Origin: a virus
Reading direction: 5' to 3' (one strand)
Length of the DNA: 64,000 nucleotides
Virus record (IMG/VR): IMGVR_UViG_3300020394_000862
Location: 1-64,000 of that record
The notes under the pieces: model-generated
Told to the model about the DNA's origin: nothing
Database searches by the model: none
The model's input: only the letters and a program-made list of their open reading frames with translations
Program-made: the position numbers and the translations under genes
Shown: positions 1 through 64,000 of the stretch, one piece after another
Layout: every line of letters starts with the position of its first letter
Numbering within the stretch: position 1 is the stretch's first letter

Positions 1-280
1 TTCTGTCTTCCGCATTGGAATATAGTCTATTGGTTGTCGATACGAAAAGTCTTAGTGCGTTTTCCTTTGCTGCAAAAACAACCTCATTTACGCTATAAGT
101 GCCATCGGGTACAAGTGTTTCGGCCACTTCATCGAAAGCAGATATATGCACTGCATGCGATGCGTTGTTTTTACCAGAAATGTCGAGTACGGTCTTTAAC
201 ACGGGCAGCACATCCGGTACCGTAGAGGTGTCACGGATAGATGCGGGTATTTCAAATACTGACGCTAAGATACCCTTCAT
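1..280 (-). CDS. Unknown protein, cut off by the left window edge
   Basis: An open frame starts at the ATG at 280-278 and runs to base 1 without a stop, giving at least 93 residues (start MKGILASVFEIPASIR). Its ATG overlaps the TGA of the gene upstream in an ATGA junction, the same coupling used by the next genes in this operon, which supports it as real. I recognise no domain in the visible part. It belongs to the minus-strand unit that begins with the promoter near 3344-3372. Confidence 0.6.
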   Translation of the reverse strand, partial: MKGILASVFEIPASIRDTSTVPDVLPVLKTVLDISGKNNASHAVHISAFDEVAETLVPDGTYSVNEVVFAAKENALRLFVSTTNRLYSNAEDR

Positions 281-1272
281 TGGGTCTCACCCAAAATTAT
301 CATAGCTTTTTCCTCATCACTTAAGTTACATTGTTTTACGAACTCAGACGGCGTTACCACCTGATTCTTTATTATATAATGGGTGTCTTGTTCAGTTACG
401 AGCCCCGGATAGTATTTAGACCCCACATCCATATTGTGATCAATCAGTAACCAGTAATTAGGGTCACTATCTAGTGTCACTTTCCATCCGAACTTGTCAT
501 CTACATACGAGCACCTGGCAGTCTCAATAACATCACCACTACTCACAAACGTAGACTCAAAGCCTTTTTTACTAAGCTGCCTATCTTCGATGCTCACCGA
601 AATATCTATTATCTTTTTGCTATCTTTATCAAAATATACTTTTGTTGTAAAAGCCGGGCGGTCACCGTTGTCGTTTATGACACCGTTTTTTGCGTAGACC
701 GCGATACAGTTAGTATACATGTTTAAATTCACGTTACGCATCACATGCATAGCCAGTGCCGGGGTTTCGCCAAAGTCACTTAAGAGCCCAGTCGTTGTAT
801 CGATGTAAAAAGTAGCATGCGTAAAGCCGTGTTTCGCGCCATATTTGTTTTTAATGTCGCCTTTTACGTCAACACGGATTAAGTCGTGCGAGGTCGCATG
901 TTCGGCAGTGACAGTCAACTCATAAACGGCTGTCGTTGAGGTCTCGCTCAAGTCTTCAAACTTACAATACGCGACCCCGTCTTTTGTATAATGCTTAGTT
1001 GGCTGATATTTGTCCATATCAATACTATTCATGAATATAGTACTAGCAAAATACGGCTTTATTTTGGACTCGTAAACCTGCCAACACCCGGTTATGACTC
1101 TGCTTGATTCGAGGTCTTCGCCGCGTGCCAGTGCACTGACGAACCCCAATATCTTCGACCCGTAACGATGTTCTTGTGTATGTGCGTCTGTAAGACGTGT
1201 CAGGACAACTGCTACTTGGTTCACGCCGGAGCGGCCAACCACTAAATTTCGCATGTCGGGCAATTTAATCAT
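277..1272 (-). CDS. GPA-repeat protein, third of a tandem trio
   Basis: 331 residues, unknown function. It carries degenerate copies of a short repeat of the form G-x-(L/I)-(N/S)-x-x-G-x-x-PA (for example around GVINDNGDRPA and GLLSDFGETPA), clearer in the two genes upstream. MORN-like repeats ending in GPA occur in phage and giant-virus proteins of unknown role; that is family knowledge, not proof here. Its start overlaps the previous gene by 8 bp and has GGAG nine bases upstream. The first 12 bases of the coding end (1261-1272) are identical to those of the gene starting at 3312, and both proteins begin MIKL, pointing to duplication. Confidence 0.7.
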   Translation of the reverse strand: MIKLPDMRNLVVGRSGVNQVAVVLTRLTDAHTQEHRYGSKILGFVSALARGEDLESSRVITGCWQVYESKIKPYFASTIFMNSIDMDKYQPTKHYTKDGVAYCKFEDLSETSTTAVYELTVTAEHATSHDLIRVDVKGDIKNKYGAKHGFTHATFYIDTTTGLLSDFGETPALAMHVMRNVNLNMYTNCIAVYAKNGVINDNGDRPAFTTKVYFDKDSKKIIDISVSIEDRQLSKKGFESTFVSSGDVIETARCSYVDDKFGWKVTLDSDPNYWLLIDHNMDVGSKYYPGLVTEQDTHYIIKNQVVTPSEFVKQCNLSDEEKAMIILGETQ

Positions 1273-2332
1273 CGAGGTCTTCTCCTAGCACGTATAGCCC
1301 CTTTTCGGCCTCTGTCATTTTTGAGCGCATTAGCCACTCTTCTTTACCAGACATTTTGTGTCCATGCCTTGCGTACACCCGCATAACAGACTTGCCCGCG
1401 TTGCTACTTTTAATAGCAGGACCGTACTCGTTGTGTATCTCAAAATTATCATCTAAGTAATAATGAGTAAGCAGGTTTGTTGTCAGGTAAACATGCGCAG
1501 CCGACGGGGTAGATGTTCTAGGCTTGCCGTTCACAATATAAGAGGTGTATGATTCTTCTCTCTTAACATTATAATCAATGGCAGGACCCTGTTCGTTATG
1601 TATGTGGCCGTCACGTGCGTGAACTGACAAGGTAAAGTCTCTCGACGTTCCGTAAAGCGCAGGTTCATCATGGTTGCGATGTAACTCGCCATCCCGTGCG
1701 CATATAATAAAGTTTCGGTATCCGTCACGATCATTTAATACTAGCGCGGGGCGATCACCATCACGGTGTAATTTACCAAAACGATTCAGGTATATCGACA
1801 AGCGAGTATTAGTGCCTATCGACAGACCTTTAGCAGCGCGTATAACTAGCGCAGGTTTGTCGTCTTCCGGCGTAACTATCTCAGCTCTATCAGTACAATA
1901 GAACTCAGTGTAGTGGGATTTGTAACCTCTGAAGTCAGAATAAATAACGACTTGGTTTAAGTCTTCGCCTACCTTATTGACCTCGAAACGTTGAAGCCAA
2001 TCAGCGTCAAGATCTGAGTCTTTAAGCATAAACATACCAAGAAATAGTGGGTGCACACTTAGCGCTTCAATAATAGTCAGCGCCAAGTCCTCCACATCGT
2101 TCAAGTACTCGCGGTTGTCAGGGCCTCCACGGTAGTGCAGAGCAAGTGTCTTTATCCTTCTCCCGATACCAGAATCATTCGTCTTACGTATAAGATCCGA
2201 AATGCTTTCCATATAGATAGCGCCGTCGTTTTTCAATCCCATCTCTAACAAATGATGATCTATATTGTTAGGCATCCCGGTCCGGTAAAACGCGGGCGTA
2301 TATGTCACAAGCGCGTGTTCGTCGTATCTCAT
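1265..2332 (-). CDS. GPA-repeat protein, second of a tandem trio
   Basis: 355 residues, unknown function. It has the clearest repeats of the trio: LHRDGDRPA, LHRNHDEPA, IHNEQGPA, IHNEYGPA and a degenerate EDDKPA, each followed by a short beta-strand-like stretch, spaced roughly 25-50 residues. The N-terminal third is repeat-free and contains a GGPDN motif also present in the next paralogue (KGGPNNSG). No signal peptide or membrane segment is visible. ATGA overlap with the gene upstream implies co-translation. MORN-like surface or protein-interaction repeats are the best structural guess; no activity can be assigned. Confidence 0.7.
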   Translation of the reverse strand: MRYDEHALVTYTPAFYRTGMPNNIDHHLLEMGLKNDGAIYMESISDLIRKTNDSGIGRRIKTLALHYRGGPDNREYLNDVEDLALTIIEALSVHPLFLGMFMLKDSDLDADWLQRFEVNKVGEDLNQVVIYSDFRGYKSHYTEFYCTDRAEIVTPEDDKPALVIRAAKGLSIGTNTRLSIYLNRFGKLHRDGDRPALVLNDRDGYRNFIICARDGELHRNHDEPALYGTSRDFTLSVHARDGHIHNEQGPAIDYNVKREESYTSYIVNGKPRTSTPSAAHVYLTTNLLTHYYLDDNFEIHNEYGPAIKSSNAGKSVMRVYARHGHKMSGKEEWLMRSKMTEAEKGLYVLGEDLDD

Positions 2333-3312
2333 GAAACCACCTCACCGTGTGATAGCGCAATCATTATTTCTTCAGTTTTAGTAACCAGCCCTAACGAACA
2401 CATTGCTTCAAATGTTGTTTCTTTGCCATGTAGGTAATAACTGGCGCTTCTAGGAGTTATAACAGCAGGGCCTACCGGATTATGCAGATCGCCTGTCTTA
2501 TCAAAGTGGACTACGCCGTCTACGGCAGCAGAGTCAACGTTTGCTTCGGATACAACAAACCCGTGCCGGGTAGTATCTATAGTCACATTACCGTATTCGT
2601 CACTTCTGGATCCCGACACTAACGTACCGTTTTCAAAGAACAGCTTAAGTGTGTAATCACCTTTATTCATATGAATCGCAGGTACATCACCTACGTTGTG
2701 TAGTTTTCCGGCAACTGCACATACTTCAATATGAAGAATATATTCCTGTGTTAGAGGATCAAATATCTTGACCTCAATCGCAGGCCCGTCTAAACGGTGC
2801 GGCATGCCGTGCAACATGTACATACTGTACTCGTAGTCAAAAACGTTAGACTCTCCTTCCAGACAATGGAAAAATTTAGCATGGACCGCAGGCCCATCTG
2901 TTTTGTGCAGGTGATTATTATCGTCTACTTGTATGGCAACCTTACCGATTGCTAAGGCTTCTGGACGTGACCCACTATTGTTTGGTCCTCCCTTGCGCCA
3001 ATGGAAAGAGCTACGGAAAACCTCGCCGCCCGGTATAGCTGTTATTTCTTCTGCATCACATACTATATCGTACCTAACACTGGTCGCTTCGGTGATAATA
3101 TCTTCTAATACATAAGCGATCCATTGTCGGTAGATATCAGTGCCTTGGGAAAGTTTGTCCTGGAGGCTTGTATCAAGCACCCACCACATTCCTTTTGTCA
3201 GGAATTTTTTACTAACTGATTCGTAGTTTATAACGGTATACAACGGGGCAGCCTCGCCTATTAAATCAATAATAGGGTCAGCCACAAATATCGGTTCTGA
3301 CAATTTAATCAT
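2329..3312 (-). CDS. GPA-repeat protein, first of a tandem trio
   Basis: 327 residues, unknown function. Repeats LHKTDGPA, HRLDGPA, LHNVGDVPA and LHNPVGPA occupy the C-terminal two thirds; a C-terminal ETTFEAMCSLGL segment precedes the end. The gene is promoter-proximal: a sigma-70-like promoter lies at 3344-3372. Together with the two genes downstream it forms a coupled set of diverged paralogues, so the three proteins are probably made in similar amounts and may act together. Confidence 0.7.
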   Translation of the reverse strand: MIKLSEPIFVADPIIDLIGEAAPLYTVINYESVSKKFLTKGMWWVLDTSLQDKLSQGTDIYRQWIAYVLEDIITEATSVRYDIVCDAEEITAIPGGEVFRSSFHWRKGGPNNSGSRPEALAIGKVAIQVDDNNHLHKTDGPAVHAKFFHCLEGESNVFDYEYSMYMLHGMPHRLDGPAIEVKIFDPLTQEYILHIEVCAVAGKLHNVGDVPAIHMNKGDYTLKLFFENGTLVSGSRSDEYGNVTIDTTRHGFVVSEANVDSAAVDGVVHFDKTGDLHNPVGPAVITPRSASYYLHGKETTFEAMCSLGLVTKTEEIMIALSHGEVVS

Positions 3313-3343
3313 GGCGTTTTACTTTTATAGAAATATTACATCA

Positions 3344-3372
3344 ATTCTATATTAGTATTACGCAAAAGTCTA
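3344..3372 (-). promoter_or_regulatory. Sigma-70-like promoter for the GPA-repeat operon
   Basis: On the minus strand TAGACT (3372-3367) and TAGAAT (3349-3344) are separated by exactly 17 bp, 4/6 and 5/6 matches to TTGACA and TATAAT. It lies just upstream of the start at 3312 and just after the terminator at 3407-3431, where a new transcript would be expected. Confidence 0.5.
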
Positions 3373-3406
3373 GATATTTAATTTTGTGCGGTTTGTTTGA
3401 AATGAA

Positions 3407-3431
3407 AAAGCGCCCTTTATATGAGCGCTTT
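3407..3431 (-). terminator. Intrinsic terminator after the 55-residue gene
   Basis: Inverted repeat AAAGCGC (3407-3413) / GCGCTTT (3425-3431) with an 11-base loop. Read on the minus strand the stem ends in a T-run. It lies 14 bp past the stop at 3445 and separates that gene from the GPA-repeat operon. Confidence 0.6.
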
Positions 3432-3444
3432 CTACTGCGGTACT

Positions 3445-3612
3445 TTATCGCGAGGATGAATCACTTTTTTCACTTACGAATTTGTTCAACTCGTTTGCTA
3501 CTTTAAGTACTTCTTCTACTTCGCATTTTTCTGATTCTTTAGATCCGGCAAGAACAATCTTAGTAGCTAATTCCAAAATGTCTGTACGGATTTCAAAGGC
3601 ATTCTTCGCCAT
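3445..3612 (-). CDS. Small acidic helical protein, 55 residues
   Basis: A 55-codon frame, MAKNAFEIRTDILELATK to SDSSSR. GGGAG sits six bases before the ATG (TTTTAC spacer), a GTAAATA late-type motif lies at 3653-3647, and a terminator follows, so it has its own complete transcription unit. The opening K-N-A-F-E-I-R-x-D-(I/V)-L resembles a short conserved protein I recall from T4-like phages, of unknown function. Predicted to be mostly alpha-helical. Confidence 0.65.
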   Translation of the reverse strand: MAKNAFEIRTDILELATKIVLAGSKESEKCEVEEVLKVANELNKFVSEKSDSSSR

Positions 3613-3646
3613 GTAAAACTCCCTAAATATTGTGTATTACTAGGAG

Positions 3647-3653
3647 TATTTAC
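3647..3653 (-). promoter_or_regulatory. Late-type promoter motif GTAAATA
   Basis: GTAAATA on the minus strand, 35 bp before the start at 3612. It is one of a recurrent set of (C/G/T)TAAATA motifs at similar distances from structural-type genes in this window; compare T4 late TATAAATA. Confidence 0.4.
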
Positions 3654-3676
3654 GATATTTTCACCTTTTGCGGCTA

Positions 3677-3982
3677 TTAGGCGAGTTCAATACCAGTTGT
3701 ATTCTGAATGTACATTTCTTCCATGTCTTTGGAAGGTGAATAGTACGACGTCAATGCATGGCGCATGAATACAACGGTGTCTGCCTCCGGGTTGCCGATT
3801 GCGTAGCTAAACGGCATAATTTGTCCTTGTCCCTGTATCGCAAGTCGGATGGGTTTTTCTATTATAAGACTACTGTCGTCCACAGACTTTACTTTGCCAA
3901 TGACTTCAGCGCCATTTGACATTTGGAACATGAATATTTTTCCAGGTGTCTCGTTCAATGAGTATGTAGGCTGTATGAGCAT
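3677..3982 (-). CDS. Unknown protein with Sm-like N-terminal strand pattern
   Basis: 101 residues. The segment FMFQMSNGAEVIGKVKSVDD followed by LIIEKPIRLAI has the alternating pattern and SNG-x-E-V-x-G-K-V signature of the Sm/LSm-type small barrels that occur in T4-like marine phages. This is pattern recognition only; it is too short and diverged to call Hfq. It follows nrdB by 13 bp on the same strand and probably belongs to that transcript. No catalytic motif is seen. Confidence 0.6.
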   Translation of the reverse strand: MLIQPTYSLNETPGKIFMFQMSNGAEVIGKVKSVDDSSLIIEKPIRLAIQGQGQIMPFSYAIGNPEADTVVFMRHALTSYYSPSKDMEEMYIQNTTGIELA

Positions 3983-3995
3983 GTGTGTTTCCTTT

Positions 3996-5120
3996 TTATA
4001 GTTTTATTTTGGATGCCAAATCTTTCATAAAGTTTTCAGGCACACGTTTGTCAATCTCACCAATAACGTAAGATTCAAGTTCTGTTTCTTGCGGTGCTGC
4101 CTGGCGTGTCTTGCCGGCAATCCAGCTCGTAGTCCACGGTAGCGGGTTAGCTTGGCCTGGAGAATACGGACTGTTTAGTTGAATAGCACGCATACGGTTA
4201 TGGCCAATCCACTCAACATAGTTACATAAAAGGCCTTCAGTTAAGCCTATCATTGAGCCTTCTTCAAACAGGAATTTAGCCCATTCTTTTTCTTGCTCGA
4301 TGGCTTCCACAAACAACGCATTGCACTCGTCGCGGGTTTCTTCACGTATTTTTGCAAAGTCCGGATCTTCTTTAGGCAGTGTCTTAATAGCGTTCTGGGT
4401 GAACATTAAGTGGATATTTTCGTCACGGCAAATAAACTTAATAACTTTGGCGTTACCTTCCATTTTCTTCTGTTCAGCGAATGCCCAAGAGCACGCAAAC
4501 GACACATAAAAACGAATGCCTTCAAGTGCGTTTACTGCATTTAGTGCCATCCATAGTGACTTCTTGTGCTCATAAAGACTAAGGTTATCATCATAGCCAT
4601 GTACGCGCACATAACAATTGTTATAATCAAGCACGTCATAGTACTTGGCAATTGACTTAGCACAGTCAACAATTGGTTGGATGTTGTTAATGCCGTCAAA
4701 TACTTCGCCTGGATCGGAATACACGTTACGGATAATGTGCGAGTATGATCTGTTATGGATAGACTCAAAGAAACTCCACGTCTCGATAAACGTTTCTGCT
4801 TCAGGCAAGGTAACAACCGGTAAGAACACTAAGTTAGGCGAGCGTCCTTGAATTGAATCTAACAAGATTTGTCTGCGCAAGTTATACGTGAAGATACGTT
4901 GCTCAGCTGGTGTGAGCTTTTTAAAGTCACGAACGTCTTTACTCAAGTCAACTTCTTCCGGCTGCCAAAAGTAGCCCACTTGTTGTTCAGTCATACGCTG
5001 AACTGTACTGTATCTAATTTTATCGTACCGCGCAACTGTCACGCCGTCATTGTCTGCATCCAAGAACGTGTTGCACTGCACGTTGGATTTTACGTTGTCG
5101 AGGTTATATACTGACTTCAT
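3996..5120 (-). CDS. nrdB: Class Ia ribonucleotide reductase, beta (radical) subunit
   Basis: 374 residues, the length of enterobacterial and T4 NrdB. It houses the diiron-tyrosyl radical used by NrdA to reduce ribonucleoside diphosphates for phage DNA synthesis. Diiron ligands are visible in order: D88 (LLDS), E119 and H122 (FFESIH), E200 (ALEGIRF), E234 and H237 (RDENIH), with the radical tyrosine Y126 in SYSH. The C-terminal tail that docks into the alpha subunit is present. The start overlaps the stop of the preceding endonuclease-like gene by 4 bp (ATGA). Confidence 0.97.
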   Translation of the reverse strand: MKSVYNLDNVKSNVQCNTFLDADNDGVTVARYDKIRYSTVQRMTEQQVGYFWQPEEVDLSKDVRDFKKLTPAEQRIFTYNLRRQILLDSIQGRSPNLVFLPVVTLPEAETFIETWSFFESIHNRSYSHIIRNVYSDPGEVFDGINNIQPIVDCAKSIAKYYDVLDYNNCYVRVHGYDDNLSLYEHKKSLWMALNAVNALEGIRFYVSFACSWAFAEQKKMEGNAKVIKFICRDENIHLMFTQNAIKTLPKEDPDFAKIREETRDECNALFVEAIEQEKEWAKFLFEEGSMIGLTEGLLCNYVEWIGHNRMRAIQLNSPYSPGQANPLPWTTSWIAGKTRQAAPQETELESYVIGEIDKRVPENFMKDLASKIKL

Positions 5121-6007
5121 TTACTCTTCCAAATGTATCGATCTTCATGTTGCATAAACCCGCGGTTCTCCCAGGCTTGCACATTGTCTTTGTAAGGGTT
5201 CAGGATTAAACTAATTTCTTTAGGGAAAAAAGTCGCCTTAAAGTATTCAGTGATGCGAGTTATTGCGGCATCTACGTGTCTGTCTACTTTTATTGCTTTA
5301 TTTATAATCCGCCACTTCCCTTGCGCTTCATTTTCGTAGTCAAAAAGCACAGCGGCTATAAGCTCAGTGCCACTATAGAGCCCTATACAGGTCTTACCAA
5401 CAGTAGAATCGTCAAAACTATACTTGTTGAAAAAGCTTCTGTATAAACCGACAGGCACGTTAACTACTTTAATGGAGTTAGGATGCACATGGCCCTTATG
5501 AGCCCCGTATTCTCTGTTTATGAAGCTCATAGACAGCGAATTCTTCTTAACCCAGTCGTACTCACTCACATGTAAGTACCCAAGCGCAGGTTTAGCGGAT
5601 ATACCGCGGTAGTTGCCTTGCTTATAGCCGACTTTGTTTTCGTCTATAACTATGTTTTCATCACCTATTAAACGACGCATATATGCGACAATTTGTTCGA
5701 AATAAGGCAAGGTGATCTTTTCACTAACTTCCTTATCAATAATGTCACTAATAGGCTCGCTAGGTGTGTTACACACATCACCGCCGCAGTACTTTGAATA
5801 GCCACGGCCAGACCACTTAGCGTGCTTGTCACAATCGTCACATAGCACCGCTTCATAGCTTTCGTTTATTACATGCCATTTCCTTTGAGTCCAAGTCGCA
5901 CTCTCCGGTAAAAACGGAGTTGCCATAAGCAACTCCTCCTGCATGTTTTTATTGGCCGCACTGCCCAACTCTTTGGCTGTCATATTGGATAGTGCTTCAA
6001 TATTCAT
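5117..6007 (-). CDS. Homing-endonuclease-like protein between nrdA and nrdB
   Basis: 296 residues from the ATG at 6007, chosen because it forms a TAATG junction with the nrdA stop; an in-frame GTG four codons upstream is less likely. The N-terminal half has a zinc-knuckle-like CDDC-x13-YCGGDVC segment after a WTQRKWHVIN block, an arrangement seen in phage homing endonucleases with a CxxC...YCS motif. The C-terminal half (IGLYSGTELIAAVLF ... ENRGF) matches the domain that follows the nuclease core in those proteins. T4 carries the homing gene mobE at this same site between nrdA and nrdB. I infer a free-standing homing endonuclease; catalytic residues cannot be fixed by eye. Confidence 0.6.
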   Translation of the reverse strand: MNIEALSNMTAKELGSAANKNMQEELLMATPFLPESATWTQRKWHVINESYEAVLCDDCDKHAKWSGRGYSKYCGGDVCNTPSEPISDIIDKEVSEKITLPYFEQIVAYMRRLIGDENIVIDENKVGYKQGNYRGISAKPALGYLHVSEYDWVKKNSLSMSFINREYGAHKGHVHPNSIKVVNVPVGLYRSFFNKYSFDDSTVGKTCIGLYSGTELIAAVLFDYENEAQGKWRIINKAIKVDRHVDAAITRITEYFKATFFPKEISLILNPYKDNVQAWENRGFMQHEDRYIWKSK

Positions 6008-8346
6008 TACAGTACACACCCTTCACAGTCATCGTCGTCGATAATCTCAACCGGTAACGGCTCTTCAACGTCGTCTTTCTTCTCAGTGCCGTCACCTTCG
6101 TTTGCATCATACGTGTTCGCATAATACAACGTTTTAACGCCGTGAGAGTAAGTGAAGTACAAGTCTTCAATCAACGTAGTAAGTGGAATCTTACTCTTCA
6201 TCTCGCCGCCATTAGCATCAAGAGTTTTGAAGTGTAACGGGTTATAACTTGTGTTAGCGGATATGGTCTGATCCATGTAGCGCTGTAACACAGCCATAAT
6301 AGACAAGTAACCACGCGGCGACTCTTGATCCCATAACAGTTCGTACTTGTTTTTGTACTTGTTGTACTCAGGCACTACTTGCTTAAACACACCGTGTTTG
6401 CTTGACTTTTCGCTAACAAAACCACGCGGTGGCTCAACACCGTTAGTAGCGTTAATAAGCTGGCTAGAAGACTCACTCGGCATACATGCCATCATCGCAG
6501 CATTACGAACACCGTACTTCTTCATATCAGTGCGCAGCGATTCCCAGTCCATGCGTAAGTTCAACGGCACCAAGTCATTAACGTTTTTATGCGCAGTTTC
6601 CCACGGGAATAAACCCTGTCCGTACTTGGTCTCATGCGATAATTCACACGCGCCTTTCTCTTTAGCTAACTGAACAGAAGCTTTAATGATGTAGAAACTC
6701 ATTGCTTCCATATACTCGTCAACTAACTCTAGCGCCGACTCTTGTGTATACCCGGTACCGTTCTTAGCAAGGAAGTATGCTAAGTTGTTGATACCTATAC
6801 CCAAAGTTCTAAACTCTCTAGTAGAAAGCTCAGCCTGGATAGCCGGATAGTTTTGGTATGATAACAGCGCGTCAAGGCTGCGAACAGCTAAGTCACACGG
6901 TTTCTCAAAGTCTTCGGGCTTATTAATTACACCCCAGTTAATCGCCGATAACGTACAAAGCGCAATACGGCCTGATTCATCATGTAGTGACTCAAAAGGC
7001 TTAGTAGGCAACGTAATCTCAGCACACAAGTTAGACATAGTCACAGGGTGTTTGGTTTGGTCAAACGAGCTGTGAGTATTACAGTGATCGATATTCTGCA
7101 AGTAAATTCGACCAGTGTTTTGTCTTTCATCTAGAAACTGCGACATTAACTCATACGCGTTGACTTTGCGCTTGTACGTAACTTTAGGTGACTTTTCTAA
7201 CTCACAGTAAAGCTTGGCAAATGCATCGTTATCGCCCGAGTAAAACGTGTCCCATAACTGCGGCACTTCACTTGAGTTAAACAAGGTAACATCTTGACCG
7301 GTTAGTGCACGCTCATATATTAGCTTGTTAAACTGAATACCGTAGTCTACATGACGCACGCGGCTTTCTTCAGTCCCTTTGTTGTTTTTAGCAACAAGAA
7401 GGTTTTCTACTTCGCCATGGAAGTATGGATAATACACAGTAGCAGAGCCGCCGCGTACCCCGCCTTGCGAACAAGACTTAAGTGCTGCCTGGAAATACTT
7501 AAGGAACGGGATAACGCCAGTATGCTCGACATCGCCGCCTCGTACTTTAGTACCAACCGGACGAATGCGACCGATGTTAATACCAATGCCCGCTTTCTGT
7601 GAAACGTAGTTTACAATGGCAGACGATGTTGCGTTAATTGAATCCAAGCTATCCGCTGACTCAATAAGTACACAAGAACTGAACTGCTTTTCGCGTGTTC
7701 TGGCGCCCGCTAGAACCGGTGTCGGTACACTAATCTTAAATTTACTCAATGCATCGTAGTAGTCCTTAACAAACTTCATACGAGTGTCTGCGGGGTAATC
7801 ATGGAACAACGTAGCAGCGATCAACACATAAGCCACCTGCGGGGTTTCAAAGTGCTCTTCTTTCACACGATCTTGTGCCAAATACTTACCTAACCACTGC
7901 CCCATACCAGCGTAACTAATATCATAGTCGCGGTCATGTTTAATGATTTTATTAAGATAATTTAACTCTTCGTCACTGTACCACTCTTTAAGTTCTTCAG
8001 TGTACCATCCCAGCGTGATATTGCGCTCAACAATTTTACGCAAGTGCCACGGCTCGGGTTGCCCGTATACTTCTTTACGCAAGTTAAAGTTCACCAACTT
8101 ACTCGCAACGTATTGATAGTTACTGTCTTCCGGAGTGATCAAATCAGCTGCGGTTTTAGTTAACGTTTTATGAATCGCTTGCGATTCCATCCCGTCGTAG
8201 AAGTAAAGCTTTGATTTAAGTTCTATTTGTGATGGCGAAACACCGGTTAAGCCGTTACATGCCCATTGTACTACTTTGTGGATTTTCTCGATATTGAAGG
8301 GCTCGAGTGAACCGTCACGCTTCTTAATGCGGATCTCTTCTGTCAT
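6007..8346 (-). CDS. nrdA: Class Ia ribonucleotide reductase, alpha (catalytic) subunit
   Basis: 779 residues from the ATG at 8346 (MTEEIRIKKRDGS), which aligns with the E. coli NrdA start; an in-frame TTG upstream at 8400 would overlap the preceding gene. An ATP-cone opens the protein (KRDGS-x-E-x-F). Active-site cysteines are in FSSCVLIE, MSNLCAEI and IALCTLSAIN, and the C-terminal redox pair is CEGC two residues from the end, spaced more tightly than in E. coli. It reduces all four NDPs with NrdB. The downstream endonuclease-like gene is translationally coupled to it. Confidence 0.97.
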   Translation of the reverse strand: MTEEIRIKKRDGSLEPFNIEKIHKVVQWACNGLTGVSPSQIELKSKLYFYDGMESQAIHKTLTKTAADLITPEDSNYQYVASKLVNFNLRKEVYGQPEPWHLRKIVERNITLGWYTEELKEWYSDEELNYLNKIIKHDRDYDISYAGMGQWLGKYLAQDRVKEEHFETPQVAYVLIAATLFHDYPADTRMKFVKDYYDALSKFKISVPTPVLAGARTREKQFSSCVLIESADSLDSINATSSAIVNYVSQKAGIGINIGRIRPVGTKVRGGDVEHTGVIPFLKYFQAALKSCSQGGVRGGSATVYYPYFHGEVENLLVAKNNKGTEESRVRHVDYGIQFNKLIYERALTGQDVTLFNSSEVPQLWDTFYSGDNDAFAKLYCELEKSPKVTYKRKVNAYELMSQFLDERQNTGRIYLQNIDHCNTHSSFDQTKHPVTMSNLCAEITLPTKPFESLHDESGRIALCTLSAINWGVINKPEDFEKPCDLAVRSLDALLSYQNYPAIQAELSTREFRTLGIGINNLAYFLAKNGTGYTQESALELVDEYMEAMSFYIIKASVQLAKEKGACELSHETKYGQGLFPWETAHKNVNDLVPLNLRMDWESLRTDMKKYGVRNAAMMACMPSESSSQLINATNGVEPPRGFVSEKSSKHGVFKQVVPEYNKYKNKYELLWDQESPRGYLSIMAVLQRYMDQTISANTSYNPLHFKTLDANGGEMKSKIPLTTLIEDLYFTYSHGVKTLYYANTYDANEGDGTEKKDDVEEPLPVEIIDDDDCEGCVL

Positions 8347-8356
8347 TTTCGTCTCG

Positions 8357-8815
8357 CTAGTTATTGTATCTCGGTAGGTCTTGACTACTGTAAGAGGCAA
8401 GTATTTTTCCTACTTGCAAGTCAGACACCGTACCGCCATCATAAGTCAGTGTATCTATAAACCAACCATGTGTGTTATTTACGATGACTATCCTGTCATA
8501 GCCTTCTTTTTCTACGTAATAAATCCCGAAATCGTCGTCGGCGTACGATTCTGAAAGACTTATTGTGTAGTAAAGAAATACGCCTAAGCCACAGGAACAG
8601 AACAGACTATCAGTAATCTGCTCCCACGGACTAGGCCAGTTAGACGGGGAATAGGGATCTAGTGTTTTGCCCGTCTCGATAGGAAACCTTGCAAACTTTT
8701 CACGCAAATGAGAACCTAATTCTTCAGCGCTTAGTACAGGCAGGTCAACACGCATTTTGCGCCACAGTGCCATAAAATCTTCAAAGTCAAGTTGAGTCCA
8801 ATCTGTATGTGTCAT
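8357..8815 (-). CDS. Unknown conserved phage protein
   Basis: 152 residues from the ATG at 8815, preceded by AGGGG with a six-base spacer; the GTG two codons earlier is not needed. The N-terminus is helical (FEDFMALWRKMRVDLPVLS), followed by a REKFARFP block, then SPWEQI and a CSCGLGVFLYYT segment, with a beta-rich C-terminus. This arrangement looks familiar from T4-like marine phages, but I know no function. It sits 10 bp ahead of nrdA and is probably co-transcribed. Confidence 0.65.
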   Translation of the reverse strand: MTHTDWTQLDFEDFMALWRKMRVDLPVLSAEELGSHLREKFARFPIETGKTLDPYSPSNWPSPWEQITDSLFCSCGLGVFLYYTISLSESYADDDFGIYYVEKEGYDRIVIVNNTHGWFIDTLTYDGGTVSDLQVGKILASYSSQDLPRYNN

Positions 8816-8827
8816 ACGCACCCCTGT

Positions 8828-9781
8828 TTAATCTCTTGAAGCAAATCGCCTTATAACCATTGAAAGCTTGGCGTCTGCGTTAAATGTGTTCTTATAGCGC
8901 CACACCGCCCTGTCAGGCGTAAGAAAGTCCACCGAAAACGTAACATAGCCAGATAAGCCATCGGGTACTCTTACGGACGGTCCTTGCGTTGAAACTTGTC
9001 CAGTTTGGGTTAACGGACTTAAGTGGGCGGAAATTATACCTGAACTGAAATACGTTTCGCCACCGTCTGCCATTTCAAGTGAATACTCACACGTGAACAC
9101 GTCACTCTCGGTAGTTTCGAATATTAGTCCGCCGTCTGGAAAATCCAAAAAGGATCCAGTTGGCGGCAATGTCCAACGCAACGGCGCGTAAATGTTTTCA
9201 CCCGGACTAGTAACAATAATGGTTTCAGTGTCAACCGATGTCTTCAGCTCTATATTCAGACGAACATTGGCTATTGCCCTGTTAGACATCTCGTTCATGG
9301 CCGTTGCTATTAGTGAAGCTTCGCCGTGACCGCCGGTCTCTACAGTGAATCCAACCGTTTCAGTATCTAGAATTTCTTCTATCAATGAGCTGCCCGATAC
9401 CGTGGTTTCAGCGCCTAGTTTCTCAGAAGCTGTGGTGCCTGCAGGGAGAACAATAAGCGCAGTTTCCACGTTAAACCTAATGTCAGTAGCCGGGTCAGAT
9501 ACCATAGAACCGAACTCGTTTTCCAAGTCAGCTTTGGTTGTTCCCTCTACTAAACGAACAGGGATAAAGCGCGTTTCTAGGTAGTTCTGTCCAGTTAGTG
9601 CCTCGGTAGATCCAAGATAGTTAATGCCCGGTGGCGTATACGCAGGATCACCACCGATGTAGATTCGTTGAGTATCAACGCACTGGCCGAATTCGCCTGG
9701 AGCAAGTGGTTGAGGTAGATCAACTTGTCGGCCGCGTAGGTTCGTTTGCCTAGCCACCTTAATAGTAGTAGTTGGGTTCAT
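8828..9781 (-). CDS. Virion protein with Mtd-type N-terminal module
   Basis: 317 residues. The first ~55 residues (RQTNLRGRQVDLPQPL, then GEFGQCVDTQRIYIGGDP) fit the short module at the N-terminus of many tail-fibre and receptor-binding proteins, named for the major tropism determinant, which links a fibre to its neighbours. The remainder is beta-rich with no motif I recognise and ends in a basic patch (MVIRRFASRD). A fibre, baseplate or head-decoration role is likely. It sits between metabolic and nuclease genes on the same strand. Confidence 0.6.
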   Translation of the reverse strand: MNPTTTIKVARQTNLRGRQVDLPQPLAPGEFGQCVDTQRIYIGGDPAYTPPGINYLGSTEALTGQNYLETRFIPVRLVEGTTKADLENEFGSMVSDPATDIRFNVETALIVLPAGTTASEKLGAETTVSGSSLIEEILDTETVGFTVETGGHGEASLIATAMNEMSNRAIANVRLNIELKTSVDTETIIVTSPGENIYAPLRWTLPPTGSFLDFPDGGLIFETTESDVFTCEYSLEMADGGETYFSSGIISAHLSPLTQTGQVSTQGPSVRVPDGLSGYVTFSVDFLTPDRAVWRYKNTFNADAKLSMVIRRFASRD

Positions 9782-9808
9782 CGTTATTCCTTCAAATAGT
9801 AGTATTAT

Positions 9809-10507
9809 TTAACTGGAAGGAAGCGGATTAGTCGAGTAATACTCATCTAATTTCGACACCCAAAGAGATTCGCATTCTCGATACTCGTCGCCAGAAAAAA
9901 CAAACTCTTGTACCGTGCCTGTCTCCCAACACGCAACCAAAACAACTGCTTGTTCGATACCTGAATTGAATAATGCGTTATGTGCAATGCCGTAAGCACC
10001 GCACTGACAGCGATAATCTTCTATCCATTCTTTGCGCTTAGGCTTTCTGCTATTTTTAAAATCAATAACGGAACGCTTACCGCGCCACACACCAGACATA
10101 TCCAATATGCCGCCGTACATGCCAGGCAAGTATACAGGTACTTCTACGCCCCATACTTCGTCGCAATGTTTATTGATTTCAAGTTGCATTAGTTTAGTGA
10201 GGAGTTTAGCCAAATAAGCGCCTTCTTGATCCTTGCCGGTATCAAGGAGCCAGTTCTCTAAATTGGCGTGCATTGCATCACCGATTCCTGTTGACTCTTT
10301 TGAAATGCGTTCGGCTTCTTCTTCGCCTACTCGCGCTTTCCAATCTTCAAGTGCTTGTTTGGATTCTTCTGTTTTGGTTGCGTTAAGGATTCTTGTTATT
10401 GCGGGGAGCGCAAGGCCTTCAGGGCCATAGCGCCATTTTCTATCAACAAGAACCCGTTCTACGGAGCCGTAATCGAACCGGCTCTCAAGGACAGGACGTT
10501 CTATCAT
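9809..10507 (-). CDS. PD-(D/E)XK exonuclease, MGME1/RecB-like
   Basis: 232 residues. Core motifs of the PD-(D/E)XK fold are readable: VEVPVYLP, then GGILDMSG (the aspartate), then VIDFKNS (D-x-K), and the Q-x-x-AY motif in YRCQCGAYGIAHNA. This is the MGME1 or RecB-nuclease-domain type found in T4-like marine phages, which degrades DNA ends. A small stand-alone nuclease may act in recombination, host DNA breakdown or end trimming during packaging. It lies among virion-type genes and is separated from its upstream neighbour by only 3 bp. Confidence 0.75.
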   Translation of the reverse strand: MIERPVLESRFDYGSVERVLVDRKWRYGPEGLALPAITRILNATKTEESKQALEDWKARVGEEEAERISKESTGIGDAMHANLENWLLDTGKDQEGAYLAKLLTKLMQLEINKHCDEVWGVEVPVYLPGMYGGILDMSGVWRGKRSVIDFKNSRKPKRKEWIEDYRCQCGAYGIAHNALFNSGIEQAVVLVACWETGTVQEFVFSGDEYRECESLWVSKLDEYYSTNPLPSS

Positions 10508-10510
10508 ATA

Positions 10511-11599
10511 TCACCAACTTATTGTTATTTTTAGTGTGTTGAGTGTTCTCGGATTGGTTACTACATTAACAGTAAATTTTGCAGCCTCTAAAATACTTAT
10601 AAATCTGTAAACAAAGTCTCTTTCTTGGGACTTCACAGGACTCCTGTATGCTTGCCAGTAAGGTGTAGATGTTGGCGTGCTAACATTTACAACAGGCTCT
10701 AAAATAGCTGGTACAGGGTTTGTATGGAACTCACTCGGGGTAACGGTAATTGTATCATGCACTGAATACTCGCTGCCACCTGATAACAAGGTAACACCTA
10801 TAATTTCACCCGCAGCCGAAAACAAGGGCTTAAGCTTTGCACCGGATCCTGTACGACTAGACATGCGCACACGGCACTGGATAGGACTGTAACCAGACCC
10901 GCCACTCTTTACTGCTATCGACTTTATGCGACCATTTTCAGTCTGTATGGCGCCTGCTACAAATCCTTTGCCTGCTGGGTGGGAAACAACAATACTAGGT
11001 AAGCGTGGCGAATAGCCTGTACCGGGTGCAGATACACTTACACTCAGGATGCCTCCCTGAGAATCAACCTCGGATATTTGCGCCGAAGCGCCGAAACCAT
11101 TTGGGTGATCTATAATAATATCAGAACCAACAGTGTACCCGGTTCCTGCTTTAGTAGGCACCACCTTTAGTACTGCGCCAGTATCGCTAGCGACTACAGT
11201 AAACTCAGCCGACGTATGTTCGTTCTCCGTAAAACGGACCGGCGGGTAAGCCTTGGCTAAAACAGGGTAATAACCTGATCCAGGCTCTACTACATCCACA
11301 CTAGTTATGGCACCGTAGCTATCAACGTTCACTTTAAACTTGGCGCCGTAACCGACAGAGTGTTCGATTTGTACTTTAGCGGGGATAGGCGACAGGTTCT
11401 TGCCGCCATTTAAGATGTTAACTGATTCAATAAAACCAGACGTTTCAGTGAGGTGCGTGCCCGAGTCAATTACTACCGAACGGTTTCCTGCATGATGCGC
11501 ATCGAGAATCATCTTCTCAGCAACATTCAAGTCATCCATCAACATCGCACTATACGGCTTTACATTGTCAAGCTCGTCAGCACTGAAGCCCAGGCGCAT
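10511..11599 (-). CDS. Virion-type protein with tandem GSGY beta repeats
   Basis: 362 residues. The central region consists of about five repeats of 40-44 residues, each with a GA-x-(hydrophobic) strand, a short G-x-(I/L)-x-S-V strand and a P-G-(S/T)-G-Y turn. GxGY turns fall near residues 107-110, 152-155, 193-196 and 234-237, with a degenerate GGSEY near 274-278. The N-terminal ~60 residues are different and the C-terminus is basic. The same repeat occurs once inside the tail sheath (46643-49657), near its residue 250. I infer a structural protein of head or tail; no enzyme motif is present. GAGG precedes the ATG. Confidence 0.65.
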   Translation of the reverse strand: MRLGFSADELDNVKPYSAMLMDDLNVAEKMILDAHHAGNRSVVIDSGTHLTETSGFIESVNILNGGKNLSPIPAKVQIEHSVGYGAKFKVNVDSYGAITSVDVVEPGSGYYPVLAKAYPPVRFTENEHTSAEFTVVASDTGAVLKVVPTKAGTGYTVGSDIIIDHPNGFGASAQISEVDSQGGILSVSVSAPGTGYSPRLPSIVVSHPAGKGFVAGAIQTENGRIKSIAVKSGGSGYSPIQCRVRMSSRTGSGAKLKPLFSAAGEIIGVTLLSGGSEYSVHDTITVTPSEFHTNPVPAILEPVVNVSTPTSTPYWQAYRSPVKSQERDFVYRFISILEAAKFTVNVVTNPRTLNTLKITISW

Positions 11600-11602
11600 A
11601 CA

Positions 11603-11923
11603 CTACCTCATTTCTTTTTTTGCAAATTGTGAAGCTTTTTTGCGAACCGCATCACGAGCGGATTCTTCGTCACCTACGTCAATAGCAAGCTCGGATCCAA
11701 ACGAAATCGTATCAACCGTCGCTGTGCCTATTATGTCAGACCCAGACAGCATATCAACAATCATTTCAGGCGTAACTTGTACGCCCGTCATGTCATGCAT
11801 ATACTGAACGGCAACAGAAGTATCAATCTCTTCTTGACCCTGTGCTCGCTGGCGTAAGATGAAATTCTCTAACTCGGCTCGCAAATTATCGTCGCTTTCG
11901 TTGATAATTTCATCTATGCGCAT
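11603..11923 (-). CDS. Unknown small acidic protein
   Basis: 106 residues, acidic N-terminus (MRIDEIINESDDN) and a basic tail (KKASQFAKKEMR). Predicted helical at both ends. It starts in a TAATG junction with the stop of the gene upstream. Short proteins opening with M-(K/R)-I-x-x-I-(I/L)-x-E are frequent among T4-like virion or prohead-associated genes, but I cannot assign a role. Confidence 0.6.
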   Translation of the reverse strand: MRIDEIINESDDNLRAELENFILRQRAQGQEEIDTSVAVQYMHDMTGVQVTPEMIVDMLSGSDIIGTATVDTISFGSELAIDVGDEESARDAVRKKASQFAKKEMR

Positions 11924-12624
11924 TACGCGTCGTCCTTCATTCCACGGTCGCCGCCTAGCTCTAAATCAGGAGCATCGGTACCGTCGCTATCTAAATCAGG
12001 AGCATCGCCTTCATCGTCGCTATCGTCGCCCTCAAGGCTGTCGTAATCCATCATATCGCCGCCTGAGCTAATAGGCGTACCAGAAGACAAGTCATCAGCT
12101 GCCCCTGATAGTTCCTCATAGCTAGCCTGTAGCGTGTCGGTTAGGCCTTCTAAATTAGACTTAGCAAGATTATAAAACGCTTTGGCTTGGTCTTCGCCGA
12201 ATTTGTTCTTAATCTCTTCAGTGATATGGATCAAGTCAGTAGCAACCATTTTTGCCACCTTCTCATACATGTTCTGGATATCGCCGCTTAGTGCTTTAGC
12301 AGCAACAAGAACTTCCGCTTGATCAACGTTTTCGTTAAGTTGCGTTTCATTATTTGCGACTGTGTCAATCCACTGTCTAAATTCGTTTAACTCTTTCATA
12401 CCAATTCGGCCGTCCTTAATTTGTTTCGATATAACAGAACCCGCTTCTTTAATAAGACCGTTCATTGCGATCTTGGTAATTGAGTCGTTTCTGTTCTCAT
12501 GGATTTTTCTAAATGCGTAACTCACGGCATCCTTGATATCACTGATATTAGAATCAGGTCTAATCTTAGGCACGTTTTTGCCGAAGTTTACTTTTTCACT
12601 CAGGTAAAGTGAATCTACTTTCAT
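11923..12624 (-). CDS. Unknown helical protein with very acidic C-terminus
   Basis: 233 residues. Residues ~25-175 look continuously alpha-helical and may coil. The last ~45 residues are almost all Asp, Gly, Ser and Glu (DSLEGDDSDDEGD, then a duplicated DAPDL element) and end GMKDDA. The duplicated element corresponds to a 17-bp direct repeat at 11961-11977 and 11991-12007. A core, scaffold or DNA-mimic type role is conceivable but unproven. Genes on both sides overlap it by 1-4 bp. Confidence 0.65.
   Translation of the reverse strand: MKVDSLYLSEKVNFGKNVPKIRPDSNISDIKDAVSYAFRKIHENRNDSITKIAMNGLIKEAGSVISKQIKDGRIGMKELNEFRQWIDTVANNETQLNENVDQAEVLVAAKALSGDIQNMYEKVAKMVATDLIHITEEIKNKFGEDQAKAFYNLAKSNLEGLTDTLQASYEELSGAADDLSSGTPISSGGDMMDYDSLEGDDSDDEGDAPDLDSDGTDAPDLELGGDRGMKDDA
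11961..12007. repeat. 17-bp direct repeat inside an acidic coding tail
   Basis: CTAAATCAGGAGCATCG occurs at 11961-11977 and again at 11991-12007, a 30-bp period that is in frame, so it duplicates ten residues including DAPDL of the host protein. A recent slippage duplication is the simplest explanation. Confidence 0.85.
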
Positions 12625-12971
12625 AATACATCCGCCTCTAAAAACTGTTCAGCATTAAGCTTATTTACTTCATCACGGATGCGAGCAATGTTTTGGTAAA
12701 GGCGTCTCTTGTACATGCCGGCCATTTGCGCAGAGTCTTCAGCCAATACATAATTAGCCGAATTATCGTAAAACATGACGTCAGTAGTGTACTTGCCGTA
12801 ATACCGATCGTCGTTAATTAAGGACGGCACCAGGAAGGTGTACCCACTATTGTAAGCAGAAACAAGGGCTTTCGCCGTGTCTTCCAAAAAGATGTTAGTG
12901 TGTACCTCTCCACCGTTGGTTACTGTGAAGCCGTATGGTGTTTCGCCGTATGATGCACAAGATGTTTTCAT
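12621..12971 (-). CDS. Unknown protein
   Basis: 116 residues, tyrosine-rich middle (YYGKYTTDVMFYDNSANYVL) and helical C-terminus with a KRRLYQNIARIRDEVNKL segment. GGGAG lies close before the ATG. It overlaps the gene downstream by 4 bp and the one upstream by 1 bp, so it belongs to this virion-type operon. No domain recognised. Confidence 0.6.
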   Translation of the reverse strand: MKTSCASYGETPYGFTVTNGGEVHTNIFLEDTAKALVSAYNSGYTFLVPSLINDDRYYGKYTTDVMFYDNSANYVLAEDSAQMAGMYKRRLYQNIARIRDEVNKLNAEQFLEADVL

Positions 12972-13450
12972 CAGTTCTCCCGATCGTTGAGTCTTGCGAC
13001 TCGTTTGCTTGCTGGATTTATTCTTTTTGTTCTTTTAGCTTTGCGTGACATTGTGCGGCCTTTTGTAGCTTGGTTTCGCTTCATCGTGACGCGCTTTTTA
13101 ATGTCAATCGGTTTATGGCAGGTAGCAGGATCAGACACGATGCGACCTTTACGGAGGCCACTCGTGCATCTGAATTTACGCACCACGGTGTCGCCTACAC
13201 GGCTCCAGACGCGTCTTGCTTCGTTTATAGAAGTTTTGACACCAGACGGCAAAGCGTCCAAGTCTTCTACTTCGAAAACGATACTGCCATTGACTCTATT
13301 ATACATAGCAACTACCTCGCCGTCTACCGAAATTGCTTCACAAAGTCGATTACTTTCCGTGAGTTTGCCATCGTTAAAATGAGTTTTTAGTTCAAGCCAT
13401 TTACTTTCAATAAAGTTAACACGGCCGCCTGTTAGTTCTTCAAGTAGCAT
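12971..13450 (-). CDS. Unknown protein with highly basic C-terminus
   Basis: 159 residues. The N-terminal ~90 residues include SISVDGEVV-like strands. The last ~65 residues are strongly basic: RKFRCTSGLRKGR, then CHKPIDIKKR, then KAKRTKRINPASKR, with two cysteines spaced like a weak metal or disulfide pair. A tail of this pattern recurs in a conserved protein I recall from T4-like phages, probably nucleic-acid binding and perhaps packaged. AGGGA precedes the start. Confidence 0.65.
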   Translation of the reverse strand: MLLEELTGGRVNFIESKWLELKTHFNDGKLTESNRLCEAISVDGEVVAMYNRVNGSIVFEVEDLDALPSGVKTSINEARRVWSRVGDTVVRKFRCTSGLRKGRIVSDPATCHKPIDIKKRVTMKRNQATKGRTMSRKAKRTKRINPASKRVARLNDREN

Positions 13451-13844
13451 AAATCCCTACCGCTGCATTTGCTTTTTCTGATAACCTTAATCTACCACCA
13501 TCGTAAAGGATTAAGTTATCGAGGTTCTCCCGTATCCACCACAGCTTGTCTTCGCCTCTAGAAAACGCATCAGCGTGTTCAAAGCCAAGTACAAAGGCAG
13601 TTCCTCTGCCTCTTAAATCGCATACATCGTTGAGGTCAAGTACAGTATACGGTTCTACTATCACATGTGGTTGACATCTAAGGCCTATTGCTTGTAATAT
13701 AATCGAGAAGTTCTTCTGTGACGCTTGTTTAAAGTCCCCGCTATTAGAAACTTCAACACCGCCCCTGCCGTGTTTCCCATTTGATTTACAATAAAAAACT
13801 ATTTTCTCACGTATATCAAGGGATGCATAATCATGTGTGGCCAT
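13440..13844 (-). CDS. Unknown protein
   Basis: 134 residues from the ATG at 13844 (MATHDYASLDIREK), preceded by GGGAG with a six-base spacer; a GTG six codons upstream is in frame but lacks a ribosome site. It is rich in strands, with no recognised motif. A CTAAATA late-type motif lies at 13870-13864, only 20 bp before the ATG, so this gene probably opens the operon running down to the nuclease and beyond. Confidence 0.6.
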   Translation of the reverse strand: MATHDYASLDIREKIVFYCKSNGKHGRGGVEVSNSGDFKQASQKNFSIILQAIGLRCQPHVIVEPYTVLDLNDVCDLRGRGTAFVLGFEHADAFSRGEDKLWWIRENLDNLILYDGGRLRLSEKANAAVGIYAT

Positions 13845-13863
13845 TGCGAGCTCCCGTTTCACT

Positions 13864-13870
13864 TATTTAG
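13864..13870 (-). promoter_or_regulatory. Late-type promoter motif CTAAATA
   Basis: CTAAATA followed by AG on the minus strand, 20 bp before the start at 13844 and just after a strong terminator. Confidence 0.45.
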
Positions 13871-13898
13871 TATTAAATGTTCACCGAACTCAGGGCAC

Positions 13899-13928
13899 AA
13901 AAAAAGCGGACCAAAGCCCGCTTTTTTT
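13899..13928 (-). terminator. Bidirectional intrinsic terminator
   Basis: Perfect 11-bp stem AAAAAAAGCGG (13899-13909) / CCGCTTTTTTT (13918-13928) with an eight-base loop. It closes the single-gene unit at 13942-14397 and isolates it from the operon starting at 13844. Confidence 0.85.
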
Positions 13929-13941
13929 AATAAGTAAAATA

Positions 13942-14397
13942 TTACTTGAAGTGACGCGCAGTAGCTGGACGGTGTTGGCCGTCGTGGCCTTCTACTAAGT
14001 CAGCAGCAGTAGCCGCATCTAAGCCAGAGAATACAGCGAAAGTAGCTGTAAATGTAGCAGAGATCGGGTTACCTGCATTGTCAAGACCGTCAACTGCTTC
14101 AGCCTGTAGGCCTTCAATTTCAAGACTAGTCGCTGGATCGTCTACGTAGAAGCCTTGGCCAGTGCCTAGGATAACGTCTACTTTAGACGCAGTGCCCGCA
14201 CCGTCAAGGTACATAGGACCAATGCCAGTAACAACTGCACGAGTACCAAGAACGCGTAGTGCTTTTTCAAGTACAGAATCACGAACACCGAAAGCTGAGC
14301 TTGAAATGTCAGAATCGAATGTTAGTGTAACAAAGTACATTGGTTCTACGAACATGCCTTCTTGTACTGAACCTTTAGTGTATACATCAAATGCCAT
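13942..14397 (-). CDS. Probable abundant virion protein, own transcript
   Basis: 151 residues from the ATG at 14397 (MAFDVYTKGSVQEGMF); upstream in-frame codons lack a ribosome site, whereas GGAG lies ten bases before this ATG. The protein is beta-rich, acidic and low in cysteine, with a VLGTGQGFYVDDP segment and a final HDGQHRP. It is the only gene between a late-type motif (14448-14454) and a strong terminator (13899-13928); a private late-type unit with a strong stop is typical of high-copy structural proteins. Head decoration or tail component is my guess; the family is unrecognised. Confidence 0.6.
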   Translation of the reverse strand: MAFDVYTKGSVQEGMFVEPMYFVTLTFDSDISSSAFGVRDSVLEKALRVLGTRAVVTGIGPMYLDGAGTASKVDVILGTGQGFYVDDPATSLEIEGLQAEAVDGLDNAGNPISATFTATFAVFSGLDAATAADLVEGHDGQHRPATARHFK

Positions 14398-14447
14398 GAT
14401 TAAAAATCTCCATAATCTTTTGTGGGCTTGTGCCCTTTTCACATATT

Positions 14448-14454
14448 TATTTAG
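14448..14454 (-). promoter_or_regulatory. Late-type promoter motif CTAAATA
   Basis: GCTAAATAAATA on the minus strand, 51 bp before the ATG at 14397. The leader contains a small GGGC-ACAA-GCCC hairpin. Confidence 0.45.
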
Positions 14455-14469
14455 CACCAACGGCTAATA

Positions 14470-15456
14470 TTATTTCTTTTGCTTACCAAGTTGACGTAAA
14501 CGCGCAGTTAATTGATAAGCAAGTGTCAAGTCGTTCATTAACTCAGCAAGATCCAATCTAACTTGACTGGCAGCTTCTGGACTTAATGACTTTTGGCCTT
14601 TCAGAGACTTGTTAACCATAACTAGCCTGCTTGCCACACTATTTAAGAATGCGGCTACCGTGTCGCTGCCATTTTTAGGCGAAACACTAAACGGCTTATC
14701 AAGTTTCTTCTCGAAATCACCCATCGTCATCATCGCAACAGATTCATCGATCGGACTAGTACGAAGTACTTTGCTAAGAGCTGCGCCGATAGGCTTAATC
14801 TTTTCAAACGTCTTGGCGATATCTGAATCTATCTCAGGAGATATAGTATACGGCAAGTCGTGAGATAAGTTGTGTTCAGGGGCTTTGTCGCCTGCTACAA
14901 CTGCGCCAGATAACAGTTCTTTGAACATAGGTGCTGCGTCGATGTCAGCTTCAAAAGCTTCTATCATTTCGCACATTTCACGTATGCGGCGTATAGTAGG
15001 CATATTCTCTCTTAGGTCTTCTAAGAAGCTCACGTTCTTTTGTATTTTCACATCTTTACAAAGAACACTAAACTCGTCAAAGACTTGACTAAGGCACGTA
15101 CAGCCGTCCACACCGTCTACTTCAGGATCGTTCATGTTAAACGACATGGGGTCAGCTAAGCCAAGACGACCAGTGGACATATAGTCTAGCTTCTTCTTGA
15201 AGTCGATTATGCCTTCTTTAACAATAGCTTGCTTCTTGCTTGTTTTCTTTTTAGGGGCGGGCTCTTGCATGCTGTACTCTACACTTTCTGATAGATCAGA
15301 ATGTTGAAGGAACTTGGTAAATTTAGCAGCATACTCAGCGTCCAGTGCAAGTTCACGGTCGCCTTCAAATTTAGAATTCTCAGAAAGAATGGGGTGCGAC
15401 ATATACGTGTCCATCGCCGCTTCTGACAAAAATTTAATTTTAATGTATTTGTTCAT
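14470..15456 (-). CDS. Unknown helical protein
   Basis: 328 residues, mostly alpha-helical, with a Lys-rich stretch (PAPKKKTSKKQ) near residue 70 and a basic C-terminal tail (LTARLRQLGKQKK). It includes a central acidic region and a conserved-looking DGCTCLSQVFDEF segment. No domain recognised. It has its own CTAAATA motif 28 bp upstream (15484-15490). A structural or assembly role would fit the neighbourhood, but this is only context. Confidence 0.6.
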   Translation of the reverse strand: MNKYIKIKFLSEAAMDTYMSHPILSENSKFEGDRELALDAEYAAKFTKFLQHSDLSESVEYSMQEPAPKKKTSKKQAIVKEGIIDFKKKLDYMSTGRLGLADPMSFNMNDPEVDGVDGCTCLSQVFDEFSVLCKDVKIQKNVSFLEDLRENMPTIRRIREMCEMIEAFEADIDAAPMFKELLSGAVVAGDKAPEHNLSHDLPYTISPEIDSDIAKTFEKIKPIGAALSKVLRTSPIDESVAMMTMGDFEKKLDKPFSVSPKNGSDTVAAFLNSVASRLVMVNKSLKGQKSLSPEAASQVRLDLAELMNDLTLAYQLTARLRQLGKQKK

Positions 15457-15483
15457 TATGGTACCTAGATAGTTTAATAAACT

Positions 15484-15490
15484 TATTTAG
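15484..15490 (-). promoter_or_regulatory. Late-type promoter motif CTAAATA
   Basis: ACTAAATAAG on the minus strand, 28 bp before the start at 15456. Confidence 0.45.
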
Positions 15491-15513
15491 TTTTAATGAA
15501 CAAGAGGCGAGTG

Positions 15514-16221
15514 TTAGTCCCGCCTCTTTTGTCTGCCTACTTGATACCCAGTAAGGGCGGCTAAGGCTACGGTTGAAAGAGTGTCAACAGTAGTTCCGGC
15601 GTCCTGCATCTTAGCCGGTATTAATGGATCGAAATAAGGTAATATCTCTAAACGAGGATTATACCTGCGCATTAGCATCTTGGCGTCTTTGTAAGCATAG
15701 ACTCGCTGTACAGGGGTAATCTCTGCAAGCTGGATAACTTTACGTCTAAGGCGTTTAATCTTCTTGTCGCTTATTAAGAACATGCTTTCAAATGAAAACA
15801 GATAAAAGCTTAGTTTTGATTTAGTAACAGGCATGTCACCGCGCAACATTTTAAAATAGTCAATCAAATGTCGCTGTGAATGATTTGTTGTTTCGTTGTT
15901 GTACTTGTACTTAGGATTGTTGCCTAGCACAGTTGCACACATAAGAGCAACATCATTCAACCTAGTGTATGCTTTGTTGAAGTTTTTATACACAAGTGCT
16001 TCGTCAGCGTATCGCGCTATATCCTTGTGAGTTTGGCGTTCCTGTACAAGCATAGCCATAGACACTAATGTCAAATACAACATCTCACACAACGTCTTAT
16101 AACTATACTTGTTCAACCCAGTTAATGTGTAAAAGAAGCCGCGAGCTTCTGATAATTCAGAAACTAACGACTCGCTCTTTGTTTCACTAAAAGGCCACTG
16201 TTTGGTGTAATTATCGGCCAT
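15514..16221 (-). CDS. Unknown protein with a hydrophobic helix
   Basis: 235 residues from the ATG at 16221 (MADNYTKQWPFSETK), overlapping the stop of the upstream gene by 11 bp. It contains a hydrophobic helix (LCEMLYLTLVSMAMLV) and a Lys/Arg-rich segment (DKKIKRLRRKVIQLAE). The last 15 residues (ALTGYQVGRQKRRD) form a short hydrophobic-then-basic end. It might associate with membrane or another protein, but no family is recognised. Confidence 0.6.
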   Translation of the reverse strand: MADNYTKQWPFSETKSESLVSELSEARGFFYTLTGLNKYSYKTLCEMLYLTLVSMAMLVQERQTHKDIARYADEALVYKNFNKAYTRLNDVALMCATVLGNNPKYKYNNETTNHSQRHLIDYFKMLRGDMPVTKSKLSFYLFSFESMFLISDKKIKRLRRKVIQLAEITPVQRVYAYKDAKMLMRRYNPRLEILPYFDPLIPAKMQDAGTTVDTLSTVALAALTGYQVGRQKRRD

Positions 16222-17119
16222 TACCTGTCCCCATATACTTCGCAACTTCCGGCGGATATTCGAAGTCGCCACCCGCTAAATCGGGTTTGGTGTCAAAGTT
16301 CCTAGCCATAGTCCTGAATACCGATTCAGCCGCATCGGCGGTGTAGTACTTTTTAACAGCAGCGATAAGACTCTCTGCACTGTCTAGTACTTTAGGATCT
16401 GCTTTCCCTTGGAAAAGAACATCCGCTATTCCCTTGGCATCAGTAACAGGCTCACTGATAACCTTGTCATCCTGCTTCTTAACCCATCCACCGTTAGCCT
16501 TTTTACGGGAGGTTCTTTCCACTTTCACTAGCCCGTCTTTGGGACTCCACTTCCAGCGGATAATCTTAACCGGACGACCATGGCTATCTAGCTCGTCACT
16601 TGATTGGCGATCAACGTGTGCGGCTATGCTGGCTATTGCTAAGTTGCGGTGGGTGCCTTTCAGTTTAGAATCCTTAGAAGACGGTGAGTGAAAATAAAGC
16701 TTAAGCCATTCAGGGTTACCGAATATAAAATCCACCTGCACGTAGCCTGTGCGCGGCTGTCTCTTGTCCTTTTTAGGATTGTAGCCCTGGATCTTAACTG
16801 CGGTTGTTATTAAACCACCTACTTGACGCACGTTTTCTTGGCCTAGTACTTTCTTTAGCCTTTCGATAAACTTGCCTAGTTCTTCCGGGTTTTTAGGCTT
16901 AAGTGCAATATCAACATCACCGCTGTACTCTTTTTTGCCAACTGACCCAAGCACATGTGAACCTAGATCGGGTATTTGAAGGACTTGGGCTAGTCCGTTA
17001 ATAGTAGGTTCTATTTCACTTATATGAATGGCACCGACGTTACTGAAGGCGTTGCCGCCCTCAGTTAGAAGCATAGCGCTGTACGACTGTTTTAATCCCG
17101 AAATATCTTCTAAAAACAC
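16211..17119 (-). CDS. Pol-beta-superfamily nucleotidyltransferase-like protein
   Basis: 302 residues from the GTG at 17119, with AAGGA six bases upstream. The motif GSVGKKEYSGDVDIAL is the hG-(G/S)-x9-13-D-h-D signature of the pol-beta nucleotidyltransferase fold: GS plus the two metal-binding aspartates of GDVDIAL. The third catalytic acid is plausibly the Asp of YVQVDFIFG. A basic stretch (RKKANGGWVKK) follows. Such proteins transfer nucleotides to RNA ends, proteins or small molecules; the substrate cannot be told here. It is translationally linked to the downstream gene. Confidence 0.7.
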   Translation of the reverse strand: MFLEDISGLKQSYSAMLLTEGGNAFSNVGAIHISEIEPTINGLAQVLQIPDLGSHVLGSVGKKEYSGDVDIALKPKNPEELGKFIERLKKVLGQENVRQVGGLITTAVKIQGYNPKKDKRQPRTGYVQVDFIFGNPEWLKLYFHSPSSKDSKLKGTHRNLAIASIAAHVDRQSSDELDSHGRPVKIIRWKWSPKDGLVKVERTSRKKANGGWVKKQDDKVISEPVTDAKGIADVLFQGKADPKVLDSAESLIAAVKKYYTADAAESVFRTMARNFDTKPDLAGGDFEYPPEVAKYMGTGNGR

Positions 17120-17128
17120 TTGTATTCC

Positions 17129-17617
17129 TTAATCTGTATTACCGCTGAACGACTGCAATTCAGATTTCAAAATAGTAATGAACGTGTCGAGGTCAAACTC
17201 ACGGCTGCCAGGCAACGATCTTATAAGAGTTAGTACTTCATCATCATAGTCGTCGTTTTCTAGCGCGTCTACAAGTGCACGGGCTTGTGGATATTCTAAG
17301 TTGTACTCTTTTACAAAGTACTCAGCGTCAGGATTATTATCAGTAATGATAGCTGATCCGGGACGGTAGGTCTTTTCAGATACAGATTTTATGTCACGTT
17401 CAGCTTGACTGATTAACGTTTCGATGTCGTGACCAGTACGGCGACGAAGGGTCGAAAAATCACCCATGCCCTCAACAACAAGTTTCGCGTCACTGTTAAC
17501 GATACGAAAGCGTTTCTGTGGGTCATTGTACATAATGGTGGCTTTTGAGTCCATATCTAGGTTTAGATTGAACTCAGCCAGTTTAGCTCGGTTGTATTTC
17601 CTTTTTCTTAATGGCAT
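17129..17617 (-). CDS. Unknown protein with basic N-terminus
   Basis: 162 residues. It begins MPLRKRKYNRAK (nucleic-acid-binding-like), then a predicted alternating alpha/beta middle and an acidic C-terminal half (ENDDYDDEV). GGAG lies six bases before the ATG. A TTAAATA motif inside a CCTTATTTAAGG palindrome lies 33 bp upstream. No domain recognised. Confidence 0.6.
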   Translation of the reverse strand: MPLRKRKYNRAKLAEFNLNLDMDSKATIMYNDPQKRFRIVNSDAKLVVEGMGDFSTLRRRTGHDIETLISQAERDIKSVSEKTYRPGSAIITDNNPDAEYFVKEYNLEYPQARALVDALENDDYDDEVLTLIRSLPGSREFDLDTFITILKSELQSFSGNTD

Positions 17618-17649
17618 GCATAACTCCGAAAATAAGGTTTCTTATACCT

Positions 17650-17656
17650 TATTTAA
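17650..17656 (-). promoter_or_regulatory. Late-type promoter motif TTAAATA
   Basis: TTAAATA on the minus strand, 33 bp before the start at 17617, inside the palindrome CCTTATTTAAGG and at the end of the ligase-like gene. Confidence 0.35.
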
Positions 17657-17661
17657 GGAAG

Positions 17662-19734
17662 TTATCCAAAAGCAGTTTCTATTCTGTTGCCCAATACTAC
17701 ACGATACAGCTGGGCTGATTCGCTTGCTGCCTTCGTAATGCGCATTAGGGCTTCTAGCTTTCGCCTTGCTTCACAGAATGCTGCCAATGTACGGCTGTGT
17801 ATACAGTCGTCTGCGTAAGAAATATCAACGCCGTTGGGTATAGTGATTGCCAAGCTTTTATATGTACTAAGGTACTCGTCAAGCATAATTTGGTGACTGC
17901 GGAGCGCACGAGTAAGAGTGTCGGTGAACTTCTCTTTTACGTAAGCCACGTCAAGACTACCTTTAATAAGCTTAAGGAATTTATCAGGGGTTTCTGCTTG
18001 TGAACGAATTACTCGTTTAGCCGAGATGGTAGCGTAACGAGTGTCACCTAGTATATGGGCAAGTTCTAACATTGTCTTGCCTACTAGGGAATCGTTTTTG
18101 TTGTTTAAGACAGTGGACTTGATTTCTTCTCGCTTTTGCCAAATGAAGTTTTTAGCCTCTAAGAAAGTATCTTTGTCAACTATTTTAAACATGAAACCGT
18201 CAGGGTGTTTTATAACTATGCCTTCAATCCAGCTGTCTTCTCTGTCAGAAAACTTACTTGTACTAGAATGAACCAGCGCAGATAAGAGGTGTTTCTTCAC
18301 CTCTTGCTTGGCTTTTTTGATCTTGTCACGGCACGGGTTTCTTGAGTCTTTGACTTTTTGTTTTAAAGAATTCCAAGTATCTTGGTCAGTATCTTCGGGA
18401 CGTTTGCCGTTCAGTTTAAAGTTTGCAACTTCGCTTACTGACATACCTGTCTCTGCGTCTGTCTCACCTAGATTTGCGTTGTATTGCTCAATTGCAGTAC
18501 TTAAGTCGCTTTTAGCCAAGGACTCTTGTAAGAACTTCTGTGACATTTGCGGAACTTCACTGAACATAACTTTAGATGTTCGCTTTTCTTTTAGCGCAGT
18601 ATTGCCGTCTCTACTAACTAAGCAATCATGCTCGACACTAGTGATACCATTTGACTCGTAAATCTCAGCGACTTTAGGCAGTATGTGCGGGTCGCCCTTT
18701 AACTGCCTTAATAACACGATGTCATTCACTGTATCGTCGTAACGAATTACGTTGGGTATCTCGTCGTAAAGCACTTCTACTTCTATTTCAAAGTCGCCCA
18801 GCGATGTCACTTCGCTTTCACGAGTTAACAATGCGCGGTGAGCAAATATCCGATAGTTGCTACTGAAGTTTTCGGGATGTTCGTCAACTGAATATACCTT
18901 ATCCAGATTCCCAAACACGGTATACATCTGGCCGTTTTCTACGCCAAATCGCATATTACTTCCGTCCAGTTTCTCAGTTACAACACATAGTTCCAAATCA
19001 TTAATTGCTCGGTGAAACAGAGCATCGTCTAAATCTTCTAAATGCGTGATGCCACGCTTCTTATCAACCGGCGCGGCGTGTTCGTTAATCAGTGAATGCT
19101 TGTATTCAGGGCTTAGTGTACTTTGACGAATAATACTGCGGTATATACGTGGCGCAGAATCAAACATAGTAGACACGACACCCACTGCCTCGGATAGTAC
19201 CATATACGCGGTTGGCAATAATGAACCACCGTAAAGCGAAAGTATTTCGCCCAGTAATAGTTGCCAATAATCCTGTACTTGCGGCGTGGTTGCGTGCTTG
19301 TACGGGTAATTTGCTAACGAAAGCATGGTTATAAATGCACATTCGTCGTGCTGTGATAAGACCAAATCCGGGTTAAGATCGGGGTCACCAATTGCAGTTT
19401 GACCATCATGTGTGCGAATCACATCTGAATCTAAACCCGTCATAATAACGTACTTAAAAGCGCGGTTCGCTTCATTGCTAAGAAAGTACGACGACGATAC
19501 ATATCGTAGAGTTGAAAGAACAGATGTTTCCGGTTGTGCTGATAGTTGCACACAAAGGTCCACTACATCCTTGGCAGACACGTTGCTTGACGCAGCAACT
19601 TGGTTAATCATCTGCAGGTTAGTAGTCACCGCCTGTTCTATAATCTCGCCGGCTTTGCGCGATATAGATATATCACGAGGTTCTAAAACCTGCAAAAGCT
19701 TACCGGTCAAGGCGTTTTTTTCTTTTTTCATCAT
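17662..19734 (-). CDS. Nucleotidyltransferase-type ligase, probably RNA ligase, with large extra domains
   Basis: 690 residues. Motif I of the ligase/capping superfamily is EKLDGSN (K255 as the AMP-accepting lysine), preceded by VVT. Motif III-like GDFEIEVEV is near residue 315, motif IV is IEGIVIKH (503-510) and motif V-like FMFKIVDK follows (K517). About 250 residues lie before motif I and ~180 between motifs III and IV, much more than in T4 RNA ligases. The insertion is Lys-rich and helical. It is therefore likely an RNA (or DNA) end-joining enzyme with added specificity domains. The separate gp30-type DNA ligase at 44139 makes a replication role less likely. Confidence 0.7.
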   Translation of the reverse strand: MMKKEKNALTGKLLQVLEPRDISISRKAGEIIEQAVTTNLQMINQVAASSNVSAKDVVDLCVQLSAQPETSVLSTLRYVSSSYFLSNEANRAFKYVIMTGLDSDVIRTHDGQTAIGDPDLNPDLVLSQHDECAFITMLSLANYPYKHATTPQVQDYWQLLLGEILSLYGGSLLPTAYMVLSEAVGVVSTMFDSAPRIYRSIIRQSTLSPEYKHSLINEHAAPVDKKRGITHLEDLDDALFHRAINDLELCVVTEKLDGSNMRFGVENGQMYTVFGNLDKVYSVDEHPENFSSNYRIFAHRALLTRESEVTSLGDFEIEVEVLYDEIPNVIRYDDTVNDIVLLRQLKGDPHILPKVAEIYESNGITSVEHDCLVSRDGNTALKEKRTSKVMFSEVPQMSQKFLQESLAKSDLSTAIEQYNANLGETDAETGMSVSEVANFKLNGKRPEDTDQDTWNSLKQKVKDSRNPCRDKIKKAKQEVKKHLLSALVHSSTSKFSDREDSWIEGIVIKHPDGFMFKIVDKDTFLEAKNFIWQKREEIKSTVLNNKNDSLVGKTMLELAHILGDTRYATISAKRVIRSQAETPDKFLKLIKGSLDVAYVKEKFTDTLTRALRSHQIMLDEYLSTYKSLAITIPNGVDISYADDCIHSRTLAAFCEARRKLEALMRITKAASESAQLYRVVLGNRIETAFG

Positions 19735-19864
19735 GCAATGCCTTTACAAAAACGGTCTTCTCTGTGCTTTTTAGACTATTGTAGACAGCTTCCGCTTTCG
19801 GGTCTACCGTTTCCTTGTCGGCTGAGCCGTTCGGGTTAAGCCAAACTTTACTTTTTCTGGCCAT
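19700..19864 (-). CDS. Small basic protein overlapping two neighbours
   Basis: A 54-codon frame (MARKSKVWLNPNGSADKE ... RKKKRLDR) starts at 19864 inside the 3' end of the gene upstream (17-bp overlap) and ends 35 bp inside the ligase-like gene. AAGG for the ligase-like start lies within it, so it bridges the two by coupling. It has no good ribosome site of its own and may be translated by reinitiation. It is basic at both ends; function unknown. Confidence 0.5.
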   Translation of the reverse strand: MARKSKVWLNPNGSADKETVDPKAEAVYNSLKSTEKTVFVKALHDEKRKKRLDR

Positions 19865-20141
19865 TGATGGATTCCTTTAACTGACGTTCAAACTTGTCAG
19901 TATTCTTCGCTTTTACTGCGTTACAGAATTTCCGTTCCACTACTACTGCAACTTCTTCGCCATAGTTAGCTTCTAGTGAATTGAAAAAATTCAGTGCGGC
20001 TTCGAGCACCTTGATACCGCGTTCAGTGTGCTCGTCAGACATATGATCTACGGGAATGTCTGCAAACTGCCCAAGAATATCTTGTAGCGATTTACGACTC
20101 TCTGGTATCGAATCATAATTATCTAAATCAGATACTTTCAT
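19848..20141 (-). CDS. Unknown small protein downstream of the helicase
   Basis: 97 residues, helical and acidic in the first half (MKVSDLDNYDSIPESRK), with a C-terminal basic end. It begins 25 bp after the helicase stop, with AGGA-type ribosome sites. Because it sits directly behind primase and helicase it might be a replication accessory, but no loader motif is visible. Confidence 0.6.
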   Translation of the reverse strand: MKVSDLDNYDSIPESRKSLQDILGQFADIPVDHMSDEHTERGIKVLEAALNFFNSLEANYGEEVAVVVERKFCNAVKAKNTDKFERQLKESINGQKK

Positions 20142-20165
20142 TATCCTGCCTGTTTTATCCTAGAG

Positions 20166-21566
20166 TTAATCACTTCTACGCAAACTATTCCTAACTTTAG
20201 AGAACGCATCCACGGTACTGGACGCATCTTGCGTAGGTGCGGGCGGCTCTTTGCCCATTGTCCCTTTCTTATTTATAGAATCTAGAATAGAACTGGTTTG
20301 TGTCTCAATACTTCCGCGCTCGCCTTCTTCAAGATCGTCCATTTGCATAGTAGCAGGATTGTATTTTAAATCAATACGTTTACCTACACCACTTGAAGAG
20401 CGTGTCTTCAAAAGTTGTAACTGATAACGGCCGTTCTCTTTCATGGTGTTTGTTACGTAAATGCCGAACACGTTATCGGCTGTGTTAATTTTAGATACAC
20501 CGCCTGCAATGTGTTGGTGCCCAAAGTCAACTGCTTCGTGACTGTCACGGTTAAGCTGCGAGGCTGTATCCAACACAACGTCTAATTCAGCTGCCAAGTC
20601 ACGCAACTCTTCCGACACATATTTGTCTTTGGTGAATACGTCACTAGCATTTACTTTAGTACGGTAAGGCGAGCATAAGTCCAAGTAGTCAACACACAGT
20701 TTGTTTACTTTGCGGCCTGTCTGGATCTGATACTCTTTAACGTAAGCACGAATCTCAGCAGCAGTGGTACCGGACGGAAAACGTTTTATTTGTAGTGAGC
20801 CGCCGTACTTTTTAGCAAACATAGCAATACGAGTCGAAGCGTCTTCACTATCTCTCATCACGTTTTGTGTACTCAACCCCGCAAACATAGCGTCTAGACG
20901 CAACGCACACAAGTCCTCCGACAGTTCCAGTGATATGTACATCGCATTTTCACCGCGCATGACAGACTTTCTTGCAGAATTTTGTAGGAAAATACTCTTA
21001 CCAGTACCGGATTGTCCTGCGTAAATGTTAAGTGAACCTACTTCAACACCACCAAACAACGCGTGGTCCAAATCCCTATACCCGGTGGACACAAGAGGTT
21101 TCTTTTCTTTCATGCGCCGCAAACGGCCTAACGGATCGTCGAAGTAATCAGTACCCAAGTCTTTAACAAGACCTACTTGCACTGCTTCTTTAACTAGTTG
21201 TTCAACGCTGCCGTATTCTTTCTTTTCAATTAAGCGCGGAGCATCAAGGACAGCTTTGATAATTTCTTTGTGTCGAGCAAACTTTTCGTAGTTATCAAGG
21301 AACCATTCCTTGTGCTCATCTTGCAGGTCCTTTGTTACGTTGAATTGTTTGCCCACCACCGCTTTTAATTGATCTAAGTCAGGCAATGCGCTGTATTCAT
21401 CAGCATATTTTACCATGAAATCGACAGTCTTTTTATTTGTCTCAGAGGCGTAGTGATCAGACTTAATCACATTACGACAGCGCACAAATAATTCAGGATC
21501 GCTTAAGAAAAATTGAATGAATAACTCCTCGACCTGCGGAGTATATTCTTGGATGTAATCAGACAT
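20166..21566 (-). CDS. 41: Replicative DNA helicase, DnaB/gp41 type
   Basis: 466 residues, close to T4 gp41. An N-terminal helical domain (to ~150) precedes the RecA-like core. Walker A is GQSGTGKS (184-191); a Walker B-like KLCVDYLDL follows near 290; downstream are the DTASQLNR sensor region and a LLKTRSSSGVGKRIDL arginine-bearing block. It unwinds the fork 5'-3' as a hexamer and works with the primase encoded just upstream. AAGGA precedes the ATG and the start overlaps the primase stop by 8 bp. The C-terminal ~50 residues are low-complexity. Confidence 0.93.
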   Translation of the reverse strand: MSDYIQEYTPQVEELFIQFFLSDPELFVRCRNVIKSDHYASETNKKTVDFMVKYADEYSALPDLDQLKAVVGKQFNVTKDLQDEHKEWFLDNYEKFARHKEIIKAVLDAPRLIEKKEYGSVEQLVKEAVQVGLVKDLGTDYFDDPLGRLRRMKEKKPLVSTGYRDLDHALFGGVEVGSLNIYAGQSGTGKSIFLQNSARKSVMRGENAMYISLELSEDLCALRLDAMFAGLSTQNVMRDSEDASTRIAMFAKKYGGSLQIKRFPSGTTAAEIRAYVKEYQIQTGRKVNKLCVDYLDLCSPYRTKVNASDVFTKDKYVSEELRDLAAELDVVLDTASQLNRDSHEAVDFGHQHIAGGVSKINTADNVFGIYVTNTMKENGRYQLQLLKTRSSSGVGKRIDLKYNPATMQMDDLEEGERGSIETQTSSILDSINKKGTMGKEPPAPTQDASSTVDAFSKVRNSLRRSD

Positions 21567-22767
21567 TCATATCCTTTTTTAGATTTATTGTTAGTGGATT
21601 AGTCTCTACGCTAGCTAGTATACTTTGGATTGTGTAAATCCTACCGTACTTAGCAGCGGCAGCCGCCGCGTCCTTAAATTTATGTTTCCAAGGCGGAAAC
21701 GATACTGACCAGCCTTCCCTTATAGCTATGTCGATCAAGTCGTCGCCGTCTTTGTCGTTATCAGGCACAACAATTACAGGCATGCCTAAATTTTTGATCA
21801 TGTATATTTGATCATCGTTAATGTTTCTTCCGCCACATGCCATGCCTTGCATAACATACGCGTCAATAACACCTTCATACAACACCGCAAACGTTCGTTT
21901 GTAGTTGTTATGGAATAAGTGGTAATTGAATATCGCATCGTCCGGCATCATTGAATGATACTTTTTAATCTTTGCAGCGCGGTCATTTACTGCACGCGCC
22001 GTATAACCGATCCGTTTACCGCCAAATTCAAACGGAAGTATTATACGATTGCCTGCTTCTTTAGTGACAGCGTAACTCCAACATATGTCGTCGAACTCAA
22101 GCAAGTCACGTTCGTACATATAAAGCAAACACTCATTCACATCAGCAGGAATAGGATGCCCCAGCTCAGCTCTATCAAGGTAATAACTCATAGGCTTAGC
22201 ATCACCCGGATAACTATGCTCGCGTGACCAGCGCTTTGTTATTTGCACGTAACGGGTACTAAACTCGTTAAACTCAGGCATGACATTATCTGTTATCCTT
22301 GTTCTGAGTATTTGACGTATTTGTTTCTCGTCTTTAATAAGACTTTGTGCAACTTCGTTGAGTTTGGGCTTCTTGTCTTTGAATAGTTCAGCAAACGGAA
22401 CTTCTGTTTCTTCGGGCTCCGGCTCAAGCATCAAGTCAGAGATGACACCACTGTGCAGGTCTTCAAATAACCCGTACTTGATCTCATCTATGAGTTGCTT
22501 TTTAACGCCGAGTTGGCGCATAAATGACTTGAGCGGCTTGCTCAGCTGTTTCTTGTGATATTCGTATTTGAACTTAAAGCCGCAATTGAAGCACGACCCA
22601 CCGAAGCCTTTATGATCGACTTTCATACCGAATCGTTTCTTGGTGTCAGGCGTGTGTCCTTTAGTAACACACATCGGGCAATTTCTAGTCCTGAAACCTT
22701 TTCTTGATATTTTATGTGGCCCGAAATTCTCTAGTATAGTATCTAGTAACTTCTGATCCCAGCTCAT
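21559..22767 (-). CDS. 61: DNA primase, DnaG/gp61 type
   Basis: 402 residues. The zinc-binding domain shows C30-x2-C33 and C59-x2-C62 (CPMC ... CFNC). The TOPRIM domain shows the glutamate motif VLYEGVIDAYVMQG and the acidic motif VVPDNDKDGDD. It makes RNA primers for lagging-strand synthesis with the helicase encoded downstream. It lacks a strong ribosome site (AATAAGAAT before the ATG). A strong promoter at 22801-22829 starts this unit, consistent with early expression. Confidence 0.9.
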   Translation of the reverse strand: MSWDQKLLDTILENFGPHKISRKGFRTRNCPMCVTKGHTPDTKKRFGMKVDHKGFGGSCFNCGFKFKYEYHKKQLSKPLKSFMRQLGVKKQLIDEIKYGLFEDLHSGVISDLMLEPEPEETEVPFAELFKDKKPKLNEVAQSLIKDEKQIRQILRTRITDNVMPEFNEFSTRYVQITKRWSREHSYPGDAKPMSYYLDRAELGHPIPADVNECLLYMYERDLLEFDDICWSYAVTKEAGNRIILPFEFGGKRIGYTARAVNDRAAKIKKYHSMMPDDAIFNYHLFHNNYKRTFAVLYEGVIDAYVMQGMACGGRNINDDQIYMIKNLGMPVIVVPDNDKDGDDLIDIAIREGWSVSFPPWKHKFKDAAAAAAKYGRIYTIQSILASVETNPLTINLKKDMNV

Positions 22768-22800
22768 ATTCTTCTTATTATTTTGGCTTTTATGCGCAGT

Positions 22801-22829
22801 AGTATAATACCGGCTACCAAAATAATCAA
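22801..22829 (-). promoter_or_regulatory. Strong sigma-70-like promoter of the primase-helicase operon
   Basis: TTGATT (22829-22824) and TATACT (22806-22801) separated by 17 bp on the minus strand, 34 bp before the primase start. It overlaps the end of the structural gene at 22826. The same -35 hexamer is used at 26459-26487. Confidence 0.75.
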
Positions 22830-23578
22830 GATCGCCAAGTCAGTTTGTCAAAAGTTCCCATGTTTTCCAAATCGCCTTTGAGAATGAACTTCACCCAGTA
22901 AAGATTACCCACTACGTTGAACGCGTGTGTACCTGTGAACTTATCCATTTGTATCTCATTTACTGGCAAATCCTGTATGGTAACAGGGAACCAAGAATTA
23001 TTGTCCGGCGGCGGATCTAACTCCAGAGTACCGTATATCTCTAGCGTTCCACTAAAGTTATCTGCTTGGATAGACATCGTGTGCAAACTGTTTCTGTGGT
23101 TTCTTAGAGCGTTACAGGGTATGGCTGAGCTACTATACACAGTTACGCCGTCTTTTAAAGTAGGAAGCCACTTTTCAAACGGTTTTATCTCTTCTCTACT
23201 AGGGCGCGGTGTGCTATCTGCGTGGCCTGTTACCTCTACTTCGAAGCGAATCTCGCCGTTCAAGTCACGGTAAAGAGGTTGGCGCGGGTTATGTTCGTAA
23301 TTGTTAGTGTCGAACATTTCCATAGACTCAAGAACCATCTCGTAATAGCCAGGCTCAACCTCTAGTAGCTCACCTTCGAGTACACTTAATGAAAACTGAT
23401 CATCGTCAGTTTGTACTAATCTTTTTTCAAATACTTTATCGCCATTCATGCGATCTACAATCTTCGCCATAACCACAAGCCCGCTCACATTCTGGCGTTT
23501 CATGTCACGGTTACGGACTCTAAAATAATGAGTATTGTCAACACCGCGGTGGAGGGTGATGGTATCATTGTCATTCAT
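22826..23578 (-). CDS. Virion protein, BppU-like N-terminal region
   Basis: 250 residues from the ATG at 23578 (MNDNDTITLHRGVDNTHYF), with GAGG nine bases upstream. The first ~100 residues describe an H-R-G-x-x-(N/D)-xxFRVRNRD ... GLVVMAKIVD pattern like the N-terminal domain of baseplate upper proteins and many phage structural proteins. The C-terminal ~100 residues resemble a beta sandwich (FSGTLEIYGTLE ... YWVKFILKGDLE). Probably baseplate or fibre-associated. It ends at the primase promoter. Confidence 0.6.
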   Translation of the reverse strand: MNDNDTITLHRGVDNTHYFRVRNRDMKRQNVSGLVVMAKIVDRMNGDKVFEKRLVQTDDDQFSLSVLEGELLEVEPGYYEMVLESMEMFDTNNYEHNPRQPLYRDLNGEIRFEVEVTGHADSTPRPSREEIKPFEKWLPTLKDGVTVYSSSAIPCNALRNHRNSLHTMSIQADNFSGTLEIYGTLELDPPPDNNSWFPVTIQDLPVNEIQMDKFTGTHAFNVVGNLYWVKFILKGDLENMGTFDKLTWRS

Positions 23579-23624
23579 GCTATAAGTCCTCGGTATTCCC
23601 ACGAAAACGGTACTTTCATGGTTA

Positions 23625-23632
23625 CATAAATA
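23625..23632 (+). promoter_or_regulatory. T4-late-like motif CATAAATA
   Basis: CATAAATA on the plus strand, 55 bp before the start of the plus-strand gene at 23688; it differs from T4 late TATAAATA only at the first base. A CTAAATA on the opposite strand at 23671-23677 faces the divergent gene starting at 23578. Confidence 0.35.
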
Positions 23633-23687
23633 TATGGTGTACAACACAACAAATATGCCTTTTTAAAGATATTTAGCAGGTAACAAA

Positions 23688-24059
23688 ATGACCCAAGACG
23701 AACTAACTAAAAAATTTCCTTTCCTAACTGGCTTAAAAATAGGAGATGACGAATATTTAGGAATTATTGAAAATGTAGCGAGTAAGGCCGTTACGTTCTA
23801 TGATTTCGAAGCACTAACGGACCACGCTGAAAAGGTGTTATTCCTTAAACTTGGCTCGAACTGGTGGTGGGAAACAAACAGATCAATCCCGATCGGTGTG
23901 TATTTATTTGAAGAGATGCAAGCGTTTTCGCATACTGTACGAACATACAGGGAAAAAGACGTAGAAGTCTTGTTCGGACCCTACGTCAGTTTAGACGAAA
24001 TGTGTCAGAAGAAATTCGGTAAAAAGCGCGTTGTTAAACTAGTAACTAATATGGGCTAG
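23688..24059 (+). CDS. Unknown protein, lone plus-strand gene
   Basis: 123 residues. A tryptophan-rich centre (LGSNWWWETNRSIPIGVYL) and a C-terminal KKFGKKRVVKLV basic segment are conserved-looking; a WWWE-x-NR-x-(I/L)-PI pattern occurs in T4-like phages in proteins of unknown role. AGCAGG precedes the ATG. The gene is convergent with the HD-hydrolase operon and the two stop codons overlap in CTAG. Confidence 0.65.
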   Translation: MTQDELTKKFPFLTGLKIGDDEYLGIIENVASKAVTFYDFEALTDHAEKVLFLKLGSNWWWETNRSIPIGVYLFEEMQAFSHTVRTYREKDVEVLFGPYVSLDEMCQKKFGKKRVVKLVTNMG

Positions 24060-24637
24060 GCAGCCTTTAGCGCTTGTTTAACAATCGACATTCTTTTAAC
24101 AAATAACTTGAGAGCCATTGGATCGGCCAATGCAAGTTTATGATGAAGTGTAACTTTTTCATTCATATAATCATATGCAAACTTGCGGCCCGACTTCAAA
24201 TGAATCGTCATTATATTATCGGCAGCATCGCACACTTTGACGGTCTGTGATACTCGGGTACCAGCAGCATAGTGATTGGCTTCAAGTATTTTTCTAAACT
24301 TGCGGTTACCAGAAGACTTGGTTATCTCTGTATAAGTGTAATACAGATGATACGCAAACTCAGTACCGAATTTATTAATTACCGTAACAAGCTCTACGTC
24401 TTCGTCTTCCACTACATCGTGCATTACTGCTACACGGATTGCCATCACCTTATCATCATGCGACAAGCCCGTTTCTAGGACGTTTAACGCTACGTTAATA
24501 GGGTGAATAATATATAGGTCGTTTGTCCCGATTCTTTTTCGATCACTATGCGCGTCGTATGCGAAATCAAAATACTCTTGAAATCCAGGATCGAGTTCAA
24601 GCAGCGGGGCAATCAATGCCTGATAGCGTTCTTTCAC
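24056..24637 (-). CDS. HD-domain hydrolase of the SpoT/MESH1 type
   Basis: 193 residues from the GTG at 24637, with AAGGA eight bases upstream. It keeps the residues of the (p)ppGpp hydrolase site in order: R near 33-35 before IGTNDLYIIHP with H45, H73-D74 (VMHD), E77-D78 (VVED), and D137/N141 in VKVCDAADNI (compare KLADRLHN in SpoT). There is no synthetase domain. It probably hydrolyses (p)ppGpp or a related alarmone. A phage could use this to reverse stringent starvation signals or to neutralise alarmone-type toxins; that is inference. MazG-like and other HD substrates remain possible. Confidence 0.72.
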   Translation of the reverse strand: MKERYQALIAPLLELDPGFQEYFDFAYDAHSDRKRIGTNDLYIIHPINVALNVLETGLSHDDKVMAIRVAVMHDVVEDEDVELVTVINKFGTEFAYHLYYTYTEITKSSGNRKFRKILEANHYAAGTRVSQTVKVCDAADNIMTIHLKSGRKFAYDYMNEKVTLHHKLALADPMALKLFVKRMSIVKQALKAA

Positions 24638-24884
24638 GTATTGTTTCCTTTTTATTGTTGTCTATGTCTATGGCCATATCTGTGTTGAGAAAATCATCAA
24701 GTTCATAAAACTCAACACGAAAGCCTTTTAGTAAGGCAACGCCCGGTTCATACTTTTCCTCACACAACTCTTCACCGTATATCGTCCGTAACTCGTCAGT
24801 CAACATGCAATGCGTACTTATGTTCACTGTTCTGATATAGTATCGAGTTTTTGTGCAACTCTTTAGTTGAAAGCTCGTGTACAT
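24597..24884 (-). CDS. Unknown small protein before the HD hydrolase
   Basis: 95 residues, start at 24884 with a near-perfect AGGGAG four bases upstream. Mixed alpha/beta, with an acidic middle (LDDFLNTDMAIDIDNN) and no recognised motif. It overlaps the HD gene by 41 bp, so translation of the two is linked. An AATAAATA late-type motif lies 22 bp upstream (24906-24913). Confidence 0.6.
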   Translation of the reverse strand: MYTSFQLKSCTKTRYYIRTVNISTHCMLTDELRTIYGEELCEEKYEPGVALLKGFRVEFYELDDFLNTDMAIDIDNNKKETIRERTLSGIDCPAA

Positions 24885-24905
24885 GTGTCTCCCTGTATTT
24901 TTATG

Positions 24906-24913
24906 TATTTATT
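24906..24913 (-). promoter_or_regulatory. Late-type promoter motif AATAAATA
   Basis: AATAAATA on the minus strand, one base from T4 late TATAAATA, 22 bp before the start at 24884. Confidence 0.4.
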
Positions 24914-24922
24914 CGCAATGCG

Positions 24923-24949
24923 AAAGAAGGGACCAAAAGCCCCTTCTTT
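24923..24949 (-). terminator. Intrinsic terminator of the DUF2828 gene
   Basis: AAAGAAGGG (24923-24931) / CCCTTCTTT (24941-24949), a perfect nine-base-pair stem with a nine-base loop, 23 bp past the stop at 24972. Confidence 0.75.
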
Positions 24950-24971
24950 AAATACTAGGGCGCACTACGCC

Positions 24972-26408
24972 TCACAGTGTATAGCGATCTTTCATAATAG
25001 CATCAAGCATTATTCCCATCGGTGACAGGTCCTTGCCTTCCATTATGGTCTTCGCTATAGCCGGACTAAATCCGGACACCATTACCATGTCTTTGTCAGT
25101 AGCTTTTACTGGGTTGTTACCAGGGCGAGCGTCTAAGTTCCAGAACACAATAGTAGGACACTCGTAGCCTGCCTTTTTAAACAAGTCTTTTACATTGGAT
25201 GTAAGACCGCGGTTACCCCAGGAATCGAACTCCATGTCAGATAACACAAGCAACATTTTAGGCATATGATCAGCCGGAACATTGTTGTTTACAGCAACTT
25301 CAAGGATTTTCTTAAAAGCCGCTGACAAGTCAGTGCTACCGCCCCAACCTGCGCGTAAAATATCCTTGTAGCGAGCGTCAATTTTTGCGCCTTCCTTCAC
25401 GAAGCCAAACTTAGGTTGTGACTCGAAAGTCATGTACGCATTTTTAAATTGACCAGTGTTGCGTTCAGCCAAGTACATGCCTAGCGACACTGCAATATGC
25501 ATAGGGTCACCGCTCATCGACGCAGACACGTCAATCATAGGCAGTACATCGGGCGCGTCTACCATCGAATCAGCCAAGTTTTGCCACTGTGCTTGCATGG
25601 CGTCAACTTCAGTTTTTGACGAGGTTCTACCCTTACCAAGCGGCGCTAATATTTCATGCGGGAATATAGCACCGGCGTTGACCTTTGTTTCACCTTCAAT
25701 AGCTGATTGAATGAATGCTTCAAAGCGTACAGGGTCATGACGCTGAAATGCCTTGCGGTATTTCTTAAACGCGACCGACGGTACGTGCGAGTAATTGATC
25801 TCGTCCCACTTGCCCTGGCACATTTGGGTCTCAACTACTTTAGTCAAGTCAACGATCTTGCGGCGGTATTCCTTCGGCGTGTCCTTGTAGCCCATAGACG
25901 TACGAACAGCGCGTGCGAATTTACCTTTGCGCGGTAGCCATTTAGCAGCCAAACCGTTGCCTGAATCAAGCGCTTCGTTAAACAACTTACCGATGAACTT
26001 TTTGTTGGCATCAGTGCACTTGATGAACAAGTCAAGTAAGTCACGCCAGCGGCCAATCTCAGACGATTTGGTCAGCAGCGCCTTGATGTTCTTAGCACCG
26101 TAAGTGCGTTGGTTAGCAACCAAGTGTTTCATTATTACTTTAAAGAAACGACGTTCGCCTGCTCCGCCTCGCACATCACGAGCCCATTGCAAGACACGGA
26201 ATGCCAGTTCTGGGTTTTCGTCGTGCGCGTCATCAAACATTATGATGATTTCGTCGTCACTCATGTTACGGGATGCACCTGCCACAAAGAACAAATCAAG
26301 TGATTTCTCACCGGAAGTGATGTTAGTTACTGCGCCGTTTGTTGTACGGGCTTCTACTTCAGTAACTTCTTCTACAGGAGTGTGTTGCGTGTTAAAATGT
26401 GTTGTCAT
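24972..26408 (-). CDS. DUF2828 / Ro60-like protein with vWA domain
   Basis: 478 residues. The N-terminal half has the helical-repeat signature of DUF2828/TROVE proteins (LQWARDVRGGAGERRFF, GRWRDLLDLF, AAKWLPRKG, SVAFKKYRKAF). The C-terminal half is a von Willebrand A domain with the metal-ion site D293-x-S295-x-S297 (MIDVSASMSG) and GGSTDL. Bacterial Ro60 orthologues bind small structured Y RNAs and help in RNA quality control; the phage family is uncharacterised. It is a single-gene unit with its own strong promoter and terminator and AAGGAG at the start, so it is likely expressed early and well. Confidence 0.8.
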   Translation of the reverse strand: MTTHFNTQHTPVEEVTEVEARTTNGAVTNITSGEKSLDLFFVAGASRNMSDDEIIIMFDDAHDENPELAFRVLQWARDVRGGAGERRFFKVIMKHLVANQRTYGAKNIKALLTKSSEIGRWRDLLDLFIKCTDANKKFIGKLFNEALDSGNGLAAKWLPRKGKFARAVRTSMGYKDTPKEYRRKIVDLTKVVETQMCQGKWDEINYSHVPSVAFKKYRKAFQRHDPVRFEAFIQSAIEGETKVNAGAIFPHEILAPLGKGRTSSKTEVDAMQAQWQNLADSMVDAPDVLPMIDVSASMSGDPMHIAVSLGMYLAERNTGQFKNAYMTFESQPKFGFVKEGAKIDARYKDILRAGWGGSTDLSAAFKKILEVAVNNNVPADHMPKMLLVLSDMEFDSWGNRGLTSNVKDLFKKAGYECPTIVFWNLDARPGNNPVKATDKDMVMVSGFSPAIAKTIMEGKDLSPMGIMLDAIMKDRYTL

Positions 26409-26458
26409 TTTATACTCCTTACACCCTTACACTTTATAAGGGTTCCAAATTTTAAAGT

Positions 26459-26487
26459 ATTATAATTTCTACTTCCTGCCAAATCAA
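26459..26487 (-). promoter_or_regulatory. Strong sigma-70-like promoter of the DUF2828 gene
   Basis: TTGATT (26487-26482) and TATAAT (26464-26459) with a 17-bp spacer on the minus strand. The -10 is perfect. Transcription would start ~45 bp before the ATG at 26408. Confidence 0.8.
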
Positions 26488-26503
26488 GGTTTAATTTGAT
26501 TTT

Positions 26504-27091
26504 TTAGAACGGAAGGAAAATCTTTAACTTTGATATCTTTTCTTCAATCTCTTCGTATGTGAACAGATCAAAATTAGGGTGAGCATCAATACATATATTC
26601 ATGCTTAGGCCAATACCAGTCAAGTGTCTATCATGGGAGTGCCCATATAAGTGCCAAGCACCATAGTGTTGCTTATTCCATATCATCATTGCGTAGTGAC
26701 ACCCGACGATATGTTGTTTACCGACTCTAAAATCAGCGACAGGCGGTAATATACGCACCTTATCTTTTAACTCAGGATACGCGTCAAGCGTATTGTGCCA
26801 TAGATTTAACCGGTCGTGATTTCCTGGGACAAATAGTATCTTGCCCTTTAACTGCTTAAGCACGTTACCTAGCTCATTGAACTTTGACGGTCCCCAGAAA
26901 GCAAAGTCGCCCATATTAACTACAGTGCTATCATCGGAAACTTTTGCGTTCCAAATATCAATTAAGGCAGCGTGCATTTCGTCCATATCACTATAAGGAC
27001 GATTACAATTTTTTATGATGTTCTTGTCACCAAAATGCCAATCGGAGGTAAAGAACGTATTGTCACGGTTTAATGATATTGTTTTGTTCAT
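26504..27091 (-). CDS. Calcineurin-like metallophosphoesterase
   Basis: 195 residues. All metal-site motifs of the family are present in order: SDWHFGD (D-x-H), NMGDF (GD), PGNHD (GNHD), CHYAMM and YGHSHD (GHxH). GGAGG lies six bases before the ATG. The small stand-alone form resembles phage lambda-type protein phosphatases and 2',3'-cyclic phosphodiesterases or phosphatases; the substrate cannot be chosen from sequence. It is the last gene of the long DNA-metabolism unit and overlaps the preceding gene by 29 bp. Confidence 0.88.
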   Translation of the reverse strand: MNKTISLNRDNTFFTSDWHFGDKNIIKNCNRPYSDMDEMHAALIDIWNAKVSDDSTVVNMGDFAFWGPSKFNELGNVLKQLKGKILFVPGNHDRLNLWHNTLDAYPELKDKVRILPPVADFRVGKQHIVGCHYAMMIWNKQHYGAWHLYGHSHDRHLTGIGLSMNICIDAHPNFDLFTYEEIEEKISKLKIFLPF

Positions 27092-27965
27092 TGAAATCCT
27101 CCGGGTATCCGTAATTCAAGACAAGATGCGGGATTGCTTCCGGACACTCCTTTTTCACGAATACAAAAAAGTTGTCATATGTTGTGGCACCTTCATCAGT
27201 CACCCACATTACCTGCACAGTATCAGGCACCATCATGTTGCCCGTTCTAGCATTAGTAAAACCACTGAACGTTTTTTGTACCTTAGTTGGACCACTATAG
27301 TAACTAACTGGGTCGTCACCTAGTGCGATTGTCCTGCTATGTTGTACGCTAGTAAACGCTGAATTTTCTACCATCAGATCAATAGTTATGCAAGAATCAG
27401 GTATTCCCAAATGTGCGAAATTAGTAAACTGGATGTCAAAAGATTCCAAGTTTCTACTTGATGACGGTTCCGTGGATGATATTGAAAACACAGATTCAGT
27501 CTCGTTTTCCTTGTCAAGAACGATTAACTGGAACTCAAGCGACGTTTTACGTGCTTCGGCTAGCATGCCGGCAATAAACACATTCGCGGTAGCTTCGCTC
27601 AGAGAACGATATCCCAAGTCGCGAGATCCGTTTACTGAATTTGCCGTGCGCATACATACGTCGATTTGGCCTGCAGACACTGGTTCTTGTTGAAGGCGAG
27701 TATCTATTTCGAGTATCTCACCAGTCGTGCGGCCAGCCCGTATAACATAGCTGATTTCATAGCGACCATCTAAGCACAATGACCCGGTACCCACAGGGAT
27801 AACGTTGCGGTCAAGTACTAAAGCAGCCGCATATGCTGGCCGCGGTGATAACTTATTGGCGTACGAAATGTTATGGCGCTCAGTAGCGGTGTCTATCTCG
27901 CTGTATTGGTTGTGAAAATATTCAACCACTGAGTTGATTCTACTCAGTCTTTCTTCTACATTCAT
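27063..27965 (-). CDS. Unknown beta-rich protein
   Basis: 300 residues from the ATG at 27965 (MNVEERLSRINSVVEYF), with AAGG eight bases upstream; the GTG three codons earlier sits on the ribosome site itself. A helical N-terminus is followed by many short strands; no motif recognised. The composition is that of a phage structural protein, but it lies between DNA-metabolism genes. It is separated from the DnaE-like gene by 61 bp in which I see nothing else. Confidence 0.55.
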   Translation of the reverse strand: MNVEERLSRINSVVEYFHNQYSEIDTATERHNISYANKLSPRPAYAAALVLDRNVIPVGTGSLCLDGRYEISYVIRAGRTTGEILEIDTRLQQEPVSAGQIDVCMRTANSVNGSRDLGYRSLSEATANVFIAGMLAEARKTSLEFQLIVLDKENETESVFSISSTEPSSSRNLESFDIQFTNFAHLGIPDSCITIDLMVENSAFTSVQHSRTIALGDDPVSYYSGPTKVQKTFSGFTNARTGNMMVPDTVQVMWVTDEGATTYDNFFVFVKKECPEAIPHLVLNYGYPEDFNEQNNIIKP

Positions 27966-28026
27966 AGGGTTCACCTTGTATTTTACAACTAAGGTAACAA
28001 ATTATGAATGTTATTTCAAGTAGAAT

Positions 28027-28659
28027 TTACAAATCGTCGATAATAACTTTTTGATCAGTAATTACATCTACATACTGATTCAGCTTGACCTTCTCGTATT
28101 TGATCAGGTTCATTTCAGCAACGATATTCAAGGCATATGCGATGGCGTGGCTCTTTTTGAATTGATAGCCATCAGTGCCTTTCTGCCATATTTCCGAAGA
28201 CATTTCGTACCAGGATTTTTCTCGTAAATGACTCTTACCTGGGCGTATAAGCGCGATGAACATTGCTAACTCTAATACGGATCGCGGGCGTTTCTTTCGT
28301 AGAAGCCCGTAGTGACCCGATATCTGGCTCAACTGCATAACAACACCCTTATCGAGAAACATATCCCAGTCGGGGTCTTTGGCTATGACGTTGCGCAAAT
28401 GGCGCTTATTTTTAAAGAAGCTTAAACTGGATAGGTTAAGCAAGTCAACTTTTTTAAAGCCTGCTTCTTCTGCCTCAGTGTATGTAAGTGAACACAAGTT
28501 ACTGAAAGGATCTACAGGCACGGCGTGCCCATATACACCAACGTTATGTCGGGTTAGGGCGCCGTTACGATTTAACATAGAAGCGTCAATGTGATTTAAT
28601 TCTTTTAACAGTGTGTCTCGATCACAGACGTCAATGTCTATATCACCATGTCTTTTCAT
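28027..28659 (-). CDS. Miniature DnaE-like protein (C-family DNA polymerase motifs)
   Basis: 210 residues, against ~1160 for bacterial DnaE. In DnaE order it shows: GDIDIDVC (D6, D8, D10; compare the catalytic DFDVDF of DnaE), FKKVDLLNLSSL (D72; compare the third catalytic Asp in KFDFLGL), ALIRPGKSH (139-144; compare ALYRPGP) and YQFKKSHAIAYAL (compare FNKSHAAAYA). The PHP, palm bulk, beta-binding and tau regions are missing. Similar short DnaE-like proteins exist in some T4-like phages, with unknown function. An active mini-polymerase, a processivity decoy or an RNA-end enzyme are all possible. Start overlaps the upstream gene (ATGA). Confidence 0.65.
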   Translation of the reverse strand: MKRHGDIDIDVCDRDTLLKELNHIDASMLNRNGALTRHNVGVYGHAVPVDPFSNLCSLTYTEAEEAGFKKVDLLNLSSLSFFKNKRHLRNVIAKDPDWDMFLDKGVVMQLSQISGHYGLLRKKRPRSVLELAMFIALIRPGKSHLREKSWYEMSSEIWQKGTDGYQFKKSHAIAYALNIVAEMNLIKYEKVKLNQYVDVITDQKVIIDDL

Positions 28660-29333
28660 AAGGATGCTGAATCTATAATCTCTAAAGCAAAGTTAACATC
28701 ACTACGGCGCTGATTAAAAATAAGCTGCCATTCGCCAGGGTTAATAATACCTTGTATTATTTTAATCTGATCTTGACTAAAACGCTCCATAAGGGCTTGT
28801 CCGCCGTTACTCAAGTACATAAGCCACGGTGTTATTTTACCACATTGAATATGAGAAACTGCTTCAAACGTAGACACGTGATTGAAATAATCAGTATACG
28901 CCATATTATTGCGCTCGGCCCATTCAGCCATCACGGTTATGGAGCGCTCAAGTCCACGCTGCACCGGTTCAGTTTCTAGGTGATTTATTATGTACTTGTC
29001 GTACGTCTCAGCACGACACCACTTGCTTAGTGCTACACCTTCCTTTACCAAGTATTTGATATAATCCTCGGTACTAAGCGGGTTTAAGTCGCACAGAGCT
29101 CTACCAAACTTTACAAAGTCCTTGTAATACTTGGAGTGTATAAACGACTCTTGTGTCTCTTGTTTGCGGTTTGAACATGATTTTAGAAACAAATTATAGG
29201 CTTCTAGCCCTAAGCGAGCGCCAACAGTGTCACGATCTTCGTACCGCTGTTTCTTCATGCATTTATGGACAAGTAAAGTATTTTCCTTAGAAAACTTCTT
29301 CTTACAAAATCTACATTCAAACTTATCTGACAT
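28656..29333 (-). CDS. C2H2-type zinc-finger protein, unknown role
   Basis: 225 residues. The first 30 residues form a finger-like FECRFCKKKF-x-KENTLLVHKC (C-x2-C ... H-x3-C). The rest is helical, with a conserved-looking YYKDFVKFGRALCDLNPL and SKWCRAETYDKYI. Proteins of this layout recur in T4-like phages, but I know no assigned function. It is translationally linked to the DnaE-like gene downstream (ATGA) and to the gene upstream (TAATG), so it may act with them on nucleic acid. Confidence 0.7.
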   Translation of the reverse strand: MSDKFECRFCKKKFSKENTLLVHKCMKKQRYEDRDTVGARLGLEAYNLFLKSCSNRKQETQESFIHSKYYKDFVKFGRALCDLNPLSTEDYIKYLVKEGVALSKWCRAETYDKYIINHLETEPVQRGLERSITVMAEWAERNNMAYTDYFNHVSTFEAVSHIQCGKITPWLMYLSNGGQALMERFSQDQIKIIQGIINPGEWQLIFNQRRSDVNFALEIIDSASL

Positions 29334-29800
29334 TACTTAACCAACTTTTTAATTTCATCGTTCTGATAGCCCCTGTCTTTAAGATATATGCGTTTTTCTT
29401 TCTTACTCATACTACTTAGTACTATCTGGGCTTCAGTCTCGTTCCATAAAGGATTGGCTTCCATAACAATAGAAGTCATAGGATCAAGTTTTTTACGCTT
29501 CGGTGGAGGCACATATTCAAAGCGCATAGCGTGCCCCATGCCGATTGCAGCACATACGAGCTTCCAGTGCATCGCTTTGTGCTTATAGAATACGTTCGCA
29601 TGAACGTTGGCTAAGTCATTTACCATAATAATAGACATATCAGGGTATTTTGACGAATTACTAACAAACCGATTGAGCGCATAAACGCTGAGCTCTTTTT
29701 GTTGGTCTTCGTCTAAGCGATCGTACCAGCCAAAGTCAGCCATGGCAACTGCGTTCAACATCGATTTAAGATCAATTTTACGCTTGCTCGTAGTGCTCAT
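29333..29800 (-). CDS. Unknown helical protein
   Basis: 155 residues. N-terminal DLKSMLNAVAMADFGWYDRL, a VNDLANVHANVFYKHKAMHWKLVCAA block, and a basic PPPKRKKLD stretch before a helical C-terminus. The pattern recurs in T4-like marine phages near replication genes in my recollection, with no known function. Its stop and the next start share TAATG. Confidence 0.6.
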   Translation of the reverse strand: MSTTSKRKIDLKSMLNAVAMADFGWYDRLDEDQQKELSVYALNRFVSNSSKYPDMSIIMVNDLANVHANVFYKHKAMHWKLVCAAIGMGHAMRFEYVPPPKRKKLDPMTSIVMEANPLWNETEAQIVLSSMSKKEKRIYLKDRGYQNDEIKKLVK

Positions 29801-29801
29801 A

Positions 29802-30326
29802 TCACAGTATATCCGCTAGTGAGAATGTCTTTGGAACGTTTGCTGTTTCGCGTGCGATATAGACGCAGTGTGGACCTCTAATAGCTTTTTCTGTATTACT
29901 AATAGGCATAGTAATCAAGTTAGCCGGGTTCACCTTAGGCGCGTGCCATTCATAGTTGCGATACAGTGTTTTAATTTCAACAGGCAGTGCTGATGGAAGG
30001 CCACCTTTTAACGGGTTATACACGAACGCGGTAAAGTTGCGCTTGGGTATTGAGTTAATAGGCACCATGCACATTTCATCAAACTCATTACTGGTAATCA
30101 TAATAGACCAGTTTAGTGGTACTTTAAGTTCAAATTCACCTATTTGCAGTAGCGCAGCAGGGGTAGAAAAGCGCTCCATAAAGATTAAGCTACTGAAGTA
30201 AAAATCAGGCTCATCTATATTACGGCGACCTTTACTGAAGTCAAGCACGCTGAACTTGACATCGTCAACCATGTCAGGCATTTGATCCAAGTCGTACAGT
30301 GTGTTATCGGGTGTGAGTATTTTCAT
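29802..30326 (-). CDS. Unknown protein
   Basis: 174 residues, beta-rich, with a SWSIMITSNEFDEMCMVPI-like centre and a C-terminal LADIL. No domain recognised. Its ATG lies within the DHFR stop (ATGA), so expression is tied to dihydrofolate reductase. It belongs to the gp32-uvsX-uvsW operon. Confidence 0.6.
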   Translation of the reverse strand: MKILTPDNTLYDLDQMPDMVDDVKFSVLDFSKGRRNIDEPDFYFSSLIFMERFSTPAALLQIGEFELKVPLNWSIMITSNEFDEMCMVPINSIPKRNFTAFVYNPLKGGLPSALPVEIKTLYRNYEWHAPKVNPANLITMPISNTEKAIRGPHCVYIARETANVPKTFSLADIL

Positions 30327-30829
30327 ACGGCTCTCATTCTTATTATTGTATAGCCTAAGCCAGTTTTACTTGTGTGCTGACTTCTTTCGTATTCTTCGAA
30401 AAGTTGCTCGTAATCAGGGAAATAAGAATCAACCTTATAATCGCCCTCAACGACAGTGATAATAAGCTCGTCTGCTGACTTAATCAGCATTTGGTAAATC
30501 TCACTGCCGCCTATAACTATGACATCTTCGCCGCGCTGTTCAGCGTAGTTTAAGAACTCTAGCAGCTCAACACGCGTGTTCAAAGTGTCGAAGTTATCAT
30601 TACTAGCCAAGTCACTATTATAAGGCCATTCGGTATCACGTGTCAAGACAACTGAGTGCCTATTCGGCAATGGCCTTCCAATACTTTCGAAAGTTTTTCT
30701 ACCCATCAGGACATATTTGCCTTCAGTCTCGCGTTTAAAATGAGCGAGGTCTTCGGGCAAGTGCCAGGGCAGTTTATTGTCAATACCAATGCCTTTATTT
30801 GTGTCGTGTGCTGCAATCATTTTTATCAT
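30323..30829 (-). CDS. frd: Dihydrofolate reductase
   Basis: 168 residues, typical DHFR length. N-terminal MIKMIAAHDTNKGIGIDNKLPWHLPEDL carries the substrate-binding W and the catalytic acid, here E26. The NADPH-binding MGRKTFESIG and the VIGGSEIY motif are both clear. It regenerates tetrahydrofolate, needed for thymidylate synthesis, and thus complements the phage ribonucleotide reductase. The T4 counterpart is frd. TAATG junction with uvsW. Confidence 0.96.
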   Translation of the reverse strand: MIKMIAAHDTNKGIGIDNKLPWHLPEDLAHFKRETEGKYVLMGRKTFESIGRPLPNRHSVVLTRDTEWPYNSDLASNDNFDTLNTRVELLEFLNYAEQRGEDVIVIGGSEIYQMLIKSADELIITVVEGDYKVDSYFPDYEQLFEEYERSQHTSKTGLGYTIIRMRAV

Positions 30830-32292
30830 TAGTAGATTTCCACCTTGTTCACTTTGTGCGGGTATCCATGCGTGCGATAGTGTTTCTTTCGCACAGTCAA
30901 GTGCTTTTTAGAATACTTGGTGTTTGCGCATATGTCGTAAATGTTGACAAAGTCTTTGTCTTTAGCAATACGCAAGCCACGTCCTATCGTCTGAATGATT
31001 TTGATATACGATTTGCCTAACTCAAACATAAACAGCTTGAATATACGGTTAATCGAGATACCAGTTGACGCTACCCCGGTCGTAGCAATTACCGTTATGT
31101 CGTCGTTAGTTTTCGCCAAGTCGTATGCTTCCTTACGCTTGTCTTTAGGGGTACCGCCGTGAACAAAAATACTACCCGGGATTAGTTCTTCAAGTAGTTT
31201 GCCAGTTGGTATTTTGTCAACTAGTATAAGCGCGTTTTGGCCTTCTTTCTTAGGTAAGATAAGTTTCTCAACTATGCTCTCTATACGCTTACGATCACTT
31301 GTTAAGAACTTATTCTCCGTATGATAGTCGCCTATCTTTTCGTATAGCTCTACAGTCTGTAACACATCTATATGACACTTACTGAGGATACCTTTTTCTT
31401 GCAGGTCACGGTTATCTATTTTACCAGAGGTAGGACCCACCGCGCACTCTAGCGAGCACTGACCAATCTCGTCTTCCGGTAAGGTGCCTGTTAGTCCCCA
31501 GCGAATAGGAATATGTGCCATTTCGTTACAAAGTAGATCAAGTAATACAGTGCCTTTTGCTTTGTGTGTTTCATCCACAATAACACCGACTTTGCCGTCC
31601 ATTACTTGCTCAATAGTAACTTTGCCATTTTGCTTTTTAGTGTTAAGGCGCGCTTGTTCAAGTGACTGCCATGTGCCTACTATATGTTGCGCTGTGACGT
31701 TTTTCTCGTCCCCGTAAAACTTACCGTAATCCAAACCCATGTTGTGGTATTCTTCACATGTCTGGTCTACAAGGTCTTTAGTTGGTACTATTACGAGAGA
31801 ACCGCCATACTTGCCTATCATGTCACTCAGTATAGCTGTGACGATTGTCTTCCCGGCAGCAGTAGGCGCAATATAAACACTTTGTAAGTTCTGACCACAA
31901 CCGTTAAGTACGTCTAGCTGGTGATCATATAGAGAAAGGGCTTGACCTTCGAAAGGGTGTCCCTCAGGCCATATAAAGTGAGAGTAGGAATCTGACTTAA
32001 GCTCATCGAATTTAATGAAACTAAAGTCTTGGCGTTGGTCGTCTATATCAACGTGGTAGCCTGCTTCTATTAGAATAGGCAACACTCTTTCCAGCATAGC
32101 TAGATAAGTTCTACCACCGATAGTACATAGGTTTTTGTACCCGTCCCAACGGCCTAATTTATACGCAGGTGTATGGCGAGCATTCGGTACAAAGAACCGA
32201 CAAGCGTCTACCATTTTACGTCTGACTAGTGGATCAGCGCCTTCTATTTTGACGTTTACTTCGTCTAATATTTTTATAATTGCCGTTTTCAT
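30829..32292 (-). CDS. uvsW: UvsW-type superfamily 2 DNA/RNA helicase
   Basis: 487 residues, like T4 UvsW. Motif I is APTAAGKT (142-149), motif II is VDETH, motif III is LTGT, and motif VI is QTIGRGLR. The N-terminal ~120 residues form the small extra domain of UvsW (ARHTPAYKLGRWDG). It unwinds recombination intermediates and R-loops and, in T4, switches origin replication to recombination-dependent replication. It lies downstream of uvsX and uvsY in the same transcriptional direction. A TATAAT with a poor -35 lies in the 68-bp leader. Confidence 0.93.
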   Translation of the reverse strand: MKTAIIKILDEVNVKIEGADPLVRRKMVDACRFFVPNARHTPAYKLGRWDGYKNLCTIGGRTYLAMLERVLPILIEAGYHVDIDDQRQDFSFIKFDELKSDSYSHFIWPEGHPFEGQALSLYDHQLDVLNGCGQNLQSVYIAPTAAGKTIVTAILSDMIGKYGGSLVIVPTKDLVDQTCEEYHNMGLDYGKFYGDEKNVTAQHIVGTWQSLEQARLNTKKQNGKVTIEQVMDGKVGVIVDETHKAKGTVLLDLLCNEMAHIPIRWGLTGTLPEDEIGQCSLECAVGPTSGKIDNRDLQEKGILSKCHIDVLQTVELYEKIGDYHTENKFLTSDRKRIESIVEKLILPKKEGQNALILVDKIPTGKLLEELIPGSIFVHGGTPKDKRKEAYDLAKTNDDITVIATTGVASTGISINRIFKLFMFELGKSYIKIIQTIGRGLRIAKDKDFVNIYDICANTKYSKKHLTVRKKHYRTHGYPHKVNKVEIY

Positions 32293-32360
32293 AATCGAAT
32301 TCGGCGCAGGTATTATATCTAAGCCCGTTAACCTGAAACTACGTTTGCATCTATTAGTAA

Positions 32361-32546
32361 TTAGACATAAATGTCAATATAAGACGGTTTTCGATGTTTC
32401 GGTTTGAAGCTACTTTTATAAATTTGTTCTATTGGATTATCTACACATGGCGATCCAGATGTTCTGAGTAAGTCGTTACGCTTTTGACTCTTTGACTCGA
32501 TCCAAGGTACTACTTGTCTCCAACGAATCTGAGGGTCAACTTTCAT
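32361..32546 (-). CDS. Small basic protein between uvsY and uvsW
   Basis: 61 residues (MKVDPQIRWRQVVPWIESK ...), basic and tryptophan-containing. AAAGGA lies six bases before the ATG, and a CTAAATA motif at 32575-32581 is 29 bp upstream. T4 has small open frames around uvsW as well, but I see no match. Probably real given its ribosome site; function unknown. Confidence 0.55.
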   Translation of the reverse strand: MKVDPQIRWRQVVPWIESKSQKRNDLLRTSGSPCVDNPIEQIYKSSFKPKHRKPSYIDIYV

Positions 32547-32574
32547 GTGATTTCCTTTATAATACCTACGCTTA

Positions 32575-32581
32575 TATTTAG
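32575..32581 (-). promoter_or_regulatory. Late-type promoter motif CTAAATA
   Basis: CTAAATA on the minus strand, 29 bp before the start at 32546, directly after uvsY. Confidence 0.4.
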
Positions 32582-32588
32582 TCCTAAA

Positions 32589-33053
32589 TTAAAAATGAGC
32601 GTCGTCAAGGCCAGCAGCTCGCAAGCGAACAACATGCCCGATCATCCAGTTCATGTTTTCCAAAGATTTATGCAATCCTTGGTACTTGTTTCGCACAAGA
32701 GACCATTCGTTAACTAGCATCGCAACGTTAATTACTGCAGGATCACCGTCGCAGTATTTCTCACAGTCACGGGAACTTAACGAACGCTGGTAATTTTCGA
32801 GGTATTTCTTAAACACTTGCGCACGAACTTTTTTCTGTTCTATATTCAAGTGTTCCAGTATTGCCTCTATCTCTTGGTAATAGGCGTAGTACTTGTCAAC
32901 TACAGTAGCAAGCTGGCCACACTTACGGGATATCGCGCCTTCCAAGGGTAGAAACTTCCTACCCTCTTCATACTCTTTCTCGTAAAACGCAACCGCGTCC
33001 GGAATGCGTGACAAGTCACTACTAACTACATAAAACCAGTTAGTTAGGCTCAT
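32589..33053 (-). CDS. uvsY: Recombination mediator UvsY
   Basis: 154 residues (T4 UvsY 137). Pattern of charged helices matches T4 UvsY: LNIEQKKVRAQVFKKYLENY, then the SSRDCEKYCDGDPAVI block that parallels the T4 SMDRYEKSEMKTVL region, then a C-terminal hydrophobic helix MNWMIGHVVRLRAAGLDDAHF. UvsY loads UvsX onto gp32-coated single-stranded DNA. Position after uvsX in the same unit is as expected. Identification rests on pattern and context more than on strong motifs. Confidence 0.8.
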   Translation of the reverse strand: MSLTNWFYVVSSDLSRIPDAVAFYEKEYEEGRKFLPLEGAISRKCGQLATVVDKYYAYYQEIEAILEHLNIEQKKVRAQVFKKYLENYQRSLSSRDCEKYCDGDPAVINVAMLVNEWSLVRNKYQGLHKSLENMNWMIGHVVRLRAAGLDDAHF

Positions 33054-33378
33054 CCATTCGCTCCACTGCTACTCTAATGGTACGGAATAACATGATGGCC
33101 AACTTCTTAGGGTTAGGGAACCGCTGTCGTAGTCGTATAAACTTGCGGTCTATACCGTACTCAACAAACATACGAACAGTGTATTCGAAGTTCGTAGGTG
33201 TTTTAGCCCACATAGCGGCATTCATGTCAACTAGTAGTGTTTTTTCCAAAGCTTCGAGCTGTGATATCACCGTCGCTTTAGACTCTTTTTGCTTTACGAA
33301 AGCAAGTAATTGACAATACGCTTTTTTGAATTCAGTTGAATCTGAAGGAAACGGACTGTGCATGATTTCTTCTGTCAT
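33040..33378 (-). CDS. Unknown protein between uvsX and uvsY
   Basis: 112 residues from the ATG at 33378 (MTEEIMHSPFPSD), with GAGG six bases upstream; the in-frame start at 33402 has none. Helical, with a C-terminal basic RLRQRFPNPKKLAIMLFRTI segment. It overlaps uvsY by 14 bp. Position suggests a recombination accessory, but no family is recognised. Confidence 0.6.
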   Translation of the reverse strand: MTEEIMHSPFPSDSTEFKKAYCQLLAFVKQKESKATVISQLEALEKTLLVDMNAAMWAKTPTNFEYTVRMFVEYGIDRKFIRLRQRFPNPKKLAIMLFRTIRVAVERMDEPN

Positions 33379-33417
33379 AATAAACCTCTGGTTATAGGGC
33401 ACGGTGTGCCCTATATA

Positions 33418-34515
33418 TTAAGCTTGCTCTTCTTCGTCGGCGCCAAAGTTTTCTTCAGCGTCAGCTAGGCTTGCTTTATCTTCCAGTTCTTGCACTTTAA
33501 GGAACAACTGAAGTAAGTGTTCCATATTGGCAGGCTCTTTCCACTGTTTACGGCGCAGCTTAAATTCTTCGCCAGTTTCCATATCAACAGCAGTGTAATA
33601 AGCACCGGATCGTTTAAGAAGCTGTTGAGCTTCCATAAACTCAAATACACCAGAGTAAGGATCCATGCCAGTCTCATAAGGAATGTAGACCGTAACGTCT
33701 TCGAAAGGCTTAGCGTAGCGGGTTTTGATTACACGACACTTGGATCGTATACCCATAACTTGGCTAACTTTGTTACCTTCGGCGTCTTCTTTAAGTTTCA
33801 TTTTGTTCATTGCAACAATAATGGAACTCGCAAAAACAACCATTTTACCACCGGAAATTTTAGGATCCGGATCAAACATATCTTGCGAATCGTATACGTG
33901 GTTCGTACAAACTACACCAACGTTATACGGTGCAATCAAGTTTGTGGTAGTACGGATAAGCGCGGTTAGTGCTTTCGCTTTACGACCCAAGTCGCCTTTA
34001 AGATCGCCTTTCTGGAACTGATCTTTGTCTGTAGGAGTAAGTAACATACCCAAGCTGTCTACAACAAATAGTACAGGTGGTTGTTCTTTGACGGGTTTGT
34101 CGCCGTGTTCTGCCTTATAACCAGCAACGAACTCGTTGATAATTTTGGCAACTTCGTCGATCATAGCCACGCCGATACGTAACAACTTGTCAGGGTCAGT
34201 ATCCACGCCTACTGCTTTAAGCCACTCTTCATCTAGCGCGTTTTCTGAATCTAACAAGATTACGAATGCGCCCTGGGCTTGTGCATTACGCGCAAGGTTG
34301 CCGGATGCGATATACGACTTACCGGAACCTGACTCACCAGCCAACATGGTAATTTTACCGAACGGGATGCCTTTGTTGAAATTGCCTGAGATCAGATAAT
34401 TCAACATGTAACAGCCGGTTGATACCCACGTTACTGGATCCTGAAACCCTGTATTAATACCGGGTACGGCTTTAGTAATGTCCTTACTGAATTTGGAGAT
34501 ATCGATAGGTTTCAT
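33418..34515 (-). CDS. uvsX: RecA-like recombinase UvsX
   Basis: 365 residues, as T4 UvsX (391). Walker A is AGESGSGKS (59-67), Walker B-like LFVVDSLGML, and the LDSENALDEEW and NHVYDSQDMF-x-P-x-x-x-SGGKM (DNA-binding loop region) segments are characteristic. It promotes strand exchange for recombination-dependent replication and repair with gp32 and UvsY. The C-terminus is acidic. No clear Shine-Dalgarno precedes the ATG, only an A/T-rich leader of about 18 bases, so its translation may be controlled differently from its neighbours. Confidence 0.96.
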   Translation of the reverse strand: MKPIDISKFSKDITKAVPGINTGFQDPVTWVSTGCYMLNYLISGNFNKGIPFGKITMLAGESGSGKSYIASGNLARNAQAQGAFVILLDSENALDEEWLKAVGVDTDPDKLLRIGVAMIDEVAKIINEFVAGYKAEHGDKPVKEQPPVLFVVDSLGMLLTPTDKDQFQKGDLKGDLGRKAKALTALIRTTTNLIAPYNVGVVCTNHVYDSQDMFDPDPKISGGKMVVFASSIIVAMNKMKLKEDAEGNKVSQVMGIRSKCRVIKTRYAKPFEDVTVYIPYETGMDPYSGVFEFMEAQQLLKRSGAYYTAVDMETGEEFKLRRKQWKEPANMEHLLQLFLKVQELEDKASLADAEENFGADEEEQA

Positions 34516-34552
34516 ATTATTGTTTTTATTGTAACCTGTGTGTATGAAAGTC

Positions 34553-34576
34553 GGCAGAGGTTTTTACACCCCTGCC
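34553..34576 (-). terminator. Hairpin between gene 32 and uvsX
   Basis: GGCAGAGG (34553-34560) / CCCCTGCC (34569-34576), eight pairs with one G-U in minus-strand RNA. It lies 8 bp past the gene 32 stop and is followed by GACTTTC, a weak U-run. It may attenuate read-through so that gp32 exceeds UvsX. Confidence 0.4.
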
Positions 34577-34583
34577 CATGATA

Positions 34584-35627
34584 TTAGTTTTGGCGAGAAC
34601 GGATCTTAGCCAGAATATCATTTACGCTAGAGTCAGAACTAGACGGTGCAGCCGGGGCAGCTGGTGCCGGCGTAGCGCTTGCAGCAGGTGCTGGGCGTGA
34701 CTCTTGGCGTGGTTCAGCAGTAGAAGGTTTAAACGGAGGAGCATCGTCTGTTTTAGCTGACTGAGCAGGGGCAGCTGGCGTAGACGGAGCCTGTTTAGTA
34801 CCTTGTTCTGAGTTGTTCGACTCAGTTTTCAATCCATAAGGACGGAAGTGTTCACCCCAACGAGAAGGGTCATACGGTTCGCCACTTACACTTGCTTCAA
34901 ACATTTCTTTAATGATTAACAAGTCCTCGTCAGACGGAACCTTAGGAAGCAATGTATTCAGATCTTTAAGCTCGTAGTTCTGAATTGCATCCATGTGCTC
35001 TTGACTAAGCGCAGACTCGTTACGAGACCAGTTTGACGTGGTGTAATCAGCGTATTGGCCGTTCTTAGTTTTCTTTATAACAAAGTTTGTACCGTTGTTA
35101 TAGTCAGTTGGCGTGTGAAGCATATCAGGGTCAAGTAGTCCCTCGCGCACATTCTTGAATATTTGCGAGTTAATATTGAATTGTCTGATAGGGTTCTCAG
35201 GCGGCTGTTCTTCATTAGTTGGATCTTGTAAAACAAAACCCTGCATAATATAAGAACGTTTCTTCCAGTACTTGCGTGCTAGGCTATCCATATCAGTGTT
35301 AAACCACGATGATACTTCACGACTAACAGGGCAAGATCTGCCGTCATTGTACATTTCAACACAAGGAACCTGTACGATAAAAGGTTTACCCTTGTTAAAG
35401 TCCGGTTGGCCAAGCACCGAAGAAAACTCAAGCTTGATCATTTGCTTTTCACGCCAGAAATAGACGTTGTCGGCATTTGCATCAGGAAGGAATCTTACTT
35501 CAATACGGGAATCGTCAGGAGCATCCCAGTGACGATAAAGTGGGCTTGGTCCACGTGATGAACCTTGGTTGTCTTTTTGAGCGGCAGCACGTTGTAGACG
35601 TGCACGAATTTCATTAATATCCGGCAT
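34584..35627 (-). CDS. 32: Single-stranded DNA-binding protein gp32
   Basis: 347 residues (T4 gp32 301). N-terminal LQRAAAQ basic segment for cooperativity, then an OB-fold core with aromatic residues (VYFWREKQMIKLEF, YWKKRSYIMQGFVLQD, FVIKKT). Instead of the T4 zinc ligands H64-C77-C86-C90 only C89 and C99 are visible, so the zinc site is probably degenerate. A long Pro/Ala/Ser linker (~275-330) leads to a SVNDILAKIRSRQN tail, less acidic than in T4. It coats single-stranded DNA in replication, recombination and repair. Its leader carries five phased repeats that may bind gp32 itself. Confidence 0.92.
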   Translation of the reverse strand: MPDINEIRARLQRAAAQKDNQGSSRGPSPLYRHWDAPDDSRIEVRFLPDANADNVYFWREKQMIKLEFSSVLGQPDFNKGKPFIVQVPCVEMYNDGRSCPVSREVSSWFNTDMDSLARKYWKKRSYIMQGFVLQDPTNEEQPPENPIRQFNINSQIFKNVREGLLDPDMLHTPTDYNNGTNFVIKKTKNGQYADYTTSNWSRNESALSQEHMDAIQNYELKDLNTLLPKVPSDEDLLIIKEMFEASVSGEPYDPSRWGEHFRPYGLKTESNNSEQGTKQAPSTPAAPAQSAKTDDAPPFKPSTAEPRQESRPAPAASATPAPAAPAAPSSSDSSVNDILAKIRSRQN

Positions 35628-35660
35628 TTTACGATACTCTTAATTTATTTTTATTGTTAT

Positions 35661-35725
35661 AATTTACGGCTATCTAATTTACGAAACAAAATTTACGATT
35701 CAAAATTTACGATTCAAAATTTACA
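35661..35725 (-). repeat. Five phased AATTTAC repeats in the gene 32 leader
   Basis: On the plus strand AATTTACG or AATTTACA begins at 35661, 35676, 35690, 35704 and 35718, a spacing of 15, 14, 14 and 14. The mRNA reads (C/U)GUAAAUU repeatedly, A/U-rich and without pairing potential. Two units are longer identical copies (AAAATTTACGATTC). It lies in the ~120-nt leader between the promoter at 35756-35785 and the gp32 start. Confidence 0.9.
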
Positions 35726-35755
35726 TTTTCATTTAGTGCCATAATGAGCAAGTTC

Positions 35756-35785
35756 ATTGTAGCACTGTCTTTATTTAGTTGTCAA
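35756..35785 (-). promoter_or_regulatory. 32: Strong extended -10 promoter of the gene 32 operon
   Basis: TTGACA (35785-35780) and TGC-TACAAT (-10 at 35761-35756) with an 18-bp spacer on the minus strand. A CTAAATA late-type motif (35772-35778) lies inside the spacer, so early and late transcription could use nearly the same start. Confidence 0.8.
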
Positions 35786-35796
35786 GGATAATTTTT

Positions 35797-35824
35797 GTTA
35801 GAAAAGTTTTCACTTTTTTCTAAC
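35797..35824. other. Inverted repeat before the gene 32 promoter
   Basis: GTTAGAAAA (35797-35805) / TTTTCTAAC (35816-35824), nine perfect pairs with a ten-base loop, just upstream of the -35 of gene 32. Neither strand has a following U-run in the right place for a classical terminator, so its role is open. Confidence 0.5.
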
Positions 35825-35840
35825 AGGGAGGTGGATTGAA

Positions 35841-35863
35841 GAAAGGCAGCGTATAGCTGCCTT
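35841..35863 (-). terminator. Intrinsic terminator of the terminase operon
   Basis: AAGGCAGC (35843-35850) / GCTGCCTT (35856-35863), eight pairs with a five-base loop; the minus strand continues TTTCTTC. It lies 4 bp past the stop at 35867. Confidence 0.7.
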
Positions 35864-35866
35864 GTA

Positions 35867-36970
35867 TTACTTTACTTTGTCTGCTAGTTCGCCTTTGGCA
35901 AGTGACACTATTGCTTTACGACGTTTCTCGTCATAACTGTCCCAGACTTCTTCGATTGCTTGTCGTACGGACTTGTAGAACACATCGCTGGATTCTTCCA
36001 TCTCTTTCATTACGAAATCGAACTCGTCGCCTGCGTCTTCAAACATAAACGACTTGGGGAGGATGCCCTTCTTTTCCTTCTTAACTTTCTCGCTAACCAT
36101 AGCAATAATGTTTTCAGGTGTTTTGTATCTACGTATGATGCCAGAGACTTTGCGACTATAAGGTGCTCTATCAGCTACGCCGCCTGTGGCAACTGCGCCC
36201 GCTGTTATAGTTTCCTGCAAGCTTGCAATAATATCCGACACTTCGCCGTCAGTACCTACTTTTAAAAAGTCTTGTATTTGGCCGTTGATATCCTTTGCAG
36301 CTTTAGTCGCAAGGTTGTACTCAACCGGATCCTTTTTGCGGATAAAGTTTCTGTACTGGCCTATCATACGTATGCGCTCAGACGCCTCGTATAACGATTC
36401 AGCTATATCATCGCTGTACTCGCCGCCTACTTCTAAATGCTTAGCGATAGCGCGTGCGCCCATAACATGTGGCCATGGCATCATGTACTTTTTGCCATGT
36501 GACGTTATTTCAATCTCACGTAGCTTAGACATGCGTGATTGGGCATTGTCGTTTACTGCACTAGTATGGCGGTAAGTGATTACTGTGTTTTCGCCAACTT
36601 TTTGATAGCTGGTTTTGGTCTTGCCGTACATGCTACTGAACATTTTAGATTCAGTAATTTCTTGTGCGAAGTCTTTAGGCACGATGCTCTTCCCGAATAC
36701 TTTTAAGTTAAATGACTTTCTGTTTTGGTGGGCAAGTGTTTTAAGGGAGTCAATGATATCTTCTATATCAGTAAGCTGCACCTCAGTACCCTTGTTTAAC
36801 TCCACCATGTCTTCACTAACGTAAACCATAATATTAGGCTTTTCTATAAAGAAACGAACAGCTGAGTCGGCTGTCATTACTTGCTTGCCGTCTTGGTCAA
36901 ATAGTGATATATTGTTGTACTTAGAGTGCAATAGTTTGAACACTTTAAGTGAGATTTCTGATTGTACCAT
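35867..36970 (-). CDS. Unknown protein downstream of the terminase
   Basis: 367 residues, mixed alpha/beta in the N-terminal half (MVQSEISLKVFKLLHSKYNNISLFDQDG), then a long helical region with KKYMMPWPHVMGARAIAKHL. A protein of this size and order follows the large terminase in some T4-like phages, possibly structural, but I know no function. No enzyme motif is seen. Confidence 0.6.
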   Translation of the reverse strand: MVQSEISLKVFKLLHSKYNNISLFDQDGKQVMTADSAVRFFIEKPNIMVYVSEDMVELNKGTEVQLTDIEDIIDSLKTLAHQNRKSFNLKVFGKSIVPKDFAQEITESKMFSSMYGKTKTSYQKVGENTVITYRHTSAVNDNAQSRMSKLREIEITSHGKKYMMPWPHVMGARAIAKHLEVGGEYSDDIAESLYEASERIRMIGQYRNFIRKKDPVEYNLATKAAKDINGQIQDFLKVGTDGEVSDIIASLQETITAGAVATGGVADRAPYSRKVSGIIRRYKTPENIIAMVSEKVKKEKKGILPKSFMFEDAGDEFDFVMKEMEESSDVFYKSVRQAIEEVWDSYDEKRRKAIVSLAKGELADKVK

Positions 36971-36992
36971 AATTTTTGCCGTTTTCCTTTAT

Positions 36993-38528
36993 TTATAAGA
37001 TCCCAAGGGGCATAGGTTCCTCAAACGATTCTTCGTCCATATAGCCCGTGACAGCATCCATGATCTCGTCGTCCCACTTACTTATTACGTCAATAATACG
37101 TACAGCCAGAAGAAGTGACAGAACTAGATCATCGTGGTTTCCGTCTTTGGCTTTGTACGTAGCGCCTGAACTAACGAATGTTTTAAATTCACCGATAAGG
37201 AACTTACTAAACACCTGAAGCGTGTCGCTCTCTATCCACGACTTCATCTTGGCACAGTACTCTAGTTTGCTGCGGTTAGTTAGTGTAAATCCTTTACGCT
37301 TGCCGCCTTGTGCTGAAACAAAAATACCGGGTATGTTTTCTTCGCCCATTGCACGGATTACTGATAAGCCAGCCTCACCTAACGTATTGTTTTCTAAACT
37401 CCAATAAATCTCGTTGGCACCTGCTTCATCAAGTGTTTCACATATGTGCCGCAACATACCGACTTGCTTTTCAATTATAGTACGCTTAGATTGCCACTCA
37501 GCTATTTGTTCCATACTCGGCAACTCAATAACCTGTATAGCAGCGAAGTCGCCGCCAGTACCCATGCTAGGATCCAAGGCAACTACGTAATCCATGCCCT
37601 CGGCCGGTGTGTTAAACCAACGTATTGTGCCTTCTTTATAAAGCGGATCAATATGCTCCCAGTCAAACATGAACTTAGGACTAATAAGAGTTTCGTCAAA
37701 CGATATGAACTGGTTCTCGTGCTCACGTTTGAATCGCTCTTCGCCGATTTTGTTGAATTCTTCATGGTACCAATCCTCGTCGCGATCAGGATGTTCGCGC
37801 CAATCAGCAAAGTATGGTCTAAATCCGTTAATACCGACTGGACGCTCGTTGCCGTTGTCGTCTATTAACTTGTTAGCCTGACGCCAAATTTCAGAGAACT
37901 GGTCTTCGTCGTTGTTCGGTGTAGATGTGATTATACATTTACCACCTGTTGATAACGTCGGCGATAGTGCTGTCCAGAATTCTTTAGCGATACGGGGCTG
38001 TACGAATGCAAATTCATCCATGTATACCAATGATATTGACAAACCACGACCTGAGTTCTCAGTTGTTGCCTGCGCCACGATACGAGAGCCATTGTCAAAT
38101 TCTATGGAGTGCTTGTTGTACGCTACTACGCCGCTTCGCACGTAGTCCGGACAGTTTTCGTAGCCGTATCTTATACGGTGCATGATCTCTTTAGCGCCGT
38201 CGTGTTTGTTAGATACGATCAATATCATACTGTCAGGCACAAACATAGCATACCAAAGAAGATAGGCAGCCGCTATCGTGGACTTACCCATCTGCCTTGA
38301 TACGAGACTTATAGAGCTTCGATAGTTGTGATAGCTATCAATCAACCCGTACTGGAAGTCAAAAGGCTTAAGCTTCATTGACCCTTTAGTAGGGTGCTGT
38401 ATCTGAAAATAGTTTTCAATAAAATGAAGATGTCCGTTATCCGGGTTGCCGCACTTTACAAGCTCACCTAACTGTGCTTTAGTATAGGCCGTTTTAGAGT
38501 GCGGGGTTTTTACTAACGCATCAGACAT
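36993..38528 (-). CDS. 17: Terminase large subunit gp17
   Basis: 511 residues. ATPase: Walker A-like SRQMGKST (77-84), Walker B VYMDEF (D171, E172) and the coupling motif ITSTPNN. Nuclease: LDPSMGTGGDF (first metal Asp), SLENN (glutamate) and NHDDLVLS (last Asp pair). It is the packaging motor and headful nuclease, acting at the portal. It lies last-but-one in the operon that starts with the small subunit, and begins right after the 139-residue gene (one base apart). Confidence 0.96.
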   Translation of the reverse strand: MSDALVKTPHSKTAYTKAQLGELVKCGNPDNGHLHFIENYFQIQHPTKGSMKLKPFDFQYGLIDSYHNYRSSISLVSRQMGKSTIAAAYLLWYAMFVPDSMILIVSNKHDGAKEIMHRIRYGYENCPDYVRSGVVAYNKHSIEFDNGSRIVAQATTENSGRGLSISLVYMDEFAFVQPRIAKEFWTALSPTLSTGGKCIITSTPNNDEDQFSEIWRQANKLIDDNGNERPVGINGFRPYFADWREHPDRDEDWYHEEFNKIGEERFKREHENQFISFDETLISPKFMFDWEHIDPLYKEGTIRWFNTPAEGMDYVVALDPSMGTGGDFAAIQVIELPSMEQIAEWQSKRTIIEKQVGMLRHICETLDEAGANEIYWSLENNTLGEAGLSVIRAMGEENIPGIFVSAQGGKRKGFTLTNRSKLEYCAKMKSWIESDTLQVFSKFLIGEFKTFVSSGATYKAKDGNHDDLVLSLLLAVRIIDVISKWDDEIMDAVTGYMDEESFEEPMPLGIL

Positions 38529-38948
38529 TTAAACCTCGTACTTTTTGGATGTGGTTTTGAAATTAGACTTGCGCATAACAGTCTTAGCGAATAAAGTCCA
38601 CTGCTTCTTGCGGCGGTCAAAGTCAATTACAAACGGACCGTTTAAATCCGTTTCTTTGTCGTGTATTACGCCCTGTTCGCTTTTGCGGATCGTGGAAAAA
38701 TCTGACCCGTAGTCGCGCTGGGCTTTACCAAACATTTTAAAAAGTTCGCCGGTTGTTATTTGCTTTTTGTTGCGCTGGTCGTTTACTCTATCAAGGAAAT
38801 GGCGAGTGAACTCAATATCTAGACCATGCTTCGCATAAAGCTGATCTAGATATTTTTCAAGCTCATCAAGCTCTGACTTAGTGATAGGTCTGTCCGGCGG
38901 CGTGCTGGTAAACTCGTATAGCGGATTAAGAACTTCACTTATTCGCAC
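38529..38948 (-). CDS. Unknown protein in the terminase operon
   Basis: 139 residues. HGLDIEFTRHFLDRVNDQRN, then LNGPFVIDFDRRKKQW, then LFAKTVMRKSNFKTT. The alternating alpha/beta form with conserved F-T-x-H-F-x-x-R is that of a phage conserved family of unknown role; a RelE-like barrel is conceivable, but I would not call it a toxin. It is sandwiched between genes for the two terminase subunits. Confidence 0.65.
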   Translation of the reverse strand: MRISEVLNPLYEFTSTPPDRPITKSELDELEKYLDQLYAKHGLDIEFTRHFLDRVNDQRNKKQITTGELFKMFGKAQRDYGSDFSTIRKSEQGVIHDKETDLNGPFVIDFDRRKKQWTLFAKTVMRKSNFKTTSKKYEV

Positions 38949-38950
38949 AG

Positions 38951-39598
38951 TTACGCTCCTGGATCAGGATTATCTACACTTGAAAACAGGCTTATGCCTT
39001 CAGGCGCATTAGGGCGAGCAGTATAAGAACTTTCTACGCTGTCGCGCTCTTCGTCGTATGTTGCAATATCACGCTCAAATCCAGACGTTTCCTTGTTCAT
39101 GTCATATTTGCTCAGCTTGAAATGCTCAGGATGTTCGTACTCAGCAACCTCCACAACTTCAGGATCAGTTTGTGGAATCTCGTCGTCTTGTATTTCGTGT
39201 GACACTTTAGGTACATATTCGCTGTCGTCATCTTCGCACATAACTGGCGGTGTAGCGCGTGCGTGCACGTCTACTACTAAGTGCAAGTTGGTCTCGTCCA
39301 TTCGTAGCGCATGATTAAGATGGCGACGAATTTCATCATTGGTTGACGGGTACTTGACCACATATTTGCAGTGCGTAACAAACGTTGGACCTAGATTAGG
39401 GAATGCCGGATGGCATGTAACTACTGGTGTCTCACTATACCCAGTTGATTCAACGATATCTAGCTTAGAGATTATTGCTTCGATAACCTCTTCGATATCG
39501 TCTTCCATGTGCACGTTTGCTAGCTTTACTTGCACCTCATATGTTTTGTTAGATTCACCCAAGTAATCTGAAAATTTTCGTGTAAAATTAAGACTCAT
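38951..39598 (-). CDS. Unknown protein in the terminase operon
   Basis: 215 residues from the ATG at 39598 (MSLNFTRKFSDYLGESNK); an ATG four codons earlier sits on the only AGGG, so the later start is preferred. The N-terminal ~130 residues look like an alpha/beta fold with YEVQVKLANVHMEDDIEEVI and GPTFVTHCKYVVKY. The C-terminal ~85 residues are acidic and probably disordered. It overlaps the small terminase gene by 11 bp. Unknown function; packaging or head role by context. Confidence 0.65.
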   Translation of the reverse strand: MSLNFTRKFSDYLGESNKTYEVQVKLANVHMEDDIEEVIEAIISKLDIVESTGYSETPVVTCHPAFPNLGPTFVTHCKYVVKYPSTNDEIRRHLNHALRMDETNLHLVVDVHARATPPVMCEDDDSEYVPKVSHEIQDDEIPQTDPEVVEVAEYEHPEHFKLSKYDMNKETSGFERDIATYDEERDSVESSYTARPNAPEGISLFSSVDNPDPGA

Positions 39599-40079
39599 TC
39601 TTCGCAGCATCCCTGATTTGCTTTAATATTTCTTCACGGTCTAACGTAACACCGTCGCCGCCCTGTCCCTTACTAGGGTCTACATCATTATCTAGCTTGG
39701 CTTTTTTCATTAGCATGTCTAAGATTTTAAGCTTTCTGTCTGCCTTAGCCGAAGAGCTATCGTGTGCAATCTTTAGCATAGTTGCCGCGACTTCAAACAT
39801 ACGCCCAGCAGCGTTGTCGTTTACTTGCAAGCCTAGGTCCATCAAGTCTTTAAAAGACTGCATGGCCTTAGCCGAGATCTGATTCATCTCTTCCTCGTGT
39901 TCTTCTAGCCCGTTTATATTAGGCAAGCTAACGTCGAGTTTCTCCATTGCACTTAAACGATCAACCAACTCTTGCTTGGTTTCTTTTGAATTAGATATAA
40001 CTTCTTTATCGTCTATAATATCTCGTAAATCGCTTGCCGGCATCATGTCTAAGGATTCTTCTACTTTTTTGTTTAGCAT
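39588..40079 (-). CDS. 16: Terminase small subunit gp16
   Basis: 163 residues from the ATG at 40079 (MLNKKVEESLDMMPA), with GGTGG five bases upstream. The central region KAMQSFKDLMDLGLQVND, then AGRMFEVAATMLKIAHDS, then AKADRKLKILDMLMKKAKLD matches the helical oligomerisation core of T4-like gp16. It recognises concatemeric phage DNA and stimulates gp17. A CTAAATA motif at 40104-40110 precedes it, so the terminase operon is probably late. Confidence 0.85.
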   Translation of the reverse strand: MLNKKVEESLDMMPASDLRDIIDDKEVISNSKETKQELVDRLSAMEKLDVSLPNINGLEEHEEEMNQISAKAMQSFKDLMDLGLQVNDNAAGRMFEVAATMLKIAHDSSSAKADRKLKILDMLMKKAKLDNDVDPSKGQGGDGVTLDREEILKQIRDAAKNES

Positions 40080-40103
40080 TACTACCACCAGATTTATTTC
40101 TTT

Positions 40104-40110
40104 TATTTAG
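40104..40110 (-). promoter_or_regulatory. Late-type promoter motif CTAAATA
   Basis: ACTAAATAAAA on the minus strand, 25 bp before the gp16 start at 40079; heads the terminase operon that ends at 35841-35863. Confidence 0.5.
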
Positions 40111-40120
40111 TTAAAATGTG

Positions 40121-40149
40121 TTGACAACATGATCGGCTGGTGCAATACT
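40121..40149 (+). promoter_or_regulatory. Sigma-70-like promoter of the plus-strand island gene
   Basis: TTGACA (40121-40126), 17-bp spacer ending TGC, then AATACT (40144-40149; 4/6 with an extended TGn). The predicted leader to the ATG at 40286 is ~130 nt. The rest of 40089-40285 holds no gene I can support. Confidence 0.5.
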
Positions 40150-40285
40150 ACGCTTGAAATGACTTATCCAACTACGGTATTAATTGTGGTTGTAGAGCAT
40201 CGAAGGATGCAACTGGCGCAGAATTAGGATTCGTATGCCAAAATAATTTATTGTAAACTTATCAAATCCCATGAGGAACTATAGT

Positions 40286-40891
40286 ATGTCAAAACGTGAC
40301 GTTATTAACGAAATGATCAAAGACCGCGCAGCTTATATTGAAGGAAAAACACCTGTTCGTATTGCTGGGCTTGAATCAATCCACGCTGTGGTTTATATTT
40401 CTGACGACCCAGAAAACAAAAAATTCCAAGCAGCTATGTTCCAAGGTAAGCGTGCAACACCTGACGCGTTTTTTGCATATGATAGCGCAGAAGTTCGCGA
40501 CGCACGTATTAACGATTGGGTCAAGCCACTAGCCGAGCGTGTTGCACGTAAGGAAGCTAAAAAGCTTGAAACTCGTGCTAAGCGCATGAAACCGCTAGGC
40601 ATTTCTAAAGGTGAAGTGTTCTATACAGCCGAAGAAGGTCCAGCGACATTTTACGAAGTTACCGGACTAAAAGGTCCTACTGGCATCAAGCTACGCCGTA
40701 TTAAGTCTGAGACAATTTCACCGAATACGTTTGTTCCTGTTCCAGGCAAGTTCGACGGTGACGAAATGATTTATAACGTTGAAACCCGTAAGCTTACCGC
40801 CCAAGTTAATGGCCAAACTGCACAGCGCCTTAACTCAACCGGTACTGGTAAATCACGAGCGTTTGATTCAGTTTACACTACTAACGCGTAA
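40286..40891 (+). CDS. Unknown protein with own promoter and terminator
   Basis: 201 residues from the ATG at 40286 (MSKRDVINEMIKDRAAYIEG); GAGGA lies eight bases before it, within an earlier ATG codon at 40271 that is therefore unlikely to be the start. Alpha/beta N-terminus (ESIHAVVYISDDPENKKFQ), a Lys/Arg-rich helix (ERVARKEAKKLETRAKRMKP) and a C-terminus rich in Thr and Ser. No family recognised. It is the only plus-strand gene in a 17-kb minus-strand region, with a sigma-70-type promoter and a strong terminator: a moron-like insertion by layout. Confidence 0.65.
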   Translation: MSKRDVINEMIKDRAAYIEGKTPVRIAGLESIHAVVYISDDPENKKFQAAMFQGKRATPDAFFAYDSAEVRDARINDWVKPLAERVARKEAKKLETRAKRMKPLGISKGEVFYTAEEGPATFYEVTGLKGPTGIKLRRIKSETISPNTFVPVPGKFDGDEMIYNVETRKLTAQVNGQTAQRLNSTGTGKSRAFDSVYTTNA

Positions 40892-40904
40892 TTATACACA
40901 TACG

Positions 40905-40933
40905 AAAACAGGGCTTATCCGAAGCCCTGTTTT
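40905..40933 (+). terminator. Bidirectional terminator between convergent genes
   Basis: AAAACAGGGCTT (40905-40916) / AAGCCCTGTTTT (40922-40933), twelve perfect pairs, five-base loop. It serves the plus-strand gene ending at 40891 and contains the stop codon of gp4 (40915-40917) on the other strand. Confidence 0.9.
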
Positions 40934-41376
40934 TTTCTTTTTGTTCCACTCTTCTTCCCGAACAACTGATCCTCAGTTAATATCCGAAAAGTTATTCCGC
41001 GCATTTTGCTGAAGTTACTTGCTGCCTCCCATTTTGCTGCATTGATAACTTGCTGTGTTTTATCGTTTTTACTTTTTGCACGACTTTCGTGTGTCTGACT
41101 AGCGGGTTTTATTTCAATCAAATCCACTACAACAGAGCCGTCAGCTTTCGTATACTTTATTAGAAAGTCAGGAATGTAGTTAGCGGGGCGGCCAGTTTGG
41201 GGGTTGACATAAGGTATTTTTATAGGTTCGGATGCCCATTCAAGTACAGATGGGTGGTGATCCAACGTGTGCATGAATCCCCTTTCCCACGAAGATCTAT
41301 ATGTAGGGCGCTTATTACCGACATACTTTTCGGTATTTTGTACTTCGTATATACCTTGACTAAATCGGTTTCTCAT
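40915..41376 (-). CDS. 4: Head completion protein gp4 (PD-(D/E)XK fold)
   Basis: 153 residues from the ATG at 41376, in a TGATG junction. The protein begins RNRFSQGIYEVQN, has YRSSWERGFMHTLD, then IPDFLIKY and VVDLIEIKPASQ, the TnsA-like nuclease core seen in T4 gp4 (gp50/65). T4 gp4 is added to packaged heads and may trim or seal DNA ends so that tails can attach. T4 gene order also places gene 4 among tail genes. The C-terminus is basic (KKSGTKRKKQGFG). Confidence 0.85.
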   Translation of the reverse strand: MRNRFSQGIYEVQNTEKYVGNKRPTYRSSWERGFMHTLDHHPSVLEWASEPIKIPYVNPQTGRPANYIPDFLIKYTKADGSVVVDLIEIKPASQTHESRAKSKNDKTQQVINAAKWEAASNFSKMRGITFRILTEDQLFGKKSGTKRKKQGFG

Positions 41377-41735
41377 CAAAATCTCTTAATGTTACGGTCT
41401 ATTACTTGGTCGCTAGAGTCTCTGTATGAGCCGTATTGCATATCAGAGTACCCTAGTCTATTAAGTGTATCAATGATATCATCTGCAAGAGACAGGCTGC
41501 CTGTGGCTATCGTTTCTTGTGCAAGAGTGAACGGGCTTTTACCGGTTGTTTCAGCCAAGTTAAACATTTGCAGGGCAGCGAACTCAGCAACCGTATTACT
41601 CGCACCAGCGTTTCTGAATATACTTACTAACGGGAATATACGTCGGTAATCAACTGACTCACGTTGATATTGCATGCCCGATAAACGCTTTTCAGCAGCC
41701 TTATTCGTATCACTTGTAAAATTAAAATCAGCCAT
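41376..41735 (-). CDS. Unknown virion-operon protein
   Basis: 119 residues, helical; basic start and end. T4 has the baseplate wedge gene 53 next to gene 4, but this protein is shorter and I cannot show similarity to gp53. It overlaps the tube-type protein gene by 8 bp and is coupled to gp4 (TGATG). Confidence 0.6.
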   Translation of the reverse strand: MADFNFTSDTNKAAEKRLSGMQYQRESVDYRRIFPLVSIFRNAGASNTVAEFAALQMFNLAETTGKSPFTLAQETIATGSLSLADDIIDTLNRLGYSDMQYGSYRDSSDQVIDRNIKRF

Positions 41736-43068
41736 TAGTGATGCCCGGATCTTCTTGCTCTGGCTCGTCTTCCGAGTTGTACCAGTCTTTTACGCTTTCG
41801 GCTGCGCCTTTCCATTCTTCTTTTGCTGTTTCTTCTACAAAACCGGTGCCTTGCCACTTAGCGCGGTTACCTAAACGATCAGGTACATTTTTCAAGTCAC
41901 TAGCTCTGAAGTTAGCAACACTATTAATGTTAGTAAAATCAGGGAGAGCGTCAGTTACTATCTGCACGTATCCGTCAAAGCCGGGCACGTTTTCTCGCAA
42001 GCTATCCAAAAACGATTTTTCTTTCTGCTTTTCTTGCACTGCTTTCTTTGCGGCGGTTGCCGTATTACCAGCGGTGCCACCTACTGCACCTGTGCCTACA
42101 GCACCAGACAATACCGAGGTACTACCTGCAGGGGTCGTAGTCGCGTTCTGTGCAGACGCCATGGCGTTAGCTGCCGTGTTTCTTTCGGCTTGGGCTGCGG
42201 CATTAGTGGTGTTCTGGCCCTGATTAAGAAATATCTCAGTAGTCGGGGCAGCAGACGCGAGGTCAAATCTATTACCAATGTAGCGAGTAGGACTGCCGTC
42301 CGGGTAATAGTGCTTGCCGCCTGATCTAATATTATCATCATAGAACGGCAGGTTGTCTTGCATAACGGCCAAGAAGTCATGGCGGTTAAACGTCTTTAAT
42401 GCTACAGACTGCGGCTTAAGCGTAATATCAAACGAGTTAAAGCCGTCTTCATCATAGCTGTGGCCACCATGCTGGAATGTTGTAATGAGTGGATTCACAT
42501 ACTCAATTACTTGACCCTGTGGGCCACCATATAACGACACTATACGCACATACTGAAGCAAGTACTCAGGTACGTTATCTTCATCGTCCACTTTGTAGCC
42601 ATGGAAGTGGAAGCCGGATCCTATTTGTTCTTTTTCTTCTTTGTCGCCGTTTTTGTATGAATCCCACCCGGATCCGAAATAGTAACGACGGTAAAGGTTG
42701 TATAGGTGGCGAGCTCGCCCGTCTGCGCTATCAGCAATAGTCAGGCTTAAATCATTATACGACAGTCCGGTATGATACGTTATCTTCTTGTTGCGGTGAT
42801 CCTTTGCATAAGCCACATCAGTGTTTATGCCGCCGCCTGTTACCGAGCGAACGATGCTCATAAGGAACGATTGCTGGATGTCTTCTTCGTACTTCCTTCC
42901 TACTTCGCTTAAGTTGTTAAACTTAAACTCAACTAAGAATAAATCTTTAGAAGTGGGTAGCGAGGTTACCGCATTTGGATTGTTGTAATCAGTAGGATCG
43001 AAGATCCTGGCGGCATGCCAGGAATCTTGGATCACAATACCAGGGCTATTAATATCAGGCCTTGCCAT
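41728..43068 (-). CDS. Tail-tube or baseplate-cap family protein with long C-terminal extension
   Basis: 446 residues from the ATG at 43068 (MARPDINSPG); the TTG one codon earlier is not needed. Residues 1-280 form one domain with SKDLFLVEFKFN, YHTGLSYNDLSLTIAD, ARHLYNLYRRYYFG, and FDITLKPQSVALKTF, a layout like gp19/gp54-type tube proteins. Residues ~290-360 are an Ala/Thr/Gly-rich flexible segment and the C-terminus is acidic. It follows the smaller tube-family protein by 6 bp. Baseplate-tube junction or tube cap is my best inference. Confidence 0.5.
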   Translation of the reverse strand: MARPDINSPGIVIQDSWHAARIFDPTDYNNPNAVTSLPTSKDLFLVEFKFNNLSEVGRKYEEDIQQSFLMSIVRSVTGGGINTDVAYAKDHRNKKITYHTGLSYNDLSLTIADSADGRARHLYNLYRRYYFGSGWDSYKNGDKEEKEQIGSGFHFHGYKVDDEDNVPEYLLQYVRIVSLYGGPQGQVIEYVNPLITTFQHGGHSYDEDGFNSFDITLKPQSVALKTFNRHDFLAVMQDNLPFYDDNIRSGGKHYYPDGSPTRYIGNRFDLASAAPTTEIFLNQGQNTTNAAAQAERNTAANAMASAQNATTTPAGSTSVLSGAVGTGAVGGTAGNTATAAKKAVQEKQKEKSFLDSLRENVPGFDGYVQIVTDALPDFTNINSVANFRASDLKNVPDRLGNRAKWQGTGFVEETAKEEWKGAAESVKDWYNSEDEPEQEDPGITNG

Positions 43069-43074
43069 CAATTA

Positions 43075-43692
43075 TTATCCGATGCTAATTGAATCACCCG
43101 GACTAGGGGTATTAGGCATAGGATCGCCAGATCGTACGTTGCCGCCTAAGTCATTAGGGCCAACTAACTGGGTAGCCGTGTCGTACTGAAGTTGGATAGA
43201 AACTTCATTCATACCCTCGTTCGACGTGTACTCACTGTCAGGCGTAGTATAGTTCAGGATCCAACATCCGTCACATACCCAACGCTCGATTTCATCGTTA
43301 TTTGTACCGTCTAGTGTGTGGATTTCGCAGGTGAACTTATAGTTCGCGCCCGCGGTTGCCGAAGTTTGTTCTCTATGGTTCATTTGCTTCTGTACTTGTT
43401 GACCAATAAGAGATACAACACCGTTAGACATATCATCGTATAGTCTAATAGTGATTGGTTGCCATGTGTGTCTACCTGCAAAGTACGCCTTCGAGTTGTA
43501 TGCATTCTGTTCAACAGTTGCGAATTCAACCTTAGGACGCTCGGCAGAAATTATATTCTGTGTAAGAACCCTTGAGTCAGATGAGTACCCGATGTTTTTG
43601 AAAACAACGCGGAACCTATACTGGAACTTCGGCTGAAGCATACCTAACTTATTACCATCTAGCGGCACACCGAATTTTGAATAATCAGCCAT
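43075..43692 (-). CDS. Tail tube-family protein (gp19-like)
   Basis: 205 residues. FQYRFRVVFKNIGYSS, SAERPKVEFATVEQNAYNSK, YFAGRHTWQPITIRLYDD and CWILNYTTPDSEYTS form the beta-strand/loop pattern of the T4 gp19 family (tube proteins and their paralogues). The C-terminal ~35 residues are Pro/Gly-rich. It has its own late-type motif 36 bp upstream (43728-43734) and TTAGGAG before the ATG, so high late expression is likely. Whether it is the main tube or a terminator/baseplate paralogue is not certain. Confidence 0.65.
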   Translation of the reverse strand: MADYSKFGVPLDGNKLGMLQPKFQYRFRVVFKNIGYSSDSRVLTQNIISAERPKVEFATVEQNAYNSKAYFAGRHTWQPITIRLYDDMSNGVVSLIGQQVQKQMNHREQTSATAGANYKFTCEIHTLDGTNNDEIERWVCDGCWILNYTTPDSEYTSNEGMNEVSIQLQYDTATQLVGPNDLGGNVRSGDPMPNTPSPGDSISIG

Positions 43693-43727
43693 ATGTTTTA
43701 AAACTCCTAAAAGTAGATCTTCATATC

Positions 43728-43734
43728 TATTTAG
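43728..43734 (-). promoter_or_regulatory. Late-type promoter motif CTAAATA
   Basis: GCTAAATAGATA on the minus strand, 36 bp before the tube-family start at 43692. Confidence 0.5.
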
Positions 43735-43761
43735 CAGTCTAGAAGTATTTGTATTTTGAGC

Positions 43762-43812
43762 AAAAAAAACCCGCCGGGAGGCGGGTTAAGGGGGATGCCC
43801 TACGGAGGGCAT
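43762..43812 (-). terminator. Intrinsic terminator with an upstream hairpin
   Basis: AACCCGCC (43768-43775) / GGCGGGTT (43780-43787) followed on the minus strand by eight T; a second hairpin ATGCCCT (43795-43801) / AGGGCAT (43806-43812) precedes it. Closes the 71-residue gene at 43842. Confidence 0.85.
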
Positions 43813-43841
43813 TGCGCTAAAAGGAGAGGCGCGTCAATAAA

Positions 43842-44057
43842 TCATGCACTTCGAAACGCTTTATACTTGCGCTTAAAAGTTTTGTACAAAGCACGTTCGG
43901 AATTCTCTTCAACGATAGTTCCGGGCAGCTCAACAATGCCGCCGCCTACTTGCACTTTGCGAGTAAATTGCACAACCGGATTAGAGGTCGGCCAACTCGC
44001 TTGCTGTGCTGTCTGGCGTGCTTTCTTACGAATTAGTTTGGCAGTTTTGTTTCTCAT
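43842..44057 (-). CDS. Small basic protein
   Basis: 71 residues, strongly basic (MRNKTAKLIRKKARQTAQQ ... KRKYKAFRSA), with a VGGGIVELPGTIV centre. AAAGGTG lies before the ATG and a strong terminator follows. A packaged or nucleic-acid-binding protein is plausible; unrecognised. Confidence 0.6.
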   Translation of the reverse strand: MRNKTAKLIRKKARQTAQQASWPTSNPVVQFTRKVQVGGGIVELPGTIVEENSERALYKTFKRKYKAFRSA

Positions 44058-44090
44058 GATAACACCTTTGTTGTTATTTTTAGTTAGTGT

Positions 44091-44121
44091 TTTAAGGTAC
44101 TACTTATTATAGTACCTTAAA
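44091..44121. terminator. Twelve-pair hairpin after the DNA ligase gene
   Basis: TTTAAGGTACTA (44091-44102) / TAGTACCTTAAA (44110-44121), perfect, seven-base loop, 18 bp past the ligase stop. The T-rich side (TTATTTTT) is on the plus strand, so as a classical terminator it faces the wrong way; on the minus strand it may act by RNA structure or as an end-protecting stem. Confidence 0.55.
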
Positions 44122-44138
44122 TTATTTTTGCAACTATT

Positions 44139-45458
44139 TTATGCCAGCTCGTTAAGAGTATTTGGCTCAGATTTGTCGCTTCGTATCTCAATAAAAATCG
44201 GTAAGAATAACGACCATGACCCGTCGTTGCGTTGGATTTTCTCGTTATACTTAACAGCGACTATCTGGCCTACCACATCTTCTGCCTTTATATTGTCGCG
44301 GTGTGTGTCGTTAAACCCTGACCCAACATTTACTTTAAGTTCGCCAGTGCCATCTGTAAGCACTAATGCACCTAGACGCTCTGCGTTTTTGCCAGTACCT
44401 AACTCCCAGCCAACGCACAGTAAGTCAGCTTCAAGTTCCATCTTGAATTTGATGATTTCCTTAGAGCGAGTAGAACTCCACAAGTGCGTTTTGTTTTTGA
44501 GCATCACGCCTTCTTCACCATTCGACGTAGCTTTCTTGAAGTGCTCTTCAACTTCACTTAAGTCTTGCACTTCGTTCGTCTCTACCACTGTAATACCGTG
44601 CACGTCAGCCTCTGCCATTTTGGCAAGGTCATTCAAGCGAGCAACATACGGGGTTTCACCTCGGCGCATCGTGTAGTCACTTAGTTCAACAAAGTCCCAA
44701 ACATGGAATCTGATACGACTGGCTTCTTCTTCGCTTATCGTGCCTTTAATTGCTTTGTTCAAAATGCCGTTGCCTGTTTTTCTAGGTAGCACGTTGCCGT
44801 TTTCGTCAAGCACCACTAGCTCGCCATCCAGCATACCTGAAGAACGGCCTGTATGAGTAACGAATTGTGTGACTGAACAGTCTAGCACGTTATGGAACGA
44901 CAGTGTTTTACCGTTACGGGTGAACCACAGCACAGCGCCATCTGTATCAAGCACCGCATTTGAACGCATACCATCAAACTTATTCTGGCAAAATGCAGGC
45001 CATGTAATATTTTCAGCGATGTACTTGTCTGACTTTTTCTCAGCAAGTAATACAGGGTATTCAGATACAAAGTCCTTGCCTAGTATTTTGTTTACTGTTT
45101 TATGACTAATCCCGCAGCGCAGGTCTTTGGCTAGTACACGAGCGCCGACATCAGCATCACCGGGTGACATTTTACTTAAGTTCTCAATAACTAAGTCACG
45201 CGCAGCATGGCCGGTGACTACTCGTGCTGATAACAAATCCAGCACATCCAAAAACTCGTCAAGTGTAACAGAAGCGTCAGTCGTAGCAGGTGTGAATTCA
45301 GGAGCGGCACGCATATAAAATGGCATTAATCCATTAAGTGCGTATTGCAGAACACGACGGAACAGCACGTTTTCTTTATTATCCTTCAGCACAGCTTCTT
45401 TGTGCAAGCGAGAACGACTTGAACTGAGCTGCTCAAGTATAGGGAAAATCTGGCTCAT
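44139..45458 (-). CDS. 30: ATP-dependent DNA ligase
   Basis: 439 residues (T4 gp30 487). An N-terminal helical DNA-binding region is followed by motif I QNKFDGMR (K160 adenylated), a DGELVVLD motif III-like segment, EGVMLKNK (motif IV) and IIKFKME (motif V), then an OB domain ending EIRSDKSEPNT. It seals nicks in replication and repair. Its ATG overlaps the stop of the small gene upstream (ATGA). This is the second ligase-superfamily protein of the window; the one at 17662 is much less typical. Confidence 0.94.
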   Translation of the reverse strand: MSQIFPILEQLSSSRSRLHKEAVLKDNKENVLFRRVLQYALNGLMPFYMRAAPEFTPATTDASVTLDEFLDVLDLLSARVVTGHAARDLVIENLSKMSPGDADVGARVLAKDLRCGISHKTVNKILGKDFVSEYPVLLAEKKSDKYIAENITWPAFCQNKFDGMRSNAVLDTDGAVLWFTRNGKTLSFHNVLDCSVTQFVTHTGRSSGMLDGELVVLDENGNVLPRKTGNGILNKAIKGTISEEEASRIRFHVWDFVELSDYTMRRGETPYVARLNDLAKMAEADVHGITVVETNEVQDLSEVEEHFKKATSNGEEGVMLKNKTHLWSSTRSKEIIKFKMELEADLLCVGWELGTGKNAERLGALVLTDGTGELKVNVGSGFNDTHRDNIKAEDVVGQIVAVKYNEKIQRNDGSWSLFLPIFIEIRSDKSEPNTLNELA

Positions 45459-45700
45459 TTGGCCTCCACATCTTTTAATTTAATACGTTGGAATTTACGA
45501 TAGCTCTTACTGAATTGCATCATTGGGCGGCTATACCATGTTGCTTTGTTGGTTGTGCCGCAATACATGCCATGTAAGTGCCCTGCTCGGTTTAAAGCAA
45601 AGTACTTATTTTCATACGAAAAGTCGTATTCAGTTTTTTCTTCATAAACCCAGACGTCGCGCATTACCGCTTCTTGAACAAACTCTCTGAGTGTAGTCAT
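45455..45700 (-). CDS. Unknown small protein
   Basis: 81 residues from the ATG at 45700, with AGGA eight bases upstream (an in-frame ATG at 45727 has none and would overlap the upstream gene more). Aromatic and basic (YENKYFALNRAGHLHGMYCG). It begins 3 bp past the upstream stop and is coupled to the ligase. Confidence 0.6.
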   Translation of the reverse strand: MTTLREFVQEAVMRDVWVYEEKTEYDFSYENKYFALNRAGHLHGMYCGTTNKATWYSRPMMQFSKSYRKFQRIKLKDVEAK

Positions 45701-45702
45701 GC

Positions 45703-46062
45703 TCACTGTCCTAGTGTTTTTTGCCATGAATAAAACCGGCGCTTTGCCATATCACCGTCTTCGGTGTCAGCAGGCTCGCAGTTATGAATCACAGCGTATT
45801 CGTCATAACCGCTCCCGGGCATGGCAGTGCATAGCCGTCCAACGACCACAAAACCGCCATGTTCGATTAAGAAAAAGGTTCGACGCTCATTGCGATGAGT
45901 TTCAGACGTTCTCTGTTCAAACGTACAAGTGGGTGTAATTAACGGGTCATAGCCTTTAGGCAAGCCATCAACACCGTATGGCTCTGATTTCGCAGAAGCG
46001 TTGATAATAAACTCGCTACCGAAGATTTCATTAATTACACCGATTTTGGCTGTATTACTCAT
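45703..46062 (-). CDS. Unknown small protein
   Basis: 119 residues from the ATG at 46062, with GAGG six bases upstream. Beta-rich, with an IEHGGFVVVGRLCTAMPGSG segment and a basic end (AKRRFYSWQK). No family recognised. It overlaps the gene upstream by 8 bp. Confidence 0.6.
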   Translation of the reverse strand: MSNTAKIGVINEIFGSEFIINASAKSEPYGVDGLPKGYDPLITPTCTFEQRTSETHRNERRTFFLIEHGGFVVVGRLCTAMPGSGYDEYAVIHNCEPADTEDGDMAKRRFYSWQKTLGQ

Positions 46063-46267
46063 AACAATCCTCATATAAGCCGATGTATTCATCACGACTA
46101 ATGTTAGCCGCGTCAGAAATAATCAAAGCAGAAGTTATGCTCTGACGAGCGTTAAACGCCTCGCGTTGGGTGGTTTTGCCTTCACGGGCAGCCTTAAGCA
46201 CTTCGCGAGCGCTGTTAATTGCTGCGATAGTCTTTGCTTTGATTCGTTCTTGTTCTTGAGTATACAT
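46055..46267 (-). CDS. Small helical protein
   Basis: 70 residues from the ATG at 46267, preceded by AAGG at eight bases (the ATG three codons earlier is too close to that site). One long helix (EQERIKAKTIAAINSAREVL) and an acidic tail. It opens the transcript leading to DNA ligase, from the promoter at 46301-46329. Confidence 0.55.
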   Translation of the reverse strand: MYTQEQERIKAKTIAAINSAREVLKAAREGKTTQREAFNARQSITSALIISDAANISRDEYIGLYEDCYE

Positions 46268-46300
46268 ATCATTCACCTTGTCGTTTTTAAGTTCAAAGTA

Positions 46301-46329
46301 ACTATAACAACTGAAGGCACTAAATACAA
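46301..46329 (-). promoter_or_regulatory. Extended -10 promoter before the ligase group
   Basis: TTGTAT (46329-46324), 17-bp spacer, TGT-TATAGT (-10 at 46306-46301) on the minus strand. The extended TG compensates for a weak -35. The stretch upstream (46330-46418) holds no gene I can support. Confidence 0.55.
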
Positions 46330-46418
46330 GTATAATTTAAAAAGAATCCAGCCTTAGGACCGTTAAGGTATGGTACGTCGAGGGCGTAGGTGTCGCTACC
46401 AGTCTAGTTCTCGCACTA

Positions 46419-46441
46419 AAAAGGGGCCTTGCGCCCCTTTT
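46419..46441 (-). terminator. Bidirectional terminator after the 30-residue peptide gene
   Basis: AAAAGGGGC (46419-46427) / GCCCCTTTT (46433-46441), nine perfect pairs with a five-base loop and T-runs on both sides. Confidence 0.85.
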
Positions 46442-46452
46442 CTTCTATCATA

Positions 46453-46545
46453 TTAAGCAAGTAGAATACAAGCCGCTACCAGTACAAGCGGCGTTACAAA
46501 CTCGGCAATCGCCTTAACGCCTTCAACCATATTACTAAAGTTCAT
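46453..46545 (-). CDS. 30-residue hydrophobic peptide
   Basis: MNFSNMVEGVKAIAEFVT then PLVLVAACILLA and stop. GAGG lies seven bases before the ATG, a GTAAATA late-type motif lies at 46581-46587, and a terminator closes the unit, so transcription and translation signals are complete for a protein this small. Residues 15-30 form one predicted membrane helix with the chain ending in it. Phage micro-proteins of this kind can be holin partners, superinfection factors or lysis regulators; nothing decides between them. Confidence 0.55.
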   Translation of the reverse strand: MNFSNMVEGVKAIAEFVTPLVLVAACILLA

Positions 46546-46580
46546 CAAAACACCTCAATGTTACAGAATGATTACAAAAG

Positions 46581-46587
46581 TATTTAC
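46581..46587 (-). promoter_or_regulatory. Late-type promoter motif GTAAATA
   Basis: CGTAAATAC on the minus strand, 36 bp before the peptide start at 46545. Confidence 0.4.
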
Positions 46588-46602
46588 GGCCTTCAGGGCA
46601 CA

Positions 46603-46627
46603 AAAAAGGGGCATAGCGCCCCTTTTT
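46603..46627 (-). terminator. Intrinsic terminator of the tail sheath gene
   Basis: AAAAAGGGGC (46603-46612) / GCCCCTTTTT (46618-46627), ten perfect pairs with a five-base loop, 15 bp past the stop at 46643. Confidence 0.9.
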
Positions 46628-46642
46628 ATCTAACTAATTAAA

Positions 46643-49600
46643 TTAGTTAATGTTTAAGCTATCACCTGAGTTACGGAATCGTACCGGAATGTAGATAAAT
46701 TCTACAGTCTTAAGCGGGATAACAGCAACGTCAATCCATAGCTCATTACGATCACGTCTAGCCGGCGTGTTGTTACTTTCGTCACAGATCACAACATAGT
46801 CTTCAATTGCACGCAGAGTGATTAGTGTCTCCATGTATCTTTCGAATACATCAAGAACTTGATCACGCGTTAGTCTGTCGTTTTGTTCACCAAGGAACGG
46901 ACGAGCTAGACCAGGCATATTTTGACGTAGGTAGTTTTCAAGTCGTACTACGTTGATTCTATCAAGCGAGCTTGAAAGATTGTATAGTGACTTGTTACCG
47001 TAAATCTCTAAGCCGGAGTTAGGAATATACGCAACTGGGTTTACTTTATTTGTATAAAGCACGTCACGTAGACCTTCACTCAACTCAACAGTAGAGTACT
47101 CACCTTCATCGTCAATATAACCAACACTTGTCGCGTTAGTGATAACACCGCGTCTACTGAAAGCAGCAGCGAACCACGGATACGAAACTGAATCGTTTGC
47201 CGCGTAAGTACGCAACACACTGTGGGTAATTGGAACAACTACTTCTTCACCATCTACGTTAGTTGCATAAGCACAACCAGGGTAGAATACACCAATATAA
47301 CGGCTGAACGTTACTAGACCAGCATCGTCGTTCGACGGGCTGCCAGCACGGTTGTTGGCCCACGATTCGATATCAGTGCCTTTAGGCGCTAAGCGGAACG
47401 GTGCGTCTTGCGGGATAAACGCTGTATACTTACGATCAGCATTCAGTGCAAGTAGCTCATCAGACAACTCTGGGAATCCAGGTGCTGCCATTAAGTTGTA
47501 TTCAACTGATTCAGCGCGGATAACTTCGTTACTAACAATCACACTTGCCATGCTTTCAATAATCACACGTTTAACCGCATGTCTGCCAAAGTATGCAGAG
47601 CCGTCTGTACGCAGACCACTTTCTAGTACCCATCTGCCGCCAATAGGAACGCCGTCATGTTCATGCTCGTTTACCCAAGCTTTTACCACGTGTGAGCTTG
47701 CACGAGTGTTGAATAACAGCATATCACGTGCATATAGTAACGGATCAGGAGCATCAGCGTCTAAGTCAGGTGCACCAACTAAGTTACCGTTATTTGCGCC
47801 AGTAGCTGAACCAAATGTAGCACTTGGACGAGCATCAGCGAACACTATACCAGACGACGTAGTCTGATCAGTTGGGTCGATTTTATCCCATGATGAACCA
47901 TTGTAACGATACATTACAGGGTAATCTTCAACTTGATCAGTATCGATCCATAAGTCACCGCGCACTATGCCAATTTGCGGTAGTGCTGGTTGCATATATA
48001 CAGTGCCCTGGAAGTCTTCCCAGCTGCCTGCGCCGTTATTAACAAGGATGTCAGCACCGAAGTTTTCACTGTACCAAAGGGTACCGTCACTTGGGTTTTG
48101 GAACGGCTCTTCATTGTCGCTTGCTACATAGTCAAGGTAGTCCCAGTTACTGTGGACGAATCCGCCAGTTACTGCGAATGAAGTGTTTTCTAATCCAAGG
48201 TCAGCAGTCGGTGTACCAGCGGTGTTAACTAGTTTAATGTCGTAGCCTTTCTTGTTCGTGATATAAAGCTTGCCGCCTTCGTGCTTAGCTTTGATATCAG
48301 GAATTCCAGCGTTAGTAATGTCTACTACAGCAGACGCCACGTCGGTACCAGTTAACACTACATCGTAACCATTGATAGTTAATGTGCTGCCCGCGCCAAT
48401 TGTAGGTGCTGTTACTGTACCTTCAACCACTGTTTCGCCTTGGCCGTTGTGACGCATAATAGCAAAGTCAGCAACAAGAGTACCTGTGCCTGGTGCTTCG
48501 TTACTAAAGTCGTATACAGCCGCTACTGGAGTAGAACCTGCTTTAGTAGCCGCGTCACGTGACAAGTGTACAGGTACACTTAGTTCAATCCACTGACTTA
48601 CAGACGCGTCGTAAAGACTCATGTCAAAGCTTGTGCCAGAATCAGGTTCACTTGTCTTAATCCAAATGTCGCCAGACGCAAGAGTATCACCTGTAATCTC
48701 GAATCCAGTACCAGCTGACGGGCTGCCGTTGGATTGTAATGCGCTTGTTTGAGTAGACACAATACCGGCGCCAGAGTAGTCACGACCGTAAGACACAACT
48801 TCAAACGAAGTAACTGCGCCGTTTGAGTCAACGCCAGTCACGTCAACCATTAATAGTCTACCAGTACCTGCAGATTCAGCAAGACCGATACGATCACCAA
48901 CACCGTAGCCTGAACCCTGTGCCGAAACTGTCATTGAAGCCATTTCATCCACAAACGGAGGCTTAGTGTGGCTACGGAAAATTAGCTTTTCGCTTATTAC
49001 AGAAGTGTCTAGTAATTCCCAGCCAGAAGTTGTTCTACGGAAAATACGGTTCTCTTCGCGACCTGTGCCTGCGCCAGCGACTACACCAGCAACACAAACG
49101 TATTGGCCGATATCACCTTCAATAGACGAAAGTGGAACGCCATTTGCGTCAAGCGAACTTGCATCAGTAATAAACTCAACTTCTTGCGGAATCCAAGAAC
49201 CGGTATTGCCGTCATAAATGCTGATGCCGATACGGGAACCATTAAGGTTAAGCCAGTGAGTGCCTGCTTGTGGTGCGCCCGTAGGTGCTTCGTCAAGCGG
49301 TTGTAGCTCTGCCAAATCAATTGGCGCACGCACAACATAAACACGGTTGCTAGAACCAAGATATGAGTGAGCGGCTAGCAAGCCGTATTCGTTCAACTCG
49401 TAACCATGCAACGAGGTGCCGCCAAGTTTATGAAACTTAGGGTTGCCCATTGCTTGTAGAATTTCGCGCTGTGATGTAAACAATTGCAGTTTACCTGCAT
49501 ATGCGTCAGTAGTACCTTCGGCGATTTCACTGCCAGCCGGTGTTAGCTTATCTTTCTCGGTAGCCAACACAATTAAAGGCACTGTGCCGTTACTTGCGCC

Positions 49601-49657
49601 TGAACCAACCGATTCATCAATAATGTCTACTTGTACGCCTGGTGAAACCAAACTCAT
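46643..49657 (-). CDS. 18: Contractile tail sheath protein, very large
   Basis: 1004 residues against 659 for T4 gp18. The N-terminus (MSLVSPGVQVDIIDES) and the C-terminal ~300 residues (AFSRRGVITNATS, VNPVAYIPNSGLEIYGNKSLY, INVVRLENYLRQNM, RDRNELWIDVAVIPLKTVEFIYIPVRF) are the conserved sheath core. The extra mass is in the middle: a GSGY beta repeat (248-251) shared with the protein at 10511-11599, and four G-x-x-W ... Y(D/N)G-x-x-W modules. It has its own late-type promoter motif and strong terminator, as expected for a major structural protein. Sheath contraction drives DNA injection. Confidence 0.93.
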   Translation of the reverse strand: MSLVSPGVQVDIIDESVGSGASNGTVPLIVLATEKDKLTPAGSEIAEGTTDAYAGKLQLFTSQREILQAMGNPKFHKLGGTSLHGYELNEYGLLAAHSYLGSSNRVYVVRAPIDLAELQPLDEAPTGAPQAGTHWLNLNGSRIGISIYDGNTGSWIPQEVEFITDASSLDANGVPLSSIEGDIGQYVCVAGVVAGAGTGREENRIFRRTTSGWELLDTSVISEKLIFRSHTKPPFVDEMASMTVSAQGSGYGVGDRIGLAESAGTGRLLMVDVTGVDSNGAVTSFEVVSYGRDYSGAGIVSTQTSALQSNGSPSAGTGFEITGDTLASGDIWIKTSEPDSGTSFDMSLYDASVSQWIELSVPVHLSRDAATKAGSTPVAAVYDFSNEAPGTGTLVADFAIMRHNGQGETVVEGTVTAPTIGAGSTLTINGYDVVLTGTDVASAVVDITNAGIPDIKAKHEGGKLYITNKKGYDIKLVNTAGTPTADLGLENTSFAVTGGFVHSNWDYLDYVASDNEEPFQNPSDGTLWYSENFGADILVNNGAGSWEDFQGTVYMQPALPQIGIVRGDLWIDTDQVEDYPVMYRYNGSSWDKIDPTDQTTSSGIVFADARPSATFGSATGANNGNLVGAPDLDADAPDPLLYARDMLLFNTRASSHVVKAWVNEHEHDGVPIGGRWVLESGLRTDGSAYFGRHAVKRVIIESMASVIVSNEVIRAESVEYNLMAAPGFPELSDELLALNADRKYTAFIPQDAPFRLAPKGTDIESWANNRAGSPSNDDAGLVTFSRYIGVFYPGCAYATNVDGEEVVVPITHSVLRTYAANDSVSYPWFAAAFSRRGVITNATSVGYIDDEGEYSTVELSEGLRDVLYTNKVNPVAYIPNSGLEIYGNKSLYNLSSSLDRINVVRLENYLRQNMPGLARPFLGEQNDRLTRDQVLDVFERYMETLITLRAIEDYVVICDESNNTPARRDRNELWIDVAVIPLKTVEFIYIPVRFRNSGDSLNIN

Positions 49658-49695
49658 TATTCATTACTCCCTATTAGGTTTTGTTTTTACTCCGG

Positions 49696-49702
49696 TATTT
49701 AG
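49696..49702 (-). promoter_or_regulatory. Late-type promoter motif CTAAATA
   Basis: GCTAAATACCGG on the minus strand, 39 bp before the sheath start at 49657. Confidence 0.5.
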
Positions 49703-49715
49703 CTACCGGGCAAAC

Positions 49716-49741
49716 AAAAGCCCGTCTTAAAACGGGCTTTT
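49716..49741 (-). terminator. Bidirectional terminator before the sheath promoter
   Basis: AAAAGCCCGT (49716-49725) / ACGGGCTTTT (49732-49741), ten perfect pairs and a six-base loop; closes the unit ending at 49777 and isolates the sheath gene. Confidence 0.85.
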
Positions 49742-49776
49742 TTCTTTTTTGGGAGTTTTGGACTAAATAATCTCTT

Positions 49777-50337
49777 TTACTTGCGGTACAGCTTATTACC
49801 GGTTTTGCCCACCATACGCTTTGTTATCCATTCACCGTTAAGGAAACGTTCATACTCGTACTTGCTACCTGGGACAGGACGAATCTCAGTGCCAGGTAAC
49901 GCTGCACGGACTTGGTCATGTGTAAAGCTTATGTCGTCGAGTGTATCACCTAACGTTTTCTTATGGAAGCCTAAACTAGGTCCGCTTATTTCAGCGAAAG
50001 AACGGCCGTTGGCGTCTTGCAAAAATTGATCGGCAATCCAGTCTTTGGCATCGTCTGAACCGTCCGAGCCTGTAGCGACGCGTTTACGGCCGTTTTTATC
50101 CTTATACATCATTACAGCTTTGATATCGCTGCCGCGACGGAACACTTTCCAGAAAGGGATTTTGTTCACCATATCTTCAGGGCTGGCGAAGCCACTACCT
50201 TTTAGGCCACCGATACGCTTGTAACTTTTTTGAAGCATATCGTAGACGTAATCAGCAATGGCCCTGCGGGATGCCATGTCGTCCGCTGTATTGAAGAGGT
50301 TATCGGTTGTTTCGGTAATTATTTGGTTTATTTTCAT
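49777..50337 (-). CDS. Unknown protein, conserved in T4-like phages
   Basis: 186 residues. N-terminal MKINQIITETTDNLF, a central KIPFWKVFRRGSDIKAVMMY, KNGRKRVATGSDGSDDAK, and FAEISGPSLGFHKKTL, with a basic end. A K-D-x-x-GRKRVA-x-G-(S/T)-DG block recurs in my recollection in vibriophage-type T4-like genomes, function unknown. ATGA junction with the hydrolase upstream. Confidence 0.65.
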   Translation of the reverse strand: MKINQIITETTDNLFNTADDMASRRAIADYVYDMLQKSYKRIGGLKGSGFASPEDMVNKIPFWKVFRRGSDIKAVMMYKDKNGRKRVATGSDGSDDAKDWIADQFLQDANGRSFAEISGPSLGFHKKTLGDTLDDISFTHDQVRAALPGTEIRPVPGSKYEYERFLNGEWITKRMVGKTGNKLYRK

Positions 50338-50954
50338 ACTGTCTGGCTTATATTGATTTCTTTGTAGATTCTTTCAACTACTTTTCTATCAATATTTAGC
50401 ACATGACCTTCGCCTTTGAAACGCACGATTTCGGCGCGCTCTTTCATAACAGCAATTGTGTGTTTAGGGTCAACGACAGTGTCGGCCATTCCCAAGAACA
50501 CCACAGCTGGCATTTCCGGCGCGTAACTCTCGGGAGCACCGTGCGCAATGTCAGCCAACTCTTGTGCGAAATTACCGCGAATAGTGTACTTGTTGTTTTT
50601 CCAGTTCACTACTTCACCGATATATTTTACACAGTTTTCAGGGGCATTTAAGCTTGGGTTGATTAACAATAATATGTCAACTAACTCAGGATAAAATTTA
50701 GCCAATAAGTCAGCGTAATAACCACCTAAAGAATTACCAAGCACGATTATGTTGCTGTATTGATCGGCAATCTCAGCTATTTGGTCATGCAAGCTCTGCA
50801 ACGCTTTAGTCGGGTTCATGTATTCATAATCAAGGGCTATAACTTCAATTTCGCCGTTGCTTAACTCTTGCATGTGTTCGGCAATTTTAGCGGCAGTACT
50901 TGAATTTTTACTACCGCCGTAGCCATGGACATAAACAATTAAATCTTTCATCAT
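50334..50954 (-). CDS. Alpha/beta hydrolase of the YqiA esterase type
   Basis: 206 residues. N-terminal YVHGYGGSKNSST carries the oxyanion HG-x-G, the nucleophile is S75 in GNSLGGYYA, the acid is D158 or D162 in LGMADTVVD and the base is H184 in GEGHVLN. Length and motifs fit the small YqiA/UPF0227 esterases of gammaproteobacteria. Phage-borne hydrolases could modify lipid, peptidoglycan precursors or a signal; the substrate is unknown. AAAGG lies before the ATG, and a weak promoter is at 50982-51010. Confidence 0.8.
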   Translation of the reverse strand: MMKDLIVYVHGYGGSKNSSTAAKIAEHMQELSNGEIEVIALDYEYMNPTKALQSLHDQIAEIADQYSNIIVLGNSLGGYYADLLAKFYPELVDILLLINPSLNAPENCVKYIGEVVNWKNNKYTIRGNFAQELADIAHGAPESYAPEMPAVVFLGMADTVVDPKHTIAVMKERAEIVRFKGEGHVLNIDRKVVERIYKEINISQTV

Positions 50955-50981
50955 AGTTACCTTTACTTCATTAACATATAC

Positions 50982-51010
50982 AATATAGCGCAGGCACTAC
51001 TCAACCACAA
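50982..51010 (-). promoter_or_regulatory. Possible promoter for the hydrolase
   Basis: TTGTGG (51010-51005), 17-bp spacer, TATATT (50987-50982) on the minus strand. -10 is 5/6, -35 is weak. It lies between the dNMP kinase gene and the hydrolase. Confidence 0.35.
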
Positions 51011-51013
51011 GAC

Positions 51014-51652
51014 CTAATTGAATATCTTTTTGGTTATTTCTTGCTTAAAGAGTTGCAAGCTGCGATCATTGCGTTCTTCAAAGACATTATTAATAATAAT
51101 ATCAGGGTCAGTATTAATCCAATCCCACTCGCTGCGATGGATACCTAACTCAGCCATTTCTTTGATACTTTGTCGGTTTCCTTGCGCTGCGCGGTGTGCT
51201 ATATAAAACCAGTCACGCTTTTTGCCATCATTAACGTGCGCGACTTTGCCGCCCATTTCCCTAATTGCTTTGATTTCATTTCTGAATCTACAATCAGTAA
51301 TTACCACGTTCGTGCCTTCCGGGAGGTCCGCTATACGTTTTTGCATGCTTTTGACCCAGAAGTCAGTATGCACATGTTCACGCATGACGTCAGTACCGAA
51401 ACTTTGTAAAACAGAACGCGGGGTGGTTTCTCGGCCCATTATTTCAGACCAATATGCGTCGGGTTGTTCACGCCATTCACGTGATTCAGTTGTGTCGCCT
51501 TCCAGTAAATGTCTAGGCCAACTGTATAGGATGGAAACTGCGTCTTTTAGGGGTTTGGCAAAACTTTCTTGGACGAAGCCATGATCTTCGACAAGGCACT
51601 CGCCAACGGTTCCTTTGCCTGAACCGATGAAGCCTAGTAAAGCAATTATCAT
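51014..51652 (-). CDS. 1: Deoxynucleoside monophosphate kinase, gene 1 type
   Basis: 212 residues. P-loop GFIGSGKG (7-14), YSWPRHLLEGD lid-like segment, TPRSVLQSFGTDVMRE and VVITDCRFRNEI (acid and nucleotide-binding), as in T4 gp1. It phosphorylates dNMPs, salvaging nucleotides released from host DNA and supplying diphosphates for DNA synthesis. It is the first gene after a perfect-consensus promoter, which suggests early high expression. Confidence 0.88.
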   Translation of the reverse strand: MIIALLGFIGSGKGTVGECLVEDHGFVQESFAKPLKDAVSILYSWPRHLLEGDTTESREWREQPDAYWSEIMGRETTPRSVLQSFGTDVMREHVHTDFWVKSMQKRIADLPEGTNVVITDCRFRNEIKAIREMGGKVAHVNDGKKRDWFYIAHRAAQGNRQSIKEMAELGIHRSEWDWINTDPDIIINNVFEERNDRSLQLFKQEITKKIFN

Positions 51653-51681
51653 TATTATTATTCTCCGCTTAACTAGGCCCC

Positions 51682-51710
51682 ATTATACATTATTTTTGAA
51701 AGGATGTCAA
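51682..51710 (-). promoter_or_regulatory. Perfect-consensus sigma-70 promoter of the dNMP kinase unit
   Basis: TTGACA (51710-51705) and TATAAT (51687-51682), both 6/6, separated by exactly 17 bp on the minus strand, 30 bp before the start at 51652. The -35 overlaps the end of the structural gene at 51707. Confidence 0.92.
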
Positions 51711-52078
51711 TCCACTTCTTCAGGCATCTCCAGTTTAACTGACGGATTACCAGTCAACATCAAGTGCATAAACATCTTTTCATCGTCGTAATCAGTCAAC
51801 ACAAATTTTATGTTTCTGTTACGATCATGGAGTTCGTATGTATCCATATGAGGGTCGCAGTTTGGAACTACCTCCAAGTCATTCAGATTTGCAAACTTCT
51901 GCAAGTCTGTCACTAAAGGCACGTTGCCATCATACGAGCTAACATTCTGAACAGGCGTGTAAAGTTCTCTGTTCAAGTCGTCCAAGTCATCACAGTACAC
52001 TACTGTACCGCCGCCATATACCATATAACCATAATCAGTATTAGTATTGTCTACACGTACTCGTTTCATAAATTTCAT
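51707..52078 (-). CDS. Unknown protein
   Basis: 123 residues from the ATG at 52078 (MKFMKRVRVDN), with GGAG six bases before it. Acidic and beta-rich (YDGNVPLVTDLQKFANLNDLEVV). No recognised domain. It is the last gene of the structural group, and its end carries the dNMP kinase -35. Confidence 0.55.
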   Translation of the reverse strand: MKFMKRVRVDNTNTDYGYMVYGGGTVVYCDDLDDLNRELYTPVQNVSSYDGNVPLVTDLQKFANLNDLEVVPNCDPHMDTYELHDRNRNIKFVLTDYDDEKMFMHLMLTGNPSVKLEMPEEVD

Positions 52079-52099
52079 GACGAACTCCAAATTGTAAGT

Positions 52100-52651
52100 T
52101 TACTCGATAGTCATTCCCATTGCTGCAAGAGCGTCTTGATCTAATACTTCGTTGCCAAACTGCATTAATTTGCCTCCGGCTACTTGCGTAAGTATCACAA
52201 AACAGCCATTACACCCAACTATCGCACTATTATTTACGGATGTCATCACGTTAATGGACGAGTTTTCTTCGCTCGTATGGGCTGATAAGACGTTTATATC
52301 TTGTCGATCATGGCCTACAATAATGTCGCCGGGTACAAGGGACGAAGCAAGAGACCACATCCACTGTTCTTCGCGCTTAATCAATACCAACATAACAGGC
52401 GAAAGCCATACATCATTATTGATATTAATCAACTCAACTTTTTCCTGTACGGTTTTGAGCGTGACTACTTCTGCTTCAGTGTACTCTAATTCAAGTTCGC
52501 CCGTACGCCATGATAAAAACTCAGGCGAGTCTATAGCAGGCAAGTACTTTATTTTAACAGTACGTAACACATCACCTGCACGAAGGGCAGTCGCGTTAAT
52601 TAGTTCGCCAGAAGCCAACTGTAATTTTGTTTTAGTTCCTATAGTGTTCAT
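52100..52651 (-). CDS. Hint-domain-like virion protein
   Basis: 183 residues from the ATG at 52651, in an ATGA junction with the upstream stop. TKTKLQLASGELINATALRAGDVLRTV is laid out like the opening of a Hint (hedgehog/intein) domain, and NDVWLSPVMLVLIKREEQWMWSLASSLVPGDIIVG resembles the second Hint block, with HP-type conservation replaced by SP. The usual catalytic first Cys/Ser and final Asn are not seen, so it is probably non-splicing and used as a structural fold. It lies within the gp13-fibre cluster. Confidence 0.5.
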   Translation of the reverse strand: MNTIGTKTKLQLASGELINATALRAGDVLRTVKIKYLPAIDSPEFLSWRTGELELEYTEAEVVTLKTVQEKVELININNDVWLSPVMLVLIKREEQWMWSLASSLVPGDIIVGHDRQDINVLSAHTSEENSSINVMTSVNNSAIVGCNGCFVILTQVAGGKLMQFGNEVLDQDALAAMGMTIE

Positions 52652-53148
52652 AAATGAGTAATCACCACTTGCCAATGTTTATTCACAGCTTCGCCTTGAT
52701 AGTCTGTGTTGTATGTAAGGCGTCTTGAGTAAGGGAAGTCAGTATTGGCTGTCTCGGTCCAGTTCTCGTAAAACTCTTCGTTTATGTTTGCATATTGCCC
52801 GGAGCCTGCTTCAAATACAATATCGTTGTTCATTACAAACGGCCCGTCTTCATCAAAGATTAAGCGTGCGCCGTCATATACTTTTACGTTTACACCACCG
52901 GTTGCTGCAAACTCTATGGTATCGCCCTGCACTTGTTCAGAGATGATGTAAGAACCAGGATTGTCCAGTACTGCGATACGGCCATTTGTTCTATAGTCGC
53001 CACCGCCCGGATATTGCGGTTCCCAGTTTCTACCGCTTGTAAATATCACGCCGTTGCCGGGCTCGCCTAAAATAGCGTCGCCAGTGTAAAACTCACTCAA
53101 CATAACTCGAGCAGGTCCTTTAGAATTAAACGTAAATCCTTCTTTCAT
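52648..53148 (-). CDS. Virion protein, unknown
   Basis: 166 residues from the ATG at 53148, in a TAATG junction with the upstream stop. Beta-rich with Gly/Asn/Asp turns (GNGVIFTSGRNWEPQYPGGG, FEAGSGQYANINEEFYENW). No domain recognised; composition and neighbours indicate a structural role. Confidence 0.6.
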   Translation of the reverse strand: MKEGFTFNSKGPARVMLSEFYTGDAILGEPGNGVIFTSGRNWEPQYPGGGDYRTNGRIAVLDNPGSYIISEQVQGDTIEFAATGGVNVKVYDGARLIFDEDGPFVMNNDIVFEAGSGQYANINEEFYENWTETANTDFPYSRRLTYNTDYQGEAVNKHWQVVITHL

Positions 53149-53735
53149 TATAACTGCCACCTATCTTCGTATTCCCAAGTATTACGCAAGAGAACGTCGC
53201 ATATTTTCACATAGTTTTCATCAAAAGCTGGTTCGCCAGACTCACCGGGAGTAAACGTTGGTTTAGACGCAGAGGCTCTAACGTAAACCTCAAGCTCTAC
53301 TATACTTATTGATCTAGAGTTGCGGCCTGTATTGGTAGGCTGGGTAATAAACCTAGACCCGGTTGTAGTTGTGAGTGGATTCCAAGCGTCAGTTAGGTTT
53401 TCACCTGCGTGCCAGCCTGCTTCATCTTCATTAGTAACCTTCACATAGTACCACAGTGTGCTGGTTGGGTTTGAGTTATTATTCCAGATCTCTGATGCTT
53501 GTCTATAGCCGTTTTCTGTTGTGCCAATTTGTGAGCCGTTTTTGCGCACTTGTTCAGATCCGCGCTCGCCTATGCCGCCTGCTTCCAATAACACCTCAGT
53601 CATAGAAAAGCGCATCATGGTATATGAGTTAGAATTGTTAGCATCGCCGCTCAAAACAAACGTAGAGACTTCATAACTGGAGCCCACTACGTTGTTATTC
53701 AAGTCTTTGGAATTATGTATGATACCTGATTTCAT
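53148..53735 (-). CDS. Virion protein sharing a C-terminal module with 54492-55550
   Basis: 195 residues. Beta-rich, Asn/Ser/Thr-heavy. Its end, a KPTFTPGESGEPAFDENYVK then CDVLL element, parallels the end of the larger protein encoded at 54492-55550 (PNFTPGTLQAPDESSEYFK then LCNATIY), so the two share a C-terminal module, perhaps an assembly or attachment element. It starts 3 bp after gp13. Confidence 0.6.
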   Translation of the reverse strand: MKSGIIHNSKDLNNNVVGSSYEVSTFVLSGDANNSNSYTMMRFSMTEVLLEAGGIGERGSEQVRKNGSQIGTTENGYRQASEIWNNNSNPTSTLWYYVKVTNEDEAGWHAGENLTDAWNPLTTTTGSRFITQPTNTGRNSRSISIVELEVYVRASASKPTFTPGESGEPAFDENYVKICDVLLRNTWEYEDRWQL

Positions 53736-53737
53736 AA

Positions 53738-54475
53738 TTACCCTATAATAACAGGCAAGCCAGCATTACCTGTTTGTAAATTTTTAAGGTCTTCTTCTGC
53801 TTCTTGCATCATTTGCGTGCCTTCGGCCTTAAGCTGAGAACCGTTAAGCTGGGTTCCGCCATTAGGGCCTGCTATTGTTGCAAACTTCTCACGCGCTTCG
53901 CCTAACATCACTTTACACTTTCCAAGTGCATACTTGCGCACGAAAGGCAGACTATCGCCGTCGCTTAAAACTGCAATCTCCGGCTTAATATTATCCACAG
54001 TCAACATGAGTTCTTCATCGCGCCTAAATTTGCGCTGGAAGTGAATCGTCTTATTTGAACGATTGAATATAAATGGCACCTCGGCACCCAACAGTCGCCC
54101 CATTGTTTCTAAATGGTGGTGTGCTAATTCCCACGTAGCAAGGCCGCCAGTTTGTTTGTTATTCAATATATACATATTCATAAAGCTGGCTTCATACGGA
54201 TCAAATGTAATTGTTTGGCCTGCGTGTCCGAGCCCTCTACGATGTACGTGTCGAACTTGCTTTACTTCATCCGGCAACTGGTAAAGACCCATATCTTCTT
54301 GCACTGTTATGAACAAGATGCTTTCTTCCACACCGCCGTCGGAAATCTGTTGCATTTTCTCAATAGCGAGTTCTATTGCCAGCTCATAGTGCTCTTTGTC
54401 TAGCTCGACATCAATCATCTGTGAACCGAGTTCAAGCTTAAGTTGTTTTATTAATTTATTTTTTTGATTTGACAT
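53738..54475 (-). CDS. 13: Neck protein gp13-like
   Basis: 245 residues (T4 gp13 309). N-terminal KQLKLELGSQMIDVELDKEH then YELAIELAIEKM matches the VELT-x-x-x-x-x-x-(I/A) opening of gp13, and the C-terminal IAGPNGGTQLNGSQLKAEG then GLPVIIG matches the PGG-x-x-(I/L)-DGQ-x-L-x-x-EA ... P-x-x-I-(L/V)-G ending of T4 gp13. Gp13 joins gp14 in the neck that receives the tail. Its usual partners gp14 and gp15 are encoded on the other strand ~4.3 kb away. Confidence 0.7.
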   Translation of the reverse strand: MSNQKNKLIKQLKLELGSQMIDVELDKEHYELAIELAIEKMQQISDGGVEESILFITVQEDMGLYQLPDEVKQVRHVHRRGLGHAGQTITFDPYEASFMNMYILNNKQTGGLATWELAHHHLETMGRLLGAEVPFIFNRSNKTIHFQRKFRRDEELMLTVDNIKPEIAVLSDGDSLPFVRKYALGKCKVMLGEAREKFATIAGPNGGTQLNGSQLKAEGTQMMQEAEEDLKNLQTGNAGLPVIIG

Positions 54476-54491
54476 CAGTTACTCACTTATT

Positions 54492-55550
54492 TTATTGGTG
54501 GCGTAGCGAATATATTGTCGCGTTACATAGTTTAAAATACTCGCTACTTTCGTCTGGTGCCTGTAACGTACCAGGCGTAAAATTAGGCGAAGAAGTCGAT
54601 ATGTATATTTCAAACTCGATATTAGATCCAGTTGCGTTAGTTTGGCCTTGTACTGTAAATTCATACGGAGAGCCAGTGACAGGCAGTGTGAACCACTTAT
54701 TGATTCTTGTTGAGCCCACTGACATATTAGTAGTTACGCCACTAATCTTCTTCACATAACAATACACTACGCCGGCGTTTTCGTTTGTTTGCCATTCTTC
54801 ATTGAATGTTGCTGAGCTACGGTTGGCATTAGCGCCAGCCAAAATAGTATTATCAGCAACAATTTTATTGCCGTAATCAGCGCCGTATTGGCCGCGTGCT
54901 GCAAAATTAAGTTCAGTCAAACTAATGTAAAATGAAGACTGCGGTTGTAGTTCTTTGCCTTCTGACGTCACGTAGTAGTGATCTCTTATATTTGGGTTAA
55001 CTGTTAGGGTTTTAGCCTCTGTATAATTAAACGTTATCCTTCCGTTAAAATCCATTCCAAACGGCACAGAAGTAGGCTCACCAAACGGCGAGTAAACCAC
55101 ATAAACATTACAAACACTATTAAATGCACTAGAGTTATGGACTTCCGGGTCGTACCTAAATCTGAACGTGTAATCAACTAACGGCTGCCAACGAGTTGTT
55201 TTCTCTTCTTCAGGGGCAGTGTCGCTGAACGTGTCGAAATTTTCAGTAGTAACCCAAATATAATAGTCACTGAAATCACTAGTGTCGTTAACGTTCATAA
55301 ATGTTGCTCGACTCACATACCCTGTTTGAGAACTCATATCCGAGTCCGTGTGGTCGTTTACATACACTTGCCCGGTAGAAGTCCTAAACTGAACAGCAGC
55401 GTAATTATTAGTCGGTTCGTTGGGATTACGCTCGCCACTAATAATAAACGACCAATTAGACAGGATTTCTGCTTTGGCGTTTAGGATTAATCCTTCCTTC
55501 TTAGGCGGAGATATAAGGCTTTTAAAAAAGTTCTTTATTCTGTTTATCAT
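54492..55550 (-). CDS. Large virion protein
   Basis: 352 residues from the ATG at 55550 (MINRIKNFFKSLIS); GGAG lies 11 bases before it. The N-terminal amphipathic helix is followed by a beta-rich body with many aromatic-Asn/Thr segments and the shared C-terminal module described for 53148-53735. No fold recognised. Fibre or capsid-decoration role likely. Confidence 0.6.
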   Translation of the reverse strand: MINRIKNFFKSLISPPKKEGLILNAKAEILSNWSFIISGERNPNEPTNNYAAVQFRTSTGQVYVNDHTDSDMSSQTGYVSRATFMNVNDTSDFSDYYIWVTTENFDTFSDTAPEEEKTTRWQPLVDYTFRFRYDPEVHNSSAFNSVCNVYVVYSPFGEPTSVPFGMDFNGRITFNYTEAKTLTVNPNIRDHYYVTSEGKELQPQSSFYISLTELNFAARGQYGADYGNKIVADNTILAGANANRSSATFNEEWQTNENAGVVYCYVKKISGVTTNMSVGSTRINKWFTLPVTGSPYEFTVQGQTNATGSNIEFEIYISTSSPNFTPGTLQAPDESSEYFKLCNATIYSLRHQ

Positions 55551-55552
55551 AC

Positions 55553-57253
55553 TTATACTTGCTCCACAGTTAATCGCCCGGTGAATGTTACCCACTCAGC
55601 ATCATATATAGACGGTATAGTCAAATCAAATACACGAGTAAATGTTTGATAGCCGTTGGTGAATTCAATCTCTAATGTATGATCACCGGCGGGTACAGCC
55701 GTACCAGACAACGTACCGTTCGAGTCAATAGTCACGCCAGGTATGCCGCCGTCATAATTGTATTGAACACCGTAGGGCTCTTCTCCCAGTATCGTTTGAA
55801 ATACGGCTGCAAGATCCACCGGGGCGATATTCCCGTCCGTGTCCCCGCTGATCTGGCTTAAATTAGAGTTATTATAAACAGGGGTATACGTTTGCCATGG
55901 GTTGAATAGAACCTTATTTGGCGTAGTTAAATCAATTTGGTAGTCGTAAACTGAATATTCAACGTCCGTAGCACTTGTGTCTTCTACTTGTATTATATCA
56001 CCGCCCCATGCAATCACGCCGTCAGTGTTTTCATGCGTGCCGCCTAAATTGGTTATTAGACCATCTGACGCAATGTTCACTAATTGTGATTTTATGCTTG
56101 CAGGGGTTTCGTTTGGTTTTTCTTGTAGCCAACAGCTAATTACCCCAGCAACTAACGGTGCCGAGAAACTAGTGCCACTTGATACAACGTATTCGGAAAA
56201 GTCAAAATGATATGTTTGATCGTAACGCAAGTGAGGCAAGCGATGTCCAGGGGCTGAAATAGTAACAGCACGCCCGTAATTAGAAAACACTGACATTTCG
56301 TTATTAGGACTTTCTTGGCTTTGGTTGGCAATTGTGTACGTCCCAGTGTTTGTAGCACCTACGGTAATTACATCCGAGGTAATACTAGCCTGGGCTGGGT
56401 TGATTAGTTCTGCCAACATCGGTAAAAACGTGCCGTTGGTTTTATTCTCAAATCCGTTGCCAGCAGCCGTCACAACATGCATGCCTTCAGCAATCATCGC
56501 TTTAGCCATATCAGTGCTGTACTCGTCAAATGGTTTTATACTGTCAGGCTCGTCACTATAATAATAAGGATTATCGCTAGTAACACTCGTACCAAAGCTC
56601 ATGTTTACTATACTTGGACGGCCGTTACTTTTATTTTGGTGGTGTGCTAACACTGCATCGAGCGCAATTGCTATTTGAATATTAGTAGATTCCCACTTTG
56701 CTGACCATACGTGCGCACCGCGTGCTATACCCGCATTAATCCCAGCAGCAAAAATGGCCACGGTTGTGCCATGACCATCAGTGTCAGTTAAATTATAATC
56801 TATATCTGAATCAACACCAGGGACAGAAAACACGCGCCCCGTTATGTCGGGGTGATCGGGGTTAATTCCAGAATCTATTACGTAAATGTCAGTACCGGAT
56901 CCGTCCAACCTAAAGTCGTATTCTTCGTATACCGAAGTCGCACCAGCAGTATTGCTGATTGCGTTTAGGTGCCAATATTCTAATATGGTTAGCTGTGAGT
57001 CAGACGTGGAATCCTGCGACTCAATGTTTTCAATTGGTTGGTTGTGTTCTTCGGGGAAACGTGATATTTCACGCTCAGCATCAATAATGCGAAACTTCCC
57101 TGATTTTCGCATTTCAACTATTTTGTCGTTATCCGTTTCGTCAATAATCAAATAGCCACTGACAGCTTGTAGGATTTTAACAACGGATAATCCAAACTCA
57201 GATACCACCTCATCAATGGTATAGGGTTGTGCAACTTTTACAATATATTTCAC
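55553..57253 (-). CDS. Subtilisin-like serine protease (S8) in the structural cluster
   Basis: 566 residues from the GTG at 57253, with AAGG seven bases upstream; a TTG eleven codons earlier has no ribosome site and overlaps the promoter motif. Residues ~1-65 look like an I9 propeptide. The catalytic triad is complete: D127 (YVIDSG), H161 (GHGTTVA) and S362 (SGTSFSAPLVAG), with the oxyanion N266 (AAGNG). The C-terminus has a putative Ig-like domain (IDSNGTLSGTAVPAGDH). No signal peptide is seen. It might mature virion proteins or act on host or matrix proteins during entry or release. Confidence 0.85.
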   Translation of the reverse strand: MKYIVKVAQPYTIDEVVSEFGLSVVKILQAVSGYLIIDETDNDKIVEMRKSGKFRIIDAEREISRFPEEHNQPIENIESQDSTSDSQLTILEYWHLNAISNTAGATSVYEEYDFRLDGSGTDIYVIDSGINPDHPDITGRVFSVPGVDSDIDYNLTDTDGHGTTVAIFAAGINAGIARGAHVWSAKWESTNIQIAIALDAVLAHHQNKSNGRPSIVNMSFGTSVTSDNPYYYSDEPDSIKPFDEYSTDMAKAMIAEGMHVVTAAGNGFENKTNGTFLPMLAELINPAQASITSDVITVGATNTGTYTIANQSQESPNNEMSVFSNYGRAVTISAPGHRLPHLRYDQTYHFDFSEYVVSSGTSFSAPLVAGVISCWLQEKPNETPASIKSQLVNIASDGLITNLGGTHENTDGVIAWGGDIIQVEDTSATDVEYSVYDYQIDLTTPNKVLFNPWQTYTPVYNNSNLSQISGDTDGNIAPVDLAAVFQTILGEEPYGVQYNYDGGIPGVTIDSNGTLSGTAVPAGDHTLEIEFTNGYQTFTRVFDLTIPSIYDAEWVTFTGRLTVEQV

Positions 57254-57276
57254 TGTCGGACCTTGGTTTTTGTTTA

Positions 57277-57283
57277 TATTTAC
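57277..57283 (-). promoter_or_regulatory. Late-type promoter motif GTAAATA
   Basis: GGTAAATATAAAC on the minus strand, 24 bp before the GTG start of the protease at 57253. Confidence 0.4.
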
Positions 57284-57298
57284 CAAGATCCATTCGTG

Positions 57299-58321
57299 TT
57301 ATTTTATGGATTCGTAAAGCTGGAACGACGCTACATTCTTCATTTTGGACTCACACATTATATCAAACTTGTCTCTGAACTTAGCTATCCATTTATTCAT
57401 ACAAGTATTGTGGTAAAAGTCGCTATGTTTTCGTAACTTACTACGAGGTATACCGGATTCAACTAACTCCGAAAGCGAAGGGAAACCAGTAGTCTGAGGC
57501 ATGTATTCTTCAGGACTGAAGAGTTCTTCAGGTGATACTGAGTAATGTAGTACTGGTCGTTTGCCACGCCAGGACGCTATAACTTCTTCTATGCGCGGAT
57601 CTTCTGGCTGAATATATTGGCCGCTGTTAATAAAATGGTGGTGCACATCAAGCACGACAGGGCACAAATCGGCTATTTCCAGGCAGCGGTTAAGTGAACT
57701 TGTGAACTCGTCGTTTTCAATCGTAATTATGCGCTGTGCTTCGGGACTTAAGCGCTCGAATGTTTCACGGAAGACAGGGACGCCGCCCTTGCCTGATAAA
57801 TGAACATTGCATTTGAAGTCTTGAAACTCGCGGCCGTAGCCCATTAAACGAGCCACAGTTGCGTGGTACTCGAATTCAATAATAGACTTTTCAACGACGT
57901 CGGGGCGGTCACTCGCAAGTACGGTAAATTGGCCTGGGTGAAAACTCAGGCGTATATCATTCGCACGCGCAAACTCACCAACAGCATAAAGCCCTGCTGA
58001 TAGGAATTCGTTAAATTCGACCGTTGCTTCGTCATTTTCAGGGTACAAAACATCACTGAAATACTCGTGACTGTAAAGCGGGATTACTTCTGAACCTATA
58101 CGGCACATACGCAAGGCATGCGGCAATGCCGCTAACTTACCAAACTGTAGCGCCATTGAGTTAATATTGTGTTCGACAACCTCGCGCACTAGTGCGCGGG
58201 CGTCAGGTACAGGCAACGACATAAGTTTTTTCTTAGTCGTTGCTCGCTGATTTAAACGTTTGTATTCGGCTCTGTCGTCCACAATAAACTTGCAGGCGTA
58301 GCCAATTCTCTGAACTGTCAT
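57299..58321 (-). CDS. uvsE: UV damage endonuclease
   Basis: 340 residues. RIGYACKF at the N-terminus, SFHPGQFTVLASD, ENDEFTSSLNRCL, VVLDVHHHFINSG and LHYSVSPEE carry the His/Glu/Asp metal ligands of the UVDE TIM barrel. It nicks 5' of UV photoproducts and several other lesions. T4 uses the glycosylase DenV instead, so this phage has an alternative repair entry. It shares a junction with the small gene upstream (ATG next to its stop). Confidence 0.92.
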   Translation of the reverse strand: MTVQRIGYACKFIVDDRAEYKRLNQRATTKKKLMSLPVPDARALVREVVEHNINSMALQFGKLAALPHALRMCRIGSEVIPLYSHEYFSDVLYPENDEATVEFNEFLSAGLYAVGEFARANDIRLSFHPGQFTVLASDRPDVVEKSIIEFEYHATVARLMGYGREFQDFKCNVHLSGKGGVPVFRETFERLSPEAQRIITIENDEFTSSLNRCLEIADLCPVVLDVHHHFINSGQYIQPEDPRIEEVIASWRGKRPVLHYSVSPEELFSPEEYMPQTTGFPSLSELVESGIPRSKLRKHSDFYHNTCMNKWIAKFRDKFDIMCESKMKNVASFQLYESIK

Positions 58322-58671
58322 TAGTCACCAACTCTGTAGAAATTAACTTGTGCTTCTGCTCGTAGCATTTCGGCAATGTCAGGGTAGGCACGTTTCATAA
58401 CAACGGCGAGCGCACGTAGTACATTCACATCAATAACAACGTCATTTTTGTCGTTGTGCTCTTTGCTCGTTATTGATGTACCGTACAGTACAGGATCAAA
58501 ACGCACAATGCAAATAGAAAGGAACTCAGGATCGTCTTTTAGTTTTTCGCTAATGAAGAGTTTGAATTTTTCGACCTCTTCGCGCGGCGCTACCCCTAAA
58601 GATAGTTGTCTGGCTACAATCTCGGCGTCATCAATACCGTGTATTACAATTTTATTAGTCGATTTTGACAT
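58321..58671 (-). CDS. Unknown small protein upstream of uvsE
   Basis: 116 residues from the ATG at 58671, with AAGG eight bases upstream. Alpha/beta (NKIVIHGIDDAEIV), with a VVIDVNVLRALAVVMKR helix. Its stop lies at the uvsE start. No family recognised. Confidence 0.6.
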   Translation of the reverse strand: MSKSTNKIVIHGIDDAEIVARQLSLGVAPREEVEKFKLFISEKLKDDPEFLSICIVRFDPVLYGTSITSKEHNDKNDVVIDVNVLRALAVVMKRAYPDIAEMLRAEAQVNFYRVGD

Positions 58672-58739
58672 AAGTTTCACCTTGTTTTTGTTTACAATCT
58701 AACTCTAACATCTACCCGCCAATGTGCAAGACCTTTTTG

Positions 58740-58746
58740 GTAAATA
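58740..58746 (+). promoter_or_regulatory. Late-type promoter motif GTAAATA, plus strand
   Basis: GTAAATACTTG, 33 bp before the ATG at 58773; heads the gp14/gp15/Nudix unit. Confidence 0.4.
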
Positions 58747-58772
58747 CTTGTAATTATATTCAGGAATTTACA

Positions 58773-59882
58773 ATGCCGAAACTCAAGCTATGGAATCCTA
58801 AAAAGACTAGCGATTACCATTTTCTAGACCGCGTTATAAAAGAAAACTTTGAAGTGGGCGGGACAGGTGTCTTTATCCACAAATACGCAGGTACTAGCCA
58901 GGGAGACGAGTCAACTATTGAAGACGTTGTTTTCATGGAAAACAGAAACAGGAAGTACGATGATGCGATTTACGAATTGCCAGGATCGTATACGCCGAAT
59001 GATACTGAGTTTGACTTAACCCAGTTCGGCTTCATGCTGTCTAACGACACTATTGTAATTGACTTCCACATCAATCAAATGGTTGACGTCCTAGGCAGGA
59101 AACTAATGAACGGTGACGTGTTAGAGTTGCCGCACTTACGCGAGCATTTTGCTTTAGGCGAAGACGTACCCGCGTACAACAAATTTTTCGTTGTGCAGGA
59201 CGGCTACAAGTCAGACACTGGGTACGACCCGAGATGGTGGCCGCATATTTGGCGCATTAAAGCCAAAATACTTTCAGCTAGTGACTTGTACTCTGACATT
59301 ATAGGTTCGTCCGGTATTACGTTTGTGTTAGACGCAGACGGCAACAAAATACCAGTTGATGTTGACCAGTCCGGACACGGCAGTCACCAAGACGTTGCAG
59401 GTGTTGATGACGGCGGCCTAACTCTCGCTAGTATTATTAGCGGTAAATCAACGTTAGACGAAATAAAAGAAACAGGACTCGAAGAAGCAGAAAGCTACGT
59501 GCCAAGTGATCCAATTGTCACTACATCACAACACCTTTATATATTTGAAGACGATAACGGCGATCCTAAATTCTACTACGGTTCAGGTGATGGTGCTCCG
59601 CCTCACAGTACAGAAGTATTTGGCGAGGGTGATGAGTTCCCGGAAGAAATGGAAGACGGCGACTACTTTTTGCGTACTGACTTTTCGCCCGCAACATTGT
59701 ACCAAAAGCAAGGCAAAAAGTTTAAGAAAATCACAATCGATTATGTTAAGAAGCCATGGACTGCGGCTAACCGTGTAACAGACAGCTTCATAGACAACGA
59801 CAAAACAGACAAGATGACTGACGGTACTACTATCAAACAACGTCAAGCTCTGAGTAGCGTGGTTAAACCCAAGGAAGACTAA
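58773..59882 (+). CDS. 14: Neck protein, gp14-like
   Basis: 369 residues from the ATG at 58773 (MPKLKLWNPKKTSDYHF), with AGGA seven bases upstream. YTPNDTEFDLTQFGFMLSND and MNGDVLELPHLREH resemble the GMQVQDEVTL and GDLIYFP segments of T4 gp14, followed by WPHIWRIKAKIL. The C-terminal ~150 residues are acidic and more variable. Immediate coupling with gp15 (stop and start share bases at 59882) supports a tail-head joining role. Longer than T4 gp14 (256). Confidence 0.55.
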   Translation: MPKLKLWNPKKTSDYHFLDRVIKENFEVGGTGVFIHKYAGTSQGDESTIEDVVFMENRNRKYDDAIYELPGSYTPNDTEFDLTQFGFMLSNDTIVIDFHINQMVDVLGRKLMNGDVLELPHLREHFALGEDVPAYNKFFVVQDGYKSDTGYDPRWWPHIWRIKAKILSASDLYSDIIGSSGITFVLDADGNKIPVDVDQSGHGSHQDVAGVDDGGLTLASIISGKSTLDEIKETGLEEAESYVPSDPIVTTSQHLYIFEDDNGDPKFYYGSGDGAPPHSTEVFGEGDEFPEEMEDGDYFLRTDFSPATLYQKQGKKFKKITIDYVKKPWTAANRVTDSFIDNDKTDKMTDGTTIKQRQALSSVVKPKED

Positions 59883-61264
59883 TGAACACATTCTTTTATG
59901 ATAAGCAAATAAGACGTTATCTGATACAGTTTATGAGGACGTTCAGCTTCCTAAGATATCAGACAGGGCCTAACAGTGACGGGATATTCACTGAACATGA
60001 GGTTCCGATCATATACGGCGACATGCAACGTCAGGCAGCACAAATTCTTAACAAGAATAGTGAGAACTCTATCTTGCCCGGCGTTATTATGAGTTACTAC
60101 ATTGTAGACCTAAAGCCAGCGCCTGAGCGTAGAAAGCACCAAACTCACACATCTACTGTGTCTGTTGTCGAGCAGCGCCATACAGAGGACGGGTACGACA
60201 GATCAGGCAAGGGGAACAAAATAGACGTAGAGCGCCATATGACAGCGCCCTATAACTTGACTATTCAGCTTGACATTTCAACGAATACCACAACCACTAA
60301 GATGCAGATTATTGAGCAAATACTTATGGTGTTTAACCCGGATGTGGTAATTCAACAAAATTCAAATATGTTGGATTGGTCTAATATCACCTCTATTCGC
60401 TTGGATGATATTGTCTGGACTAACCGTTCAATAGGCAATCAAATTGATGAAGAGCGCGAATATGCGTCACTAACATTCAACGTGCCTATCGAAATCAGTC
60501 CGCCGGCTAAAGTTACGCGCTCGCGTTTAATAGAAGATATTGTGTTGAGCTTGGATGTTACTAAAGAGATTTCAGAAGAAGAGATGTCTAAGTTTTACGA
60601 TCCAGCTGCCGGTGTATTAGAATTTGAAGAACGTAAGACTCAAATTGTGCGTGCTGAAGACTACTATATCAAAATAGGGGTAGACGGGTTACATGACATG
60701 CAAGCCGGATTATTCGACCAAGAAGGAAAGCCTGTAAATTGGAAGGATTCATTCTATCAAACTGGCCTGGAATCATTTTTGGTTGTAAACGTTGCGAGTT
60801 TTCCAACTAACAAACAAGGTGACATTTACTTTAAGTTTACAGAAATGCCTAGTAACTCTTACATTATTGGCATTGAATTAGACGAAACGACGTTGCCTAC
60901 TAACACGCTACCAAATGTTGATAAGCTTGTTAACCCGAATAAAACAGAACCAGGAAACGGCTTACCCGATCCAGCTGAAGGGCAGCGTTATATACTGACA
61001 TTGGATTTAACACAGCACAGCGAGAATTGGCTTTTTGATTGCCACACTTTACCCGAAGCTGATGATATCATTGAGTTTAAAGACGGGCGCTGGGTTATTG
61101 TTTTTAATCGCAAAATTGCCGAAGACAGGGCTAATGAAGACATAACTGATTTTGTTTATGTCTCTAGCAGTAACAAACACCTTAAATACGATAAAATAAA
61201 CGGTTGGGTTTACACATACTTAAACGAATACGGACCGGAACGATGGAAAATACTAATCAAATAA
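59882..61264 (+). CDS. 15: Tail terminator / sheath stabiliser gp15
   Basis: 460 residues (T4 gp15 272). MNTFFYDKQIRRYLIQFM matches the F-Y-x-x-x-x-RRY start of gp15, followed by a VPIIYGDMQRQ and a YNLTIQLDIST segment and MQIIEQILMVFNPDV, which parallels the T4 QIVEQILPYFQPH. Gp15 caps the tail and sheath and binds the neck. The C-terminal ~200 residues are an extension not present in T4. Confidence 0.85.
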   Translation: MNTFFYDKQIRRYLIQFMRTFSFLRYQTGPNSDGIFTEHEVPIIYGDMQRQAAQILNKNSENSILPGVIMSYYIVDLKPAPERRKHQTHTSTVSVVEQRHTEDGYDRSGKGNKIDVERHMTAPYNLTIQLDISTNTTTTKMQIIEQILMVFNPDVVIQQNSNMLDWSNITSIRLDDIVWTNRSIGNQIDEEREYASLTFNVPIEISPPAKVTRSRLIEDIVLSLDVTKEISEEEMSKFYDPAAGVLEFEERKTQIVRAEDYYIKIGVDGLHDMQAGLFDQEGKPVNWKDSFYQTGLESFLVVNVASFPTNKQGDIYFKFTEMPSNSYIIGIELDETTLPTNTLPNVDKLVNPNKTEPGNGLPDPAEGQRYILTLDLTQHSENWLFDCHTLPEADDIIEFKDGRWVIVFNRKIAEDRANEDITDFVYVSSSNKHLKYDKINGWVYTYLNEYGPERWKILIK

Positions 61265-61731
61265 GTGCGGCGGGTTGTATTATTGTGGCGAAGGACACTC
61301 GACGTGTTCTTTTCGCCCTACGCAATAAAGCAAATACCAAACGAGCTGGTTGGGGTATTTGGGGCGGTAAGATTGAAAACGGCGAAACTACAATAGACGG
61401 GCTTAGGCGCGAGCTACATGAGGAAATAGGCAAAGTGCCTACAGCCTTAAAAGTGCATCCGTTTGACATCTATCAAGGCGCCGACAGTAACTTTTTCTAT
61501 TACACTTACGTCTGGATAATACCCAATGAATTCACACCAATATTAAACGACGAGCATATAAGTTATGCTTGGGTCAATATAGGTCAATGGCCTACGCCTT
61601 TACATAAGGGAGTAGCGCACACTCTTAGGCCTAAAAAGAATATAAAAAAGCTTCACCAAATGATTGATGAAGCCCCTGAATATCCTACTTACCCGTGCAT
61701 AAGTAACACGTTTTACAAGTCAAGCGTCTAG
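61243..61731 (+). CDS. Nudix hydrolase
   Basis: 162 residues from the ATG at 61243 (MENTNQISAAGCIIV), overlapping the gp15 end by 22 bp. The Nudix box G-x5-E-x7-RE-x-x-EE-x-G is present in full (GGKIENGETTIDGLRRELHE, then EIG). Family members hydrolyse NTPs, NDP-sugars, NADH or alarmone-type compounds; T4 has NudE. The C-terminal region (TLRPKKNIKKLHQMI) is basic. It ends in a hairpin that holds the stop codons of both converging genes. Confidence 0.92.
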   Translation: MENTNQISAAGCIIVAKDTRRVLFALRNKANTKRAGWGIWGGKIENGETTIDGLRRELHEEIGKVPTALKVHPFDIYQGADSNFFYYTYVWIIPNEFTPILNDEHISYAWVNIGQWPTPLHKGVAHTLRPKKNIKKLHQMIDEAPEYPTYPCISNTFYKSSV

Positions 61732-61741
61732 GACGCTTGAC
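61719..61741. terminator. Perfect hairpin carrying two stop codons
   Basis: GTCAAGCGTC (61719-61728), TAG (61729-61731), GACGCTTGAC (61732-61741). The three-base loop is the stop of the Nudix gene, and the overlapping CTA is the stop of the tail fibre on the other strand. Neither side is followed by a strong T-run. Confidence 0.75.
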
Positions 61742-64000
61742 AAATAAAGTACTTATTGGATCCGTCTTCGTAGAAGTAAAGTGTAATGTTAGGCGTAACA
61801 CTTAAGTCAATAATATGTGTAGTACCTGACGTATAAACGCCGTTTACGTACATGCCCGTTAAGCCTGTAACCTCCATTCTCAATCTAGAGTTAGTACCCC
61901 AATTAGATATAACAGTATTTGCCGTTGCCGCTATAACTACTGAGTTACCAGTTTCTAATTGATCAATACCAGAGATGTTCATCACACTTGTTGTATTATC
62001 CGGAATAGCATAGCGAACTAGACTATTACCTTCACTTAGCGCTACTGAGTCACCACTTACTGTCGTATAACTTGCGTTAGCTGTTATGATTTCAGCCTGA
62101 ATGTCAGAGATAGTCGCTAAACGATCAGTACCGGATCCGTTACGTCTGTATACATCACCAGCGTCACTATACAACACTGTTTTACCAGCGACTGCTACCG
62201 TCTGAGCGCCAGCGTTACCGTTAGTGCCGCCGATATCAGTTAGTATGCTTGCGCCCATGTCAACAAGTGCGGCTTTGTCTGTGGCTTTGTCAGAGAACGT
62301 GAAACGTGTATTCTCGTTAGTCGTACCCTCTACATACATTTTCGCTTCGGCTGCCGTAATAGTTAGGCTAGTAAGCTCACCGTCAGTATCATTAACGATA
62401 TAATTCTGAGTCGCTATATTTGAAATGTTAAGCTGTTCAGAACCGTTATAAAACATTAACGAGTTATCACTTGAATCACACCACATGAAGCCAGCTTCAG
62501 TGAGTGCAGGCGCCGTGTCGGGTACAAGTTTGACACCAGCTGTGTCAAGCGGACTATAATCCAACGATATACCATCGGCCAGCACACTAACACGCGGGGC
62601 GTATATACCAAGTCGCGGTGCTGCGGCAGCGCCAATTCTTACCTCTGATGTGCTAGAGAACTCAAGAGGTCTTACGTCACTAAGTTCTAGAGCCACACCA
62701 ACATCAGCTTCATCTGAGCGCAAATATGCAGACGCAGGTTGTCCATTTAGTGATTCGGCATTTACGTTGCCCGGAGAGCCAGGAACAAATTGGGTGCCGT
62801 TCCACACAAGGGCATCACCGCTTGTTGCGCCAGCTGCATTGACATCCTCAATCATACTAATTGTTTGGAATACAGTTATATCCCATTGGCCAGTAGTGTC
62901 GTTATAAATCAGGAAACGATTGTCGGCATTCGCTGTACCGGAAACATCACCTAAGTCACTCACGCCAATACCTAGTGAGCCTAAGGTCGCGTTCTCCCAA
63001 TCACCAGTTGCTGAGTTATACGCTAGTACGTGTGAATCAGAAACGTTTGACAACGACACATTAGTAAGCTGGCCGAGTTCTATGTTAACTAACGTGTTAA
63101 AAGCAGCGGCTATCCATTCACCACTAACACTGTCAAAAACAAGCACGTCATCAGCGGACGGTGCAGGAACGTTAACATTACTTAAGTCGTTTAAGACCGC
63201 AGGAATAAACGGATCCGGCATGTCGTTTGGTTCCCATTGCCCTGCAGATTCGTTCCATAATAGAACTTGTCCGTCAGTAGCAGCCGTATCCGACACATCA
63301 GTCAAGTCACGTGACTCAAGTGTTACTGGAGGAACTTGGATAGGAACCCATGCGCCGCCTTGGTAAATTAGTGTGTCACCTGCTTGTACACCAGTTGTAT
63401 TAACGTCTGTTAAATCACTTAATGACTCAACTATTAGAAAGTTTCTACCAACCCATTCATTTGACTGTTCTTCGTATGTTAAGAACGCGCCGTCTGACGG
63501 ATTTGTTGTACTAACATCTAACAAGCTATCTAATGTAGTTGGGATAACTACGCTATCATTTATCCATTCTGCGCCGTCAAATCTAAGGAAATCACCAGAC
63601 GTCGGCGACGATATTGTAACGTTGCTTAACTCGTTAATTGCGAAAGCGTTTAACGATACTGAACTAACACTCCATCGAGAATTGTCAAAGTCCCAAGCCA
63701 AGAATTTTGTCTCCCCACTCGGAGAAACACCATCGAACACATCTGCCAAGTCAGACAAATTCAAGTTGTTATTTGCAACTGTAGCAATATCAGTACTTTG
63801 CCACTCGCCATCAGCGGTGTTATACGCTAATACTTGGTGATCGCTAGGAACAGAAGCGTTTACGTTAGACAAGTTATCCAGTTCAAGGACGTTACCTGCA
63901 ATTACCGGTAAATCTAAATTAACCCATTCGGTACCGTCGTAAACAACTAAATCATTTACAGCAGGTGTCACGAAATTAACGTCTTCAAGCATGTGCAGTG
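61728..64000 (-). CDS. Repeat-rich tail fibre, runs off the right edge
   Basis: At least 757 residues; the frame is open to base 64000, so the visible ATG at 63992 is probably internal. From the N-terminal side to ~residue 400 there are about ten repeats of ~37-42 residues of the form (L/I)-(S/T/E/A)-(D/N)-V-x4-P/A-x-(D/S)-x-x-(V/L)-x-x-(Y/W)-(N/D)-x3-G-x-W, typical of long trimeric fibres. After a junction (LNGQPASAYLRSDEADVG) comes a beta-helical-like shaft and a compact end (TNSRLRMEVTG, KYFICQAS). It likely binds the host surface. Confidence 0.85.
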   Translation of the reverse strand, partial: LHMLEDVNFVTPAVNDLVVYDGTEWVNLDLPVIAGNVLELDNLSNVNASVPSDHQVLAYNTADGEWQSTDIATVANNNLNLSDLADVFDGVSPSGETKFLAWDFDNSRWSVSSVSLNAFAINELSNVTISSPTSGDFLRFDGAEWINDSVVIPTTLDSLLDVSTTNPSDGAFLTYEEQSNEWVGRNFLIVESLSDLTDVNTTGVQAGDTLIYQGGAWVPIQVPPVTLESRDLTDVSDTAATDGQVLLWNESAGQWEPNDMPDPFIPAVLNDLSNVNVPAPSADDVLVFDSVSGEWIAAAFNTLVNIELGQLTNVSLSNVSDSHVLAYNSATGDWENATLGSLGIGVSDLGDVSGTANADNRFLIYNDTTGQWDITVFQTISMIEDVNAAGATSGDALVWNGTQFVPGSPGNVNAESLNGQPASAYLRSDEADVGVALELSDVRPLEFSSTSEVRIGAAAAPRLGIYAPRVSVLADGISLDYSPLDTAGVKLVPDTAPALTEAGFMWCDSSDNSLMFYNGSEQLNISNIATQNYIVNDTDGELTSLTITAAEAKMYVEGTTNENTRFTFSDKATDKAALVDMGASILTDIGGTNGNAGAQTVAVAGKTVLYSDAGDVYRRNGSGTDRLATISDIQAEIITANASYTTVSGDSVALSEGNSLVRYAIPDNTTSVMNISGIDQLETGNSVVIAATANTVISNWGTNSRLRMEVTGLTGMYVNGVYTSGTTHIIDLSVTPNITLYFYEDGSNKYFICQAS

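Follow-up and report, generated by a model that had tools for sequence, protein, structure and literature searches.

It is said in PMC535899 to be unclear by what means gp32 recognises its own mRNA among other single strands, and a 2010 review of T4 (PMC3014915) calls for more work on gp32 autocontrol in diverse relatives. The question is raised by the leader of a gp32-like gene in the 64,000 nt of giant-phage DNA analysed here (the window), which is part of an 82,223-base virus record. The original prediction was that a regular array of AATTTAC repeats in this leader could act as a ruler for gp32 in autogenous repression, taking the place of the pseudoknot of T4. Judged from its sequence the leader is real, lineage-restricted and regulatory-looking, and we see about even chances that the predicted late leader of 139 nt is an autogenous translational operator for gp32, a variant of the T4 design.

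The gp32 gene and its setting

The gene downstream of the leader is on the minus strand (34584 to 35627, with its ATG start at 35627) and encodes a gp32-like single-stranded DNA-binding protein of 347 amino acids. The protein is matched by the gp32 family profile, Pfam PF08804 (E 1.3e-6, 29.1 bits, cut-off 26.8), and by PHROG 1192 for ssDNA-binding protein (E 3.8e-55). The AlphaFold model has a mean pLDDT of 71.6, and its core matches T4 gp32 1gpc (Foldseek E 4.9e-7; VIA Z 13.7, rmsd 2.8, 199 residues); in the structural alignments the identity to T4 and RB69 gp32 is just 15-22%. When PDB sequences were searched by profile there was no match at E 0.01, and the link to solved structures is thus one of fold. 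The profile matches and the model together indicate that 34584-35627 is a genuine T4-type gp32 gene.

By profile match the next gene after gp32 is for a UvsX-like recombinase (33418-34515), and the gene preceding gp32 (35867-36970) has a virion-structural-protein profile. The order structural protein, gp32, recombinase is also annotated in RaK2, 121Q, XaC1, BF, GAP32, CBB and XbC2. Two hairpins lie on the minus strand between the virion gene and the gp32 promoter (35796-35863); an inverted repeat lies there at 35796-35825, and the hairpin at 35843-35863 is terminator-like on the plus strand in the scan.

The repeat array

The five copies of AATTTAC that had been reported on the plus strand are indeed present, starting at 35661, 35676, 35690, 35704 and 35718 with spacings of 15, 14, 14 and 14, and they read GUAAAUU on the mRNA. 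The array (35661-35724, minus strand; seen in the sequence, by TRF and in near-identical records) lies as claimed between the promoter at 35785-35756 and the gp32 ATG at 35627, the mRNA start being a predicted one. In mRNA order the linkers are TTGAATC, TTGAATC, TTGTTTC and AGATAGCC, with ATAACAA behind the final unit. There is no difference between units 1 and 2, and the core is constant in all units while the linkers of units 3-5 vary. TRF gives period 14, 3.5 copies, 94% matches and a score of 84, which is the top of four rows in the window at a score limit of 40. Pairs of GTAAATT 13-16 nt apart are found in the gp32 leader alone in the 82-kb record itself and in two same-virus records of 306-311 kb (the three records scanned being G000, G001 and G002).

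With regard to chance, when the 123-nt leader was shuffled 20,000 times with dinucleotides preserved, five GTAAATT were never reached, and nine TAAA were reached 51 times. The fairer post-hoc test is for any heptamer present at least 5 times, which occurred in 162 of 5,000 leader shuffles, and the repeat count alone is therefore not overwhelming. The regular phase and the polymorphism in unit number, discussed below, are stronger points than the count. Taken singly, AATTTAC shows no enrichment, the window having 21 copies where 17 are expected. The nine UAAA elements in the 123 nt upstream of gp32 are the highest number for any of the 73 genes in the window, which were called mechanically (next 6, mean 1.5). 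Five of the nine are within GUAAAUU units and the elements extend to the AUG, through a start-proximal A/U-rich stretch (35628-35660, minus strand) that includes UAAAAAUAAAUUAA and has CGUAAA directly before the AUG.

It was also part of the original prediction that the repeats lack pairing potential, but in predicted folding the five-unit linker has a little more pairing than its shuffles (unpaired fraction 0.45, shuffles 0.49, with 242 of 300 shuffles at least as open), and so has the six-unit linker (0.42 against 0.47; 270 of 300). The predicted pairs on the strand 3' of the hairpin described below are mostly weak A-U pairs.

The Shine-Dalgarno-like sequence is a weak AAGAG (35641-35637, minus strand), 9 nt before the gp32 AUG, and this brings in an alternative, that the A/U-rich leader is a translation enhancer or ribosome standby site, which recruits ribosomal protein S1 to offset the missing Shine-Dalgarno sequence, with no feedback from gp32. 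It is in keeping with this that the leader with the weak sequence is the one with the A/U array, as all 49 other distinct leaders among the matches listed have AGGA or GGAG within 20 nt of the start. However, 33 of the 73 genes in the window are also without a 4-nt Shine-Dalgarno core, even with start sites chosen in favour of one, TRF shows no comparable array elsewhere in the window, and an enhancer leaves the 14-nt phase unexplained. We consider this alternative unlikely.

GTAAATT arrays with a 7- or 14-nt period are also present in viral contigs elsewhere (L083/L086, L084/L091, L093, L087/L094 and L082). Those with the 14-nt period amount to 13 stretches, 5 in this virus and 8 elsewhere, and no gp32 start was seen in the context of the 8 stretches from other viruses. 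Rfam gave no matches at gathering score for 9 loci, which included L001, L002 and T4.

Variation in unit number

Six records of the same virus include the leader: the window, L001, L002 (the same as L085), L089, L090 and L092. The record of the window is identical, across the 6,041 bases compared, to IMG/VR contig L001 of 306,500 bases, and the two are for this reason not independent. The window, L001 and L092 have five units, and L002, L089 and L090 have six. The gp32 genes of the window/L001 clade differ from those of L002, L090 and L092 at 39, 40 and 41 of 1041 bases (about 4%), and from the partial record L089 at 21 of the 832 gp32 bases covered. In all 15 pairwise comparisons of the six records the leader is identical except for the number of units, the sixth unit being an exact copy, so that there is variation by whole units and no single-base change. 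With a single difference in 1041 gp32 bases, L090 and L092 nevertheless have six and five units respectively, and the exact length of the array is thus not tightly constrained. L001 and L002 have 364 mismatches in 7,041 bases, none of them falling between the promoter and the ATG; the 81 nt upstream have 2 substitutions and one indel.

The gain and loss of whole copies leaves room for a leader that is neutral or enhances translation. With regard to the former, the repeat could be a by-product of replication slippage, expanded in a tolerant leader by slipped-strand events and having no function of its own. The identity of units 1 and 2, the exact copy in the sixth, and the presence of five and six units on near-identical backgrounds are all as expected for slippage, and the start of gp32 is also slow-changing between L001 and L002, so that a local recombination block could mimic the invariance of the leader. 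Against this there are no substitutions in any unit, or in the rest of the leader, across two clades, and in the more diverged units it is the linkers that have changed and not the GUAAAUU core, with variation by whole units only. We think slippage as the whole explanation rather unlikely.

The promoter and a hairpin at the predicted late start

The promoter scan gives a sigma-70-like promoter, TTGACA-18-TACAAT (35756-35785, minus strand), which matches at 11 of 12 positions and is the best of 11 promoter-like sites in 33000-38600, bearing out the claim of an excellent promoter; 11 sites is the number expected from shuffles. Within its spacer is TAAATA, a T4-late-like promoter element (35772-35777, minus strand). 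In T4 late transcription starts 6 nt after TAAATA, and by this rule a late mRNA is predicted to start at 35766, giving the leader of 139 nt. Of the 49 other distinct leaders among the matches listed, 48 also have a TAAATA no more than 140 nt from where gp32 starts.

TAAATA precedes many coding-strand genes of the window: in addition to 35772-35777 there are 12 intergenic sites, for example at 49696, 43728, 40104, 24906, 15484 and 13864. Thus 13 of the 28 coding-strand copies are fully within the 5% of the DNA that is intergenic, and 4 of 9 on the other strand. Over the whole window neither TATAAATA (3, expected 4.2) nor CTAAATA (15, expected 12.8) is enriched. The intergenic TAAATA is possibly the late promoter of this phage; ATAAATA has been proposed as late promoter for phage CBB (PMC5259590).

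The predicted late mRNA would begin with a hairpin, AGUGCUAcAAUGA-acuugc-UCAUUaUGGCACU (35735-35766, minus strand, with the predicted +1 at 35766), which has 12 bp from nucleotide 1, -12.8 kcal/mol and z -5.1. For comparison 75 of the 80 listed gp32 loci were kept, the other 5 having too little upstream DNA, and were reduced to 48 distinct leaders, being 46 relatives and the five- and six-unit forms; where there were several TAAATA the copy nearest TTGAC was used. In 42-nt folds the first paired base is at +1 to +3 in 47 of these 48 leaders from the matches listed (median z -2.3), and in 46-nt folds in 45, the exceptions being L019, L020 and L028. The same was found for 25 of 26 further distinct leaders. 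Several of the hairpins in the leaders that we call group B are weak (z -0.3 to -0.9). At 14 further TAAATA sites on the coding strand of the window the downstream fold always has z above -1, and the 3 that pair first at +1 to +3 do so at just -0.6 to -1.2 kcal/mol.

The arms of the hairpin covary. The 29 distinct arms make on average 6.86 of 8 pairs with their own downstream sequence against 6.03 (sd 0.13) after exchange of the downstream sequences between arms, the observed value being reached in 0 of 5,000 permutations, although related leaders are not independent in this test. Mean arm pairing peaks at +1, with 5.97 at offsets 8 and 10, and 6.34 at offset 12. RNAalifold on MAFFT alignments did not recover this hairpin, probably because the arms were badly aligned, and was replaced by the permutation anchored at +1.

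The 15 jumbo-phage isolates are mixed. Seven fit the +1 hairpin, with a whole-leader fold starting at +1 to +3 of at least one TAAATA (Phosso, Atu_ph07, RaK2, GAP32, CBB, RAS14 and XbC2), three have TAAATA with a fold that does not start there (PA5oct, BF and the Vibrio phage), and five (121Q, SCTP-2, Hallingskeid, XaC1 and Munch) have no TAAATA within 260 nt.

The hairpin predicted at the late +1, as in nearly all the metagenomic leaders, indicates that the array follows a 5' fold and does not replace one, and the original prediction has to be revised on this point. An H-type pseudoknot in the leader of the window was looked for and rejected, as the following 60 nt contain no stretch of 3 nt or more that could pair with the hairpin loop, ACUUGC.

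The dyad of the hairpin includes the -10 of the sigma-70-like promoter, and it could therefore be a DNA operator, as part of a more general alternative in which the function is at the DNA level, with the array, which lies downstream of the promoter, supplying sites that resemble iterons or melt easily, for use in replication or by a transcription factor. Direct AT-rich repeats beside a replication gene would suit this. However, an iteron or origin at the array was rejected on the lack of any sign change of GC skew around it in 4-kb bins (a coarse test), and 14 or 15 bp is not a helical period. The letters of the dyad vary widely between metagenomic lineages while the distance from TAAATA is fixed, which fits the end of an RNA better than a DNA operator, and we regard a DNA-level element as improbable.

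Leaders of relatives

The next relatives among the matches listed have gp32 that is 44-49% identical, about 47% on the 26 aligned. Intermediate relatives may exist, but a scan with the gp32 C-terminus gave at least 3 loci, of which all those listed are same-virus records, and a scan of genome contigs found no gp32 relative. Of the 78 other listed loci, 73 have enough upstream DNA to tell, and the GUAAAUU array is absent from all of these and from all 15 jumbo-phage isolates. The expectation that the repeat would be found in relatives thus holds for records of the same virus, with five or six units, and fails for the next relatives among the matches listed, several of which have another short repeat in that place.

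In one sister lineage the repeated word is UAGGCAAC, 13-14 nt apart in the gp32 leader. Two TAGGCAAC 12-28 nt apart were found at 80 loci or more, and 29 of those listed are within 150 nt before a gp32 start. The spacing in these 29 is 13 (10 loci) or 14 (19 loci) in every case, where the pattern allowed 12-28. The leaders of group D were chosen for two TAGGCAAC, and it is the third copy, the spacing and the gp32 context that are unselected. In 2 of the 29 there is no TAAATA in the upstream DNA covered. From their sequences the 29 look like one lineage, and in group C the spacings of AGGC are 10-27, and thus 14 nt is not universal. AGGCA is present two or three times in 9 of 15 group C leaders (0.26 per leader in shuffles) and once in 7 of 16 group B leaders.

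Several minor observations were made on these leaders. UAGGCA(A/C) words are repeated in sister-lineage leaders, among them L129, L133, L148, L170, L189, L019, L028, L040, L050 and L066, and one sister lineage has the TAGGCAAC pair 13-14 nt apart together with a third copy, which precedes a small hairpin. In the 251,693-base record of L189 there are 12 other copies of TAGGCAAC that look to be coding, to judge by their context, although the 3 followed 14-57 nt later by an ATG and an open frame may be part of a leader. By eye, group B leaders (for example L033, L045 and L016) have a second promoter-like site upstream, with its -10 in another dyad.

Group A leaders (L010-L079) have two extra stems between the +1 hairpin and the Shine-Dalgarno sequence (alignment A1, columns 45-65 and 92-102), one with a mostly conserved AUAGG loop and the other with a CCA loop, and these covary, 7 of the 10 predicted pairs having changes on both sides. 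L062 and L070, binned in group C, align with group A (17 rows in A1), and L022 was left out of alignment A2 (15 of 16).

The proposed operator

The design that we infer, from late start site through gp32 binding, cooperative filling and repression to the two-protomer register, would consist of a 5'-terminal hairpin and, after it, a long A/U-rich strand in which UAAAU elements are phased and which continues into the ribosome-binding site. Gp32 in excess of single-stranded DNA would fill this strand cooperatively, beginning at the hairpin or at the GUAAAUU cores, with roughly two 7-nt protomers per 14-nt unit, and bound gp32 would open up the weak A-U pairs and mask the AUG. The +1 hairpin may also protect the mRNA from 5'-dependent decay.

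The occluded site of T4 gp32 is 7 nt (PMC10484735), and one 14-nt unit would therefore fit two protomers. However, with one interval of 15 nt, and AGGC spacings as variable as those of group C, the case for a 2 x 7 register is weak; a two-protomer fit is compatible with this interval, and with gain and loss of whole units, but is not required by them.

A wider generalisation, which we hold to be doubtful, is that gp32-type single-stranded DNA-binding proteins read their own mRNA by a modular ruler, made up of a hairpin at the 5' end and a lineage-specific word about every two protomer lengths (five or six GUAAAUU here, UAGGCAAC in the sister lineage, UUAAA in T4), with gain and loss of whole units tuning the threshold of repression. 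If this were true, unit number would be an evolvable set-point for the supply of the protein. The leader offers a natural series for such work, with five and six units on nearly the same background, a hairpin and array that are separable, and a sister lineage with another word, so that length, register and sequence preference are open to direct test. A hairpin fixed at the predicted late +1 would also give a second, independent handle on the late mRNAs of jumbo phages.

Comparison with known systems

The T4 and RB69 operator consists of two elements, a pseudoknot and, downstream of it, UUAAA/UAAA repeats that cover the ribosome site; according to PMC535899 repression requires both, and gp32 nucleates at the pseudoknot. 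The present leader, likened to this operator from sequence, is also that of a gp32 gene and also has a 5' fold and an A/U-rich strand with repeated UAAA/UUAAA leading into the ribosome site. It differs in having a plain hairpin in place of the pseudoknot, a repeat period of 14 nt against 5 nt in T4, a weak Shine-Dalgarno sequence and a polymorphic number of units. The linker is 107 nt, or 121 nt with six units, whereas the T4 pseudoknot is within about 67 nt of the AUG (PMC3014915). A repeated A/U element in gp32 leaders is thus already known in kind, and the novelty here lies in a period of 14 nt, a number of units that is polymorphic, a plain hairpin at +1 for a pseudoknot, and the length. 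In open-licence full texts, and in titles and the starts of abstracts, we found no paper describing such an array in a gp32 leader.

The T4 leader has its TAAATA at -156, well upstream of the pseudoknot, and contains UUAAUUAAAUUAAAUUAAAAAGG; it shares the hexamer UAAAUU with the leader of the window. UAAAUU is present in 4 of 10 T4-like leaders (T4, JK45, phi1_146055 and TB34). In the last 60 nt there are 5 UAAA in T4 and in JK45, 4 in phi1_146055 and Aeromonas 25, and 3 in TB34, with 2 in VAC13, 1 each in KARL-1, KVP40 and phiM7, and none in S-RIM12. The low counts in the distant leaders (KARL-1, KVP40, S-RIM12 and phiM7) indicate that the UAAA/UAAAUU element is not universal in T4-like phages. 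In T4, JK45 and phi1_146055 a hairpin is followed by UAAAU/UUAAA elements, and in JK45 the count of 6 nt after TAAATA, made by hand, puts the late start directly before the leader hairpin. For RB49 neither a pseudoknot nor an A+U-rich stretch is reported in the gp32 leader, according to PMC3014915.

The hairpin from the first nucleotide is also reminiscent of the ompA-type 5' stem-loops that stabilise bacterial mRNAs. To our knowledge ompA-type leaders have no repeat array and are not bound by the product of their own gene. It is very improbable that the A/U-rich single-stranded units are a landing strip for RNase E that sets mRNA processing, as, although the AAAUU of each unit fits the RNase E consensus, cuts within the array would strip the hairpin from the message, which is in any case predicted to start at the hairpin, with no need of processing. 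The precedent for such a site is at -71 in T4 gene 32, where RNase E cuts the mRNAs just upstream of the pseudoknot (PMC3014915). 5' structures hinder both RppH and RNase E (PMC3997798).

The jumbo phages of the PA5oct/RaK2/CBB type and their metagenomic relatives have a homologous gp32, with about 47% identity for the metagenomic relatives, and in many a uvsX/recA-like gene follows it. TAAATA with a predicted +1 hairpin is shared by nearly all the metagenomic leaders and by 7 of the 15 isolates. They differ in having no GUAAAUU array, and the metagenomic leaders in having a strong Shine-Dalgarno sequence; in place of the array the metagenomic relatives carry a second hairpin, mostly with the AUAGG loop (group A), or from 0 to 4 AGGCA (groups B, C and D). 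In PA5oct (L098, the leader before 701) a candidate pseudoknot can be seen by eye, in which the loop CUAACCC of a hairpin AGUUUUGC/GCAAAACU could pair with GGGUUUAG downstream, followed by an A/U-rich stretch and then the AUG.
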